In this document: piece by piece, positions 1-47,125 of the stretch
Layout: each line of letters opens with the position of its first letter
Numbering within the stretch: the first letter of the stretch is position 1
From: Candidatus Bathyarchaeota archaeon
Lineage (GTDB): Archaea > Thermoproteota > Bathyarchaeia > 40CM-2-53-6 > DTDX01
Assembly: GCA_018396775.1 (NCBI GenBank)
Contig: JAGTRF010000002.1
Coordinates: 78,069-125,193 of the forward strand
Length of the DNA: 47,125 nucleotides
Reading direction: 5' to 3'
Notes under the pieces: model-generated
Databases searched by the model: none
Told to the model about the DNA's origin: nothing
What the model saw: only the letters and a program-made list of their open reading frames with translations
Made by a program: the position numbers and the translations under genes

Positions 1-374
1 TTTTCGATACAAGCCCAGGAATGATTTATTCTTCAATAAATGCTTTAGCAAGCTCAGATTTAATATTTATAGTTATGAAGGGAGATGAATACGATTTAGA
101 AGGGACAAAAGAGCTTATAAATGGGATATATGAAGTTTTAGGAAAGAAAACTCAAGTAATCCTTAATAAAATTCCCTTAAATTACTTTAGTAAAGAAGCT
201 TCTGAATTGCTTAAAGCTTCAATTCAAGAAAAGCTTGGTTTACCTATAGCTGGTTTAATTCCATGCGATTGTAATCTTTTAGCTACAGGAGGAAAATCAA
301 TAATCGCTATTAATCAACCTAACCACCCATTCATTAAAGCTTTATCAGATATAATCGATAAAATTCAATTATAA
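1..374 (+). CDS. MinD/ParA-type P-loop ATPase, 3' end only
   Basis: The reading frame is open from the left edge, so the gene begins outside the window; the ATG at 21 is internal. The residues before it read FDTSPG, matching the DTSPG signature of the MinD/ParA/Mrp family at the Walker B/switch region. What follows (SSINALASSDLIFIVMKG, then ILNKIPLNY, then GLIPCD) fits the second half of the fold, where an Asn-Lys pair binds the nucleotide base. Such ATPases position proteins at the membrane or load Fe-S clusters; the missing N-terminus prevents choosing between these roles. The stop lies 6 bases inside the convergent neighbour. Confidence 0.8.
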   Translation, partial: FDTSPGMIYSSINALASSDLIFIVMKGDEYDLEGTKELINGIYEVLGKKTQVILNKIPLNYFSKEASELLKASIQEKLGLPIAGLIPCDCNLLATGGKSIIAINQPNHPFIKALSDIIDKIQL

Positions 375-1307
375 AGATTCTCGTTTAAGCTTTTCTTCAT
401 ATTCCTCGCGAAGTTTTTCATATTCTTCATCGCTTATCTTTCCTTGAGCTTTCAACTCTTCAAGCTTAGCTAAAGCTCTTGCATAAGCTAAATATTTTCG
501 ATCAAATATTGATTTTTTCCCTTTTCTCATCTTTCTCCAAAAAATTGAGAAAATTACTGAAGTTAAAACAGATATAAAGAAAACTGTTAAAGGTAAAGTT
601 GAATTTAAATTATTTTCATTCACTATTGTAAGCGAAATAGTTGCGTAACGAATTTTTCCTTTTCCAACTCCAATCACCGTCACATTATAGTTTCCCTCAT
701 CAGCTTCTTTAGAAGCTTCAAGAGTTAACATTGAAGCTTTAAAAGGTGTTACAAATGTTTGATTTAAAGAATATTTTACACCTTTAGGTAAACCTGAAAC
801 TTGAAGAAGAACAGTAAAGTTTAACGGTTTACTAGAAATTAAATTAATTAAGGCTTGTTGAAGCTCTCCTCGCTTAAGCTCAATAACTGCTGGAGAAACA
901 GCGATTAAGAAATCTGAAAAGAAAAGAGTTAAAGAAATTTTTGTTTGAAAATCTTCATACCCCGCTTTAGTAGCAATCACATATATGGTATAGTTTCCTT
1001 CAACAGCTTCAGGAGATAAAGAAAATTCATCTTTAAAGCTTCCATTTTTACTTGAGTAAACTAAAGCCACATGAATAGCACTTCCGTTAGGGTTGTTTAC
1101 TTGAATTGAGATAAGAGCATTTTGAACTGGGTAACCAGCTGTATTAGATACAGCTCCAGATATAATTATTAACTCTGTAGATTCACTTGAGTAATGGTTT
1201 ACAGAAACTGAAACAAACATTTTACTTAAAGCTAAAGAATTAGGTAAAGAAAAGGAAAAAAGAATTAAAAAAAGAATTAAAAGTGAAAAAGCTTTCTTTG
1301 CTTTCAC
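369..1307 (-). CDS. Secreted, membrane-anchored protein with Ig-like domains
   Basis: 312 residues. A Lys-rich start and hydrophobic segment at about 1-27 form a signal peptide. The extracellular part looks like two beta-sandwich units: the first (about 30-130) resembles macroglobulin/bacterial Ig-like domains (VSNTAGYPVQNALISIQV, then EGNYTIYVIATKAGY), the second (about 135-230) resembles archaeal NEW3-type domains. A single membrane helix lies near 237-257, followed by a basic stretch and a C-terminal SHOCT-like helical pair (LEELKAQGKISDEEYEKL). The start is GTG behind an AAGGAG ribosome site. The exported domains face outside and the SHOCT-like tail faces the cytoplasm. Specific function unknown; a surface or envelope role is inferred. 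Confidence 0.75.
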   Translation of the reverse strand: MKAKKAFSLLILFLILFSFSLPNSLALSKMFVSVSVNHYSSESTELIIISGAVSNTAGYPVQNALISIQVNNPNGSAIHVALVYSSKNGSFKDEFSLSPEAVEGNYTIYVIATKAGYEDFQTKISLTLFFSDFLIAVSPAVIELKRGELQQALINLISSKPLNFTVLLQVSGLPKGVKYSLNQTFVTPFKASMLTLEASKEADEGNYNVTVIGVGKGKIRYATISLTIVNENNLNSTLPLTVFFISVLTSVIFSIFWRKMRKGKKSIFDRKYLAYARALAKLEELKAQGKISDEEYEKLREEYEEKLKRESL

Positions 1308-1340
1308 TTTTTTTCTCCTTTCTTTTTAAACTCCAGCATT

Positions 1341-1730
1341 TTAACTCGTTAACCAATTTATTAAATCTTTTGCGTTTTCACAAGAAATTTTAATTGAAAT
1401 TGGGCCTAAAGGGGATTCGCCTTCAGGTTGACAAAAAGATATATGAGTTGAGAAAGCAACTTGCTTATTTAAATAAAAAATCAATTCGTTTCCTTGAATT
1501 GATGAAAAAAGAACGGCTTTAGCAGCATCTCTAATTTTCTCTTGCTTTAACAAATTTTTAAAGTTCTCTAAAACCTTTAAGCCTTTCCCTTCTCCCTTTA
1601 AAGTTATTGTTTTACCATCGATTTTAGAAAGCTTTATTTCTGGAAAAATGTTTCTTACAGCCTTCTCCACTTTAGCTTCATCTTCCGTAGGGTAAACTAA
1701 AGCTTCAACATAAACAACTAAATTATTCAT
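1341..1730 (-). CDS. UPF0201 family RNA-binding-like protein
   Basis: 129 residues matching the archaeal UPF0201 (COG1325) family: an N-terminal VEALVYPTEDEAKVEKAV segment and a small alpha/beta domain ending in LGPISIKISCENAKDLINWL. The family is annotated as RNA-binding or exosome-associated from fold similarity only. It overlaps the end of the UPF0200 gene by 8 bases on the same strand, so translation is probably coupled. In some archaea the two families occur as one fused UPF0200/UPF0201 polypeptide, which supports a joint role. The ribosome site (GGAGA) sits inside the upstream gene. Confidence 0.8.
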   Translation of the reverse strand: MNNLVVYVEALVYPTEDEAKVEKAVRNIFPEIKLSKIDGKTITLKGEGKGLKVLENFKNLLKQEKIRDAAKAVLFSSIQGNELIFYLNKQVAFSTHISFCQPEGESPLGPISIKISCENAKDLINWLTS

Positions 1731-2280
1731 CTTTTTTAATCTCCATTAAAATGTTTAACGCTTCAAGAAAAAAGTTTTTCATTAACCCTTCATTAATAAT
1801 TATTTTATCAGCTAATGCGATTACTTCCCCAATCCCAATCTTTAATTCTTTTTCATCTCTAGATTGAAAATCCATATATGTTTTAGGGTCATCTTCTCTC
1901 CCCCTCATCTTTAACCTTTTAAACCTAACTTTAGGAGGTGAATGAACCGCTAAAACTTTAACGCTTTTAAAATAATTTTTCAACTCCTCCACTTCAGCTC
2001 TGCTTCTAATACCTTCAACAACAATAACCCTACTTTTCTCCTCTTTAAGTTTAGGAATCAATTTTTTAATAACTGCCGCTAATCCATTTTCTTCTCTAAT
2101 CTCAATCATAATTTTGCTTAAGCTTTCATAAGTTAAAGGCAACTCTTTTTTAACAGCTTCTTCTCTAATTACATCTCCACAAGAGTAAACTGGAATATTA
2201 AGCGTTAAAGCTGCTTTAGAAATCAAGCTTTTTCCTGAACCAGGCATGCCTGCAATCGCTATTATTTTTCTCGCCTTCAA
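1723..2280 (-). CDS. UPF0200 family P-loop kinase-like protein
   Basis: 185 residues with a Walker A loop GMPGSGKS at 11-18 and the fold of dephospho-CoA/nucleoside monophosphate kinases. Further family signs are CGDVIREE near 34-41, VVEGIRSRAEVEELK in the middle and RLKMRGREDDPKT as the lid-like Arg-rich segment. The substrate of UPF0200 proteins is not established. The start is TTG, supported by the P-loop lying at the usual distance from the N-terminus. It is followed by its UPF0201 partner with an 8-base overlap. The upstream phosphatase gene is divergent, and the roughly 80-base gap between them must hold both promoters. Confidence 0.85.
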   Translation of the reverse strand: MKARKIIAIAGMPGSGKSLISKAALTLNIPVYSCGDVIREEAVKKELPLTYESLSKIMIEIREENGLAAVIKKLIPKLKEEKSRVIVVEGIRSRAEVEELKNYFKSVKVLAVHSPPKVRFKRLKMRGREDDPKTYMDFQSRDEKELKIGIGEVIALADKIIINEGLMKNFFLEALNILMEIKKDE

Positions 2281-2361
2281 TTTTAAATCCCTTTAAAACC
2301 AATTTAAAACATAAGCGTTTATAGTGTAAATATAAATAATTAGGTTCTGAGGATTCTTAAA

Positions 2362-3249
2362 ATGAAAAGTTTACCTCCACCTAAAGAATATTTAACCTTA
2401 ATTAATAACGTTATGGAAATTCTTTTAAAAGAAAGAGAAACAAAACTTTTCAATTATGGTGAAGTTAACGGAGGCTTAATTAAAATTAATTTTAAGGGGC
2501 AACTTATTGTTATAGGAGATATTCACGGCGACCTTCAAAGCTTAAATTATATTCTTAAAGAAAGCAATTTTCTAAAATTTAAAGATTCTATGCTAATTTT
2601 TTTGGGGGATTACATTGATCGAGGAAAATATTCCCCACAAGTGTTGTTTAAAGTTTTAAGTTTAAAACTTAATTTTCCAAGTAGAGTTATTGCTTTAAGA
2701 GGTAATCATGAAGGTCCAGGGGATCTTCAACCTCTTCCTCACGATTTCCCACATCAGCTTACTCGCAATTACGGCGAGAATGGAAGAAAAATTTACATTA
2801 AAACTAGAGAGTTATTTAATGCTTTACATCACGCAGCTTTAGTTGAAGGAAGATATTTATTTCTTCACGGTGGACCACCCTATAACGCTTTCTCAATAGA
2901 AGATTACGCTAAAGCTCATGAAACTCACCCTGAAAAAAGTTTTCTTGAAGAAATTTTATGGAATGATCCTATAGAAAATATTGAAGGCGTTATCCCATCT
3001 CCAAGAGGTGCTGGAAAACTTTTCGGAGAAAACATTACAAATAATGCTTTAAAAATTTTTAACGTTAAAATAATTATTAGAGGTCATGAACCTAAAAACG
3101 AAGGCTTCAGCTTTAACCATAAGGGTAAAGTATTAACATTATTCTCTAGGTTAGGAGCCCCTTACTTTAATTCTTCAGCAAGTTACCTTGAAATAAACCA
3201 AGACTCTGGGAAACTTCAAATTAAAAAGTTTTCTAAAGCTTCAGATTAA
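2362..3249 (+). CDS. PPP-family metallophosphatase (PP1/PP2A-like)
   Basis: 295 residues with the full PPP signature: GDIHGD at 52-57, GDYIDRG at 82-88, RGNHE at 113-117, a downstream FLHGG (metal His) and IIRGHEP (last metal His). These bind two metal ions and the phosphate, so the enzyme should hydrolyse phosphomonoesters, probably on Ser/Thr of proteins. The length suits a catalytic core with no extra domain and no membrane segment. Archaeal PPP enzymes are usually Mn-dependent and cytoplasmic. A TATA-like AAATATAAATAA lies upstream near 2329-2340. Confidence 0.9.
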   Translation: MKSLPPPKEYLTLINNVMEILLKERETKLFNYGEVNGGLIKINFKGQLIVIGDIHGDLQSLNYILKESNFLKFKDSMLIFLGDYIDRGKYSPQVLFKVLSLKLNFPSRVIALRGNHEGPGDLQPLPHDFPHQLTRNYGENGRKIYIKTRELFNALHHAALVEGRYLFLHGGPPYNAFSIEDYAKAHETHPEKSFLEEILWNDPIENIEGVIPSPRGAGKLFGENITNNALKIFNVKIIIRGHEPKNEGFSFNHKGKVLTLFSRLGAPYFNSSASYLEINQDSGKLQIKKFSKASD

Positions 3250-3251
3250 GT

Positions 3252-3283
3252 AAAGCAAAAATAAAAATGTTTAAAACTGCTTT
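3252..3283. terminator. Possible weak terminator hairpin between convergent genes
   Basis: A short inverted repeat, AAAGCA at 3252-3257 and TGCTTT at 3278-3283 with a 20-base spacer, is followed by a T run in the 38-base gap between the phosphatase and guaB stop codons. The position is right for a terminator, but the stem is only 6 bp and archaeal termination mainly needs a T tract, so this is tentative. Confidence 0.25.
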
Positions 3284-3287
3284 TTTA

Positions 3288-4736
3288 TTATTCTAATCCA
3301 ACGCCTTTTGGTAAAAGCACATCATGAGGACTTGCTTCTTGAGCTCCTAAAGGTGTTAAAAGCGCCACTTCAGCTTTTTCCCATAATTCTTGAATGTTTC
3401 TTGCACCTGCATAACCCATAGCTGCTTGCAATCCTGATTTTAACTCTTGAACCACAACTTCCACCTCGCCTTTATAAGGAACCCATCCTTCTACGCCTTC
3501 AGCTAATTCTTTAGCTCCACTATAACGATCTATAGAGAATCTTTTAGCCATAGCTGAGGGGCTTCCCATACCTCTATATTGCTTATAATATCTTCCGCCT
3601 ATAGCTATTAATGTTCCTGGAGATTCTTTGCATCTAGCGAAAAGGTTTCCAATCATAACAGCTGAGGCGCCTAAAGCCAAAGCTAATGCAACATCACCCC
3701 CACATCTTATTCCTCCATCAGCTATAATAGGGATTTTTGCATTATAATTTTTTACAGCTTCAGCGGCTTGAGCTGTTGCATATAATGTTGGGGCTCCAGC
3801 TTTTGTAACTTCAGTTGTCGTGCATATCGAGCCTGAACCTATGCCAACTCTTAATGCAGCTATTTTATCAAGTTTTGTAACAGCATCTTCAGCAGCTTTA
3901 TATGTTCCTATATTTCCTACGACTACATCAGCGGAAACGTTTGAAAGAATTTTTTTCACAGCATTAAAAGCTTTAGAATTATGAAAATGAGCAACATCAA
4001 TAACAAGCACATCTATAATTTTATCAAGTTTCTCAGCTCTTTCAAAATCAAATGGAGATATAGCTGCACCACAAAGAAGTTTACCATCTTCATCTCGAGA
4101 TGCGTTAGGAAATTTTCCTCTAAGCAATATGTCTTTTACAGTTATTAATCCTTTAAGTCCCCCTTCTTTATCAACTAAAGGTAATTTTTCAATTCTATGT
4201 TTATGAAGAATGTCTTTAGCTTCCTCAATGCTTATTCCATAAGGTGCTGTAACAACATTTTTAGTCATTAAATCCTTAACTTTCAATGATAAATCAGCAA
4301 ATCTTACATCTCTTCCAGTTAATATCCCAACAACTTTACCATCCTCAACTACAGGTAAACCTGATATAGACTTCTCTCTCATTATTTTCAAGGCTGTTGC
4401 TATACTTTCATCTGGAGAAATAGTATAAACATTCTTTATTATAGTTGCTTCAGCCCGCTTTACTTTCTCAGCCATTTCAACTTGCTCTTGAACAGAGCAG
4501 TTTCTATGAAGAACTCCAAGGCCACCTTGCCTAGCTAAAGCTATAGCCATTTCGCTTTCAGTAACAGTATCCATAGGCGAAGAAATAAAAGGAATATTTA
4601 TAAAGTAATTTTTTGTAACCTGAGTTTTAACATTAACTTCTTTAGGATCAACTTCTGTCCAACCTGGAAGCAAAATAACATCTCGAAAAGTTATCGCTAA
4701 TTCAATATTTTTTAATTTATTTAGGAATTCAGGCAA
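3288..4736 (-). CDS. guaB: Inosine-5'-monophosphate dehydrogenase
   Basis: 482 residues, normal for IMPDH, which oxidises IMP to XMP with NAD+ as the committed step to GMP. The TIM barrel is interrupted by two CBS domains (about 97-150 and 155-207), which usually bind adenine or guanine nucleotides for allosteric control. The catalytic loop GSGSICTTTEV places the nucleophile at Cys305. ADGGIRCGGDVALAL and the flap with RY and GVEGWVPYKG identify IMPDH rather than GMP reductase. One deviation: the segment that usually reads D-T-A-H-G-H-S reads DVAHFHNS here. The start is TTG, with GAGG a few bases upstream. Confidence 0.95.
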   Translation of the reverse strand: MPEFLNKLKNIELAITFRDVILLPGWTEVDPKEVNVKTQVTKNYFINIPFISSPMDTVTESEMAIALARQGGLGVLHRNCSVQEQVEMAEKVKRAEATIIKNVYTISPDESIATALKIMREKSISGLPVVEDGKVVGILTGRDVRFADLSLKVKDLMTKNVVTAPYGISIEEAKDILHKHRIEKLPLVDKEGGLKGLITVKDILLRGKFPNASRDEDGKLLCGAAISPFDFERAEKLDKIIDVLVIDVAHFHNSKAFNAVKKILSNVSADVVVGNIGTYKAAEDAVTKLDKIAALRVGIGSGSICTTTEVTKAGAPTLYATAQAAEAVKNYNAKIPIIADGGIRCGGDVALALALGASAVMIGNLFARCKESPGTLIAIGGRYYKQYRGMGSPSAMAKRFSIDRYSGAKELAEGVEGWVPYKGEVEVVVQELKSGLQAAMGYAGARNIQELWEKAEVALLTPLGAQEASPHDVLLPKGVGLE

Positions 4737-4841
4737 AATTCAAACCTCATTTAATTTTTAAGGAGTTTACGTTATTTATGCTTTAATAAATTAAAAAGTT
4801 GTTTTTATGCTTTATTTTGTTTAAAGGTTTTTTATTCTATA

Positions 4842-5732
4842 ATGATCTTTAAAGTTTTTAAACGAAACTTTAAAATATTAAATCGTAAGCGCTTTTATAC
4901 ATTGATACAAATGAAGAATAATAAATCGCTTCCTAACTCGTTGCTTGCAACAGCAACAGTTATGTGCACAACACTTTATGCTGTAAGCGCTTATGCTACT
5001 GCCTATATAGTTTCACCATGGGGCACCGGCCAATTTAGGCCAGCGGTTGTTGTTCCAGCGCTTTTTGGAGCTATTTTCGGGCCTATGCCTGCTGCTGTTG
5101 GAGCAGCCATAGGAACCTTAATTGCTGATTCAATAAAGCATGGTCAACTATATTTAAAAAGCTTAATTGCAGCGGTTCCAGGAAATTTTATAGGCTTTTA
5201 TATTTACGGGTTAATTTTAAAAAAGAAATTTAGTTGGGAAAACTTTGTTAAAGCTTGTTTAACAACACTTTTAATTGGAAACTTAATTGTTTCTTTAGGA
5301 ATTTTGGTTTATTACTACCTTTTTATGCCTCAATTCTTTTCTTCAATTCCATTATCAACTTGGGGTTTTACAGCCATAGGTTTAACAACATGGTTTTTCG
5401 TAACAATGCTTCCTTTCATGATTTTATTAACGCCTATTTTAATTAAAAGTGTCTGTAAGGCAGCTCCAAGCTTAACACCTAACGATATTAAAGCAGCTAG
5501 CTTAAAACAAGAATTTCCAAAAATCACTTTTGGATTAACAATGCTTATTCCAGGTGTTATAATGTTAGTTATTGGTTGGATTTTAAGCTTCACAAAACTT
5601 GGAGATTTAGTTGTAACTGGTTTACCAACACCTGCGCTTACATTATCGCTTATTAAAATACTTTTTTATGGAGCTGGAGTTGGATTATTCAGTTTAGGCG
5701 CATTGATAATAACTAAACGAATAAAAATTTAA
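4842..5732 (+). CDS. Polytopic membrane protein, ECF-transporter S-component-like
   Basis: 296 residues with about seven hydrophobic segments. The N-terminal half (FRPAVVVPALFGAIFGPMP, then AAVGAAIGTLIADSI) resembles substrate-binding S components of energy-coupling-factor vitamin or metal transporters, which need ECF ATPases encoded elsewhere. No ECF ATPase or T component is seen here. The start is uncertain: residues 1-23 are basic and atypical, and an in-frame ATG at 4911 would give a more usual N-terminus; neither has a clear ribosome site. The substrate cannot be inferred. The 3' end overlaps the convergent gene by 4 bases. Confidence 0.6.
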   Translation: MIFKVFKRNFKILNRKRFYTLIQMKNNKSLPNSLLATATVMCTTLYAVSAYATAYIVSPWGTGQFRPAVVVPALFGAIFGPMPAAVGAAIGTLIADSIKHGQLYLKSLIAAVPGNFIGFYIYGLILKKKFSWENFVKACLTTLLIGNLIVSLGILVYYYLFMPQFFSSIPLSTWGFTAIGLTTWFFVTMLPFMILLTPILIKSVCKAAPSLTPNDIKAASLKQEFPKITFGLTMLIPGVIMLVIGWILSFTKLGDLVVTGLPTPALTLSLIKILFYGAGVGLFSLGALIITKRIKI

Positions 5733-6097
5733 GCTATTTTGCTTAAAACCTTCTTAACTTCAATCAAGTTTTCAATCGGGTAATCTCCCTCAGTACTCAT
5801 AGTAAATAATCCTTTAGAAAATGGAATTACAAAAAGATTTATCTTCTTAAATCTTATTAATAAATATTCAACTTCCCCATAATATTCTTTAAACTTCTCG
5901 AAAATACCTGAAGCTATAGGAATTGTTATTTCCCCCATCTGTTCATCCACTTCATTTGGCGCATAAGATTTAACATCTTTCCTCATAGAATTAAAAATCA
6001 ATTCGTTCTCGCATGTAAAAGCAGCAAACCTTATCTTCTCATTTAAGCTAAAAACTTCTTTCGCTATTTTTTCAGCTTCATACCTAGTTAAAACCAA
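5729..6097 (-). CDS. Small roadblock/DUF6659-like protein
   Basis: 122 residues, no membrane segment. The pattern KIRFAAFTCENELIFNSMR, followed by a predicted helix and a strand pair (VEYLLIRFKKINLFVIPF), is reminiscent of roadblock/LC7-like small archaeal proteins such as DUF6659 in Nitrososphaeria. Family membership is from memory of sequence pattern and is uncertain. Roadblock proteins often regulate small GTPases or ATPases; no partner is evident nearby. The start is TTG. It converges on the membrane-protein gene with a 4-base overlap. Confidence 0.6.
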   Translation of the reverse strand: MVLTRYEAEKIAKEVFSLNEKIRFAAFTCENELIFNSMRKDVKSYAPNEVDEQMGEITIPIASGIFEKFKEYYGEVEYLLIRFKKINLFVIPFSKGLFTMSTEGDYPIENLIEVKKVLSKIA

Positions 6098-6283
6098 TTT
6101 TTCTCGCCATAATTAGATTTTGCCTTTACATTATGAAAAGATGAGTTTATAAAGTTTTCCATACCATTTTAAGAAAAGTATTAAATTAAAGTTTTATTTG
6201 AAAAATTTTGGTTTATAAAATTTTGCTGCTTTTAGAATATATGAAAGAAGAAATTTAAGCTCTAAATAAAAAAGGGAGTATAA

Positions 6284-7318
6284 TTGAAAATTAAATTTGA
6301 AAAGGCATTCCAAACCGCACATTTATTGACTCCACCAAATTTTCAAGAGGCTTTTCAAAAAATTGAAGTTAGAAAAGATCCTTTAACAGGAAAATTGTGC
6401 AGAATAAATGTTAATCGAGCTAAAAGACCCAAGCAAACTTTAGCAATTCCAAGCGAGTTAAATAAGGTTATTCAAGAATCTAAAGCAAACTGCTTCTTTT
6501 GCCCAGGAAATATTGAAAAATTAACGCCTAACTTTTCGGGAGATTTACCGAAAAAAATAAAGATTGAAGAAGCGGTTGGTTTTCCAAATCTTTATCCATA
6601 CGCCGCTTTTCATATTGTTGGAGTATTTTCAAATATGCATTATCTTGAATTAAATCAATTTGATTCAAAGCTTATTGAAAACTGCTTTAAAGCTTGCTTA
6701 AAATACTTTAACCTAATTTATAAGCGTTACCCAGAAGCTAAATATTGGTGTATCGGTTGGAATCATATGCCTCCAGGTGCAGCTAGCATCATTCATCCTC
6801 ATATTCAAGCTTTAGCCGATTCAAAGCCTACAACATATTTAAAAGAATTAATAGAATTAAGCAAAATTTACTATAAGAAAAATAAAAGCAATTATTGGTT
6901 AAATCTTATTGAAACAGAGAAAGAATTAAAAAAAAGATTTATTGGAGCAATAGGTTCAATAAATCTTCTTGCTAGTTTCGCTCCTCAAGGCAATAAAGAA
7001 ATTTTAATTATTTCATCAAAAAAATCATCTTTATCTCAATTTACTGATTTAGAGTTAAGCGAGCTTTGCGAAAGTTTATCAAAAGTTTTAAAATGTTACT
7101 ATTCGATTGGTATTAAAAGTTTTACTATGAGTAGTTTTTCAGGTCCATGTGATGAAGATTACAGCCATTTTTATCTTTTTAATTTAAAGCTTGTTTCAAG
7201 GCCGATTCTAACTCCATTTTACACTAATGACGATGGATTTATGGAGAAGCTTCATCAAGAACCCATTATAGATACGTTTCCTGAAGATTTAACAATTGAT
7301 TTGAAACGCTTTTTTTAG
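6284..7318 (+). CDS. Galactose-1-phosphate uridylyltransferase-like HIT protein
   Basis: 344 residues of the GalT branch of the HIT superfamily. The family-typical N-terminus reads RKDPLTGKLCRINVNRAKRP. C70 and C73 in CFFCPGN match the zinc pair. The active-site motif HPHIQ at 171-175 keeps the nucleophilic central His (H173) and the following Gln, preceded by PPGAASI as in GalT. It probably transfers a nucleotidyl group between sugar phosphates (UDP-glucose/galactose-1-P or an ADP/GDP analogue); the substrate is not determined. The start is TTG with GGGAG 5 bases upstream. A TATA-like TTTATAAAAT near 6211-6220 precedes it. Confidence 0.8.
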   Translation: MKIKFEKAFQTAHLLTPPNFQEAFQKIEVRKDPLTGKLCRINVNRAKRPKQTLAIPSELNKVIQESKANCFFCPGNIEKLTPNFSGDLPKKIKIEEAVGFPNLYPYAAFHIVGVFSNMHYLELNQFDSKLIENCFKACLKYFNLIYKRYPEAKYWCIGWNHMPPGAASIIHPHIQALADSKPTTYLKELIELSKIYYKKNKSNYWLNLIETEKELKKRFIGAIGSINLLASFAPQGNKEILIISSKKSSLSQFTDLELSELCESLSKVLKCYYSIGIKSFTMSSFSGPCDEDYSHFYLFNLKLVSRPILTPFYTNDDGFMEKLHQEPIIDTFPEDLTIDLKRFF

Positions 7319-7339
7319 GAAATTCATTTAAAAAAGAGG

Positions 7340-7627
7340 GTGAAAACACTTATAATGAAACATAGAGCTTATAGGTATAAGAAAATCCTGATTGGGATTA
7401 CGCTAGAAACAAACAATTGCTTCTTAAAACTTTTTATGCTGAATTTTCACCTTCAGTTTTTTAACGCATATAAAACTGAAAAATTAATTTTTTATGGTGG
7501 AAACCGCGATCATTCTTGGCAAGGTTTAATTATTGGACCATTTAACAATACTCTTTACAAGCTTATTGATGGCATTTATTATTCAATAGGCGAACCTTTA
7601 AAAGCTGAAAAAGTTTTTCAAGCTTAG
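7340..7627 (+). CDS. Hypothetical 95-residue protein
   Basis: I do not recognise this protein. It is basic and aromatic-rich, ends with the pattern SWQGLIIGPFNNTLYKLIDG, and has no clear signal peptide or domain. It begins 21 bases after the GalT-like gene. The GTG at 7340 is nearly on top of its GAGGG, so the ATG at 7355 is a possible alternative start. It could be a small partner of the GalT-like protein or the remnant of a larger gene. The stop codon sits inside a hairpin. Confidence 0.4.
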   Translation: MKTLIMKHRAYRYKKILIGITLETNNCFLKLFMLNFHLQFFNAYKTEKLIFYGGNRDHSWQGLIIGPFNNTLYKLIDGIYYSIGEPLKAEKVFQA

Positions 7628-7670
7628 AAGGAAGATACAATCCTTCTTTAGAGTTGGTTTTGAAAACCAA
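7626..7670. other. Two tandem hairpins after the 95-residue ORF
   Basis: Two perfect 7-bp inverted repeats lie back to back: AGAAGGA (7626-7632) with TCCTTCT (7641-7647) around an 8-base loop, and TTGGTTT (7654-7660) with AAACCAA (7664-7670) around a 3-base loop. The first includes the upstream stop codon. They could form a 3' mRNA structure or terminator; no long T tract follows. The structure is certain, the role inferred. Confidence 0.45.
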
Positions 7671-7701
7671 AATTTGAAGTTATGCTCTATTGTATAACAT
7701 A

Positions 7702-7711
7702 TTTATATTTA
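7702..7711 (+). promoter_or_regulatory. TATA box of a leaderless transcript
   Basis: TTTATATTTA is centred about 31 bases before the ATG at 7737. Archaeal TATA boxes sit some 25 bases upstream of the transcription start, so the mRNA would begin at or just before this ATG. Confidence 0.55.
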
Positions 7712-7736
7712 AAGCCAGATTAACTATTATGAGAAA

Positions 7737-7958
7737 ATGAGTAAAAAATATGTGAAAGTAGCAATAATAGGAAGCCTTTTAGCATACTCATTATACCTTC
7801 TTTGTTGGAATGTAATGAACTTTTTATATTGGCATTTGATATTAGATGATAACTGGGGGCTTCTTATAGGTATTGTTGGAACATCGATATTCTCTACACT
7901 TATGATAAATGAGATTTTACCCATTTGTAAGAAACGGAGAATTCAAAATTCAAATTAA
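7737..7958 (+). CDS. Small two-helix membrane protein
   Basis: 73 residues: a short basic N-terminus (MSKKYVK), two hydrophobic helices at about 8-33 and 41-62, and a basic C-terminal tail (KKRRIQ). By the positive-inside rule both ends are probably cytoplasmic. I recognise no family. The well-placed TATA box and possible leaderless start favour a real gene over the overlapping antisense frame. The flanking intergenic regions are unusually rich in inverted repeats. Confidence 0.5.
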   Translation: MSKKYVKVAIIGSLLAYSLYLLCWNVMNFLYWHLILDDNWGLLIGIVGTSIFSTLMINEILPICKKRRIQNSN

Positions 7959-8007
7959 TGTAAAAATGTTTCAGACGTAACTTCAGGTTATAGACTCTAT
8001 AGGAGAG

Positions 8008-8025
8008 GTTTTTCGATAGAAAAAC
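8008..8025. other. Perfect 7-bp hairpin with tetraloop
   Basis: GTTTTTC at 8008-8014 pairs with GAAAAAC at 8019-8025 around the loop GATA. It lies about 50 bases after the small membrane-protein gene, between it and the M24 peptidase. It could be the 3' hairpin of the upstream transcript. Confidence 0.4.
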
Positions 8026-8038
8026 ATCAAAAACTCTT

Positions 8039-8088
8039 TTATTCAATAAAAAATTTTTAAAACTCTTCAAACTTGTTTTATTGAATAA
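8039..8088. repeat. 13-bp perfect inverted repeat
   Basis: TTATTCAATAAAA at 8039-8051 is the exact reverse complement of TTTTATTGAATAA at 8076-8088, with a 24-base spacer. AAAACTCTT also occurs twice as a direct repeat, before the left arm and inside the spacer. It lies just upstream of the TATA-like CTTTAAATAAATA of the M24 peptidase gene, so it may be an operator or an RNA stem. Confidence 0.5.
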
Positions 8089-8152
8089 GTAAACCTTTAA
8101 ATAAATAAACTTAAGCCTTTAAACTTTGATAAAAAAATAAATGGTGTTTTAA

Positions 8153-9214
8153 ATGAATAAATTCGAGAATAGAGTTAGAAAATTTCAAAATTTAATGCTT
8201 GAAAAAAAGATCGATGGATGCATGATAAGGACATTACCCAGCTTTAGGTATTTTACTGGTGTCGGATGGTGGCAGCCTTCATTATATATTCCAGCTTTAG
8301 ATGTTCCAACCATATTTGCTTTTGAAGATGAAGTTGAAGAAATTAAAGAGAAAACTTGGATTGAAAATGTTAAAGGTTATAGGAAAGTTGAAGAATTGAT
8401 GAAAAGTGTAGTGAAAGTTATTAAAGAAAGTAAAGCTGAAACTTTAGGCTTCGATTTAGATATAGATGCTTCAGCAGCTCTTTATCAAATGTTTCTTTAT
8501 ATGCATGGCGATAAAAAAATTGTTGATGTTCATAACTTAATAATGGAGTTAAGAATGGTAAAAGATTTAGAGGAAATTCAGCTTATAAAAAAAGCTTCAG
8601 AAATAGCTAAAGAAGCTTTAAAAACAGCTTTAAACTCCGTAAAGCCTGGGGTTACTGAAACCGAGGTGGCTGGAGAGGCTGTTTATAAAGCTAGAAAAAT
8701 GGGTGCTGAATCAATTCACATTTATGTTAACGCTGGTAAACCTAGAATTCACGCTCATCCAAGAAATAAAAAAGTTAATGTCGGCGACACAGTAATGATT
8801 GATGTTATGCCTCAATATGAAGGTTATTACTCTGATAAAGCAAACACAACTTTTATGGAGCCTATTGATAAAGAGAAAAAGAAGGCTTATCAAGCTTTTC
8901 AAGAAGCTTTAGAAGAATGCGCTGAAAGCTTAAAACCTGAATTATCAATGAAAGATATTGAAGAAAAAGCAAGAAAAATTTATGAAAAATATGATTTAAT
9001 AAAATATTATGTTTATGGGTTTGGACATGGTGTAGGGCTTAGATTTGAAGAAGACCCTATAACAACTATAGTTGTTGCGCATCGATTAATGAAAATTAAA
9101 GAAAATATGGTTTTAAATTTAGGTCATGCACCTTTATCAGGAAAAAATCTAGGAGCAATAAAAATTGAGGAAACTTATTTAGTAAGTAAAGAAGGGGCTG
9201 GAAAGCTTACTTAA
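8153..9214 (+). CDS. M24 metallopeptidase, Xaa-Pro dipeptidase-like
   Basis: 353 residues with the two-domain layout of prolidases: an N-terminal creatinase-like domain (about 1-125) and a C-terminal pita-bread domain. All five metal ligands are visible: Asp in IDVMPQ, Asp in YYSDKANT, His in GFGHGVGL, Glu in FEEDP and Glu in AIKIEETYLV. It should cleave Xaa-Pro dipeptides or the N-terminal residue before proline, using two Mn or Co ions, in the cytoplasm. The ATG follows a GGTG element. It converges on the next gene with an 8-base overlap. Confidence 0.9.
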   Translation: MNKFENRVRKFQNLMLEKKIDGCMIRTLPSFRYFTGVGWWQPSLYIPALDVPTIFAFEDEVEEIKEKTWIENVKGYRKVEELMKSVVKVIKESKAETLGFDLDIDASAALYQMFLYMHGDKKIVDVHNLIMELRMVKDLEEIQLIKKASEIAKEALKTALNSVKPGVTETEVAGEAVYKARKMGAESIHIYVNAGKPRIHAHPRNKKVNVGDTVMIDVMPQYEGYYSDKANTTFMEPIDKEKKKAYQAFQEALEECAESLKPELSMKDIEEKARKIYEKYDLIKYYVYGFGHGVGLRFEEDPITTIVVAHRLMKIKENMVLNLGHAPLSGKNLGAIKIEETYLVSKEGAGKLT

Positions 9215-9590
9215 GCTTCTCTTTTAATTTATCAGCTAAGCTTTTTAATTCTCCATTCTCCAAAACTCTTATCTCAGTTTTTAACCTAACATTTAACCCT
9301 AATCTTTGAAAAAATGAAAGAAGCTGCTCTCCGGTAATCGAATTTTTTATTTTTTCCTCATTAATTAATTGAGCAAGCCATTCTCCAATCTTTTTTGTTA
9401 CCTCTGGATATTGAGTTTGAGCAGCTTGAAAAACTTCCCAAGCTCTTCCAATAAAAACCTTGTTTAAAGCTTCTTCAACATTAAGAGTTTTCTCCTTCTC
9501 TTTTTCCTTAAGTTTTTCAGCAAGAAGCCTTTTCTGAAGCTCTGCAAGCTTTCTTCTTCTTAAAAGTTCAATTGTTAAATCGCTAGACAA
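9207..9590 (-). CDS. PDCD5-like small helical protein
   Basis: 127 residues, mostly helical and highly charged. The start (TIELLRRRKLAELQKRLLAEK) parallels the PDCD5 gene at 12228 ([20 protein letters not shown]), but the rest differs: a core (WEVFQAAQTQYPEVTKKIGEW) and a tail (LRLGLNVRLKTEIRVLENGEL-like pattern) not seen in PDCD5. It may be a divergent paralogue with nucleic-acid or chaperone-related function, or only share a helical N-terminus. The start is TTG behind GGGGG. Confidence 0.6.
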   Translation of the reverse strand: MSSDLTIELLRRRKLAELQKRLLAEKLKEKEKEKTLNVEEALNKVFIGRAWEVFQAAQTQYPEVTKKIGEWLAQLINEEKIKNSITGEQLLSFFQRLGLNVRLKTEIRVLENGELKSLADKLKEKLK

Positions 9591-9747
9591 GTTAAAGCCC
9601 CCACTAAAAAATAATAAGCTTTAAACCAGCTTATAAGCGAAGTGTCTATAAAAGATTTAAATCTACATAAATTTTTCTTTCTAAAACTTATGCTTTTAAG
9701 ATTTAGTATTATAAATTATAAATTAAAAAGAGTTTAATGGTGGTTTA

Positions 9748-11058
9748 ATGAAGATTAAAGTATGCTTATTGCTTTTAATTTTTTTAACATTTCAAATAAG
9801 CTCTATTAAAGCTTTAAGCTTAAATGAGAGAGTAGAAGCCGCCGCAGCTTGGATTTCAAGCAGGAAAACCTTGGATTCTAAAGGCTTCTTAAGCATTAAT
9901 GAACACAAATTATACGTTGAAGAAAATGCGTTAATATTTTTAGCTTTAACGCTTTATCGTAAAACCTTTACCTCTAACCGTTACAATGAAGAAATTAAAA
10001 CCGCTTTAAGCTTCATTTTATCTTCTCAAGAAACATTAAAAAAAGATTTCCGCCATTACTATGACTTAGATATTAATGCTTGGGGGCCTTCTGGAAAACT
10101 TTTTTATTGGAATGCTTATGTTATAGAAGCGCTTTCTTACAGCTCTTTTCAATTAAGGTTTTATGGAAATTTAAATGAATCTGAATTAATATATTGTGAT
10201 CAAGCAATCGCTTCAGTTAAATCTTTTTTAAATGCTTGGGGGCGGTGTCAAAAAAATGATGGAAGCTGGGTTTTCGAGTATGAAAATAAAACTAGTGCAG
10301 AGCTTTCTGAAAACAGCGCTTTATTAACAAGCCTACTTTATCTAGCGCTTTATGAGCATTTTTGGGGAAGCGATTTAAACGCTTTTAAAAAATATGTTGA
10401 ATCAGCTGAAAAAACTTTAGATTGGATATTAAACTTGCAGGAACTTAATCCTGAAAGCTGGGGTTATGGAGGCTTTTATCAAAATAAAGAAAAAAACCTT
10501 CAAGATGCTTATTCAAACGCTAAAGCTGCTTTCGCGTTAAACAGTTACCTAAGAGTTATTCCATCTTTAAAGGAAGATTTTAAATCTAAATACTATAAAG
10601 TTCGCGACTCTTTAACTCTTTGGGTTAAAGAGTTTATTGAAAAAATGGTGGATGAATATTATGGGATTTATAATTCTAGAGGATTGCTTGGTGTAATTAA
10701 ATATCCTAAAGGATTACTTCAAGCTTCTTTAACGGTTACAACTTTAGTTGAAACTTGGATTGATATGGGAGATTCAAAATATAGAAGTTTAACTGAAAAA
10801 ATGCTTAACTGGATTATTGGAGAAAATGAAGTTAAAAAAGATTTACAAAGCACTCAAGGAGGCTTTTATGAAGGAATTCAAAAAAATCAAGCGATAATAA
10901 ATCAATTAAGCTTAACCACTACTGCTTTAACGCTTACAGCGTTAATAAACTGCCTTTTAATAGGTGTTCCGGAGATTCCATTTATTCAACCTATTTTAGC
11001 ATTAGCTTTAATTGCATCGTTTTTTATTATAAGGAATAATAAAAGATTTAAAAAGTAA
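9748..11058 (+). CDS. Secreted alpha/alpha-toroid protein with C-terminal anchor
   Basis: 436 residues. An N-terminal signal peptide (about 1-22) is followed by repeating helical units with a prenyltransferase/terpenoid-cyclase-like rhythm: VEAAAAWISSRKT, then NALIFLALTLYRKTF, then LDWILNLQE with SWGYGGFYQ. A C-terminal membrane helix (about 410-428) ends in a basic tail, so the toroid domain is probably held on the outer face. Related folds include squalene cyclases, polysaccharide lyases and complement-like proteins; no catalytic Asp motif is obvious, so the activity is unknown. The ATG has GGTGG 5 bases upstream and a TATA-like ATTATAAATTATAAA near 9710. Confidence 0.65.
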   Translation: MKIKVCLLLLIFLTFQISSIKALSLNERVEAAAAWISSRKTLDSKGFLSINEHKLYVEENALIFLALTLYRKTFTSNRYNEEIKTALSFILSSQETLKKDFRHYYDLDINAWGPSGKLFYWNAYVIEALSYSSFQLRFYGNLNESELIYCDQAIASVKSFLNAWGRCQKNDGSWVFEYENKTSAELSENSALLTSLLYLALYEHFWGSDLNAFKKYVESAEKTLDWILNLQELNPESWGYGGFYQNKEKNLQDAYSNAKAAFALNSYLRVIPSLKEDFKSKYYKVRDSLTLWVKEFIEKMVDEYYGIYNSRGLLGVIKYPKGLLQASLTVTTLVETWIDMGDSKYRSLTEKMLNWIIGENEVKKDLQSTQGGFYEGIQKNQAIINQLSLTTTALTLTALINCLLIGVPEIPFIQPILALALIASFFIIRNNKRFKK

Positions 11059-11734
11059 TTCCTAAAGCCAACTCACAACTATAAATTAATCTTGCTGCTA
11101 TAATCCAAGCTTCTAAAGCTTCACTGTAAACTTTAACGCTTTCACTTGCTAGTTTTAAGGTTTCTTCAGAAAAATGGCTGTGAGGAAACCCTCCAACTAA
11201 AACAGTTGGATTAACTTCCTTAACAATATTATTGCAAACTTCTTGAAGAGTCACGGGTTTACCAAGCGTTGTAAAAGCTATGACTTTAGATGGATTTATC
11301 TCTTTAATCAGCTGCGAAATGGTTTGTTCGCGTAAAGTAAGTAGAGGTTGACCTTTAGGTGGAACCTTTTTAACACTAAAAAGCTGCTCCATTAAACCTA
11401 TAAACCTATTATAATTTTTAGGCAATCTAACTTTACTGTCAACATCTATAACTTTATCTTGAATTGTATGCACATAAACTTTAACAATCCCTTTTTTGTT
11501 TAAAGGAGAATTTAAAATATTCAGTAAAGTTAAATGCGTTATATCTGGTCGCCCGCGCTTTAAAGCGTTTGGTAAATTATGCATAGCGCTGTGGTGAATA
11601 GATCTATCAAGAAGTGTTTGCTCAGGTTTTCGTCCTCTTTTTTTAGCGTAACTTAAAACAGCTGGATGTTTAATTAAGGATTTTGGAACAAGCTCTAAAC
11701 CAGATTCAGTTAAAATAAAATTTAAACATTTCAT
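11048..11734 (-). CDS. nep1: Nep1/Emg1 rRNA pseudouridine N1-methyltransferase
   Basis: 228 residues of the SPOUT-class Nep1 family, which methylates N1 of a conserved pseudouridine in the small-subunit rRNA and assists 30S assembly. Family signs: LLDRSIHHSAMHNLPNALKR with RGRPDITHLTLL (rRNA-binding Arg-rich region), VRLPKNYNRFIGLMEQLF, and the cofactor-binding knot VLVGGFPHSHFS close to the C-terminus. It is divergent from the RNase P subunit gene with only about 50 bases between, and converges on the toroid gene with an 11-base overlap. Confidence 0.93.
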   Translation of the reverse strand: MKCLNFILTESGLELVPKSLIKHPAVLSYAKKRGRKPEQTLLDRSIHHSAMHNLPNALKRGRPDITHLTLLNILNSPLNKKGIVKVYVHTIQDKVIDVDSKVRLPKNYNRFIGLMEQLFSVKKVPPKGQPLLTLREQTISQLIKEINPSKVIAFTTLGKPVTLQEVCNNIVKEVNPTVLVGGFPHSHFSEETLKLASESVKVYSEALEAWIIAARLIYSCELALGITF

Positions 11735-11781
11735 TTTAATAAGTTAATTTAACTTTATGCTTAAGAATATAAGGTTTCGAG

Positions 11782-12159
11782 TTGAAGGTTTTGAGTTGGA
11801 AAATTATCGAGAAAGAGATTGCTAAGGAAAGAATTGAAATTTTATTTAATTTAGCTAAGAAAATGTTTAAAGTTAATCCTAAGCTTGCTAAACGTTATAT
11901 TCAATTAATACAGAAGATAGGTATGAAAGCTAAAATTAAAATCCCATTAAAATACAAGATTTTTATATGCAAAAAATGCGGTTCCCTTCTTATCCCTGGA
12001 GAAACTTGCAGAGTTAGAGTTAGAAGTGAGAAAGGAGCAAAAGTAACTTTTACATGTTTAAATTGTTATTTTGTAAAGAGGTATCCTATTGTTAAAGAGA
12101 AAAAGCTTAAAAAGCAGCTTAAACTTTACGAAAAAAGAGAATTTTATAAATACTCTTAA
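11782..12159 (+). CDS. rnp4: RNase P protein component 4 (Rpp21/Rpr2)
   Basis: 125 residues. Four cysteines form the zinc site, C63/C66 in ICKKCG and C92/C95 in TCLNC, after an N-terminal helical bundle with the family phrase FKVNPKLAKRYIQLI. The spacer holds the RVRVRSEKG loop. Rpp21 pairs with Rpp29 to support tRNA 5' maturation by the RNase P RNA. The start is TTG; the usual N-terminal helix length supports this choice over a downstream one. It heads the translation gene cluster. Confidence 0.9.
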   Translation: MKVLSWKIIEKEIAKERIEILFNLAKKMFKVNPKLAKRYIQLIQKIGMKAKIKIPLKYKIFICKKCGSLLIPGETCRVRVRSEKGAKVTFTCLNCYFVKRYPIVKEKKLKKQLKLYEKREFYKYS

Positions 12160-12176
12160 TAAGGATCCTTAAGAGT
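12152..12176. promoter_or_regulatory. Nested inverted repeat at the rnp4 stop codon
   Basis: ACTCTTAA (12152-12159) is the reverse complement of TTAAGAGT (12169-12176), and the centre is a perfect 12-bp palindrome, TAAGGATCCTTA (12160-12171). It lies directly before the TATA-like TTTAAATAC (12177-12185) of the PDCD5-L39e-L31e operon. It may be a terminator stem for rnp4 or an operator for the next transcript; symmetry alone cannot decide. Confidence 0.45.
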
Positions 12177-12227
12177 TTAAATACTTATGGTAAATCTAAA
12201 ATTAAGCATTGTTAAGAGGAAGGGGAA

Positions 12228-12569
12228 ATGAGCGAAGAGTTGGATGCTGAAGAGCTTGAGTTAATTAAAAGAAGAAAGCTGGCTCGCCTTCAAAAAGCTT
12301 TAATTGAAGAGCAGAAGAAGGCAGAGTTAAAGCAGCAGCTGGAGCTTAAAAAACAAGAGATTTTAAGGCAAATTTTAACAACTGAAGCTAGGCAAAGATT
12401 GGCTAACATAAAAATGGTTAAACCAGAATTTGCAGAGCAATTAGAGCTTCAATTAATTCAAATTGCTCAAACAGGGAGAGTCCCCCTTCCAATAAATGAT
12501 GAGCAATTAAAAATGATTTTAGCGAAAATTCAATCTCAAAGAAAAGAATTTAAAATAAGAAGGATTTAG
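12228..12569 (+). CDS. PDCD5-family DNA-binding protein
   Basis: 113 residues of the archaeal PDCD5/TFAR19 family: a charged helical N-terminus, the core [21 protein letters not shown] followed by a helix, and the ending [15 protein letters not shown] that typifies the family. Archaeal members bind DNA non-specifically and may act with chaperonin/prefoldin; the precise role is unsettled. It begins with ATG behind GAGGAAGGGG and is followed 20 bases later by L39e, an arrangement conserved in many archaea. Confidence 0.93.
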
Positions 12570-12589
12570 ATATGGAGGAAGGTGAAATT

Positions 12590-12745
12590 TTGGCTAGAAA
12601 TAAACCGGCTGCTAGAAAAAGAAGATTAATTAAGGCGGTTAGAAGAGCTAAAGCTGTTCCAACTTGGATTATTGCTAAAACTCTCGGTCATGTAAGAGCT
12701 TCTCCAAAAAGGCGTCATTGGAGGAGAAGTAAATTAAAAGCTTAA
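12590..12745 (+). CDS. rpl39e: Ribosomal protein L39e
   Basis: A 51-residue, very basic protein. It reads ARNKPAARKRRLIKAVRRAK near the start and ends RASPKRRHWRRSKLKA, with the invariant PTWIIAKT in the middle. L39e lines the ribosomal exit tunnel. The start is TTG with GGAGGAAGG upstream inside the gap after PDCD5. Length and order (PDCD5, L39e, L31e) match archaeal operons. Confidence 0.95.
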   Translation: MARNKPAARKRRLIKAVRRAKAVPTWIIAKTLGHVRASPKRRHWRRSKLKA

Positions 12746-12758
12746 AGAGGGGAAAACC

Positions 12759-13085
12759 TTGTCTTTAAATGAAGAAAAAGAAAAATCAGTAAAGGAGAAA
12801 CCTGAAGAAGAAAAAGAGGTTGAAGTTGTTGAAGAACGTTTATATACTTTAAATTTAAGAAAAGTCTTTATTACGCCTAGAAAAAAGAGGGCTGCTAGAG
12901 CCATTAGAGTTATCAAAGAATTCATTAAAAGACATATGAAACCTGAAGAAGTTTTAATAACTAATGAAGTGAATGAGAAAATTTGGGAAAGAGGAGCAGA
13001 ACAACCTCCAAGAAAAATTAAAATTAAAGCGGTTAAAGATAAGGAAGGAAAAGTCACCGTTTTCTTGCATCAAGAAAACGCTTAA
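12759..13085 (+). CDS. rpl31e: Ribosomal protein L31e
   Basis: 108 residues. The conserved domain begins at about 28 (ERLYTLNLRKVFITPRKKRA) and includes ARAIRVIKEFIKRHM, VNEKIWERGAEQPPRKIKIK and VFLHQE. The first 27 residues are a Glu/Lys-rich extension longer than in many archaea. L31e sits near the exit tunnel and contacts the signal recognition particle and translocon. The start is TTG with GAGGGG upstream; an internal ATG at 12768 is less well placed. Confidence 0.95.
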   Translation: MSLNEEKEKSVKEKPEEEKEVEVVEERLYTLNLRKVFITPRKKRAARAIRVIKEFIKRHMKPEEVLITNEVNEKIWERGAEQPPRKIKIKAVKDKEGKVTVFLHQENA

Positions 13086-13168
13086 CGATATTTTATTTTT
13101 AGCTTTTAAAATCTTTCCATCAGTTTTTACTCAATTATCTTCCACATATATTTTAAGGAGGAGCGTTA

Positions 13169-13834
13169 TTGAGCGTGATTATTGAAGATGTTTTAGGAAA
13201 CCCAAATATAGGAGTTTACTGCTTGTCAAATGAAGAAATTATTTTAGTTCCATATGGGCTTTCAAAAAGAAAACTGGAAAGATTTGAAAACTGTCTTAAA
13301 GTTAAAGCTTACCCTATAAGCATAAGCAGCTCTATATTAATTGGTGTTTTAACAGCCGCTAACTCAAATGGTATAATTGTTCCATATACAATTAAAAGCA
13401 ATGAATTAAAAATTTTAAAAACAATTTCAGATTTAAATATTGTTTCTCCTAAAGTTAAATGGACTGCTTTTGGAAATTTAATTCTAGTAAATGATTTCGG
13501 TGCAATTGTTGCTCCAATTCTTCCAAAAAGCTTAATAAATAAGTTGGCAGATAATTTTGGAGTTGAAGCAGCTCCAGGAGTAATCAACGGATTACCGTAC
13601 GTTGGATCTTTAGCAGTTACTACAAATAAAGGGGTTTTAGTAAACCCTTTCATAAAAGAAGAGGAGAAGAAATTGCTTGAAGAAATTTTGAAAGTGCCGG
13701 TGTTTCCGGGCACAGTAAATAATGGTGTTTTATTCCCTAAATCTGGGCTTTTAGCTAATAGTAAAGGTGTTATTGCAGGTTCATTAACCTCAGGGAAAGA
13801 GTTGATGGCTATAACTCAAGCTATGAATGTTTAA
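13169..13834 (+). CDS. eif6: Translation initiation factor 6 (aIF6)
   Basis: 221 residues with the fivefold pentein repeats of eIF6: NPNIGVYCLSNEEIILVP, NSNGIIVPYTI, NDFGAIVAP, TNKGVLVNPF and NSKGVIAGSL. It binds the large subunit and blocks joining of the small subunit until release. The start is TTG behind an excellent AAGGAGGAG. An 83-base gap before it contains a TATA-like CACATATATTTT, so a promoter may exist here in addition to readthrough from L31e. Confidence 0.97.
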   Translation: MSVIIEDVLGNPNIGVYCLSNEEIILVPYGLSKRKLERFENCLKVKAYPISISSSILIGVLTAANSNGIIVPYTIKSNELKILKTISDLNIVSPKVKWTAFGNLILVNDFGAIVAPILPKSLINKLADNFGVEAAPGVINGLPYVGSLAVTTNKGVLVNPFIKEEEKKLLEEILKVPVFPGTVNNGVLFPKSGLLANSKGVIAGSLTSGKELMAITQAMNV

Positions 13835-13851
13835 TAATAAGGTGAAACTTA

Positions 13852-14061
13852 ATGAGTGAAAATAAAGCTTTAATTGAATTAAAAAACTTTAAGGTTTATG
13901 GTGAAGTTAAAAAAGGGAAATTTAAAATGTCCTTCATAAAGGTTGTTAAAGCGTTAAAAATTGAAGATGTTTTAGAAAAGATTTACTGTGATTTTGGAAG
14001 CAGGCATAAAGCTAAAAGATTTGAAATAAAAATACTTAACATTAATCAACATAAAGATTAA
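13852..14061 (+). CDS. rpl18a: Ribosomal protein L18a (LX/L20a)
   Basis: 69 residues matching the short archaeal LX protein: FKVYGEVKKGKFKMSFIKVV, then a helix, then the family signature YCDFGSRHKAKRFEIKI. The eukaryotic homologue L18a is about twice this length; half size is normal for archaea. It lies 17 bases after eIF6, the common archaeal arrangement eIF6-LX-prefoldin alpha-ftsY. Confidence 0.93.
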   Translation: MSENKALIELKNFKVYGEVKKGKFKMSFIKVVKALKIEDVLEKIYCDFGSRHKAKRFEIKILNINQHKD

Positions 14062-14085
14062 CAGTAAAGTTTTGGAGGAGCATTT

Positions 14086-14514
14086 ATGGCGAAGGAAACT
14101 GAAGAAGAGTTGAGGAAGCTTTTAATTGAAAACAGGCTTTTAGAAGCTTCTATAACAGTTATTCAATCTAGATTAAAAATTGTTAATGCTTCTTTAGCTG
14201 AAATCATTTTAGCCAACTTAACTTTAGAAGGTATTAAAGGTAAACCTAAAGGCTCTAAAATTTTAGTTCCAATTGGAGCCGGATCATTTATAAGAGCTGA
14301 ATTAGCCGACTCTGAAAAAATGATAATAGGGGTTGGTGCTGGGGCTTCTATAGAGAAAACTTTTGAAGAATCTATTCAAGAGTTGAAAGCTAGGCAAGCT
14401 GAGCTTGAGCAAATTAAAGTTTCCCTTCAACAACAATTAACTCAAGCAGCTTCTCAATTGGAGGAAAAGCGTAGAGCTATCTCAGCTTTAATCCAAGAGA
14501 GAAGAGGGGTTTAA
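14086..14514 (+). CDS. pfdA: Prefoldin alpha subunit
   Basis: 142 residues with two long coiled coils (about 3-45 and 95-140) around a beta-hairpin segment (KGSKILVPIGAGSFIRAEL, then IIGVGAGASIEKT), the hallmark of alpha prefoldin. Two alpha subunits join four beta subunits to hand unfolded proteins to the thermosome. The beta gene is not in this window. The ATG follows GGAGGAG. It sits between LX and ftsY as in many archaea. Confidence 0.95.
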   Translation: MAKETEEELRKLLIENRLLEASITVIQSRLKIVNASLAEIILANLTLEGIKGKPKGSKILVPIGAGSFIRAELADSEKMIIGVGAGASIEKTFEESIQELKARQAELEQIKVSLQQQLTQAASQLEEKRRAISALIQERRGV

Positions 14515-14521
14515 TAAAAGC

Positions 14522-15412
14522 TTGTTTGAAAAACTTAAAAATCACATCTCTCTTTTTTTAGAAAAAATTTTAAAAAAAGAAAAAAGTGTGAATGAGTTTC
14601 TAGAAGAGTTTAAAATTAATTTAATAGAAAGCGATGTAGCTTTTCCTGTAGCTGAGCAAATATGCTTAATGCTTAAAAATGAATTAGATAAAATTGAAAA
14701 AGCTTCAGATAAGCTTTCAGCAGCAAAAACCTTGGTTAAAAAAACTCTCGAAAACATTTTATCCTTAGGCGGTAAAATAGATTTATTAAATATTATTGAG
14801 CAAAAGCGAAGCGTTAATGAACCTGCAATTTTGCTTTTTATGGGTGTTAATGGAACTGGAAAAACTACAACAATTGCTAAAATAGCTTATTTTCTGCTTA
14901 AAAAAGGTTATACAGTTGTTTTAGCTTGCAGCGATACTTTTAGAGCCGGATCTATAGAGCAGCTGGAGGAGCATGCTAAAAAAGTTGGAGTTAAAATTAT
15001 TAAGCATAAATATGGTAGCGATCCAGCTGCAGCAGCTTTCGACGCTATTAACTATGCGCGCTCAAAAGGTATGAACGTGGTTTTAATAGATACAGCTGGT
15101 AGAATGCAAACAAATCGAAACCTTCTTGATGAAATGAAGAAAATATCTAGAGTAGCTCAACCAGATTTAAAAATTTTGGTGGTTGATGCTTTAACAGCGA
15201 ATGACGCTGTAGAGCAAAGCAAGGTTTTCAATGAAGCTGTTGGAGTGGATGCTATAATTTTAACAAAGCTTGATGCTGATGCAAGAGGGGGCGCAGCTTT
15301 AAGCGTATCTTACGCTATAAAAAAGCCTATACTATTTCTTGGTGTTGGTCAAAAATATGAAGATTTAACTTTCTTTAATCCATCTTTTATTTTAGATAAA
15401 TTAGTTAACTAG
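14522..15412 (+). CDS. ftsY: Signal recognition particle receptor FtsY
   Basis: 296 residues: a short helical N domain (about 1-95), then the NG GTPase with P-loop GVNGTGKTTT near 108-117, DTFRAGSIEQLEEHA, DTAGRMQTN near 190, and TKLDADARGG. It is the SRP receptor that delivers ribosome-nascent chain complexes to SecYEG. The N-terminal acidic A domain of some bacteria is absent, which is usual in archaea. The TTG start sits 7 bases after the prefoldin stop. secE follows in the same cluster, so receptor and translocon subunit are co-located. Confidence 0.97.
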   Translation: MFEKLKNHISLFLEKILKKEKSVNEFLEEFKINLIESDVAFPVAEQICLMLKNELDKIEKASDKLSAAKTLVKKTLENILSLGGKIDLLNIIEQKRSVNEPAILLFMGVNGTGKTTTIAKIAYFLLKKGYTVVLACSDTFRAGSIEQLEEHAKKVGVKIIKHKYGSDPAAAAFDAINYARSKGMNVVLIDTAGRMQTNRNLLDEMKKISRVAQPDLKILVVDALTANDAVEQSKVFNEAVGVDAIILTKLDADARGGAALSVSYAIKKPILFLGVGQKYEDLTFFNPSFILDKLVN

Positions 15413-15419
15413 GTGAGAT

Positions 15420-16355
15420 GTGAAATTTAAAATGGAAAAGCTTAAAGGAAGAAATTTTTTAACTCTTCAAGAGTTTTCCTCTAAAGAGATATGGGAAATT
15501 TTAAAATTATCTAAGCGCTTAAAAAAAGGTGGTAAACCGCCAGCTCGATTAAAAGGGAAAATTTTAGCTATGATTTTTCAAAAGCCGTCAACAAGAACTA
15601 GAGTTTCCTTTGAGGTTGCTGTGAAAAAGCTTGGGGGAGAGGCTTTATATTTAAGCTGGAATGAGCTTCAATTAGGGCGTGGAGAAACAATAGCTGATAC
15701 AGCGCGAGTTCTTAGTAGATATGTTGACGGTATAATGGCTAGAGTTTACGCTCATTCAGATTTAGAGGAATTAGCTAAATACGCTACTGTCCCAGTTATA
15801 AACGCTCTTTCAGATCTTTGCCATCCAATCCAAGTTTTAGCAGATTTATTTACGATTTGGGAGAAAAAAGGAACTGTTAAAAATTTAAAGGTTGCTTATA
15901 TAGGAGATGGGAATAACGTTTGTAACAGTCTTTTAATCGGCTGCTCTAAGCTTGGAATAAATTTTTCAGCAGCATGTCCTGAAGATTATAAGCCTAATGA
16001 AAAATTTTTAAGTTTAGCTTTAAAAAACGCTGAGGAATCTGGAGCTAAAATTGAAATTGTTAAAGAACCATTTAAAGCTGTTGAAAACGCTGATTTTGTA
16101 TACACTGATGTGATAGTTAGCATGGGTCAAGAGAATGAACGAGAGAAGCGATTAAAAGTTTTTCTTCCAAAGTATCAAGTTACAAGCGAGCTTTTAAAAG
16201 CAACTTTTAAAAACGCTTATTTTATGCATCCTTTACCATGTCATAGAGGGGAGGAGGTAACAAGCGATGTTATAGATGGCTTAAATTCTATAGTTTGGGA
16301 TCAAGCTGAAAACAGGCTTCATACAACAAAAGCTTTATTAAGTTTGCTTCTTTAA
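15420..16355 (+). CDS. argF: Ornithine carbamoyltransferase
   Basis: 311 residues with the carbamoyl-phosphate motif STRTRVSFE near 56-64, the HPIQVLADL segment and the ornithine-loop HPLPCHRGEEV near 270. It converts ornithine and carbamoyl phosphate to citrulline for arginine synthesis (or the reverse in arginine breakdown). The GTG at 15420 has AGGTGA only 3 bases away; the ATG at 15432 has it 15 bases away, so both are imperfect. It is embedded in a translation/secretion operon, 8 bases after ftsY, with no other arginine gene in the window. Confidence 0.93.
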   Translation: MKFKMEKLKGRNFLTLQEFSSKEIWEILKLSKRLKKGGKPPARLKGKILAMIFQKPSTRTRVSFEVAVKKLGGEALYLSWNELQLGRGETIADTARVLSRYVDGIMARVYAHSDLEELAKYATVPVINALSDLCHPIQVLADLFTIWEKKGTVKNLKVAYIGDGNNVCNSLLIGCSKLGINFSAACPEDYKPNEKFLSLALKNAEESGAKIEIVKEPFKAVENADFVYTDVIVSMGQENEREKRLKVFLPKYQVTSELLKATFKNAYFMHPLPCHRGEEVTSDVIDGLNSIVWDQAENRLHTTKALLSLLL

Positions 16356-16368
16356 AGAGGGTTAAAGA

Positions 16369-17169
16369 TTGGTTGTTTTAATAGCAGCCTCAAAAAAAGA
16401 TGCTGCTGCTTTAAACATCGCTGAAAAATTAATTAAAGAATACGAATTTAAAAAAGAGAATGAAAACTTATATAAAGGAGAAAAAGAGCTTTTAGCAATT
16501 ATTGAAGAAGACAGCCTTTACTCTGAAGATTTAGATAAAATTTTTAATCCTGAAGCTGTTGTTTTTGCCTCTCGACATAGCGCTGAAGCTGGGAAACCAA
16601 CATTAACTGTTCATGCACCAGGAAACTTAACCTTAAAAGCTTTATATGGTGGGAAACCTGAAGAGCTTGCTATAGCTGACCCAAAAAGAATGAAAGCAGC
16701 TTTATTAACGTTAAAAAAGAAAAAAGAAGAGTTAAATTTAAGCGAGTTTGATGTTTCTTTAGAAGCTACTCACCACGGTCCAACAAGCATGAATTGCCCT
16801 GTTTTATTTATTGAAATAGGCAGCTCAATTAGTGAGTGGGTTAACCCTAAAGCTGGGTTAGCTGCAGCTGAAGCTATAATCGCTGCTTGCAGAGAAACTG
16901 TTAATGGGGAAGTTTCCGTAGGTTTTGGAGGCGGCCATTATGCAAGAAAGCATACTAAAACTGTTTTAGAATCAAACTTGGCTGTTGGACATATTCTTCC
17001 CAAATTTTTCTTTGAAAATTTCAACTTGAAAATAGTTAAAAAAGCTTTTGAAAAAACTATACCAGCTTGCAAAAAAGCTTTGATAGATTGGAAAGGTATA
17101 AGAAGCTTAGAACGCTTTAAACTAATCGATTTTTTAACAGCAATTAATGTAGAAGCAATAAAGGTTTAA
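16369..17169 (+). CDS. dtdA: Archaeal D-aminoacyl-tRNA deacylase (DtdA)
   Basis: 266 residues of the archaeal/plant DtdA (GEK1) family, a zinc enzyme that removes D-amino acids mis-attached to tRNA. Signs are FASRHSAEAGKPTLTVHAPGN near 65, the metal-binding THHGPTSMN near 134, FIEIGSSISEW, and the GFGGGHYARKHT motif. The fold is unlike bacterial DTD. The start is TTG with GAGGG 8 bases upstream. Its place beside argF, secE and the synthetase genes suits a proofreading role in translation. Confidence 0.93.
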   Translation: MVVLIAASKKDAAALNIAEKLIKEYEFKKENENLYKGEKELLAIIEEDSLYSEDLDKIFNPEAVVFASRHSAEAGKPTLTVHAPGNLTLKALYGGKPEELAIADPKRMKAALLTLKKKKEELNLSEFDVSLEATHHGPTSMNCPVLFIEIGSSISEWVNPKAGLAAAEAIIAACRETVNGEVSVGFGGGHYARKHTKTVLESNLAVGHILPKFFFENFNLKIVKKAFEKTIPACKKALIDWKGIRSLERFKLIDFLTAINVEAIKV

Positions 17170-17203
17170 AAGCTTCTTTACTCAAGAAATAAACCGCTTT
17201 TAG

Positions 17204-17392
17204 GTGAAAGCGAAATTGAATATTAAAGAGCTTATCGCCTCTATAAATAGGCTTATAAAAATTGTAACTAAACCCACTCAAAAAGAAACTTTTCTGCTTA
17301 TTAAAGTTTCTTTGCTTGGAGCAGCTATAGTTGGAGGAGTAGGATTTATAATAAAGGTTTTATTTTGGATTGTAGGTTTAGCTTCACCATAA
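17204..17392 (+). CDS. secE: Preprotein translocase subunit SecE (Sec61 gamma)
   Basis: 62 residues: an amphipathic helix ending RLIKIVTKPTQKET and one membrane helix (about 34-58), the archaeal SecE form. It clamps SecY in the translocon. The GTG at 17204 is part of its own AGGTGA, so the TTG at 17216, 8 bases after that AGGTGA, is the better-supported start and would give 58 residues. spt5 follows 18 bases downstream. Confidence 0.9.
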   Translation: MKAKLNIKELIASINRLIKIVTKPTQKETFLLIKVSLLGAAIVGGVGFIIKVLFWIVGLASP

Positions 17393-17410
17393 AGGAAAAG
17401 GAGATTAAAC

Positions 17411-17893
17411 TTGAATAAAAAAATGAAAATTTACGCAGTTAAAACTACAAGCGGGCAAGAAGAAACTGTAGCCAACTTTATAGCCTCTAAAACTGCATCT
17501 AAAAACTTCCTTATCTCAAGCGTTTTAGCATTTGACTCTATAAAAGGATATGTTTTTGTTGAAGCTTCAGCTCCTCACATAGTTGATGAAGCAGCTTCAG
17601 GAGTTAGGCATGCTAAAGGAAGAGCTAAAGGAGAAATACCTTTATCTGAAGTAGAGAAATTCTTAATTATAAAACCTGTTGTAGAAGAGCTTAACGTGAA
17701 TGATATAGTTGAAGTTACAAGCGGTCCTTTTAAAGGTTTAAAAGCTAAAGTAACTAATGTGGATAAAACTAAAGGAGAGATTACCATAGAGCTTCTTGAA
17801 GAAGGCTTCGCAATTCTACCAATAACTGTTCATGCTGATTACGTTAAACTTTTAGAAAGGGGGGTAGAAAGTGCCAGAGAAAAAAGTGGTTGA
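17411..17893 (+). CDS. spt5: Transcription elongation factor Spt5 (NusG)
   Basis: 160 residues: an NGN domain (IYAVKTTSGQEETVANFIA, then KGYVFVEA) and a KOW domain (VNDIVEVTSGPFKGLKAKVT near 97-116). With Spt4 it binds the RNA polymerase clamp and increases processivity; it can couple to the ribosome. The start is TTG behind AAGGAGA. The 3' end overlaps L11 by 23 bases, implying translational coupling. Confidence 0.95.
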   Translation: MNKKMKIYAVKTTSGQEETVANFIASKTASKNFLISSVLAFDSIKGYVFVEASAPHIVDEAASGVRHAKGRAKGEIPLSEVEKFLIIKPVVEELNVNDIVEVTSGPFKGLKAKVTNVDKTKGEITIELLEEGFAILPITVHADYVKLLERGVESAREKSG

Positions 17894-18356
17894 AGCTTTA
17901 ATAAATGGAGGTGAAGCTACAGCCGGTCCGCCTTTAGGGCCAGCTTTAGGTCCATTAGGCGTTAATGTAATGGCTATAGTTAATAAAATAAATGATTTAA
18001 CTAAAGATTATGCTGGAATGAAGGTTCCAATAAAAATTTATGTTGATGTAGAAACGAAAGAATTTGAAGTGGAAATTGGTGTTCCAACAACTTCAGCTTT
18101 AATAATTAAAGAGCTTAAAGCTGAAAAAGGTTCCGGAAAACCTAATACAGAAAAAATTGGAAATTTAACTTTAGAACAAATCATTAAAATAGCTAAAGTT
18201 AAAGCTGGTAAAAGCTACGCGAAATCTTTAAAAGGAGTTGTTAAGGAAGTTTTAGGAACATGCATAAGTATGGGTGTTACTGTGAATGGAAAAAGCGTTA
18301 ATGAACTAATTAAAGAGATTAATGAAGGAAAATATAAAGAGTTAATTAGTGATTAA
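17871..18356 (+). CDS. rpl11: Ribosomal protein L11 (uL11)
   Basis: 161 residues with the N-terminal domain motif GGEATAGPPLGPALGPLGVN and the RNA-binding C-terminal domain (LEQIIKIAKVKAGKSYAKS, then GTCISMGVTVNGKS). It forms the GTPase-associated centre with L10/L12. The start is GTG behind AAAGGGGGG inside the spt5 coding sequence. Confidence 0.97.
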   Translation: MPEKKVVEALINGGEATAGPPLGPALGPLGVNVMAIVNKINDLTKDYAGMKVPIKIYVDVETKEFEVEIGVPTTSALIIKELKAEKGSGKPNTEKIGNLTLEQIIKIAKVKAGKSYAKSLKGVVKEVLGTCISMGVTVNGKSVNELIKEINEGKYKELISD

Positions 18357-18379
18357 AAAATATTTGGGAGGAGAAGCTT

Positions 18380-19042
18380 GTGCCTATACCTAAAGAAAAC
18401 TTAATTGAAGCCGTTAAAGCTTTAAAAAATACTCCTAAAAAAAATTTTACTCAATCTATAGAGTTGCTTGTATCTCTTAAAGATGTAGACTTAAAAAAGC
18501 CTGAATCTAAAATAAATGAGTTAATTGAGCTTCCTTATCAATTAAATAAATCTGTTAAAATCTGCGTTTTCGCAACCGGTGATTTAGCTTTAAAAGCTAA
18601 GAAAGCTGGAGCAGATTTAGTTTTTGGGAAAGAAGAAATAGAAAATTTGGGTAAAGATAAAAAATCTACAAGAAAGATCGCTAAAGAATATGATCATTTT
18701 TTAGCTGAAGCTCCTTTAATGCCTTTAATAGGCAAAACTATAGGAGCTTTTTTAGGTCCTAGAGGGAAGATGCCTGCTCCAATAGCTCCCAACGCTCCAA
18801 TAGAAGATTTAATAAAACGATATAAAAAACTGGTTAGAGTTAGAATTAGAGATCAACCTGCTATTAGGTGTAGAATTGCAACAGAAGATATGAAAGATGA
18901 GGAAGTTGCTGAAAACGCTGCAGCTGTAATCTCAGTTATTGAAGGAAAATTAGAGAAGAAAATGAAAAATATTAGATCTATAATGCTTAAGAAAACAATG
19001 AGTCCACCTGTAAAAATTTTATTAAAGGAAGGTAAAGATTGA
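18380..19042 (+). CDS. rpl1: Ribosomal protein L1 (uL1)
   Basis: 220 residues, the usual archaeal size, with KKNFTQSIELLVSLKDVDLK, CVFATGDLALKAKKAGAD and GPRGKMPAPIAPNAP. L1 forms the stalk at the E site and in many archaea represses its own operon by binding mRNA. No clear L1-site mimic was identified in the leader. The start is GTG behind GGGAGGAG; L10 starts one base after its stop. Confidence 0.97.
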   Translation: MPIPKENLIEAVKALKNTPKKNFTQSIELLVSLKDVDLKKPESKINELIELPYQLNKSVKICVFATGDLALKAKKAGADLVFGKEEIENLGKDKKSTRKIAKEYDHFLAEAPLMPLIGKTIGAFLGPRGKMPAPIAPNAPIEDLIKRYKKLVRVRIRDQPAIRCRIATEDMKDEEVAENAAAVISVIEGKLEKKMKNIRSIMLKKTMSPPVKILLKEGKD

Positions 19043-19043
19043 A

Positions 19044-19922
19044 ATGCAAATTGAAGTTCATAAAAAGCTTCCTAGAAAAAAAATTGAGGTCTCAGAAAAA
19101 TTAATTAAGCATCTTGAAGAGTATCGTGTAGTAGCTAAAGCTAATTTAACTGGGGTTAGAGCATCTCAAATTCAAGAGCTTAGAAGAAAGCTTAGAGAAA
19201 AAGTGGAATTTATCGTGGCTAAAAACACGATATTTAGGAAAGCAGCTGAAAAAGTAAATAAAGAAAACTTGATTAATTTCGCTAATGAACTTAAAGGTCC
19301 CAGCCTCTTTTTATTCACTAATATTTCACCGTTTTCTTTAGCTATACTTTTAAATAAAAGCAAAGTAAAAGTTGCTGCTAAAGGTGGAGATATAGCTACA
19401 AACGATATTATTGTTCCAGCTGGAAACACTGGTTTGCCTCCAGGACCTATAATAAGTGAGTTTAGTAAGCTTAAGATTCCAACTAAAATTGAATCTGGAA
19501 GCATATGGATCGCATCAGATACCATTGCGGCGAAGAAAGGTGAGGTAATATCAGTTGAATTAGCTTCATTACTATCTAGGCTTGGAATTAAATCTATAGA
19601 AGCCGGTTTATCAATTGGCTTAGCGTATGAAGATGGAAAAGTATTTACGATGGAAGATTTGCTTATCGATTTAGAGAAAGTTAAAGAAGATTTAAAACTT
19701 AGCGTTCAACAAGCTTTAAGCTTAGCGGTAAACGCAAGTTATTTAACGCCTGAAACTGCACCGCAAATTTTAGTTAAAGCACATATTCAAGCTTTAGCTT
19801 TAGCGGTTGAAGCAGAGTATCCTGAAAAAGAAGCTTTATTAAACGCTTTAAAACTTGCTTATATTAGAGCTTCAGCTTTAGCTGAAAAAGCTAACTTTAG
19901 ATTTGAAGAAACGAAAAATTGA
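19044..19922 (+). CDS. rpl10: Ribosomal stalk protein L10 (P0, uL10)
   Basis: 292 residues: an rRNA-binding domain (YRVVAKANLTGVRASQIQEL, then RRKLREKVEFIVAKNTIFRKA), an insertion domain (GNTGLPPGPIISEF) and a C-terminal helix for L12 dimers (SLAVNASYLTPETAPQILVKA). It ends in KANFRFEETKN and lacks the acidic tail and GLGALFG-like end that many archaeal P0 proteins share with L12. The ATG start is supported by spacing to L1. Confidence 0.95.
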   Translation: MQIEVHKKLPRKKIEVSEKLIKHLEEYRVVAKANLTGVRASQIQELRRKLREKVEFIVAKNTIFRKAAEKVNKENLINFANELKGPSLFLFTNISPFSLAILLNKSKVKVAAKGGDIATNDIIVPAGNTGLPPGPIISEFSKLKIPTKIESGSIWIASDTIAAKKGEVISVELASLLSRLGIKSIEAGLSIGLAYEDGKVFTMEDLLIDLEKVKEDLKLSVQQALSLAVNASYLTPETAPQILVKAHIQALALAVEAEYPEKEALLNALKLAYIRASALAEKANFRFEETKN

Positions 19923-19966
19923 AAAGAGAGGAAATAAAAAATAAAAATGTTTGGAGGTGCCTGTTA

Positions 19967-20272
19967 GTGAAATATGTTTATGCTGCGCTCCTCTTGCATT
20001 CAGCCAAAAAACCGATAAGTGAAGAGAATATGAAAAAGATTTTATCAGCTGCTGAAATAGAAGTTGATGAAGCTAGAGTAAAATCTTTAGTAGCTTCCTT
20101 AGCTGAAATAAATATTGATGAAGCTATTAAATCTTCAGCAAGTTTAATTGCTCAGCCAGCTGCTGCTTCACAGCCAGCTGCTGAGAAAACTGAAAAGAAA
20201 GAGGAGAAGCCTAAGAAAGAGGAGAAGAAGGAGGAAGAAGCTTTAGCCGGCTTAGGTGCTTTATTCGGTTAA
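19967..20272 (+). CDS. rpl12: Ribosomal stalk protein L12 (P1)
   Basis: 101 residues from the GTG at 19967, which has GGAGGTG 7 bases upstream and gives the classic N-terminus KYVYAALLLHSAKKPISEEN. The frame is open back to 19919, but those residues are not part of the family. The dimerisation domain is followed by an Ala/Pro hinge, a Lys/Glu tail and the factor-binding end GLGALFG. It is the multi-copy stalk protein that recruits translational GTPases. The end is followed by a 63-base gap before alaS. Confidence 0.96.
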   Translation: MKYVYAALLLHSAKKPISEENMKKILSAAEIEVDEARVKSLVASLAEINIDEAIKSSASLIAQPAAASQPAAEKTEKKEEKPKKEEKKEEEALAGLGALFG

Positions 20273-20335
20273 GAAACCTGAAGGATTTTTTTAAATTATT
20301 CTATTTAACTACCTTTTTTCTAGTGGATGATCTAA

Positions 20336-23101
20336 ATGAATGTAAAGATTAAAGAAGATGAGTTTTTAATTCCATTTTTTAAAGAAAACGATTTTGTCAG
20401 AAAACAATGTAAAATTTGCGGAGGCTACTTTTGGACTCAAAACCTTGAAGCTGAAATATGCGGAGACTCACCATGCCAAAACTATACTTTTATAAATAAT
20501 TCTCCAACTAAAAAAAGTTTTTCTTTAAAAGAAATGAGGCAATTATTTCTTTCTTTTTTCGAGAAAAATAGGCATGAAATTGTTAAACCATACCCAATTG
20601 TAGCTAGATGGAGGGCTGATGTTTATTTTGTTGGGGCTTCAATCTTTAATTTTCAACCATATGTGACTGATGGGGTTATTCCTCCACCAGCTAACCCATT
20701 AGTAATAAGTCAACCATGCTTAAGATTTAATGATTTAGATAATGTTGGGCCAACAGCTGGAAGACATTTAGTAATATTTGAAATGGGAGGAGCTCACGCT
20801 TTTAATTACCCTAATAAAGAGGTTTACTGGAAAAATGAAACAATAAAGCTTCATCATGAACTTTTAACTAAAGAGTTAGGTGTAAACTCAAGCGATGTAA
20901 CTTATAAAGAACATTTTTGGGTAGGGGGAGGAAACGCTGGCCCAGATGTTGAAGCTTGCGTTAATGGATTAGAAATTTCAACTTTAGTGTTTATGGTTTA
21001 TAAAATTATTGATGAAAAATTAGTTGAATCTCCAATTAAAACTGTTGATACTGGATATGGAATTGAAAGGTGGACTTGGCTTTCTCAAGGCGCTGTAAGC
21101 GGTTTTCATGCGATTTACAATTCAATATTAAATAAAATTTTCGAGTATGCAAACCTAAAGCTTGATGAAAAGCTTCTTGCTGAAAGCTCAAAAATCTCTG
21201 GAGCAATGAATATTGAAAGCTTAAATGATAAAATTAAAGCTAGAAAAAAAGTTGCTGAAAAAATAGGAATCGATTGGATTGAGCTTGATAAAATTTTAAC
21301 GCCTATAGAAACCGCTTACGCTATAGCTGATCATACTAAAGCTTTAGCATTTATAATTTCAGAAGGTATTGTTCCATCTAATGTTGAAGAAGGATATTTA
21401 GCTAGATTGCTTGTTAGAAGAACATGCAGAATGCTTAAGCTTTTAGAGATTGAAGATAAATTTCTTGATATTATAGATATGCAAATTTCATTTTGGGGGG
21501 AAGATTTTCCAAACCTTAAATTAATGAGAAATGAAATTTTAGAAATTCTTGAATCTGAAAAAGAAAAATATGAAAAAACAGTTGAGAAAGGAGTTGAAAC
21601 AGTTAAAAAGCTTTCTGCAAGCTTAAAAGCTAAAAAAATTAATGAGCTTCCTGTAGATCGTTTAATAGAGCTTTATGACTCGCATGGTTTAATTCCAGAA
21701 GTAGTAAAAGAAATAGCTGAGAAGGAAGGGGTAAAAGTTGATATTCCAGGAAACTTTTTCAGCATAGTTGCTAGTAAGCATTCTCAAGTTTCAAAACCTG
21801 CGGAAGATCAGTTAAATAAAGAGTTAACTCTCAAATTTTCAAGCATACCTGAAACAAGGCTTTTATATTATGAAGATTCATATATGAAAAAGTTTGAAGC
21901 TAAAGTCTTAAATGTTTATAATAGGAAATACATTGTTTTAGATCAAACCTGCTTTTATCCTGAAGGGGGTGGGCAACCAGGGGATTCAGGTTTTTTAACT
22001 ATAAATGATACTAAAATTAATGTCGTTAACGTTATGAAAGTAAATAATATAGTAGTTCATGTTGTAGAAAATACTTCTTTAAAGCCTGGGGACATTATAA
22101 AAGGTGAAATAGACTGGGAAAAAAGGAAAAGCTTAATGCAGCATCACACTGGAACCCACATTCTTCTTGGAGCTGCTCGTAAAGTTTTAGGAGAACATGT
22201 TTGGCAAGCTGGAGCTCAAAAAGGAGTTGAAAGCAGCCGTTTAGACATTTCCCATCATAAAAGAATAAGTGATGAAGAAATGTTTAAAATAGAACAAGTA
22301 GCTTCAAAAGTTATTACTGAAGATATACCTGTTGAAATTCAATGGTTGCCTAGAGATAAAGCTGAAAAAACTTATGGATTTAGGCTTTACCAAGGAGGCG
22401 CTGTTCCAGGAAAAGAAATAAGAGTAGTTAAAATAGGGGATTTCGATGTTGAAGCTTGCGGTGGAACACATTGCAAAAGAACTGGAGAAGTTGGATTACT
22501 TAAAATATTAAAAGTTGAAAGGCTTCAAGATGGAGTTGAAAGAATAATTTTCGCTACAGGACCTCAAGCCTTAAAACATATTCAAGAAAAAGAAGCCAAA
22601 TTAATTAAGGTTGCTAAAATTTTAGATTCACCTATAGAACGGGTTGATGAGGCAGCTGAATCTTTAACGAAAAAATTTGATGAAACAAGAAAAACTTTAG
22701 AAAAGCTTATGATGGAAGCAGCTAAAATTGAAGCTAAGAACTTGGTGAATAAAGCGTATGAAATTAAAGGAGTAAAATTGATAACTTTAAAGAAAACTTT
22801 AGAAGATGAAAATCAAATATTATCTCTAATTAATGAAGTATCAAAAATTGAATCCAACTCCGTTTTTATAGCAGCTTTAGTTAAAGATTCAGTTAAAATA
22901 TTTGTTTCTATCGGAAAGAAAGCTTTAGCTAAAGGCTTAAACGCTGCTGAATTAGCTTCTAATCTAGCTAAAATTATTGGTGGCGGTGGAGGAGGTAAAC
23001 CTTATTTTGGGCAAGGAGGCGGAACAAAACTGGATAAAGTGGATGAAGCTTTATCTGCTGCCAAAAAACTTTTAGAAGAAAAATTAAGCAAGGCGATATA
23101 G
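20336..23101 (+). CDS. alaS: Alanyl-tRNA synthetase
   Basis: 921 residues, the archaeal form. An N-terminal Cys-rich extension (CKICGGYFW, CGDSPC) precedes the class II core, which includes ARWRADVYFVGASI. The editing domain has HHTGTHILL near 602-610 and CGGTHCKRTG near 704, whose His and Cys bind zinc and clear Ser- or Gly-tRNA(Ala). A C-terminal coiled coil and the Gly-rich GGGGGGKPYFGQGGG of the DHHA1 part (near 882) finish it. It joins alanine to tRNA(Ala). leuS follows after 3 bases. Confidence 0.97.
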   Translation: MNVKIKEDEFLIPFFKENDFVRKQCKICGGYFWTQNLEAEICGDSPCQNYTFINNSPTKKSFSLKEMRQLFLSFFEKNRHEIVKPYPIVARWRADVYFVGASIFNFQPYVTDGVIPPPANPLVISQPCLRFNDLDNVGPTAGRHLVIFEMGGAHAFNYPNKEVYWKNETIKLHHELLTKELGVNSSDVTYKEHFWVGGGNAGPDVEACVNGLEISTLVFMVYKIIDEKLVESPIKTVDTGYGIERWTWLSQGAVSGFHAIYNSILNKIFEYANLKLDEKLLAESSKISGAMNIESLNDKIKARKKVAEKIGIDWIELDKILTPIETAYAIADHTKALAFIISEGIVPSNVEEGYLARLLVRRTCRMLKLLEIEDKFLDIIDMQISFWGEDFPNLKLMRNEILEILESEKEKYEKTVEKGVETVKKLSASLKAKKINELPVDRLIELYDSHGLIPEVVKEIAEKEGVKVDIPGNFFSIVASKHSQVSKPAEDQLNKELTLKFSSIPETRLLYYEDSYMKKFEAKVLNVYNRKYIVLDQTCFYPEGGGQPGDSGFLTINDTKINVVNVMKVNNIVVHVVENTSLKPGDIIKGEIDWEKRKSLMQHHTGTHILLGAARKVLGEHVWQAGAQKGVESSRLDISHHKRISDEEMFKIEQVASKVITEDIPVEIQWLPRDKAEKTYGFRLYQGGAVPGKEIRVVKIGDFDVEACGGTHCKRTGEVGLLKILKVERLQDGVERIIFATGPQALKHIQEKEAKLIKVAKILDSPIERVDEAAESLTKKFDETRKTLEKLMMEAAKIEAKNLVNKAYEIKGVKLITLKKTLEDENQILSLINEVSKIESNSVFIAALVKDSVKIFVSIGKKALAKGLNAAELASNLAKIIGGGGGGKPYFGQGGGTKLDKVDEALSAAKKLLEEKLSKAI

Positions 23102-23104
23102 AAA

Positions 23105-26014
23105 ATGTCTATAAACTGGAGAGAAATAGAAGAGAAATGGAGAAAAGAATGGAAAGCTCACAAGATTTTTAATGCTAATCCAACTAATGAAAAACCGAAA
23201 TTCTTTATTACAGTAGCCTATCCATACCCAAATTCACCTCAGCATATAGGTCATGGTAGAACCTATACTTTAACAGATGTTTACGCTAGATTTTTAAGAA
23301 TGAAAGGTTATAACGTTCTTTTTCCAATGGCTTTTCATTACACTGGTACACCAATATTGGCTATGGCTAAAAGATTAAAAGAAAATGATGAAGAATTAAT
23401 TGAAGCATTCATTAATATATATAAGATTCAAAAAAATAAATTAAAAGAGTTTGTTGAACCAATAAAGATAGCTCAATTCTTTCATAATGAAATAAAACTT
23501 GGAATGGAGGAAATGGGTTTCTCTATAGATTGGCGTAGAGAATTCACAACTATAGATTCTCAGTACAGTCGGTTTATAGAATGGCAATTTAACAACCTTA
23601 AAGAAAAGGGTTTAATCACTCAAGGAAGCCACCCTGTAGGTTGGTGTCCTAAATGCGGTAATCCTGTTGGACAACATGACACTTTCGGTGATGTAGAGCC
23701 TGAAATAGGAGAATTTACGGTTTTAAAATTTTTATTAAACGATTTTATTCTTCCAGCAGCTACTTTAAGGCCTGAAACAGTTTTTGGAGTTACAAACATA
23801 TGGATTAACCCTGAAGCAGATTATGTTGAAGCTGAAGTTAACGGTGAAAAATGGATAGTAAGCAAGGAATGCGCTGAGAAATTAGTTTTTCTAAATAAAA
23901 AAGTTGATGTAAAAAAAGTTTTTAAGGGGAAAGAGCTTTTAGGAAAAAAAGCTTTAAACTTTGCTATTGAAAAAGAAATTCCTATTCTTCCAGCTTCTTT
24001 TGTTGATCCTAAAAACGCTACAGGAGTGGTCATGTCTGTTCCAGCTCATGCACCTTATGATTATCAAGCTTTAGAAGATTTAAAAAATGACCCAAGCGAT
24101 CTGCATAAATATAACTTAGATTTAAAACTTGTTTTAGATATAATTCCTATTTCAATAATTAAAGTTGAAGGTTTCTCTGAGCTTCCAGCTTTAGATGCTA
24201 TAAGAAAAAGGGGAATAAAAAATCAAAAAGATCAAAAACTTGATGAAGCTACAAATGAGGTTTATACCAAAGAATTTCACTCAGGAATTATGAAAGAAAA
24301 TACTATGCAATATGCTGGATTACCTGTATCAATAGCTAAAGAAAAAGTTAAATCTGAATTTGTTGCATTCAAAAAAGCTGATGTGATTCATGAGCTTCTT
24401 AATAGACCAGTAATCTGTAGATGTGGAACAGAATGTGTAGTAAAAATATTTGAAAATCAATGGTTCATAAATTACGGGGATAATGAGTGGAAGAAACTAA
24501 CTAAAGAATGCTTAAATCAAATGAGAATTCTTCCAGAAGAAGTTCGACAAGAGTTTGAATATACAATAGATTGGTTAAAAGAGAAAGCTTGCGCTAGAAA
24601 ATCTGGTTTAGGAACAAAGTTACCTTGGGATAAAAAATGGATAATTGAAAGTTTATCAGATTCAGTTATTTATATGGCGTATTATACGATTGCTAAGCAT
24701 ATAAACAATTATTATATAGAAGCTGAGAAATTAACTAAAGAAGTTTTTGATTATATTTTCCTAGGTAAAGGCGATGTAAATAAAGTTGCTGAATCATCAA
24801 AATTAAGCGTTAAACTGCTTGAAGATATGAAAAACGAATTTGAATATTTTTATCCTTTAGATAGCCGTCACTCAGGAAGAGATTTAATCCCAAACCATTT
24901 AACATTCTTTATTTTTAATCATGCAGCCATATTCCCAAGAAAATATTGGCCTAAGCAAATAGTTGTAAATGGAAGCGTTTTAATGGAAGGTAAAAAAATG
25001 TCGAAATCTCTTGGAAATATTATCCCTTTAAGAGAAGCTATAGCTCAATATGGCGCCGACTCTTTAAGAATATCAATTTTAGCTACAGCAGGGTTACTTC
25101 AAGATGTAGATTTCAGCATTGAGTTAGCTAAATCAATAAAAAATAAGCTTGAAAAATTTTATCAATGGGCTATTAAAGTTTCAAAGATTAAAAATAAAGC
25201 TAATAATGGGGAATTAACCTTAGAAGATAAATGGCTTTTAAGCAAATTGCATAAATCAATTATGCATGTTACACATGCCATGGAAAATTTAAAGTTTAGA
25301 GATGCACTTCAAATAATTCTATATGATTTAGATGAATATATTCAATGGTATATTAAACGTTTGTCTTGCAATTCAAACAGTTTTAATGAAGCTGTTACAG
25401 CTAAAGTGTTAAATGAAGTTCTTGAAGCTCGAATTAAAATGTTAGCTCCCTTCGCCCCATACATATGCGAGGAAATTTGGCATAAACTCGGAAATGAAAG
25501 CTTTATTTCAATAACTGAATGGCCTAAATTTAATGAATCAAAAATTGATGAAGCTTCTGAAGAAGCTGTTAACTTTATAAACAATGTTTTAGATGATATA
25601 CAAAATATTTTAAAAGCTACTGGAATTAAACCTAAATTAATAACATGTTATGTATGTTCTGAATGGAAAAGAGAAGCTTATAAAAAAGCTTTAGAATCCG
25701 CTTTAACTGGAAAAATAGAAATAAAAGATTTAATTAATCAATTCGTTAAAGATAAACAGAAAGAAAAAGATAAAATAACCTACCTAACTAAAATAACAAA
25801 AGATATTTCTATAATGCCTTTTGAATTAAAAAACAGAAGGTTAAAAACCATAAACATTAATGAAATTGAATTATTAAAAGGAAGCGTACCCTTTTATGAA
25901 GTTGAATTTAATGCTAAAGTTGAAGTTTATAATGAAGAAGACTCAAAAAAATATGATCCTAAAAACAAAGCTCAATCAGCTCAACCATTTAGGCCATCAA
26001 TATATATAGAATAA
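23105..26014 (+). CDS. leuS: Leucyl-tRNA synthetase
   Basis: 969 residues, the long archaeal/eukaryotic-type LeuRS. HIGH is intact in NSPQHIGHGRTYTL near 46-49, a zinc-like GWCPKCGNPVGQHD lies near 181, the CP1 editing domain includes LRPETVFGVTNIW and ATGVVMSVPAHAP, and KMSKS is in KKMSKSLGN near 630. A class I anticodon-binding helical domain and a C-terminal extension (from about 850) follow. It charges tRNA(Leu) and hydrolyses mischarged products. It closes the translation gene cluster. Confidence 0.97.
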   Translation: MSINWREIEEKWRKEWKAHKIFNANPTNEKPKFFITVAYPYPNSPQHIGHGRTYTLTDVYARFLRMKGYNVLFPMAFHYTGTPILAMAKRLKENDEELIEAFINIYKIQKNKLKEFVEPIKIAQFFHNEIKLGMEEMGFSIDWRREFTTIDSQYSRFIEWQFNNLKEKGLITQGSHPVGWCPKCGNPVGQHDTFGDVEPEIGEFTVLKFLLNDFILPAATLRPETVFGVTNIWINPEADYVEAEVNGEKWIVSKECAEKLVFLNKKVDVKKVFKGKELLGKKALNFAIEKEIPILPASFVDPKNATGVVMSVPAHAPYDYQALEDLKNDPSDLHKYNLDLKLVLDIIPISIIKVEGFSELPALDAIRKRGIKNQKDQKLDEATNEVYTKEFHSGIMKENTMQYAGLPVSIAKEKVKSEFVAFKKADVIHELLNRPVICRCGTECVVKIFENQWFINYGDNEWKKLTKECLNQMRILPEEVRQEFEYTIDWLKEKACARKSGLGTKLPWDKKWIIESLSDSVIYMAYYTIAKHINNYYIEAEKLTKEVFDYIFLGKGDVNKVAESSKLSVKLLEDMKNEFEYFYPLDSRHSGRDLIPNHLTFFIFNHAAIFPRKYWPKQIVVNGSVLMEGKKMSKSLGNIIPLREAIAQYGADSLRISILATAGLLQDVDFSIELAKSIKNKLEKFYQWAIKVSKIKNKANNGELTLEDKWLLSKLHKSIMHVTHAMENLKFRDALQIILYDLDEYIQWYIKRLSCNSNSFNEAVTAKVLNEVLEARIKMLAPFAPYICEEIWHKLGNESFISITEWPKFNESKIDEASEEAVNFINNVLDDIQNILKATGIKPKLITCYVCSEWKREAYKKALESALTGKIEIKDLINQFVKDKQKEKDKITYLTKITKDISIMPFELKNRRLKTININEIELLKGSVPFYEVEFNAKVEVYNEEDSKKYDPKNKAQSAQPFRPSIYIE

Positions 26015-26068
26015 ATCAGCAAAACCATTTAAATCGAAATCTATTTTTCCCAAAAATTTGGAAGCGTC

Positions 26069-26809
26069 ATGAAGATTTCTCATAGAAAATTTATTGCATT
26101 ATCAAGTTTTGTAGAAGCAGGCATATCGTTAAGACAAAACACTCAACCTTTAAAACCTCCAGAGGGAAAAGCCAAAGTTTTTATAGCAGCCGCTGAAAAT
26201 AAACAAGCCAGCATTAAACAACTTTTAGAAAATTTTCATCTTGAAAATTACAGTGCCCTTCAGTAGCTTTAAAAGCAAATTTTAATAGCACCGATTCTTT
26301 CCCAGCCTCCACATATATAACAACTTTAACAACTGTTATTAAAGCTTTAAAAGAGGTAGAAGTAAAAGAAATACTTTAGGTGAATGCAGCGGCATAGGAA
26401 ATACTGGAGAAATTCTTGAAAACAAAATGGTGTTTAGTTTATCTAAAAAACTTGGATTTAAAGTTGTTGTTTTAGATGAACTAGGTAAGGAGGGTGGATT
26501 CAGATTTCTCCAAATGAAACACATTAGCTTAACGGTTTTCTAATAGTTAAAATATTTTTAGAAGCAGACAAAGTAACTCATAGGTTTGGTGGTCACTTTA
26601 CAACGTCTTTAAAGAATTCTGTTGGATTAATAGCTAAACAGCTTCCTGGAAATCCATATAATTATATAGCGGAGCTTCATTTATCTCCCTTTCAAAGATT
26701 TATGATTAGTGAAATAAACAGGTTTTATAAAGTTGATTTAATAGTTATGAATGCTGAAAAAGCTTTTGTTAAAGGCAGTCCAGAAAAAGGGGAGGTTGTA
26801 AAACCCTAA
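26069..26809 (+). pseudogene. Decayed DUF362-family protein gene
   Basis: A DUF362-like sequence is spread over several frames. From the ATG at 26069 comes KISHRKFIALSSF and KAKVFIAAAENKQASIKQLL; after a frameshift near 26255, VALKANFNSTDSFPAST and TTVIKALKEVEV; after another near 26375, LGECSGIGNTGEILENK; after a third near 26494, WIQISPNETH, an in-frame TAG, LNGFLIV, then TLRFGGHFTTSLKNSVG-like residues (read THRFGGHFTTSLKNSVG) and NAEKAFVKGSPEKGEV before a stop. At least three frame changes plus a nonsense codon show loss of function. The end is also truncated relative to the family (usually about 300 residues). DUF362 proteins are uncharacterised. Confidence 0.85.
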
Positions 26810-26825
26810 GCTTATTTTAGAAAAA

Positions 26826-26835
26826 TTTATATATT
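26826..26835 (+). promoter_or_regulatory. TATA box of the ArsR-like regulator gene
   Basis: TTTATATATT is centred about 36 bases before the ATG at 26867, giving a 5' leader of roughly 10 bases or none. It overlaps the palindrome at 26833-26848. Confidence 0.6.
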
Positions 26836-26848
26836 ACATTAGTGTAAT
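26833..26848. promoter_or_regulatory. Palindromic operator candidate
   Basis: ATTACA-TTAG-TGTAAT is a perfect 6+6 bp inverted repeat with a 4-base centre, overlapping the TATA box and lying upstream of the predicted transcription start. A dimeric winged-helix protein bound here would block TBP/TFB, so autorepression by the downstream ArsR-like protein is the simplest reading. Confidence 0.55.
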
Positions 26849-26866
26849 TACCTTTAGATAACAAAA

Positions 26867-27271
26867 ATGAGCTTGAAACTTCTTCTAGTAAAAGACGGAG
26901 AAACAATTCTTGAAGTACCTTTAACTCCTACTCTTTGGCATCGCGAAAAATTTAGAAAAGAGCTTCAAGAATTAGACTTCAATTATTTTCGAAAGCTTTT
27001 TCAAGCTTTATCTAATGTTTATCGTTTAAAAATGATGACGAAGTTTTTTGAAGATGATGAGTTGATGCTTAGCTTCTCAGATTTCATGCGAGAATTTAGC
27101 TTAAACCCAAAAATAGTTTCAGAAAATATAAAAAAGCTTCAAGAATGCGATTTGCTGGAAAAATCTGAAGATGGAAAATATAAATGCTCAAAACTTGGAG
27201 AAATCGAGTTTCTGCTAGTTAGCATCGCTTTAAACCGCATCCTTAAATTCATTAAAAAACTTGGGTTATAA
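26867..27271 (+). CDS. ArsR-like winged-helix transcriptional regulator
   Basis: 134 residues. After an N-terminal strand region (LKLLLVKDGETILEVPLTPT), residues about 38-110 form a winged helix: FRKLFQALSNVYRLKMMTKF as the first helix, LSFSDFMREFSLNPKIVSENIKKL as the HTH, and LLEKSEDGKYKCSKLGEIEF as the wing. There is no Cys-rich metal-sensing motif in the usual ArsR positions, so the signal is unknown. A palindrome covers its promoter. The downstream CxxC and TraB genes are in the same direction and may share its transcript. Confidence 0.75.
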   Translation: MSLKLLLVKDGETILEVPLTPTLWHREKFRKELQELDFNYFRKLFQALSNVYRLKMMTKFFEDDELMLSFSDFMREFSLNPKIVSENIKKLQECDLLEKSEDGKYKCSKLGEIEFLLVSIALNRILKFIKKLGL

Positions 27272-27303
27272 AAAATTTTGAGGTATAAAAGAGGTGAGCT
27301 AGT

Positions 27304-27510
27304 TTGGTTTTAAATAAATCAAGCATTAAAGAATTTAAGAGATTAAATGAAAAATTGCTAAAACTTAATTTTAACAATTGTGTTGATTGCAAACCTGTTA
27401 AAGCAAATATTTCGTTAGGCAGTTTTAAATTTATTGAAGCACCTCCTCGTCCCAGAAGGTTAAGAAGGCCTTTTAAGATTATAAAAAAGGTGTTTAGAAA
27501 TGAAAACTGA
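27304..27510 (+). CDS. Small basic CxxC protein, unknown
   Basis: 68 residues. The start is TTG with GAGGTGA 6 bases upstream. It carries one CVDC (CxxC) pair in the middle and a Pro/Arg-rich C-terminal part (EAPPRPRRLRRPFKIIKKVF). I recognise no family. The good ribosome site and an 11-base overlap with the TraB gene, suggesting coupled translation, support a real gene. The single CxxC might bind metal as a dimer or be redox active; the basic tail might bind nucleic acid or membrane. These roles are guesses. Confidence 0.6.
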   Translation: MVLNKSSIKEFKRLNEKLLKLNFNNCVDCKPVKANISLGSFKFIEAPPRPRRLRRPFKIIKKVFRNEN

Positions 27511-28201
27511 AATTTTAAATCTAGATTACACAAACTATGTTGATATTCTTGGTACTGCACATTTTACTCAAAGAAGCGTTATCGAAGCTTATCAAGCTGT
27601 GAAAAACACAGGAACAAAAGATTTAGCTATAGAATTAGATGAAAAACGTTTTCGCATGCTTAACAAGCTTTGTTTTTATTGTTTAAAAAAAGCTTTTTGT
27701 TCTTCTAGATGCGAATTTACCACGGCAACAGAAGCTTTAAGAAATATTGACGCAAACATATGGTTAATCGATATGTCTGAAAAAGATATGTTAAACAGAA
27801 TTCAGCATTTAAACCCTTCAATTTCTCAATCTCAATTATTATATGCTTTAAGTATGGTTAAAGATGAAGAATTACCATGGCTTTGGGAAAAAGGATTTAA
27901 AAGTGAGGCGCTTAAAAGATCAACTAAAAGACTTAAACTTCTTCGAAAAATCTCTCCCCAAATTTGGAGAGTTTTAATTGAAGAACGAAATGCTTTAATG
28001 GCAGCAAGGCTAGCAGTTATAGCTTCAAACATAATAGAGAATGATGAAACACCAAATATTCTAGCTTTAATGGGTGCAGCTCATGTAGAAAGTGTAAAAA
28101 AACTTTTAAAAAATCCTATATTAATTCAATTAACTCTTAAAAAACTTGATTTACAATATTCCTCACCAACCTTAATAAGAAAAATTAAACTTCAAAATTA
28201 A
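27500..28201 (+). CDS. TraB/PrgY-family protein
   Basis: 233 residues with the TraB-family motifs: ILGTAHFTQRSVIEA near the N-terminus, LAIELDEKRF, EERNALMAARLAVI near the C-terminal third and LMGAAHVESVKKLL. The family includes the PrgY pheromone-shutdown protein, TIKI proteases and mitochondrial TRABD; it is thought to be a metal-dependent peptidase with GxxH and E residues. Many archaeal members have C-terminal membrane helices; this one has none and should be soluble. It overlaps the CxxC gene by 11 bases. Confidence 0.8.
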   Translation: MKTEILNLDYTNYVDILGTAHFTQRSVIEAYQAVKNTGTKDLAIELDEKRFRMLNKLCFYCLKKAFCSSRCEFTTATEALRNIDANIWLIDMSEKDMLNRIQHLNPSISQSQLLYALSMVKDEELPWLWEKGFKSEALKRSTKRLKLLRKISPQIWRVLIEERNALMAARLAVIASNIIENDETPNILALMGAAHVESVKKLLKNPILIQLTLKKLDLQYSSPTLIRKIKLQN

Positions 28202-28255
28202 GAAAAATCATGCATAAACGAGTTCTAATATTTTAGCCAGGCATTATAATTAATG

Positions 28256-28978
28256 TTAAGTTTTAACTGCTATTACTGGTATGTGAAGTTCATTTGAATT
28301 ATGAGGAGGATGATCTCCACAAATTATAATTAAACTGTTAGATTTACACTCTTTAAGAATACTTATAATATTTTTATTGACAATTTTAATCGTCTCAGGT
28401 TTATAGCTTAATTTATCTAAAATTCTAAAGTGAGCGGTTATTAAATCACATTCTTCACTTAAAGCTTCTAAAACACCTTTTTTAATTTCTTCATCAAAAA
28501 CAATAATGTCATCTTTATTTTTTACAGGTTTAATTAAATCTATGCGGTTTTTAAAAGTTAATGCTCCTTTCTCCTCCATTACCACAGCTATTTTAAAACC
28601 TAAACTCACAGCAACTTCAAGTATAGATTTAAATTTGCTTTTATAAACATCCTCTGTTTTATACACTTTATGGTTTTCAGGTTTTCTTCCAGATAAAATT
28701 GAAGCTATGGCTGGTGTAGTCTTATCCGCATTAATTTTACATTTATACAACTTTCCATTTTGAATTGATGGAGTGAAGAAGCTTAACCAATTAAGGTAGT
28801 GCGAATATCCAAGAGCATCTATTATTAAGAGAACTATTTTAACGCATTTTTTACCATATTCCACTATTTCAGATATTGGTTTTCCATCAGCTTGAAATGG
28901 TATTTTAAGTATTTCTGCAATTGTTGGGGCTATATCTATTTGCTCCATTAAACATAAATTTTTCAAGCTTCTAGACAC
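28256..28978 (-). CDS. AlkP-superfamily protein, apparently permuted
   Basis: 240 residues. The metal-site and nucleophile motifs of the alkaline phosphatase/nucleotide pyrophosphatase superfamily are present: VLLIIDALG (metal Asp), TTPAIASILSGRKPENH (nucleophile Thr), AHFRILDKLSY, and ICGDHPPHNS (metal Asp/His). The segment IDIAPTIAEILKIPFQADGK, which in related enzymes lies at the C-terminus after the last metal His, is here at residues 14-33, ahead of the core. The GTG at 28978 may lie upstream of the transcript: a TATA-like AAATATATAAT (minus strand, near 28992-29000) suggests the ATG at 28948 as the real start. Probably a phosphodiesterase or phosphatase; substrate unknown. Confidence 0.7.
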   Translation of the reverse strand: MSRSLKNLCLMEQIDIAPTIAEILKIPFQADGKPISEIVEYGKKCVKIVLLIIDALGYSHYLNWLSFFTPSIQNGKLYKCKINADKTTPAIASILSGRKPENHKVYKTEDVYKSKFKSILEVAVSLGFKIAVVMEEKGALTFKNRIDLIKPVKNKDDIIVFDEEIKKGVLEALSEECDLITAHFRILDKLSYKPETIKIVNKNIISILKECKSNSLIIICGDHPPHNSNELHIPVIAVKT

Positions 28979-29241
28979 TTTCTAACTTTAATTATATATT
29001 TTAAAAATAGATTTTTAAACTCAATATTATTTAATTAAATAATATTGGTTCCCCATTTTTAGATTGTTTTGATGGAGGAAAATTTTTATAACTTTACTCT
29101 TTCCTCTAATCTATCTTCAAATGTTGGTATGTAAGGATTTTTATAGAGTATATTCCTATAGCTATTTTATTGCTTAACTCTATTGCCTTAAAATTTAAAA
29201 ATTAAAACCACCTTCTTTAACCTTTTGGAGGTTTTAGAACT
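28979..29241. other. Divergent intergenic region, AT-rich
   Basis: 263 bases between the AlkP-like gene and the LysE gene. It contains TATA-like sequences facing the minus strand, an imperfect AT palindrome around TTAATTAA (29033-29040) flanked by AATATT on both sides, and a short inverted repeat GAGGAAA/TTTCCTC (29075-29081, 29100-29106). Only very short open frames are present, none convincing. Confidence 0.4.
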
Positions 29242-29841
29242 TTGCTTTTATTTTTGCTTTCTGTAATTGCGATATCTTTATCAGGGGTTATGATGCCAGG
29301 TCCAATATTTGCTGTTACTGTTGCTAAAGGAAAATTTGATGGAAATGCAGGTTTATATATTGCTTTAGGTCATGGAATCATTGAATTTCCATTAATAATA
29401 TTAATTTACTTTGGTTTTTCTCAGTTTTTCACTTATGAAATAGTTAAGAAAACAATTGGTTTTATTGGAGGTTTAATGCTTCTTTATATGGGTTTTCTAA
29501 TGTTTAAAACTCGTAAGAAAGTTGAGGAAAAAGCTTTAAGCTTTAACTTCAACTCTTTAATTGCTGGCGTTGTAGCTACAGGTGCTAACCCATATTTTCT
29601 TCTTTGGTGGGCTACAATCGGTGCTGCCTTGGTTTCTAATGCAACAAGCTATGGTTTAAGCGGATTTATCATTTTTGCTTTAACTCATTGGATATGCGAT
29701 TTAACTTGGGATTTATTAATCTCAAAAATTGTTTATAAATCTAAGCGTTTTTGGAATGAAAAGATGCATAAGGCAATTTTTATTTGTTGCGCTTTAATCC
29801 TGTTTGGTTTTGGTTTATGGTTTATAATAAGCTCTCTTTAA
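29242..29841 (+). CDS. LysE/RhtB-family amino-acid exporter
   Basis: 199 residues and about six membrane helices. The family start is clear: SGVMMPGPIFAVTVAKGKFD with the PGP motif after the first helix, then IALGHGIIEFPLII; helices at about 1-22, 38-60, 66-86, 110-135, 140-160 and 175-198. It exports lysine, homoserine/threonine or similar compounds in bacteria and archaea; the substrate here is unknown. The start is TTG with GGAGGT 9 bases upstream. Confidence 0.88.
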   Translation: MLLFLLSVIAISLSGVMMPGPIFAVTVAKGKFDGNAGLYIALGHGIIEFPLIILIYFGFSQFFTYEIVKKTIGFIGGLMLLYMGFLMFKTRKKVEEKALSFNFNSLIAGVVATGANPYFLLWWATIGAALVSNATSYGLSGFIIFALTHWICDLTWDLLISKIVYKSKRFWNEKMHKAIFICCALILFGFGLWFIISSL

Positions 29842-29897
29842 TACAAAAAATTTATATTAATCTTAATCCTATTAATCCATCGTTTAAAGTGATTTTT

Positions 29898-30314
29898 ATG
29901 TATTGTCCTAGTTGTGGAAAAGAAGTTAAGCAGGATGCGGTTTTCTGTCCTCATTGCGGTTCAAAAATAACTTCAAGAGAAGGTTTTTTAATGGTTACAA
30001 CGCCTACAATCCCAGGCTACAAAATAGTTAAGGTTTTAGGTGTAGTTACGGGTTTAACTCCTCGTACAAGAGGCGTTTTAGGAAAGTTTATTGCCAGCTT
30101 TCAAACAATAAAAGGGGGAGAAATAACAGCTTTCACTACTGAGCTTGAAAAAGCTAGACAAGAGGCTATGGACCGTGTAAAACAAAAGGCTATAGAAATG
30201 GGTGCTAACGGTGTTGTTGGATTAGATATTGAAACTTCAGATCTAGGTTTACAAGCAGGAATCACAGTTATTTCAGCAACCGGAACAGCTGTTATTGTTG
30301 AACCTGAACAATAA
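29898..30314 (+). CDS. Zinc-ribbon protein with UPF0145 (YbjQ) domain
   Basis: From the ATG at 29898, 138 residues. A zinc ribbon, CPSCGKEVKQDAVFCPHCG at about 3-21, is fused to a YbjQ/UPF0145 domain (IPGYKIVKVLGVVTGLTPRT, then ARQEAMDRVKQKAIEMGANGV and ATGTAVIVE). The frame is open upstream to 29784, but the 38 extra residues overlap lysE and come before the obvious zinc-ribbon start, so they are excluded. UPF0145 proteins form pentameric rings and have been proposed to bind metals; function is not established. A TATA-like AAATTTATATTAA lies near 29848-29860. Confidence 0.85.
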   Translation: MYCPSCGKEVKQDAVFCPHCGSKITSREGFLMVTTPTIPGYKIVKVLGVVTGLTPRTRGVLGKFIASFQTIKGGEITAFTTELEKARQEAMDRVKQKAIEMGANGVVGLDIETSDLGLQAGITVISATGTAVIVEPEQ

Positions 30315-30325
30315 AAAATCAACTT

Positions 30326-30982
30326 CTATTTAAAAAGCAGAGGCAACTCATTAACGCGTTTAATAACTTCACAACCAATTTTTTTAAAATCTTTCTCGTT
30401 TGAAAATCCTGTTAACACGCCTATAAACTTTATTCCAGCTTTTTCAGCGCATAAAAAATCTAAAACATGATCCCCAATCATTAAAACTTCTTTTGGAGTT
30501 AACTTCATTTTCTTAATCAGCTTTAAAGCTGAGACTGGGTTTGGTTTAGGTTTATCTAGATCATCTCTAGCAATTAAACAATCAATTAAATCTTTTAAAC
30601 ATGTTTTTTCTAAACTTTTTAAAGCATATTCTCTGCAGCCTCTAGTTAAAACTCCAATCCTAAAACCTTCACTTTTTAAAGTTTTTAAGGTTTCTTTAAC
30701 TCCTTCAATTGGAGACACAGTTGTTAAACTTTTTAATTCCTCTTCATTCATTAACTTATTGGTTTCTTTAAGAATCTTTTTTCTTAACTTTTCATCTTCA
30801 ACTTTATTAATTGTATATTCGATCAATTCTGATATTGAAGTTGATGGAACCTCTTCAATTTTAAAATCTAACTTTAAGCTTTTAAGATAATCAATTATCT
30901 TTTTCTTCATTTCTAAAAAATTTATATTAGACTTAATTAATGTACCATCTAAATCAAAAATTATACCTTTAATATTCTTCAT
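30326..30982 (-). CDS. HAD-family phosphatase (phosphoglycolate phosphatase-like)
   Basis: 218 residues with all HAD motifs: FDLDGTL (nucleophile Asp10), LTRG for motif II, KPKPNPVSA with the motif III Lys, and IGDHVLDFLCAEKAG for motif IV, plus a helical C1 cap between motifs I and II. Such enzymes hydrolyse small phosphate esters such as phosphoglycolate; the substrate is not readable. It starts 2 bases after the FAU-1 gene, so they form an operon. Confidence 0.85.
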   Translation of the reverse strand: MKNIKGIIFDLDGTLIKSNINFLEMKKKIIDYLKSLKLDFKIEEVPSTSISELIEYTINKVEDEKLRKKILKETNKLMNEEELKSLTTVSPIEGVKETLKTLKSEGFRIGVLTRGCREYALKSLEKTCLKDLIDCLIARDDLDKPKPNPVSALKLIKKMKLTPKEVLMIGDHVLDFLCAEKAGIKFIGVLTGFSNEKDFKKIGCEVIKRVNELPLLFK

Positions 30983-30984
30983 TT

Positions 30985-31971
30985 TTAACTCTTAAACTCG
31001 CGAATTAACTCTTCAGCTGTTTTTAAAGCTTTTTCAGCTAGTTTTTCGCTTATAAATCCTTCTTCTAAAGCTTCTTCCAACTTTTCCTCATCTATAATTT
31101 TAGCGAAGCTTTTATTTACTACATCAACTTCTAAATCTATATATCTAATTTTATCTGGATAAAATTCGATTGGAGTATTAATATTATATAATTCTCCCTT
31201 TAATTCTCCACTTTTAGAAAAATAAGAGTGTTTAAGAACCCAAGACTCCTCTCTCGCTTCTGTAATCACATAATCACCCTCTTCTTTACGTTCATTAATA
31301 CCATCATATACTCCTTCTCTCTTAATTAACCTTTTAAGAGTAAGCGTATTATCTTCAAAATTTAAGATTTTTCCTTCAGAAAGGTTTAAAACTTTCCCAT
31401 TAAGTTTCACATGTTCTATAAAAATTGTTTTTCCAACTTTATAATTGTCATAAATTAACTCACTCTTCAATTTTAAACTTAATTCACTCTTCTTTTCTGG
31501 GTATAAATCTAAAATAGTTTCAGCCTCTTTAACTTTATCTGAAGCAATTATTTTAAGATGGTGATGACCAATTATTGTAGAACTCACTTCTCTTCTTAAT
31601 TCATCAAGAAACTTTTTTGAGTTAAATGGAAACTCCACCTCATAAAATGCAAATCCTCCATAAAGCCTAATTTTTTCTCCAACTTGCCAAGAATTGTTTA
31701 AAGGAATTTTCTCTCTTACAATAGCATCAAATAAAACTTCTCTAAGTAACTCTATAATAATGTCTGTTTTTTCAGCTTCCCCCTTAACATAAACCCCTTG
31801 CAAATCTTCTTTATCAGTTATAGTTACTTCTGCTGGGGAAAAATTGAATTTATCCCCAAACCTTTCCAAAATCTCTCTAGAAGGGTTAGTAACTGAAAAA
31901 CCGTTAATTAAAAAAAGCTGTGTTAAAGCTGTAGCGTAAATGCCTCTAATCATAACTCTAGGTTTACTCAT
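30985..31971 (-). CDS. FAU-1/AU-1 family ribonuclease-like RNA-binding protein
   Basis: 328 residues from the ATG at 31971, which has GGTGG 8 bases upstream. The frame is open to 32007, but a TATA-like box lies inside that extension, so the longer start is unlikely. The N-terminus MIRGIYATALTQLFLINGFS is the family signature, followed by an S1-like region (about 30-90); the C-terminal part (about 200-310) matches the DUF402 fold (VLKHSYFSKSGELKGELYN, then INTPIEFYPDKIRYIDLEVD). FAU-1 binds AU-rich RNA and has RNase E/G-like activity in Pyrococcus. It is shorter than that protein. Confidence 0.82.
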   Translation of the reverse strand: MSKPRVMIRGIYATALTQLFLINGFSVTNPSREILERFGDKFNFSPAEVTITDKEDLQGVYVKGEAEKTDIIIELLREVLFDAIVREKIPLNNSWQVGEKIRLYGGFAFYEVEFPFNSKKFLDELRREVSSTIIGHHHLKIIASDKVKEAETILDLYPEKKSELSLKLKSELIYDNYKVGKTIFIEHVKLNGKVLNLSEGKILNFEDNTLTLKRLIKREGVYDGINERKEEGDYVITEAREESWVLKHSYFSKSGELKGELYNINTPIEFYPDKIRYIDLEVDVVNKSFAKIIDEEKLEEALEEGFISEKLAEKALKTAEELIREFKS

Positions 31972-31990
31972 AAAATTTACCACCAGACTA

Positions 31991-32000
31991 AGTTTATATC
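31991..32000 (-). promoter_or_regulatory. TATA box for the FAU-1 gene
   Basis: On the minus strand GATATAAACT lies about 20-30 bases before the ATG at 31971, consistent with a short 5' leader. It argues against the upstream in-frame start at 32007. Confidence 0.5.
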
Positions 32001-32072
32001 GCAACAAATTTTTGTTTCATTTATTTTTAATAAATATTTTTTAGTAGTTTCCCTATAATTTAACATATTGAG

Positions 32073-32693
32073 TTGAAAACCCTTATTATAAACAATTATT
32101 TCAATGCAGAAAAGTGTTTTAAAGTTGCTGAAGCAATAGTTAACTTTAGTGATTACGAAGTTTTACGTTATAACGAGGATTTTGAAACTTTAACTAAAGC
32201 GGTTGCTGATGTTGATGCGATAATTCTTACAGGGTCTGAAGCTAGAATCGTTAAAAAAGAGCATGTAAAAATGTTTGAGAATATAATTAAACTGGTTAAG
32301 AATTGTACTACTCCAATGCTTGGAATATGTTTTGGTCATCAATTAATTTGTTTAAGTTTCGGTGCTGAAGTAGCTTCTTTAAAAGCACCTATTAAAAATA
32401 AATTTGAAAAAGTTAAAATTCTAAAGTTAGATGAGCTTTTTAAAAGTTTTAAAGAAGGAAAGTTTTTATGGTTAGCTGAATCTCATAATGATTATGTGAA
32501 AAGAAATAGCCTTGAGAAAGTTAATTTAGAGGTTTTAGCTGAATCTCGATCATGCGAAGTTGAAGCTGTAAAGCATAGGAAGAAACCTTTTTATGGAATT
32601 CAATTTCACGCTGAAAAAATAATAATAAGAAGTGAAATTCACTCTGAAGGATTAAAAATTCTTAAAAATTTTTTAGATTACGCACATAAATAA
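32073..32693 (+). CDS. Class I glutamine amidotransferase-like protein
   Basis: 206 residues with a GATase class I triad: Cys86 in GICFGHQLICLSFGAE (nucleophile elbow), His179 and Glu181 in GIQFHAEK. ESHNDYVKR matches the loop before the triad. It could release ammonia from glutamine for a partner synthetase (GMP synthase-type or other), but no synthetase is adjacent, so the acceptor is unknown. It is a stand-alone protein; the start is TTG with little leader. It diverges from the FAU-1 gene. Confidence 0.8.
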   Translation: MKTLIINNYFNAEKCFKVAEAIVNFSDYEVLRYNEDFETLTKAVADVDAIILTGSEARIVKKEHVKMFENIIKLVKNCTTPMLGICFGHQLICLSFGAEVASLKAPIKNKFEKVKILKLDELFKSFKEGKFLWLAESHNDYVKRNSLEKVNLEVLAESRSCEVEAVKHRKKPFYGIQFHAEKIIIRSEIHSEGLKILKNFLDYAHK

Positions 32694-32801
32694 ACCTGTT
32701 AAACTTGCTAATTCAACCATAAAATAAAGTCAAAAATAGAGATAATAACAAAACAGCGATATAATAATTAACTAAAAAATTAATTTAAAATAAAAAATAT
32801 T

Positions 32802-33590
32802 TTAGATTGCTTCTTGAGCTGCACCGCATTTCTGGCAAAAAGCTGCTTCAATTGGAATTTCCGCTCCACATTGAATGCAATATTTGATGTTTTTCGCTTC
32901 AGTAGTGGTTGGTGGTTGAATCATTAATCCTGCTTTAACCGCACCTTCATTATAAGTTAACCCAATTGATCTACCTAGAAAAACCATATATAATGGGGAT
33001 ATAACTATTGATATTAACCAACCTATATATGGAATAGAGTTAACGGCGGCAACTATAAGACCGATAATAAATAATGCGATTATCCAAAGAATATATTTTC
33101 CTAAACCGACGCATTTGATTATGCTCAATATCTCATTTAAAGCGAAGCCTTTAACAAAGCTTTTATTTTTAATCATATGAGCAAGAGCCATAACATAAAT
33201 AATTGCTATAAAGAAGGCAATTATTACAGCTCCAACTATAAGTAGTACGCCTCTAACCATAACTTTAGTTAAACCTAAACCTATAGCTGTAAATGGATAT
33301 CGAAAACTAGTTAAAAATCCGAGCATAAATAAAACTACTGGAATTATCATATATATAAATGATAAAACAATCACTTTTAACCCTTGAATCCATAATCCTC
33401 CATAATTTTCAAGCTTTGGAGGCTCATTTGAGTTTGGAGTCTCCTCTAAAACTTTAGCCATATAACCTACAGCTATAAAGTTAACAATTGGAATAACATT
33501 AAGAATTATAAGTAAAATCCATCGGCCTACATCCTTAACAAGCTTCTTTGCATACCCAAAACTGTTACTTAAGTTCTCGCTTAAATCCAA
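32802..33590 (-). CDS. DUF4013 membrane protein with zinc ribbon
   Basis: 262 residues: several hydrophobic segments typical of DUF4013 (WILLIILNVIPIVNFIAVGYM near the start and three to four more helices), then a C-terminal zinc ribbon YCIQCGAEIPIEAAFCQKCG (about 236-255). Function unknown; the membrane body and cytoplasmic ribbon suggest an assembly or sensing role. The start is TTG behind AAGGAGGG. It diverges from the decayed GDT1 gene. Confidence 0.75.
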   Translation of the reverse strand: MDLSENLSNSFGYAKKLVKDVGRWILLIILNVIPIVNFIAVGYMAKVLEETPNSNEPPKLENYGGLWIQGLKVIVLSFIYMIIPVVLFMLGFLTSFRYPFTAIGLGLTKVMVRGVLLIVGAVIIAFFIAIIYVMALAHMIKNKSFVKGFALNEILSIIKCVGLGKYILWIIALFIIGLIVAAVNSIPYIGWLISIVISPLYMVFLGRSIGLTYNEGAVKAGLMIQPPTTTEAKNIKYCIQCGAEIPIEAAFCQKCGAAQEAI

Positions 33591-33755
33591 AAACTTTCCC
33601 TCCTTAACAATATATCTAAATTAATTAATTTATATATGAGTTATTACGCCTAATAAAACTTTCCTCAATTTTAATTTTTATAAGCTTTTATGAATGTAAA
33701 TTTATATTTGCAGTAATAGCTTTAAAATTAAGCTGTTTAATAGGTGTATGCCTTA

Positions 33756-34138
33756 ATGCTAGAAAGCATTTTAATTCCTTTAGCTATAGTTAGTTTAGCA
33801 GAGCTGGGAGATAAAACTCAATTAACAATTTTACTTTTATCTTCAAAAACTAAAAAGGCTTAAAATGCAATTTAAAAACCCATTTTACCATGGTTTTATA
33901 TTAATTTTTCTTTCAGAATGGGTGATAAAACGCAGGTAGCTTCAGTTTTATTTGCAGTTAAATATAATTGGTTTTTGTTTTCATTAGCATCATAATGGCG
34001 TTAAGTTTAATATCAGCCTTAACTATTTATCTGGGTAAACTTCTTTCTAATAAACTTAAGGAGAGTGTTTTAACGAAAGTTTCTGGCATTATGTTTATAG
34101 TAATAGGTGTAACTTTTTTTCCTATTCTAAAATTCTAG
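33756..34138 (+). pseudogene. Decayed GDT1/TMEM165 family transporter gene
   Basis: Frame pieces together spell the six-helix GDT1 (UPF0016) family: LAIVSLAELGDKTQLTILLL after the ATG at 33756, stopping at 33861; then MGDKTQVASVLFAVKYNWF in a different frame; then ALSLISALTIYLGKLLSNKL and SGIMFIVIGVTFF ending at 34138. The two E-x-G-D-K-T motifs (the second now MGDKT) are the family signature for Ca2+/Mn2+ exchange. An early stop, missing middle and a frame change before the last helix show it cannot make the full protein. It overlaps the aspartokinase gene's end by a few bases. Confidence 0.85.
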
Positions 34139-35463
34139 ACGAAAAATTCTCTATATATTATATTTACCGCGTTCTTTAATTTATTTTCATCAATGATAAG
34201 TATTATATTAGAACTGTTTAAGCTTTTTGAAATCATAAATAAATTAATTTTACTCTTGTTTAAGACATTTATTAAACGAGAGATTGTACTTACATTATTC
34301 TTTAAAACCTCTCCTGTAACGCTTAAAGCACCTACGCTTCCCCCCTTCACCTTTGGTTTGTAACCATATCTTTTCAGATCTCTCTCAATTATTAACTCTA
34401 TTTTTTCTTTCATAATGAATCTATGGTTAAGATTAATTGTTAATGAAATTTCATTTGCTGAGGTAGCCACATCATAAATATCGATTCCATAATTTGATAA
34501 AATGCTTGTTACATTGCTTAAATATCCTCTTCCCTCTGGTGTATTCATAAATTCATCATAAATTGTTAATAAATAAAATTTTCTTGCGGATATTCCTGCT
34601 ATAGGTTTCTTATAAGTGGTTGCTGTTTCATTGCATACTAGGGTTGATGTTTTGCTTTTAATTGTTTTAACTTGAATTGGAATATTATATGCTTTAGCAA
34701 TTTTAATAGCTATAGGATGGATAACTTCTATTCCTCTCCAAGTTAATTCTCCAGCTTCATCATAGCTTAAGCGTGAAATAATATTGGTTTTACCATATTC
34801 AGGTTCAACAATATAGATTCCAGGGACATCTTTAATTATTTCATATTTAGCTTTCATAGCTGCTGCAACAATAGCTCCAGTAACATCTGTGCTATTTCTT
34901 CCTAAAAGCTTATATTCTCCCGTCTCTAATTGTTTACCAACAAATCCTCCAACAATAGGTGCATATCCTTTACTCAGGTTATGCAATAAGTTTTCTTTAA
35001 TATTTTTTATGCTTAACTCTTCTTTGATAACTCCTCTAGAATCAACTATTATTCCAGCTTTATAACCATCCATATAAATCGAGTTACAACCTAAATATTT
35101 TAGAAAATGAGAGAGAATTATTCCAGAATGATTTTCACCAGTAGAAATAAATTGATCATAGTTTATAGGCGTTTTCAGCTTTTCTAATTCTTCATTTAAC
35201 AACTTAAATGCCGTTTCTTTAATGCTTAAGTTTCGAATGCCTTGAATAATTTTTTTATATCTATTTTTCAAGTTTAAAATAACTTTATCTTTTTTATTTT
35301 TATAGAGTTTTGTTAAAACATCTGTAACTCCTTTAGGAGCAGACACAACAGATATAACTTTATATTTTTGAGTTAAATCAACAATATATTTAGCCGCTTC
35401 TAAAAAACTATTTTTATCGTATAATAAGGAGCCACCAAATTTTGAAACAATTTTCTCAACCAT
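34135..35463 (-). CDS. lysC: Aspartate kinase
   Basis: 442 residues: the amino-acid kinase domain with KFGGSLL near 8, ISTGENHSGI, LLGRNSTDVTGAIVAAAM and YDEAGELTWRGIEVIHPIAI, followed by two ACT domains from about 300. The ACT domains normally bind lysine or threonine for feedback control. It phosphorylates aspartate at the start of lysine, threonine and methionine synthesis. Alone it could serve any of these; no other pathway gene is in the window. ATG start. Confidence 0.93.
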   Translation of the reverse strand: MVEKIVSKFGGSLLYDKNSFLEAAKYIVDLTQKYKVISVVSAPKGVTDVLTKLYKNKKDKVILNLKNRYKKIIQGIRNLSIKETAFKLLNEELEKLKTPINYDQFISTGENHSGIILSHFLKYLGCNSIYMDGYKAGIIVDSRGVIKEELSIKNIKENLLHNLSKGYAPIVGGFVGKQLETGEYKLLGRNSTDVTGAIVAAAMKAKYEIIKDVPGIYIVEPEYGKTNIISRLSYDEAGELTWRGIEVIHPIAIKIAKAYNIPIQVKTIKSKTSTLVCNETATTYKKPIAGISARKFYLLTIYDEFMNTPEGRGYLSNVTSILSNYGIDIYDVATSANEISLTINLNHRFIMKEKIELIIERDLKRYGYKPKVKGGSVGALSVTGEVLKNNVSTISRLINVLNKSKINLFMISKSLNSSNIILIIDENKLKNAVNIIYREFFV

Positions 35464-35522
35464 TTTATATCAACCAAATAAACCTTAAATTAACTGTTGC
35501 ATTCATACAATCTTTTCTTTAT

Positions 35523-36110
35523 TTATGTGGATTGACGCCATATTTTTTGGAATTCTAACTCGTAAACTTCAGCTAAACCTTTACTTTTAATAATGAGTAG
35601 ATTTTCATTATTTTTTGTTTCAGCGTTTTGCGACCAGTTGTAACTTCCAGTTATTACTATCTTCCCATCTATTATCGCTACTTTATTATGCATAAGAGCT
35701 GGATTTGAGTCAAGTTTAACTTCAATTCCAGCTTTTTTAAGCTTGTAATATTCGCTATACCCGGTTAATTGCTCCTTTTCCATAACAATTTTAACTTCAA
35801 CGCCTTTGTTATAAGCATTAATTAAAGCGTCTCCAATACTGTCTAAAGTAAAGCTGTAAATCATTATGTGAATAGATTGATTAGCTTTATTAATCCAATA
35901 AATTAATTTTTCCTCACATTTACCATTAGGAGAAAAATACGCTTCATAACTAAAAATAGATTCATTCGCATAGGTAGCATTTTGATAAATAGTTTTAGTG
36001 AAAGTTATTGTTATCGAGTGAGATGGGTGAGGAGTAATATTCCATAAGCTTATGCCAACTAAAATTCCAGTTAAAAATGATAATAAAATTATTATTACCT
36101 TAACTTTCAA
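35523..36110 (-). CDS. PLD-family phosphodiesterase, single HKD, membrane-anchored
   Basis: 195 residues: an N-terminal signal anchor (about 3-25), then one phospholipase D-like domain with HNKVAIIDGK (H141, K143, D148) and the following ITGSYNWSQNAE, as in the Nuc/YhcR-type endonucleases. Single-HKD enzymes act as dimers. The catalytic domain is probably outside the cell. It may cleave DNA/RNA or phospholipids; substrate is not clear. The start is TTG. It lies 52 bases after the zinc-ribbon membrane gene. Confidence 0.85.
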   Translation of the reverse strand: MKVKVIIILLSFLTGILVGISLWNITPHPSHSITITFTKTIYQNATYANESIFSYEAYFSPNGKCEEKLIYWINKANQSIHIMIYSFTLDSIGDALINAYNKGVEVKIVMEKEQLTGYSEYYKLKKAGIEVKLDSNPALMHNKVAIIDGKIVITGSYNWSQNAETKNNENLLIIKSKGLAEVYELEFQKIWRQST

Positions 36111-36162
36111 CTTTCTTTTCCCTATAAGAACTATTGTTAACTTAATTAAAATTTTTAACGCT

Positions 36163-37044
36163 TTAACTTGAATTTATGGTTTGTTTTGCTCCGCATATTA
36201 AGCAAAACTTTGCGTTAATTGGAATTTTAGCTCCACATTGAATGCAATATTTAGTTTCTTGAATTGTTGGTGGAACCAGGGGAATAGTAGTAGATGCTTT
36301 TGCGATCATACAGTAATAATAAATTGTCATGGCGATAAAGTATATTGGCGTAACTAAAGCTGAGATAATAGAGGAAATTAGGAAGCCGATTTGAATGGGG
36401 CTTCCCACTAAAAAAGCTTGGATTCTTCCACTTATGAATGATGCTAACCCAATTAAAATCATTAAGAATAATAATATGCCGAAAGTTTTAATCCATCTTT
36501 TAGCTACAAGATTTCTGCTTCTTTTTAGGCTTGCGATAATTCCTAAATTCTCTATTATAATAGCTGGAGTAAAGAGAAAGAATATTATTGATAAGATTAT
36601 TCCTGGAACTACTAGAAGCATAAATCCAATTGCAATTAATAAACCTGAAATAAAACTAGCTCCAAGTAGTGCGGGTAACTTTCTAATTACTATCTTAAAA
36701 GATTCTTTAAGGTTTATAGGTGTTTCTTCAAGCAAGCTAGATGTATATTTAACAGTTACTCCTCCAGCAATCATGTTGATTATCCAACTTAAAATTGTAG
36801 CGAACAGAATTGCAGTAAAGAAAACAATCACGCTTGGAATTAAATTATTTAAATTACCTCTTATATAACTCGTTAAATTTAAAGGTAGGGAAATTGAAAC
36901 TACGCTTAATATTAATCCCGTTAACACGCTTGAAATAAGCAATGGGGTAAACAAATTTATAAAATGTGCTTTATAAAAATTAATTGCTTGCGTTATAACT
37001 TCAAAAGTATCAAGTTCTTTTAAAGGTTTCTTAATTTGACTCAT
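36163..37044 (-). CDS. Multi-pass membrane protein with C-terminal zinc ribbon
   Basis: 293 residues: about six hydrophobic segments (including LLISSVLTGLILSVVSISL and LLVVPGIILSIIFFLFTPAI), resembling the membrane domain found beside glycerophosphodiester phosphodiesterases, and a C-terminal zinc ribbon YCIQCGAKIPINAKFCLICG (about 265-284). The ATG, behind GGGGAGG, lies 14 bases inside the end of the half-MFS gene, so translation is probably coupled. Its organisation echoes the DUF4013 gene at 32802. Function unknown. Confidence 0.75.
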   Translation of the reverse strand: MSQIKKPLKELDTFEVITQAINFYKAHFINLFTPLLISSVLTGLILSVVSISLPLNLTSYIRGNLNNLIPSVIVFFTAILFATILSWIINMIAGGVTVKYTSSLLEETPINLKESFKIVIRKLPALLGASFISGLLIAIGFMLLVVPGIILSIIFFLFTPAIIIENLGIIASLKRSRNLVAKRWIKTFGILLFLMILIGLASFISGRIQAFLVGSPIQIGFLISSIISALVTPIYFIAMTIYYYCMIAKASTTIPLVPPTIQETKYCIQCGAKIPINAKFCLICGAKQTINSS

Positions 37045-37603
37045 TAACCTCCCCTTTTATAAGATTTAAAGCTTTAATTGTAAGCAGCACTCCAATTAAG
37101 ATTAAAATTGAGCATAAAATAAATGTTCGCCTAAATCCTATCGAATCGGAAAGAAAGCCTCCAAGCCCTGGTCCAATTATCCATCCAAGATACCAAGTCA
37201 TATTGTATAACCCTATAGCCTCTCCTTTTTGTTCCGTTGGAACAGAATCAGTTACTAAATACATTCCTGAAACTCCTAAAGCTGCCCATGCTATTCCTTC
37301 AATAGCTTGAATAATACACATGCCAATTAAATTTCTAGCTAAGGAGTATGAAAGAAACACAATAAAGAAAAGAGCCATTGAAACAAGTAAAATTACTTTA
37401 GAACCTATTTTATCTGAGGTTCTCCCAAATAAAGGTGCCGCAACAGCGCCTCCAATAGATCCTATGGTGAAAACTATGCCTATTTGAGTTTTTGAAGCAC
37501 CTAAATCAGCTATGAAAAGAGATAATATAGAGTAAATGATCCCAGAGCAAATGGTAAGCGGGAAAAGAGCTGCACAAATCAAATAAATATTCTTTCTTAC
37601 CAT
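37031..37603 (-). CDS. Half-size MFS transporter (six helices)
   Basis: 190 residues, six hydrophobic helices. The first loop has the MFS motif A GRTSDKIGSKVI, and the later GLGGFLSDSIGFRR matches the end of the N-terminal bundle. Full MFS proteins are about 400 residues with twelve helices. No C-terminal half follows in any frame: a different family starts at 37044. It may be a genuine six-helix protein that dimerises, or a truncated gene. ATG behind GGGGGAG. Confidence 0.8.
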   Translation of the reverse strand: MVRKNIYLICAALFPLTICSGIIYSILSLFIADLGASKTQIGIVFTIGSIGGAVAAPLFGRTSDKIGSKVILLVSMALFFIVFLSYSLARNLIGMCIIQAIEGIAWAALGVSGMYLVTDSVPTEQKGEAIGLYNMTWYLGWIIGPGLGGFLSDSIGFRRTFILCSILILIGVLLTIKALNLIKGEVNESN

Positions 37604-37879
37604 AAAACTCCCCCATTAATAAAGCAAATTTTATTAGAATTCTTAACCTATTTTTAAAGCGAGGTAAAAAACAATTTACTAAAGAAGTTGCACAATAATG
37701 TTTTCCTAATGTTATATTTAAAGATTACTTTAATTAGTTTGGTTTTAGTTTTTCATATGACAATATATATTCTATATAATTAAATATTCTTGCAAGAAAA
37801 TTAAGCATTCAGCATTATTGAATTAACCAAATTTTTAATGAAAAGCCTTAAATCTTAAAAATGTTTAAAATTTCTATTA
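37604..37879. other. Divergent AT-rich intergenic region
   Basis: 276 bases between the half-MFS gene (leftward) and the large regulator (rightward). TATA-like AATATATATTCTATATAA near 37763-37780 and several T/A tracts could serve either promoter. I see no clear gene, hairpin or repeat. Because the next gene encodes a DNA-binding protein, binding sites are likely here. Confidence 0.4.
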
Positions 37880-40069
37880 ATGATTAGAAAAACTTTTTCT
37901 AAATTAAACTTAATTCAAGATGAACTCTTTAAAATTTTTAGGGAAACTCCTTTAAAATTAATTAAGTTTTCAGCAATTTTAAAAAGCATTTTCAAGAAAT
38001 TAAGCGTTGATGAAGGCTTAAAAAATGAAGTTTTAATTCTTTTATGCAAAGGCTTAACTTTTAATAAAAGCTTTAGAAAAATTCCAAAGCTTGAACAATT
38101 AATTATTGAATATGAAAGCTCAAATGAGCCTTTACTAGATTACGCTAAATGTTTTTTTGCTAAAGCTCTTTCTAACTTTTTTAACGAGAAAATTAGTAAA
38201 TATAAAAATGAAGCGGCTAGAAAAATTTTTCTTAGAGATTTATCTGATTTAACAGATATTCTACACTCAATACCTGTGGAAAAGCTTTTAACAAAAATTG
38301 AAAGCCTTCAATTTAATGAAAAAACAAGCGTAATTTTTATGGATTTTATTAATGAGTTGAAAACGCTTATTGATAAAAAATGGAATCCAGATTTAGAAGT
38401 TGAAAGAAAAATTAATGAAGCTCAAAAAGAAATTGAGTTTTACTTATCTAAAATGGAAAATTTATCTGGTTTTAAGCTCGGCTCTATTGGAAACTATCAA
38501 GAGGGGTTGCTTATCCACTGCTTTTTTGATCCTTGGTATAATGATAACTCATCGCTTTGGGGAGTTAGCTTCTATCCAATTTTGAATATATTAAATTTGC
38601 AACCGCCATATATTTTTTTTGATGCTTTAAGAAGAGGTTTATTAGCTAGAGAAGCAGCTCACTTTTTTACTCCCAATATAATAGAGAAAATGGAAAGAGT
38701 CTACGAGCAAATGGATTACTGTGCCTACAAGATTCTTAACGATTTTGAAGCTGAATTCTGGGAGTTTGCTAGGCATGGATTAAGAGAGGAATCTAAAGAA
38801 TTCGATGGAATAAATTATTATTTAGAGTGGGAAGCTATTGTTGGATGGGACTTCTTAAATAAAGTTTTCTCTAGATTAAAAAGCATAAACCGTTTTAAAT
38901 CTGAAATCAACTTTTCAGAATATCAATCAATAGTTGATTCTTTAGCATTAAAGCCTAAGCATGTTTCTTTAACTCAAGAAGAGCTTTCAATATTAAATTT
39001 TCTATCTGAAAAACCCTTGATTTCAGTTAGCGAGCTTTCTCAAAAAACTGGAGTAAGCTTACCTACTGTTCAAAAGCTTCTTAAAACCTTAAGGCTTAAA
39101 GCTAATATTTGGCCAAGCGTTTTAGTAGATTTAAATAAGCTTAACATAACTTGCTTTTTAACACTATTAAAAATTAAGCCGCATGTATTAAATGAGTTAA
39201 TTAACATTATTTGGCTTTTCCCTTATTGCGGAAGAATCTATAAAGTTTTTGGGGAAACAAATTTATTATGTTACTTTCAAATTCCATTAAGTTATGAAAA
39301 CTTTATTTATGATTATTTAACTATTCTTAAAAGAGCAGATGTAATAGAGAAAAGCTTTATTTTTAAAGTTGAAGAGTTCTATTATAATTTTAATCCAAGA
39401 TTTTATAACGCGAGCATTAGCGATTGGGATGTGCCTTGGGATGAATGGGGTTTATGGCTTAAAGAATATCTTTTAACAAAAGGATTGCTTCATGTGATTA
39501 AAGGTAGACCTAAAGAAGGGAAAAGAAAAATTAAGGTAAACAAAATCGACCTTGAATTAATTCGTTTATTAAGAGTTAATGCGCGATTTCCTTTTTCTGA
39601 AATAGGGTTTAAGCTAGGCGTTAGCGGAGCTTATATTGGTCAGAGAGTTAGGCATTTAATAAACTCTCAAGTGATAACCCCAACAGTTGCTTCTTTTAGG
39701 ATTGGTTTAGATGAAGCTGTTTTCGTAACTTTTGATTGTGAAGAAGAAGATTTAACAGCTATTAAATCAGCTTTCGACGAGTTACCTATGTGGCAAGGAT
39801 TCAAAATAAGCGGCGATATGGAGGGAGTAGCATCGATGATTTATATTCCAACAGGGGAAACTCAAGAGCTTCTCTACGCTATAGATAAATATTTGATTGA
39901 ATCTAAATTAGTTAATAAATATATGATTCATGTTATAGAGCGATGGACTGGAATGAGAAGATGGCTTCCAATAGAATTATATACAGATGGTGCAGGTTGG
40001 ATTTTTGATAAAAATGAATATTTAAACCAGTTGAAAGATGAAGTTGAAAGCTTAACTAATAAAAGTTAA
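37880..40069 (+). CDS. Large two-module HTH regulator (Lrp/AsnC-like repeats)
   Basis: 729 residues, very large for a regulator. Residues 1-350 are a predominantly helical domain that I do not recognise (contains LREEAAH-like REAAHFFTP near 256 and DFEAEFWEFARHG near 292). Two modules follow, each an HTH plus a sensing-type domain: HTH1 near 365-405 (LISVSELSQKTGVSLPTVQK) and HTH2 near 552-595 (FPFSEIGFKLGVSGAYIGQR), each continued by an alpha/beta region akin to the Lrp ligand domain. It probably binds DNA and regulates the MFS gene that starts 21 bases downstream. Confidence 0.7.
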   Translation: MIRKTFSKLNLIQDELFKIFRETPLKLIKFSAILKSIFKKLSVDEGLKNEVLILLCKGLTFNKSFRKIPKLEQLIIEYESSNEPLLDYAKCFFAKALSNFFNEKISKYKNEAARKIFLRDLSDLTDILHSIPVEKLLTKIESLQFNEKTSVIFMDFINELKTLIDKKWNPDLEVERKINEAQKEIEFYLSKMENLSGFKLGSIGNYQEGLLIHCFFDPWYNDNSSLWGVSFYPILNILNLQPPYIFFDALRRGLLAREAAHFFTPNIIEKMERVYEQMDYCAYKILNDFEAEFWEFARHGLREESKEFDGINYYLEWEAIVGWDFLNKVFSRLKSINRFKSEINFSEYQSIVDSLALKPKHVSLTQEELSILNFLSEKPLISVSELSQKTGVSLPTVQKLLKTLRLKANIWPSVLVDLNKLNITCFLTLLKIKPHVLNELINIIWLFPYCGRIYKVFGETNLLCYFQIPLSYENFIYDYLTILKRADVIEKSFIFKVEEFYYNFNPRFYNASISDWDVPWDEWGLWLKEYLLTKGLLHVIKGRPKEGKRKIKVNKIDLELIRLLRVNARFPFSEIGFKLGVSGAYIGQRVRHLINSQVITPTVASFRIGLDEAVFVTFDCEEEDLTAIKSAFDELPMWQGFKISGDMEGVASMIYIPTGETQELLYAIDKYLIESKLVNKYMIHVIERWTGMRRWLPIELYTDGAGWIFDKNEYLNQLKDEVESLTNKS

Positions 40070-40090
40070 GCTTTAAAGGAGTTTTCTTTA

Positions 40091-41278
40091 ATGATTAAAA
40101 AAGCTTATTTAATAGAGCTTCTAAAATTTAAGAAAAATTTATGGTTTTTAGCTTTCGCTGCTTTTCTTCCTTACTTTTCTTCAGGAATGATTGCTGCTTT
40201 CATAATGGTTTGGCTTAGGGAACTTGGGGCTTCTTTTTTAAATGTTGGCATTGTAAACGGTATCAGCAATTTAGCTTTAGCCTTATCATTTTTTATTGGA
40301 GGTTTTTTAAGCGATAATTACGGTGGAAAAAAAATATTTTTCTTAGGTTTAATTTTATCTCTTTTATCCTCAATATTTTATGGAGCTACAGGCTGGCTTT
40401 TTACTTGGCTTCTAGTAGCTTTAGGTTTAATTTTGGGTCGAATATCTATAGGGTTTAGAGAAGCTTCTTCATTTCAAATAGTTTATAAAGCTTCAGAAAA
40501 ACATAAGCATGCTTCATCATTTGGGCTTTTATCAACTTTTAAGCAGCTTGGTTATGTAATCGGCCCTGTTACAGGAGGGTTAATTGCATATATTTTTGGG
40601 TTAAAAACCCCCTTTATTTTAGCTCCTCCAATAACTCTTGCAGCAATAATGCTTACCTCTAAATTAAATTTAGGAGAGAGTAAAGTTAAATTAAGGTTTA
40701 GCTTAAAAGAAGCTAAGAAAGCTTTAAGCTTAAACTCTGGAGTAACGATTTTAATTTTTATCTCCTTATGGGATCAATTTTTCTTAGAGATTGGAAACCC
40801 CTTCTATATGATTTTCCTTAATGAAGAATTTAAAGCACCATCTTATATACTCGGTTTATGTTTTACACTTATGTCTTTAAGCACACTTGTTTTCAGCATG
40901 ATCAGCGGAGTCGCATCAGATTTAATTAAAAAAAGGAAACCTTCAATAATTTTTAGTGCTTTAGTAATGGCTTTAAGCGTTGGTTTAGTAGCCTTCGCAT
41001 TTAACCCATGGATGTTTGTAGCTAGCTATTTTCTAGCTGGAGTTTCAACAGCAATCTCTAATACAGCTATTCCATCTTATTTTGCAGATGTTTTAAAAGA
41101 TAAAGCTTCAACAATTTTTGGGTTTAGGTTTGCAGCTATGTACTTTACTGGATGTTTTTCACCGTTAATTTCAGGATGGGTAATTCAAAACTTTCAGTCT
41201 TTAAGGTTACCTTTCATCATAAATTTTGCAGGTTTAATTATTGAAATTCCTCTTTTAATAGCTTTCTTTAAAGAATAA
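40091..41278 (+). CDS. MFS transporter
   Basis: 395 residues and twelve hydrophobic helices. MFS motif A appears as GGFLSDNYGGKKIF between helices 2 and 3, and the second-half counterpart as SGVASDLIKKRKPS. The substrate is unreadable; the family covers drugs, sugars and metabolites. AAGGAG lies 9 bases before the ATG. It follows the two-module regulator by 21 bases, suggesting that the regulator senses a transported compound. Confidence 0.88.
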   Translation: MIKKAYLIELLKFKKNLWFLAFAAFLPYFSSGMIAAFIMVWLRELGASFLNVGIVNGISNLALALSFFIGGFLSDNYGGKKIFFLGLILSLLSSIFYGATGWLFTWLLVALGLILGRISIGFREASSFQIVYKASEKHKHASSFGLLSTFKQLGYVIGPVTGGLIAYIFGLKTPFILAPPITLAAIMLTSKLNLGESKVKLRFSLKEAKKALSLNSGVTILIFISLWDQFFLEIGNPFYMIFLNEEFKAPSYILGLCFTLMSLSTLVFSMISGVASDLIKKRKPSIIFSALVMALSVGLVAFAFNPWMFVASYFLAGVSTAISNTAIPSYFADVLKDKASTIFGFRFAAMYFTGCFSPLISGWVIQNFQSLRLPFIINFAGLIIEIPLLIAFFKE

Positions 41279-41280
41279 GC

Positions 41281-44151
41281 TTACCAAAACCTTCTTTTTA
41301 AAGACTCTTTTTCAGCTTCAACAATTAACTCAAATAATTTGTCATTTACACCTCTAACCTTTTGAGCTATATGCTCCACATCTGAAAAATTAAGTTTTTT
41401 CCCAGCTAAAATATAAACTGTTATTAAACCATATTTTTGATATAATTTAGCTGATTCTTCAGCTTCCTCAATAATTTTCTTATCTTTAAATGATTTAACC
41501 CTTTTCTTTAAAGCGTTTAATGCATCATCTTCTGTGGTAGAAAGAATTCCTATAGTCTTTGAACCGCATTTAGGACAAGAAAAATTTTTAGGCAAGTTTT
41601 TTACAGCTATTGGCTTAATAAATTTCCAGCAAGAAATGCATGCGAAAAGTTTAACTTCATTTAATATTCTAGCTTTAGCAGCTTCTATAAGGATACGCTT
41701 CATTTTCTCAGGCGGAATCAAATCTGTTTTTTGACCAATTTTTTCAATTCCTAACCTAGCTATTGGAGAGGCTTCATTTTTTTCTATAATCGCTAACTCA
41801 ATTTTCCCATTTTTAATATCATTTAAAACTTCAATTGTTTTTAAAACATCTAAATCTTTATCGTAAGCTTCCTTTAAAGCTTCTTGAAAAATTATTGTGT
41901 CTTCAAAACTTTTAATTAATTGCTTTAAGCTTATTTTGGTTGCATCAACCCATTTTGAAAGAGCGCCAAAACGCCTTGCAACATGAACTGCTCTTCTTTT
42001 AAATAAACCTGTTTTAATAGCAGCTTCATTAATTAAATCAGTTAACTTCTTAGTTTGAGAAATTTTACGTAAAACATTTGCAACACTATTCTTTCCAAAG
42101 CCTTTAATTGATTGGATAACTATTCTATAGGCATCTTGTTGAACTCCAATAGTTGAGCTTAATTCTTCAGATAATACATGCCCTATAAGCCTAGCTAAAG
42201 TTCTATTAACTAAAGTTCCAAAATGACATGTAATAATTGTATATTCATCCCAATCTTCAATTGTAATTCTTTTATCAGTTGGCGCAGGATAACCTTTTTT
42301 CACATGCTCTACAGTTTCAGAAATAGCTTTTAAAACAGTTTCTTCATCAACAAAATATTTGTTTGCTATTCTCTTTACAATTTTATTTAAGTTTTCTCCT
42401 GCTTTTAAGCTTTCTTCAACTAAAGCTCTTATTGATCCAACTTCTTGAGCAACTTCAAATGGCACAGGAATTTCCTCTCCAATCCAGCTTGGTATAGCAC
42501 CGGTTGGATCAGTTATAGCTTTTACATATATTTTATCTCCTCTTACACTTTTAATCATCCATGGGCTACCTTTCATAATGAATTTTACTCCAGGTTCACC
42601 ATATTCTGCTATAAAAGCTTCATCTAAAATTCCTATTGAAGAATCAGAATCTTCATCAACAACCAAATATTGTTTTTCATCAGGAATCATAGACATTTCT
42701 CTAAAATAATACTCGTAAAGCTCCTTAATTCTTTTAGGCTTTAGCATAACTTTATCGTTGAATGAAACCCAAGCCAATCTAGGAAATCTTGAATGCATAT
42801 ATTCCGCTATCGCTTTAACATCTTCTTCGGTTAAATTTCTGTACGGATAAGCTTCTTTAAATATTTTAAGAATCTCATTGAATGTCCAACGGTTTTTTTG
42901 AATAAGTAAACCGGTTATTTGATGAGTTAAAACATCAAAAGGCTTCTCTGGAATTTTAACTTGCTCAAGATTTTCTTGATAAACGCTTCTAGCTATAACC
43001 ATTGCTTCTAAAGTATCATCTGAATCTAAAGTTATTATAGCTCCTTCAGCTATTCTTCCAACTTTATGTCCGCTTCTTCCAATTCTTTGAATCAACCTTG
43101 TAACCTGCCTTGGGCTCATATATTGAATTACATAATCTATTTTTCCTATATCTATTCCAAGCTCTAAGGAGCTTGTGCAAACAAGCCCTTTTAACTCCCC
43201 TTTTTTTAAACTTTTTTCAGCTGTTACTCTAACAAGCTTAGCTAAGGAACCGTGGTGAATGGAAATTGGGAAATTTACATCCCAAACTTTAAATCTGCTA
43301 GCTAAAACTTCAGCTATAGCTCTTGTATTGGTGAATAAAAGCACAGAATCATGAGCTTTAATTAAATCTTTTATAACTCTAAGCCTTGCTGTTACTTCAG
43401 GATGTGTATAAAGCTTATTTGCAAGCTTATAATCATCATCAATAACTGAAGGAAACAATATTTTAATTTTAGTCTTTCTTTTTATTGGAATCTTAATTAC
43501 TTCAATTGATCTATTTTCTCCAACTAGAAATTTAGCTACAGCCTCTGGGCTTCCTATCGTAGCTGATAACCCGATTAATTGAAACTCACTTTTAGTTATC
43601 CATCTTAACCTTTCTAAAGCTAAAGAGAGTTGGCTTCCCCGTTTATCCTCAGCTAATTCATGCACTTCATCTATAATAACATATTTAACGCTTTTCAAAT
43701 GTTTCTTCATTATTTTACCAACAAGCAAAGCTTGAAGAGTTTCAGGGGTTGTAATCAGCATGGTTGGAGGCGTTTTAGCTTGCATACTTCTCTCTTTAAC
43801 ATCTGTGTCGCCATGTCTAACTGAAACTTTTAACTCAAGCTTTTTACACCACCACTCCAATCTATCCAGCATATCTCGATTTAAAGCTCTTAAAGGCGTT
43901 ATGTAAAGGATGCTTACTCCAATTTGATTACTACCTTTAACCAAAAGATTGTTTAAAACAGGAAGAATCGCAGCTTCAGTTTTTCCAGTTGCAGTTGGAG
44001 CTATAAGAAGAATATTTTTTCCTTGAAGTATTAATGGAATAGCTTTTTGTTGAGCTTCAGTGGGAACTGAGAATTTTCGCTCTTTAATAGCTTCTTGAAT
44101 AGGCTTAATAAATAAAGAAAAAACATTTAAAGCTTCTTCAGCTTTCTCCAT
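41281..44151 (-). CDS. lhr: Lhr-family ATP-dependent helicase
   Basis: 956 residues. Superfamily 2 motifs: Walker A APTATGKTEA at 51-60, DEVH in VIIDEVHELAEDKRGSQL near 158, SAT in LIGLSATIGSPEAV, and the motif VI RLIQRIGRSGHKVG. The long C-terminal region holds Lhr-core domains and a final zinc ribbon (CISCWKF, then CPKCGS) near 857-885. Archaeal Lhr proteins unwind DNA or RNA-DNA hybrids in repair. ATG behind GGAGAG. The end is 3 bases from the convergent MFS stop. Confidence 0.92.
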   Translation of the reverse strand: MEKAEEALNVFSLFIKPIQEAIKERKFSVPTEAQQKAIPLILQGKNILLIAPTATGKTEAAILPVLNNLLVKGSNQIGVSILYITPLRALNRDMLDRLEWWCKKLELKVSVRHGDTDVKERSMQAKTPPTMLITTPETLQALLVGKIMKKHLKSVKYVIIDEVHELAEDKRGSQLSLALERLRWITKSEFQLIGLSATIGSPEAVAKFLVGENRSIEVIKIPIKRKTKIKILFPSVIDDDYKLANKLYTHPEVTARLRVIKDLIKAHDSVLLFTNTRAIAEVLASRFKVWDVNFPISIHHGSLAKLVRVTAEKSLKKGELKGLVCTSSLELGIDIGKIDYVIQYMSPRQVTRLIQRIGRSGHKVGRIAEGAIITLDSDDTLEAMVIARSVYQENLEQVKIPEKPFDVLTHQITGLLIQKNRWTFNEILKIFKEAYPYRNLTEEDVKAIAEYMHSRFPRLAWVSFNDKVMLKPKRIKELYEYYFREMSMIPDEKQYLVVDEDSDSSIGILDEAFIAEYGEPGVKFIMKGSPWMIKSVRGDKIYVKAITDPTGAIPSWIGEEIPVPFEVAQEVGSIRALVEESLKAGENLNKIVKRIANKYFVDEETVLKAISETVEHVKKGYPAPTDKRITIEDWDEYTIITCHFGTLVNRTLARLIGHVLSEELSSTIGVQQDAYRIVIQSIKGFGKNSVANVLRKISQTKKLTDLINEAAIKTGLFKRRAVHVARRFGALSKWVDATKISLKQLIKSFEDTIIFQEALKEAYDKDLDVLKTIEVLNDIKNGKIELAIIEKNEASPIARLGIEKIGQKTDLIPPEKMKRILIEAAKARILNEVKLFACISCWKFIKPIAVKNLPKNFSCPKCGSKTIGILSTTEDDALNALKKRVKSFKDKKIIEEAEESAKLYQKYGLITVYILAGKKLNFSDVEHIAQKVRGVNDKLFELIVEAEKESLKRRFW

Positions 44152-44279
44152 AATTTGCTCTCCAACTAACCATATTAAACTGTTAAAGCATTAAAATAAA
44201 AGTTAATTAACTAAAAAACTTTAAATGAATTGTTTACTACATTAGAAATTTTAAGGTTTAAGATGTAATTTCAGCAGGT

Positions 44280-44615
44280 TTGGAGAAAAAATTGAGCTTG
44301 AATTTAGAAAAAGAATGGCGTGAACGACTTGTTAAAACGAATTTAGATCTTATAATTCTTAGGCTTCTTAAAGAAAAACCTAGATGGGGCTATGAAATAA
44401 ATATGGAAATAAGAAATAGATTTAAAGTTTATTTAAGTGCTGGAACACTTTATCCGCTTCTCCACTCTTTAGAGGATAAAGGTTATGTTGAAGGCGCTTG
44501 GCAACCTGAAGGTGGAAGAGAAAAAAGAATTTATAAAATAACTTTAAAAGGCGAAGAATTCCTTAACGCTGGAGAAAAAGCTTTAGAAAGAACTTTATTA
44601 AGGCGAGAGTCTTAA
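44280..44615 (+). CDS. PadR-family transcriptional regulator
   Basis: 111 residues of the PadR winged-helix type: LDLIILRLLKEKPRWGYEIN, then LSAGTLYPLLHSLEDKGYVE and the wing PEGGREKRIYKITLKGEEFL. PadR proteins are dimers that respond to small molecules or stress. The start is TTG; it lacks a strong ribosome site. It is followed 12 bases later by the signal peptidase gene, so the two may be co-transcribed. Confidence 0.9.
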   Translation: MEKKLSLNLEKEWRERLVKTNLDLIILRLLKEKPRWGYEINMEIRNRFKVYLSAGTLYPLLHSLEDKGYVEGAWQPEGGREKRIYKITLKGEEFLNAGEKALERTLLRRES

Positions 44616-44627
44616 CGGTGAATTTAA

Positions 44628-45167
44628 TTGAATATAAATAAAAAGGAACTTGTTAAAAATGTACTTTTAATAATTATTATTTTAGCGTCTGTTCAAGCAG
44701 GATGGCAAATTCTAAAGTTTTCATTAAATACTTCAATTCCTTTAGCTTATGTGCCGTCTAAAAGCATGGAGCCCACTCTTAAAGTTGGAGATTTAGTTGT
44801 AATTAAGGGGTTTCCCTCTAACGAAATAAAGGAAGGGTCAATTATAGTATTTTATGTTCCAGGGCATTATGGAGAAGACGAATATAGAATAGTTCATAGA
44901 GTTGTTAAAGTGGTTGATTTAGGAAGCGGATTAGGCTTTGAAACTAAAGGCGATAATAACCCTATTTCAGATTACTATAGATGGGGTTATATCCCAGCAT
45001 CTTATATTGTTGGAGTTGTTGTTTATAAGATTCCTTATATTGGGTATGCAGCTTTGGTGGTTAGAAAGCCGCTTGGGATATTAATTATCTCTATTTTAAT
45101 AGCGATAATCTTATTCTCTGAGCTTTTTGAATCTAAAAAGAAAAGTTTTAATCAAAAAGTTAATTAA
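44628..45167 (+). CDS. Signal peptidase I, ER/archaeal type
   Basis: 179 residues. N-terminal membrane helix (about 9-30), catalytic Ser46 in VPSKSMEPTL, His90 in YRIVHRVV (the archaeal/ER type uses His instead of Lys), and acidic D109/D115 in KGDNNPISD. A second helix lies near the C-terminus (LGILIISILIAIILFSELF). It removes signal peptides from exported proteins. The start is TTG, just after the PadR gene. Confidence 0.92.
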   Translation: MNINKKELVKNVLLIIIILASVQAGWQILKFSLNTSIPLAYVPSKSMEPTLKVGDLVVIKGFPSNEIKEGSIIVFYVPGHYGEDEYRIVHRVVKVVDLGSGLGFETKGDNNPISDYYRWGYIPASYIVGVVVYKIPYIGYAALVVRKPLGILIISILIAIILFSELFESKKKSFNQKVN

Positions 45168-45203
45168 AAAGTTTAATAATCCTCTTTAACAATTTGATTT
45201 TTA

Positions 45204-45773
45204 ATGGGGAGTTGTTTGTCGGAAAATATTGTAAATATAGAGAATGTTGTTGCTTCAGCTTTTTTAGATCAAAGGCTTGATTTAAGCGCTATAGTTAGGC
45301 TTTTTCCTAACGTTGAATATAAACCTGAGCAATTTCCAGGGTTAGTTTATAGACTAAAAAAACCTAAAACAGCAACCTTAATTTTCGCTAGTGGAAAATT
45401 AGTTTGCACAGGTGCAAAATCTGAAAGTGAAGCTAGAAAAGCTGTATTAAAAGTTATAGATGACCTTAGAAAAAACGGGTTAATGAGCACTAGCAATGTT
45501 AATATTCAAATTCAAAATATTGTTGCTTCAGCTGAATTAAATGGAACAATAGATTTAGAGAAATCTATATATGCTCTTGAAAGAACAATGTATGAACCTG
45601 AGCAATTTCCAGGGTTAATCTACAGAATGGATAACCCTAAGGTTGTTATGCTGCTCTTCGCTAGTGGAAAATTAGTTTGTACAGGCGCAAAAAAAGAATC
45701 AGAAGTTGCTGAAGCAGTAAATAGGCTTCGAAAAATTCTTGAGGAGAGAAAGCTTATAAAGTATCGCAGTTAA
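45204..45773 (+). CDS. tbp: TATA-binding protein (TBP)
   Basis: 189 residues with the twofold TBP repeat: NIENVVASAFLDQRLDLSAI and NIVASAELNGTIDLEKSIYA open the halves; each contains PEQFPGL and ASGKLVCTGAK. TBP recognises archaeal TATA boxes with TFB. The ATG at 45204 lacks a ribosome site, while the TTG at 45216 has GGGGAG upstream, so the protein may be 185 residues. Converges on thioredoxin with a 4-base overlap. Confidence 0.96.
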   Translation: MGSCLSENIVNIENVVASAFLDQRLDLSAIVRLFPNVEYKPEQFPGLVYRLKKPKTATLIFASGKLVCTGAKSESEARKAVLKVIDDLRKNGLMSTSNVNIQIQNIVASAELNGTIDLEKSIYALERTMYEPEQFPGLIYRMDNPKVVMLLFASGKLVCTGAKKESEVAEAVNRLRKILEERKLIKYRS

Positions 45774-46186
45774 ACACTAAACAGTTTATTTAATTTAACC
45801 TCTAAAACATTTTTAGGTAAAGCTCCAATAACTTTATCAATTAATTTTCCATCTTTAAAAAATAAAAGCGTTGGTATACTCATTATCCCGAATCTTCTTG
45901 CTCCCTCAGGATTTTCATCTACATTTAACTTTCCAAAAACGATTCTTCCAGAATATTCTTTAGCTAATTGATCTATTATTGGAGAAAGCATTCTGCAAGG
46001 TCCACACCATTCAGCCCAACAATCTAAAACAACAATTGGGTATTCACAAATGAATTCATCAATTGATTCATCAACAACTTTAACAGGTTCAGATGGAAAA
46101 TTTTTTTCAGATTCACTCACTTTCTTCATTAACTCCTTTAACTTTTTAATTCTTATTTCCTCAAGCTCTTTATCCAAACTAATCAC
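45770..46186 (-). CDS. Thioredoxin
   Basis: 138 residues with the active site WCGPC (CGPC at 61-64), cis-Pro in GIMSIPTLLFFKDGK and the rest of the fold. The first about 45 residues form a charged helical extension absent from typical 105-residue thioredoxins. It reduces disulphides in the cytoplasm; no signal peptide. The start is GTG, chosen as the longest sensible frame; starts further in are possible because the extension is not part of the core fold. Confidence 0.9.
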   Translation of the reverse strand: MISLDKELEEIRIKKLKELMKKVSESEKNFPSEPVKVVDESIDEFICEYPIVVLDCWAEWCGPCRMLSPIIDQLAKEYSGRIVFGKLNVDENPEGARRFGIMSIPTLLFFKDGKLIDKVIGALPKNVLEVKLNKLFSV

Positions 46187-46268
46187 AAGCTTTTTTATGA
46201 AGCTGGAAACATAAATATAAATTAATCGATTTTAAATATTAATTAAGCAGCGATTTAAAAGTTAGCTT

Positions 46269-46700
46269 ATGAAAAGGGAATATCCACTGCAACCTTTAAT
46301 CGGTGTAAGCGTATTAATCGTTAACGAAAATAAGCTTCTTCTTGTAAAAAGACGGAATGAACCTGGAAAAAACTTATGGTCGATTCCAGGTGGATTAGTT
46401 GAGCTTGGAGAACCAGTTAAAAAAGCTGCTAAAAGAGAGGCTGAAGAGGAAACTGGATTAAAAATTAAAATTAAGAAGCTTTTAGATGTTATGGATGTTA
46501 TAATTAAGGGCTCAAATAATAAACTAAGATTTCATTACGTTTTAATAGTTTTTTCAGCTCACCCTATTGAAGGAGAGTTAAAGCTTTCTAAAGAGCATTG
46601 GGCAATTAAATGGGTTAGCTTTAAGAAAGCTGAAAACTATAACCTTACTAAAACATGCAGAAAATTATTAAGAAAGTTTAAAAGAGAATTAAATTCTTAA
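46269..46700 (+). CDS. Nudix hydrolase
   Basis: 143 residues with a perfect Nudix box from G42: GX5EX7REUXEEXGU as GLVELGEPVKKAAKREAEEE followed by TGL (R56, E57, E60, E61). Segment IGVSVLIVNENKLLLVKRR opens the fold. It hydrolyses a nucleoside diphosphate linked to another group, such as ADP-ribose or oxidised dGTP; the substrate is not predictable. Divergent from thioredoxin. Confidence 0.92.
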   Translation: MKREYPLQPLIGVSVLIVNENKLLLVKRRNEPGKNLWSIPGGLVELGEPVKKAAKREAEEETGLKIKIKKLLDVMDVIIKGSNNKLRFHYVLIVFSAHPIEGELKLSKEHWAIKWVSFKKAENYNLTKTCRKLLRKFKRELNS

Positions 46701-46836
46701 AAAAATCTATTATCAATTTAAGTAAAGTTAGCAAAGCTTTCCAGAAAATTTGAAGAATCCATTTAAATAAAGCTGTTAAACTATTTTTGATTGCTTCAAT
46801 AAGCTTGTCAACTAAGCTAGTTAAAAATACGCTCAT
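46678..46836 (-). CDS. Possible 52-residue amphipathic membrane micro-protein
   Basis: MSVFLTSLVDKLIEAIKN, then SLTALFKWILQIFWKALL and TLLKLIIDFFKNLILF: hydrophobic with Lys every 7-12 residues, as in amphipathic helices. ATG has GAAGAAAG upstream. It overlaps the Nudix end by 23 bases and lies downstream of the radical SAM gene. No family recognised; could be a chance frame. Confidence 0.35.
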   Translation of the reverse strand: MSVFLTSLVDKLIEAIKNSLTALFKWILQIFWKALLTLLKLIIDFFKNLILF

Positions 46837-46842
46837 CTTTCT

Positions 46843-46914
46843 TCAGCCTTTTTTAAAAGCGGCTTCAGACAAATGCCTTTCAATCATCAATTCAACGTAA
46901 CTTTGAAACATCAT
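46843..46914 (-). CDS. Possible 23-residue micro-ORF
   Basis: MMFQSYVELMIERHLSEAA then FKKG, ending 6 bases before the 52-residue frame. It shows coding-like composition but is too short to judge; it may be a leader peptide or a chance frame. Confidence 0.2.
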   Translation of the reverse strand: MMFQSYVELMIERHLSEAAFKKG

Positions 46915-46964
46915 CGCCGCTAATTAAAGCTTTCAACTTTAACTCTTTTTAATTTTTCGTTTTA

Positions 46965-47125
46965 TTAAGTTATGAAGTTTTTTAATCCAGCTTCTTTAGC
47001 TAATTGAATAGCTTTAGCTTTTTCCTCGCTTGTTAATTTTCTTCTTAACTCTGGAGCTTCATAAGCTCTCCATTCAGGTCTATATTGAAACATAACATTT
47101 ACTCTTATGTTTTCCCCTAAATTTT
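46965..47125 (-). CDS. Radical SAM protein, PflA/PflX-like, C-terminal end only
   Basis: The last 52 residues of a gene that continues beyond the right edge. VNVMFQYRPEWRAYEAPELR and LTSEEKAKAIQLAKEAGLKN match the C-terminus of the COG1313 (PflX-like) radical SAM family, which ends with a QYRP-A-E-R pattern. The CxxxCxxC cluster site lies outside the window. These enzymes resemble pyruvate-formate lyase activases; target unknown. Confidence 0.8.
   Translation of the reverse strand, partial: NLGENIRVNVMFQYRPEWRAYEAPELRRKLTSEEKAKAIQLAKEAGLKNFIT

Follow-up and report, generated by a model that had tools for sequence, protein, structure and literature searches.

A predicted self-regulated protein-quality-control operon with a winged-helix regulator and a soluble TraB-family gene in Bathyarchaeia

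What does a short cassette of three genes, headed by a winged-helix regulator and closed by a TraB-family gene, do in an archaeon of the class Bathyarchaeia? The window, the whole stretch of 47,125 nucleotides analyzed here, comes from a 1.33-Mb Bathyarchaeia genome. The regulator gene (26867-27271, +, 134 aa) encodes an N-terminal beta hairpin, a winged helix, and a long C-terminal helix, and its product is a likely autorepressor. It is followed by an open reading frame (ORF) with a TTG start (27304-27510, +, 68 aa), preceded by the ribosome-binding site GAGGTGA (27291-27297, +), and by a TraB-family gene (27500-28201, +, 233 aa) that overlaps this ORF by 11 bases. The initial annotation had described these features correctly and had gone on to propose a small-peptide response unit. 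We suggest instead that the cassette is probably an autorepressed protein-quality-control (stress) operon with the regulator as its first gene, which would work in the manner of the archaeal heat-shock regulators Phr and HSR1 with a different operator.

Several neighboring genes were also noted. A degraded gene (26069-26809) lies between leucyl-tRNA synthetase and the regulator, and its last readable piece is DUF362-like (E 8e-5); in G001, the one other genome of the genus that was compared, the regulator follows leucyl-tRNA synthetase across a short gap without the degraded gene. The gene at 28256-28978 (-), convergent with TraB, has weak similarity to the sulfatase/alkaline-phosphatase superfamily and adjoins the cassette in G001 too. 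Positions 29784-30314 encode a protein with a zinc ribbon and a YbjQ domain (PF01906), translation of which probably begins at an internal ATG and not at the listed TTG.

The palindrome ATTACA-TTAG-TGTAAT was confirmed at 26833-26848; it occurs once in the window, where shuffles lead us to expect none. The core promoter (26815-26832, +) consists of a BRE-like AGAAAAA and a TATA box, TTTATATA (about 26825-26832), as judged against the BRE/TATA consensus (PMC10746257), and has the same placement relative to the operators in aligned relatives. Since the palindrome starts directly behind TTTATATA, it abuts the TATA box rather than covering it, and the overlap of the two that had been claimed does not hold. 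The core of the palindrome is a first predicted operator, TTACATTAGTGTAA (26834-26847, no strand), with the motif TTACN6GTAA, and is conserved in G001. A second copy, absent from the initial annotation, sits directly 3' of the first at a 14-bp pitch (TTACCTTTAGATAA, 26848-26861, no strand); it departs from the motif by one mismatch and is intact in G001 (TTACCTTTAGGTAA). The tandem of TTACATTAGTGTAA and TTACCTTTAGATAA, that is, TTACN6GTAA followed directly by TTACN6RTAA (26834-26861), was found in 0 of 100 shuffles, and both operators lie between the TATA box and the start codon of the regulator.

We then scanned for TTACN6GTAA the 130 bp ahead of the 58 distinct regulator genes whose upstream sequence was long enough. 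At least one match was present in 57 of the 58 and at least two in 50 (shuffle average, 0.29), spaced mostly by 14 or 24 bp, with the 14-bp pitch the commonest (33 pairs). The exact tandem was found at 41 sites in 36 of the 257 class genomes scanned, compared with 1 for a reversed-pattern control, and 36 of the 41 sites are upstream of a regulator gene. Given this recurrence upstream of the regulator across the class, and upstream of other genes of the set where these are unlinked from it, comparative genomics strongly supports the proposal of a self-regulated cassette: as for Phr and HSR1, a palindromic operator precedes the regulator gene at its own promoter. The other five sites, unlinked from the regulator, precede a lone TraB gene (G248), an Hsp20-TraB pair and an HExxH protein gene (both in G058), and the gene of a DUF5320-like coiled-coil protein (G171 and G161). 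Hence, all exact tandem sites precede a small consistent set of genes. A looser operator cluster also lies upstream of the HExxH gene of G025. The small DUF5320-like protein was seen at L005:189-404, L007:167-382, L144:1783-2055, and L202:1471-1680, its gene being either divergent from the regulator or behind tandem operators of its own. Single operator matches elsewhere in the window genome were at chance level (7 versus 9 in the reversed control), so the regulator may act there on its own operon only. A genome-wide regulon in that genome was rejected on this count; the two sites inspected (L155 and L156) are inside coding genes.

The order of the genes is conserved well beyond the window, which supports a joint unit of regulator, middle gene, and TraB. 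The regulator is encoded in 87 and this TraB family in 28 of the 257 class genomes, and in 22 of the 28 the two are same-strand neighbors. In 20 of the 22 they flank a gene for full-length Hsp20 (about 170-217 residues), which is missing only from the window genome (G000) and G001; this middle gene matches Pfam HSP20 as well as the archaeal Hsp20 model NF041800 (E 1.3e-25, below the curated cut-off). G001 keeps the three-gene order of the window, with both operators and with GGGGTGA at the position matching the window's GAGGTGA. A protein as short as 60-68 residues occupies the middle slot only in the window's genus. As for the six TraB genomes outside the 22, G248 and G058 have TraB units with their own operator, G249 has regulator-Hsp20 elsewhere, and the remaining three are G007, G006, and G054 (longer TraB paralog). 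Outside the class, G449 has a homologous regulator-Hsp20-TraB order with a shorter Hsp20.

What, then, is the 68-residue protein? It had been called unrecognised, and indeed no Pfam or NCBIfam family matched it; Pfam detected no alpha-crystallin domain, for which there is no room ahead of TraB. In a tblastn search of relatives, only the G001 match was significant, the others being chance. The ORF has 60 residues in G001, and the two proteins have changed fast (52% identity, dN/dS about 0.37), with the reading frame and PRRLRRPFK kept and the CxxC not. The ORF occupies the Hsp20 slot, and we consider it likely that it encodes an Hsp20 N-terminal stub without the alpha-crystallin domain. In the Hsp20 of relatives, a Pro/Arg linker (e.g., NPMRPRPRPQRPFEVP) precedes this domain, and a profile-profile comparison by hhalign places residues 28-64 of the 68-residue protein on the Pro/Arg-rich linker directly before it; the score of 15.46 was equaled by about 3 of 200 column shuffles and is suggestive only. 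An Hsp20 HMM scored the protein no higher than its shuffles, and pairwise scores against the Hsp20 N terminus were not significant (z 1.4-1.6); with these two negative, direct sequence proof of the identity was set aside. This weak similarity to the Hsp20 N terminus would also fit a replacement of Hsp20 by a new, unrelated gene or by a chance ORF, with the regulator and TraB retaining their stress role. However, the slot, strand, and spacing are the same as for Hsp20, the best profile alignment ends up where a truncated Hsp20 would be expected to match, and the shared frame and PRRLRRPFK recur in two species, which makes a replacement rather unlikely. The window genome retains other Hsp20 genes.

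The assignment of the third gene to the TraB family was borne out, with 32.3 bits against PF01963 and a gathering cut-off of 26.8. The protein contains near-invariant GTAH (18-21), ELD (45-47), ERN (162-164), and GAAH (192-195) motifs. The two GxxH motifs and the acidic motif of the family are thus present, GTAH, ELD, and GAAH showing little or no variation among 13 sequences. An extra four-cysteine motif, Cx2Cx5Cx3C (58-71), is kept in nearly all. TraB evolves under a dN/dS of about 0.14 between the window and G001. Its predicted structure is of middling confidence (pLDDT 66), and the best matches in a fold search were Tetrahymena complex IV subunits (E 0.01); a literature search on the function of archaeal TraB found nothing. 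TIKI/TraB proteins are putative metalloproteases (PMC12329661), and the protein here is a probable metal-dependent hydrolase or protease, to which a four-cysteine metal site would have been added. It resembles TIKI/TraB/PrgY in its score over the Pfam cut-off and in the GTAH...GAAH pair, kept in nearly all; it differs from them in the added cysteines and in a linkage to chaperone genes rather than to pheromone or Wnt signaling, and from TIGR00261-type TraB in that it is soluble, 233 aa long, and without a membrane part. G025, G089, G150, and G160 carry truncated or broken TraB genes, so TraB is dispensable, which weighs against the stress-operon reading; in G006 the gene is split.

The description of the regulator as ArsR-like stands weakly only: it scored 19.6 bits against Pfam HTH_5 (cut-off, 22) and 26.3 bits against NCBIfam HTH_metalloreg (cut-off, 55). 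A fold search returned generic MarR/ArsR winged helices, and its dN/dS between the window and G001 is about 0.11. We found no full-length homology to Phr, since the regulator matches the structure 2p4w, which we take to be Phr, over the winged helix only (E 0.04). In family f23, the regulator (L004:276-965, L014, and L015) is extended at its N terminus by a domain of about 95 residues (VDVVGWSPTRRVAIECK) that by eye is like a PD-(D/E)xK nuclease fold and has no Pfam match. That the closest named models are ArsR/SmtB metalloregulators and that TraB has the conserved Cx2Cx5Cx3C could point to a metal or redox stress operon, in which an ArsR-like metalloregulator controls a TraB that binds metal via its four cysteines. 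Yet inspection of the window regulator revealed two scattered cysteines only and no ArsR/SmtB metal-binding motif of the CxC type, with scores far under the cut-offs; the companions are a chaperone, an AAA+ ATPase, and an HExxH protein, not transporters or reductases; and the TraB of G007 is without the cysteines yet retains the core motifs. We therefore regard a metal or redox operon as improbable.

The company kept by the same regulator family at other loci points to protein quality control. Its operons include regulator-Hsp20-HExxH (L191 and L192), regulator-HExxH (L193 and L195), regulator-HExxH-Cdc48 (L194), and regulator-Cdc48 (L143). Cdc48, an AAA+ ATPase, adjoins the regulator in G058 and G038, and not in the window. 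Counting against the stress-operon reading, solo HExxH genes are mostly without an operator (site in about 4 of 30). Members of the HExxH family, with the motif LLHEYLH, were seen at L161-L195 (e.g., L151:2192-2794 and L141:2659-3180) and are in the regulator operon in some lineages. In the cassette, TraB occupies a position that at those other loci belongs to the HExxH protein or Cdc48, a putative metalloprotease or unfoldase, and on this basis TraB may be a hydrolase in protein quality control.

The same partners count against the small-peptide response unit, in which the 68-residue CxxC protein would be a signal or substrate bound or cleaved by a PrgY-like TraB under control of the regulator. 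The small ORF does have its own ribosome-binding site, an overlap with TraB, and a dN/dS indicative of moderate purifying selection. But its slot holds a full-length Hsp20 in nearly all genomes with the regulator-TraB pair, the sister species G001 lacks the CxxC, the protein shows by eye neither a signal peptide nor a membrane segment, and the partners at other loci (Hsp20, Cdc48, and the HExxH protein) belong to protein quality control and not to peptide signaling; this proposal is very improbable. A defense-associated module, with a regulator related to Csa3-type factors and TraB as effector, is hardly credible, for the match to the PADLOC Csa3 model is weak (E 4e-6) and centered on the winged-helix part, neither TraB nor the small protein hits a PADLOC defense model, and no CRISPR or defense gene is present in the operon of relatives.

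We return to the autorepressed protein-quality-control operon. Comparison of genomes establishes the gene order, the conservation of the predicted operators, and their presence before TraB, Hsp20-TraB, HExxH, and DUF5320-like genes elsewhere. In our proposal, the winged-helix protein would sit as a dimer on the tandem TTACN6GTAA operators, downstream of the TATA box and ahead of the start codon, and from there would bar RNA polymerase from the regulator's own promoter. Phr stops RNA polymerase joining the TBP/TFB complex (PMC9133787); because the operators here fill the stretch from TATA box to start codon, their position suggests a repressor, rather than an activator, that would likewise keep the polymerase from this complex. 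Stress would then release the regulator and the whole operon would be made; with Hsp20, Cdc48, and the HExxH protein as companions, our guess at the signal is heat or misfolded protein. The operon's products in most relatives would be a holdase, Hsp20, and a soluble enzyme of the TraB family, probably a metal-dependent hydrolase or protease. Hsp20 would have lost its alpha-crystallin part in the window's genus, and the short N-terminal stub left behind may still couple regulator and TraB by translation overlap, so that the operon would supply TraB and the stub.

Two dedicated archaeal heat-shock transcription factors have been described, the euryarchaeal proteins Phr and HSR1; the Sulfolobus branch has none on record (PMC9133787, PMC10653856, PMC10746257). 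Both are autoregulators, and each has an sHSP together with an AAA+ ATPase in its regulon (PMC9133787, PMC10653856). Like the system predicted here, Phr of Pyrococcus furiosus is a winged-helix autorepressor with a palindromic operator near the transcription start, and its regulon has Hsp20 and an AAA+ ATPase (PMC9133787, PMC10746257, PMC10653856). In our set, Hsp20 is present in the 20 relatives and represented in the window by the putative stub only, and Cdc48 adjoins the regulator in G058 and G038. TGGTAA, present in the Phr site, is similar to the GGTAA half-site of the operator here. In contrast to Phr, the regulator here is a weak sequence match with a different N-terminal part, its operator is a tandem of TTACN6GTAA, and TraB is not named among Phr targets in the literature searched. 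The HSR1 gene of Archaeoglobus fulgidus is the first of an operon containing hsp20, and HSR1 binds a palindrome, CTAAC-N5-GTTAG, at its own promoter (PMC9133787); the arrangement in the relatives appears analogous, a regulator gene at the head of an operon that contains hsp20, with a palindrome at its own promoter, but the operator differs in sequence and spacing. Compared with the archaeal Hsp20 of NF041800, the window's genus has only the 60-68 residue stub without an alpha-crystallin domain. Orthology of the regulator to Phr is not supported, and the likeness to Phr and HSR1 would be one of working.

A bolder reading, which we offer as speculative, is that Bathyarchaeia own a heat-shock-type repressor acting through tandem TTACN6GTAA, whose regulon would pair Hsp20 and Cdc48 with two interchangeable proteases, the HExxH protein and a soluble TraB that binds zinc. 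This TraB would be a cytosolic metalloprotease induced by stress, and in the window's lineage a free Hsp20 N-terminal arm would have been kept without the chaperone core as a TraB partner or adaptor. The N-terminal arm of sHSPs often contacts clients.

Our literature search found no such stress-response switch for this branch of archaea. A predicted regulator with a defined, recurrent operator in Bathyarchaeia would extend heat-shock-type switches to another part of the archaeal domain. The operon analysis also points to a widespread HExxH protein, encoded in 173 of the 257 class genomes and without a Pfam or NCBIfam match over the cut-off, and gives soluble archaeal TraB proteins a testable protein-quality-control context.

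Follow-up and report, generated by a model that had tools for sequence, protein, structure and literature searches.

The window analysed here, a stretch of 47,125 nucleotides, comes from a genome of 1.33 Mb with an estimated completeness of 98.5% (G000). It contains the gene of a large putative regulator, which is flanked by MFS genes on both sides (Table 1). The chain of 729 residues with two HTH-sensor modules that the original prediction had read from this DNA was confirmed by Pfam and hhalign, and so was the position of the MFS gene (395 aa), which starts 21 bases downstream on the same strand. A comparison with a second species of the genus (G001) yielded a dN of 0.14 and a dS of 1.02 for the whole chain, and the open reading frame therefore encodes a real protein. 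The values for the N-terminal domain alone are 0.142 and 1.12, respectively. The named relatives of the gene belong to three Bathyarchaeota MAGs and one archaeal MAG.

Table 1. Features of the regulator locus (positions are those of the window)
Feature	Coordinates	Strand	Remarks
729-aa regulator ORF	37880..40069	+	ATG start; N-terminal domain and two HTH-sensor-tail modules
N-terminal domain, residues 1-358	37880..38953	+	uncatalogued family; residues 201-300 are the best-kept part of the protein
AsnC-type winged HTH 1, residues 364-410	38969..39109	+	Pfam
Lrp-like sensor 1, residues 411-500	39110..39379	+	beta-alpha-beta-beta-alpha-beta; model, hhalign, structure match
W-rich tail 1, residues 501-545	39380..39514	+	hhalign, conservation
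AsnC-type winged HTH 2, residues 550-597	39527..39670	+	Pfam, PDB sequence match
Lrp-like sensor 2, residues 598-690	39671..39949	+	hhalign
W-rich tail 2, residues 691-729	39950..40066	+	hhalign, conservation
MFS transporter, 395 aa	40091..41278	+	start 21 bases past the regulator stop
Half-length MFS protein, 190 aa, N-terminal half	37031..37603	-	divergent from the regulator
Divergent intergenic region, candidate operator	37604..37879		weak basis, two species only

The AsnC-type HTH was found twice in the regulator by Pfam, with a PF13404 match of 47.3 bits (cut-off 27) and a PF13412 match of 46.6 bits (cut-off 21.9); the matched stretches lie near residues 369-404 and 555-593. When the two modules were compared with each other in hhalign, they aligned with a probability of 98.2% (E 3e-14) over 165 columns that comprise the HTH, the sensor and a W-rich tail, which identifies them, at the level of sequence, as an internal duplication. 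The extra tail that closes each module is absent from the original prediction. Its residues W516, W520 and W523 in the first copy and W707 in the second are invariant in the six complete long proteins described below. Against a set of eleven Lrp-type proteins from the window's genome and its relatives, both modules aligned co-linearly (module 1, E 4e-16; module 2, E 5e-18). After removal of the HTH, sensor 1 alone was aligned to the Lrp sensor by hhalign with a probability of 77.9% (E 1.8e-5), and sensor 2 alone gave no confident alignment to it (3%, E 0.015). Neither sensor matched PF01037 (AsnC_trans_reg) when hits up to an E value of 1 were inspected; this profile matches 14 other places in the same genome.

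In a PDB sequence search, module 2 matched PH0140 (E 5.3e-6). A full-chain AlphaFold model, calculated from a five-row alignment, is of low confidence (mean pLDDT 43.3) and places the beta-alpha-beta-beta-alpha-beta order after the first HTH. With this low-confidence model as query, VIA-align put NirDL in first place (residues 366-724, Z 9.6, rmsd 7.1, 163 aligned); third came FFRP-DM1, a stand-alone Lrp sensor (residues 423-498, Z 9.0, rmsd 2.1, 73 aligned). The modules are thus Lrp-like. The protein as a whole is not filed as a member of Lrp, because of its size, its number of modules and the lack of a PF01037 match.

A profile of residues 360-729 matched 25 ORFs of loci L016-L034 from end to end (E 1.2e-36 to 1.9e-26). 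We also searched 398 genomes of the phylum with the two-module profile, scoring the five best candidates per genome. Matches at E <= 1e-15 were found in 105 of these genomes, and about 62 (counted by hand) had a match over at least 300 of the 360 positions. Among the matches listed, only the ORFs of G000 and G001 are longer than 446 aa. Judged by these profile matches, the tandem arrangement itself is common in the phylum and not unusual. The N-terminal domain was detected in 7 of 256 genomes of the class (G000, G001, G006, G036, G038, G049 and G058). In 300 genomes of the phylum its profile returned G000, G001 and a single further hit (G479, locus L050; E 4.9e-4, positions 111-210), which we regard as due to chance, the local ORFs having no apparent HTH-sensor module.

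Six of the seven genes with an N-terminal domain were seen whole, and all six show the same fusion. The gene of G049 ends at a contig end (L015/L042); it was included in row sets A1, A2, A3 and A7 and left out of the tree and the conservation counts. In the tree, the complete long proteins, six in number, group together as a single clade (support 100/100). Within it, the protein of the window joins those of G038 and G058, which belong to other orders, before those of G006 and G036, which belong to its own. Such an order could be accounted for by transfer or by differential loss.

The N-terminal domain is the unusual part of the regulator and the point of interest, as it matches no profile searched. 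No family match that we trust came from Pfam (E up to 10), from PHROGs or from a profile search of the PDB, and the 75 pattern matches obtained from viral contigs included no relative. DASH_Spc34, the best weak hit (E 6.4e-4, two of the seven members), was read as coiled-coil chance, as were weak hits to MyTH4 and a designed helical protein. The domain comprises about 358 residues, and its conservation is uneven. Over 14 pairs of proteins (the G000-G001 pair being left out), mean identity is 47.9% for residues 201-300 and 53.9% for residues 239-284, but only 20.7% for the first 84 residues. The corresponding values are 34.0% and 44.2% for HTH 1 and HTH 2, and 28.5% and 34.8% for sensors 1 and 2. 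The invariant residues of the domain include R251, R257, E258, E276, Q277, Y280, W294, R298, H299 and R302. In sequence terms, this set of invariant Arg, Glu, His and Trp residues has the look of a site for binding or catalysis, and the domain could be an enzyme instead of an input domain.

A helical domain of roughly 350 residues had been proposed for this part of the chain. When it was modelled alone, again from five rows (mean pLDDT 49.9), residues 1-190 were predicted as all helical with a pLDDT of mostly 50-83, in agreement with the proposal; residues 191-358, with a pLDDT under 50, were modelled without confidence, and the helical description does not extend to them. Foldseek found nothing at E <= 0.001 with this model, a result of little weight given the model's low confidence.

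The gene adjoining the regulator varies by lineage, and for this reason no single regulatory target is fixed. In G038, G058 and G049, a gene for a V4R-domain protein lies divergent from the regulator gene with about 314 bases between them. G001 has the order half-MFS, regulator and MFS, and 19 bases separate its MFS gene from the regulator. We considered whether the half-MFS gene is fresh pseudogene debris and rejected this, since it is half-length in both G000 and G001 and shows a dN of 0.153 and a dS of 0.79 between them. Among 44 loci of the short family (L016-L034 and L083-L107, including one single-module Lrp), none has a V4R or MFS orthologue within the flanks searched, about 1.5 kb per side. 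The gaps of the divergent gene pairs at the regulator loci measure about 230-315 bases; a divergent gene pair is a common setting of autoregulators. In the comparison of the two congeners, the best-kept intergenic block is 37707-37733, a weak signal from two species, and a repeat search upstream of the regulator gave AT-rich partial repeats only.

The explanation that we favour, and consider somewhat probable, is an Lrp-like regulator in which a single chain makes up a pseudo-dimer and a new domain provides the input; it would regulate its own gene and control the flanking ones. The two AsnC-type winged helices of the chain and its two sensors, putatively ferredoxin-like, would probably fold as a pseudo-dimer, one chain thus supplying both halves of an Lrp-type dimer. 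By analogy, one chain could plausibly hold a built-in dimer: Lrp forms dimers by way of its sensor domains (PMC2995911, excerpt), and NirDL, the top structural match, is a fused double AsnC-like chain, as described for the H. thermophilus enzyme (PMC4835899, excerpt). The large N-terminal input domain appears to have been gained in one clade. It may bind a small-molecule or partner-protein signal and thereby shift both HTHs on the promoter. The binding site of the regulator would lie in the divergent intergenic region next to the gene that encodes it. The putative regulated genes would be that of the divergent V4R protein in G038, G058 and G049 and those of the half-MFS and MFS proteins in the window's genus.

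Among the alternatives, the one that survives best is a split MsvR-like switch for redox or ligand signals, in which the V4R protein is the sensor, its own HTH having been lost, the 729-aa protein its DNA-binding partner and the N-terminal domain the docking surface. The V4R domain family is named after the vinyl reductase of bacteriochlorophyll synthesis. Both V4R proteins that were scanned contain PF02830. With a profile built from the proteins of G038, G058 and G049, V4R orthologues at E < 1e-30 were detected in five of the 256 genomes of the class, namely these three, G000 (8.1e-45) and G001 (3.4e-38). The proteins of G000 and G001 lay outside the profile's own members. The next hits were found at 1.5e-16 (a second copy in G038) and 4e-12, and a match of any kind at E <= 0.001 occurs in 89 of the 256 genomes; in 200 genomes of the phylum, G000, G001 and a single hit at 1.5e-11 were the only ones at E <= 1e-10. 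All five genomes with a strong V4R match carry the regulator, and they represent three families. The chance of five out of five falling among 7 of 256 genomes is about 2e-9 if relatedness is ignored, with only three families involved. Adjacency and divergent orientation in three of the genomes also speak for the split switch.

The best NCBIfam match of the two scanned V4R proteins is MsvR, covering positions 129-236 and 130-236 of 236 (E 2.5e-17 and 3.5e-14), which is the sensor half without the HTH. All five proteins have five Cys with a spacing of 3-11-26-8, and the last three match the 26-8 spacing of C206, C232 and C240 of MsvR, residues that a study on redox-dependent DNA binding substituted one at a time (PMC3729527, excerpt). 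However, the scores against the MsvR model are 63 and 53 bits with a cut-off of 220, the V4R gene lies on a separate contig in the window's genus (C7 in G000, C2 in G001), and G006 and G036, whose regulators are the most distant, have no V4R match. Co-occurrence is moreover no proof of contact, and the V4R gene could be no more than a target. The V4R protein is either the target of the regulator or its sensor partner, and we hold the split switch to be unlikely. We would be just as tentative about a new archaeal signalling pair, made up of an uncatalogued sensory or docking N-terminal domain on a covalent Lrp-like pseudo-dimer and a detached MsvR-like V4R sensor of redox state or a hydrophobic ligand. 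If such a pair exists, it would amount to a one-component regulator that was divided between two proteins and reassembled on a double Lrp chassis.

The original prediction had let the N-terminal domain sense a compound moved by the MFS transporter. The short gaps of 21 and 19 bases on the same strand fit a transporter-linked regulator, as does the half-MFS gene that flanks the regulator opposite the transporter in G000 and G001, and the MFS gene is probably in one operon with the regulator. On the other hand, an MFS orthologue (E <= 1e-30) is present in only 3 of 256 genomes of the class (G000, G001 and G086), the last of which has no regulator, as opposed to seven with the N-terminal domain. 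The regulator-MFS pair is confined to two genomes of a single genus. The genes 3' of the regulator in G038, G058 and G036 are other genes and not MFS (in G006 and G049 the contig leaves little or nothing of this side), and the core of the N-terminal domain is strongly kept where the transporter is absent. Absence of the linkage in relatives, which the prediction itself had named as evidence against it, is what we found outside the genus. The idea applies at most to the window's genus, and we consider it improbable.

More doubtful still is that the N-terminal domain is a degenerate metallopeptidase-like (zincin) domain serving as a sensor. Its conserved core, L-R-R-G-L-L-A-R-E-A-A-H/R followed by E-Q-x-D-Y 18 residues after its Glu, is what we take to be reminiscent of a zincin helix pair; however, HExxH occurs in none of the seven long proteins, neither Pfam nor the PDB gave a zincin match, and no fold was predicted for the core region. 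Least probable by our estimate, and disfavoured, is an enzyme in place of a regulator, either a fused one resembling sirohaem decarboxylase (NirDL/AhbAB) or another tetrapyrrole enzyme, as the top structural match and the vinyl reductase in the family name of the V4R companion might suggest: the HXYXR motif reported for AhbA/B (PMC4145669, excerpt) is absent from all seven long proteins (one of them truncated) and from all 31 two-module rows, PF17805 is absent from the regulator and from all seven genomes, and ALAD (PF00490) was found in none of the seven, three of which are at least 90% complete with low contamination, but in 11 of 14 control genomes. The lack of ALAD in all seven hosts indicates that they have no ordinary tetrapyrrole pathway.

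Few Bathyarchaeia have been cultivated. Archaea have many Lrp-like regulators, most of the described ones being small proteins that act as dimers or larger assemblies. The regulator of the window is real and somewhat unusual. The widespread two-module version would fix the dimer in one chain and leave its halves free to specialise, the N-terminal domain would add a strongly conserved input to this Lrp-like chassis, and the V4R companion is a concrete candidate through which Bathyarchaeia might sense redox state or a ligand. In the literature covered, which lacks most subscription journals, we found no tandem AsnC-type archaeal regulator with such an N-terminal domain and no paper on V4R in Bathyarchaeia.

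Compared with known systems, the regulator resembles the Lrp/AsnC (feast/famine) regulators such as PH0140, PH1519 and LrpA, with which it shares co-linear profiles and an AsnC-type winged HTH ahead of a sensor. A ferredoxin-like fold related to the RAM domain of these regulators is suggested for sensor 1 by its hhalign and FFRP-DM1 matches, and sensor 2 gave no comparable alignment. These proteins have about 150 aa (a typical monomer is about 15 kDa; PMC2995911, excerpt) with one HTH and one sensor, whereas the 729 aa described here hold two of each, a W-rich tail per sensor and the N-terminal domain of 358 residues, and the sensors fall below PF01037 detection. The uncharacterised two-module HTH proteins of 371-446 aa in the phylum (e.g. 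L017, L019 and L083) match residues 359-729 from end to end, but have no N-terminal domain. With the fused sirohaem decarboxylase NirDL (PDB 4ch7, 4czc), the regulator has in common two AsnC-like units in a single chain, and it differs in the absence of HXYXR and PF17805 and of ALAD from its host genomes. The V4R companion, finally, resembles MsvR, a V4R redox regulator of methanogens, in its V4R half and the 26-8 Cys spacing; unlike MsvR, it is without an HTH of its own, has two extra Cys in a C-x2-C motif and scores far below the MsvR cut-off.

The regulator, in the window a 729-residue protein with two AsnC-type HTH-sensor modules, is carried by seven genomes (G000, G001, G006, G036, G038, G049 and G058). 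No gene for ALAD (PF00490) was found in any of them, although three combine a completeness of 90% or more with little contamination. This absence suggests that the regulator-bearing genomes lack ordinary tetrapyrrole synthesis.

A putative threonyl-tRNA-synthetase-like gene, so labelled by sequence reading, lies about 3.3 kb or less from the regulator in G038, G058 and G006; in the window there is no such gene near the regulator. The two genes are an old neighbourhood common to these three genomes. In G006, the membrane-type protein encoded directly upstream is possibly another transporter neighbour of the regulator, of a different kind.

Short two-module paralogues, which lack the N-terminal domain, form convergent pairs with about 60 bases between them in several family f3 genomes (locus L019, and likewise L021, L022, L024, L025, L026 and L027).

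The stand-alone half-length MFS gene is divergent from the regulator and has retained its half size in two species, whose proteins are 77.6% identical (dN 0.153, dS 0.79). It may encode a working half-transporter rather than debris. Within the divergent intergenic region, conservation between the two congeners compared is highest at an AT-rich near-palindrome, which may be an operator, or just a promoter.

Coordinates of features near the regulator and its short relatives
Feature	Location	Strand	Remark
Threonyl-tRNA-synthetase-like gene	L052:3096-4952; L039:8822-10687; L040:1-1821		
Membrane-type protein, 185 aa	L040:2263-2820	same as regulator	
Half-length MFS protein, 190 aa	window 37031-37603	-	matches first half of MFS_1
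Half-length MFS protein, 184 aa	L051:12927-13481	+	matches first half of MFS_1
Short two-module pair	L019:1423-2634; 2697-3995	+; -	convergent
Near-palindrome	window 37707-37733
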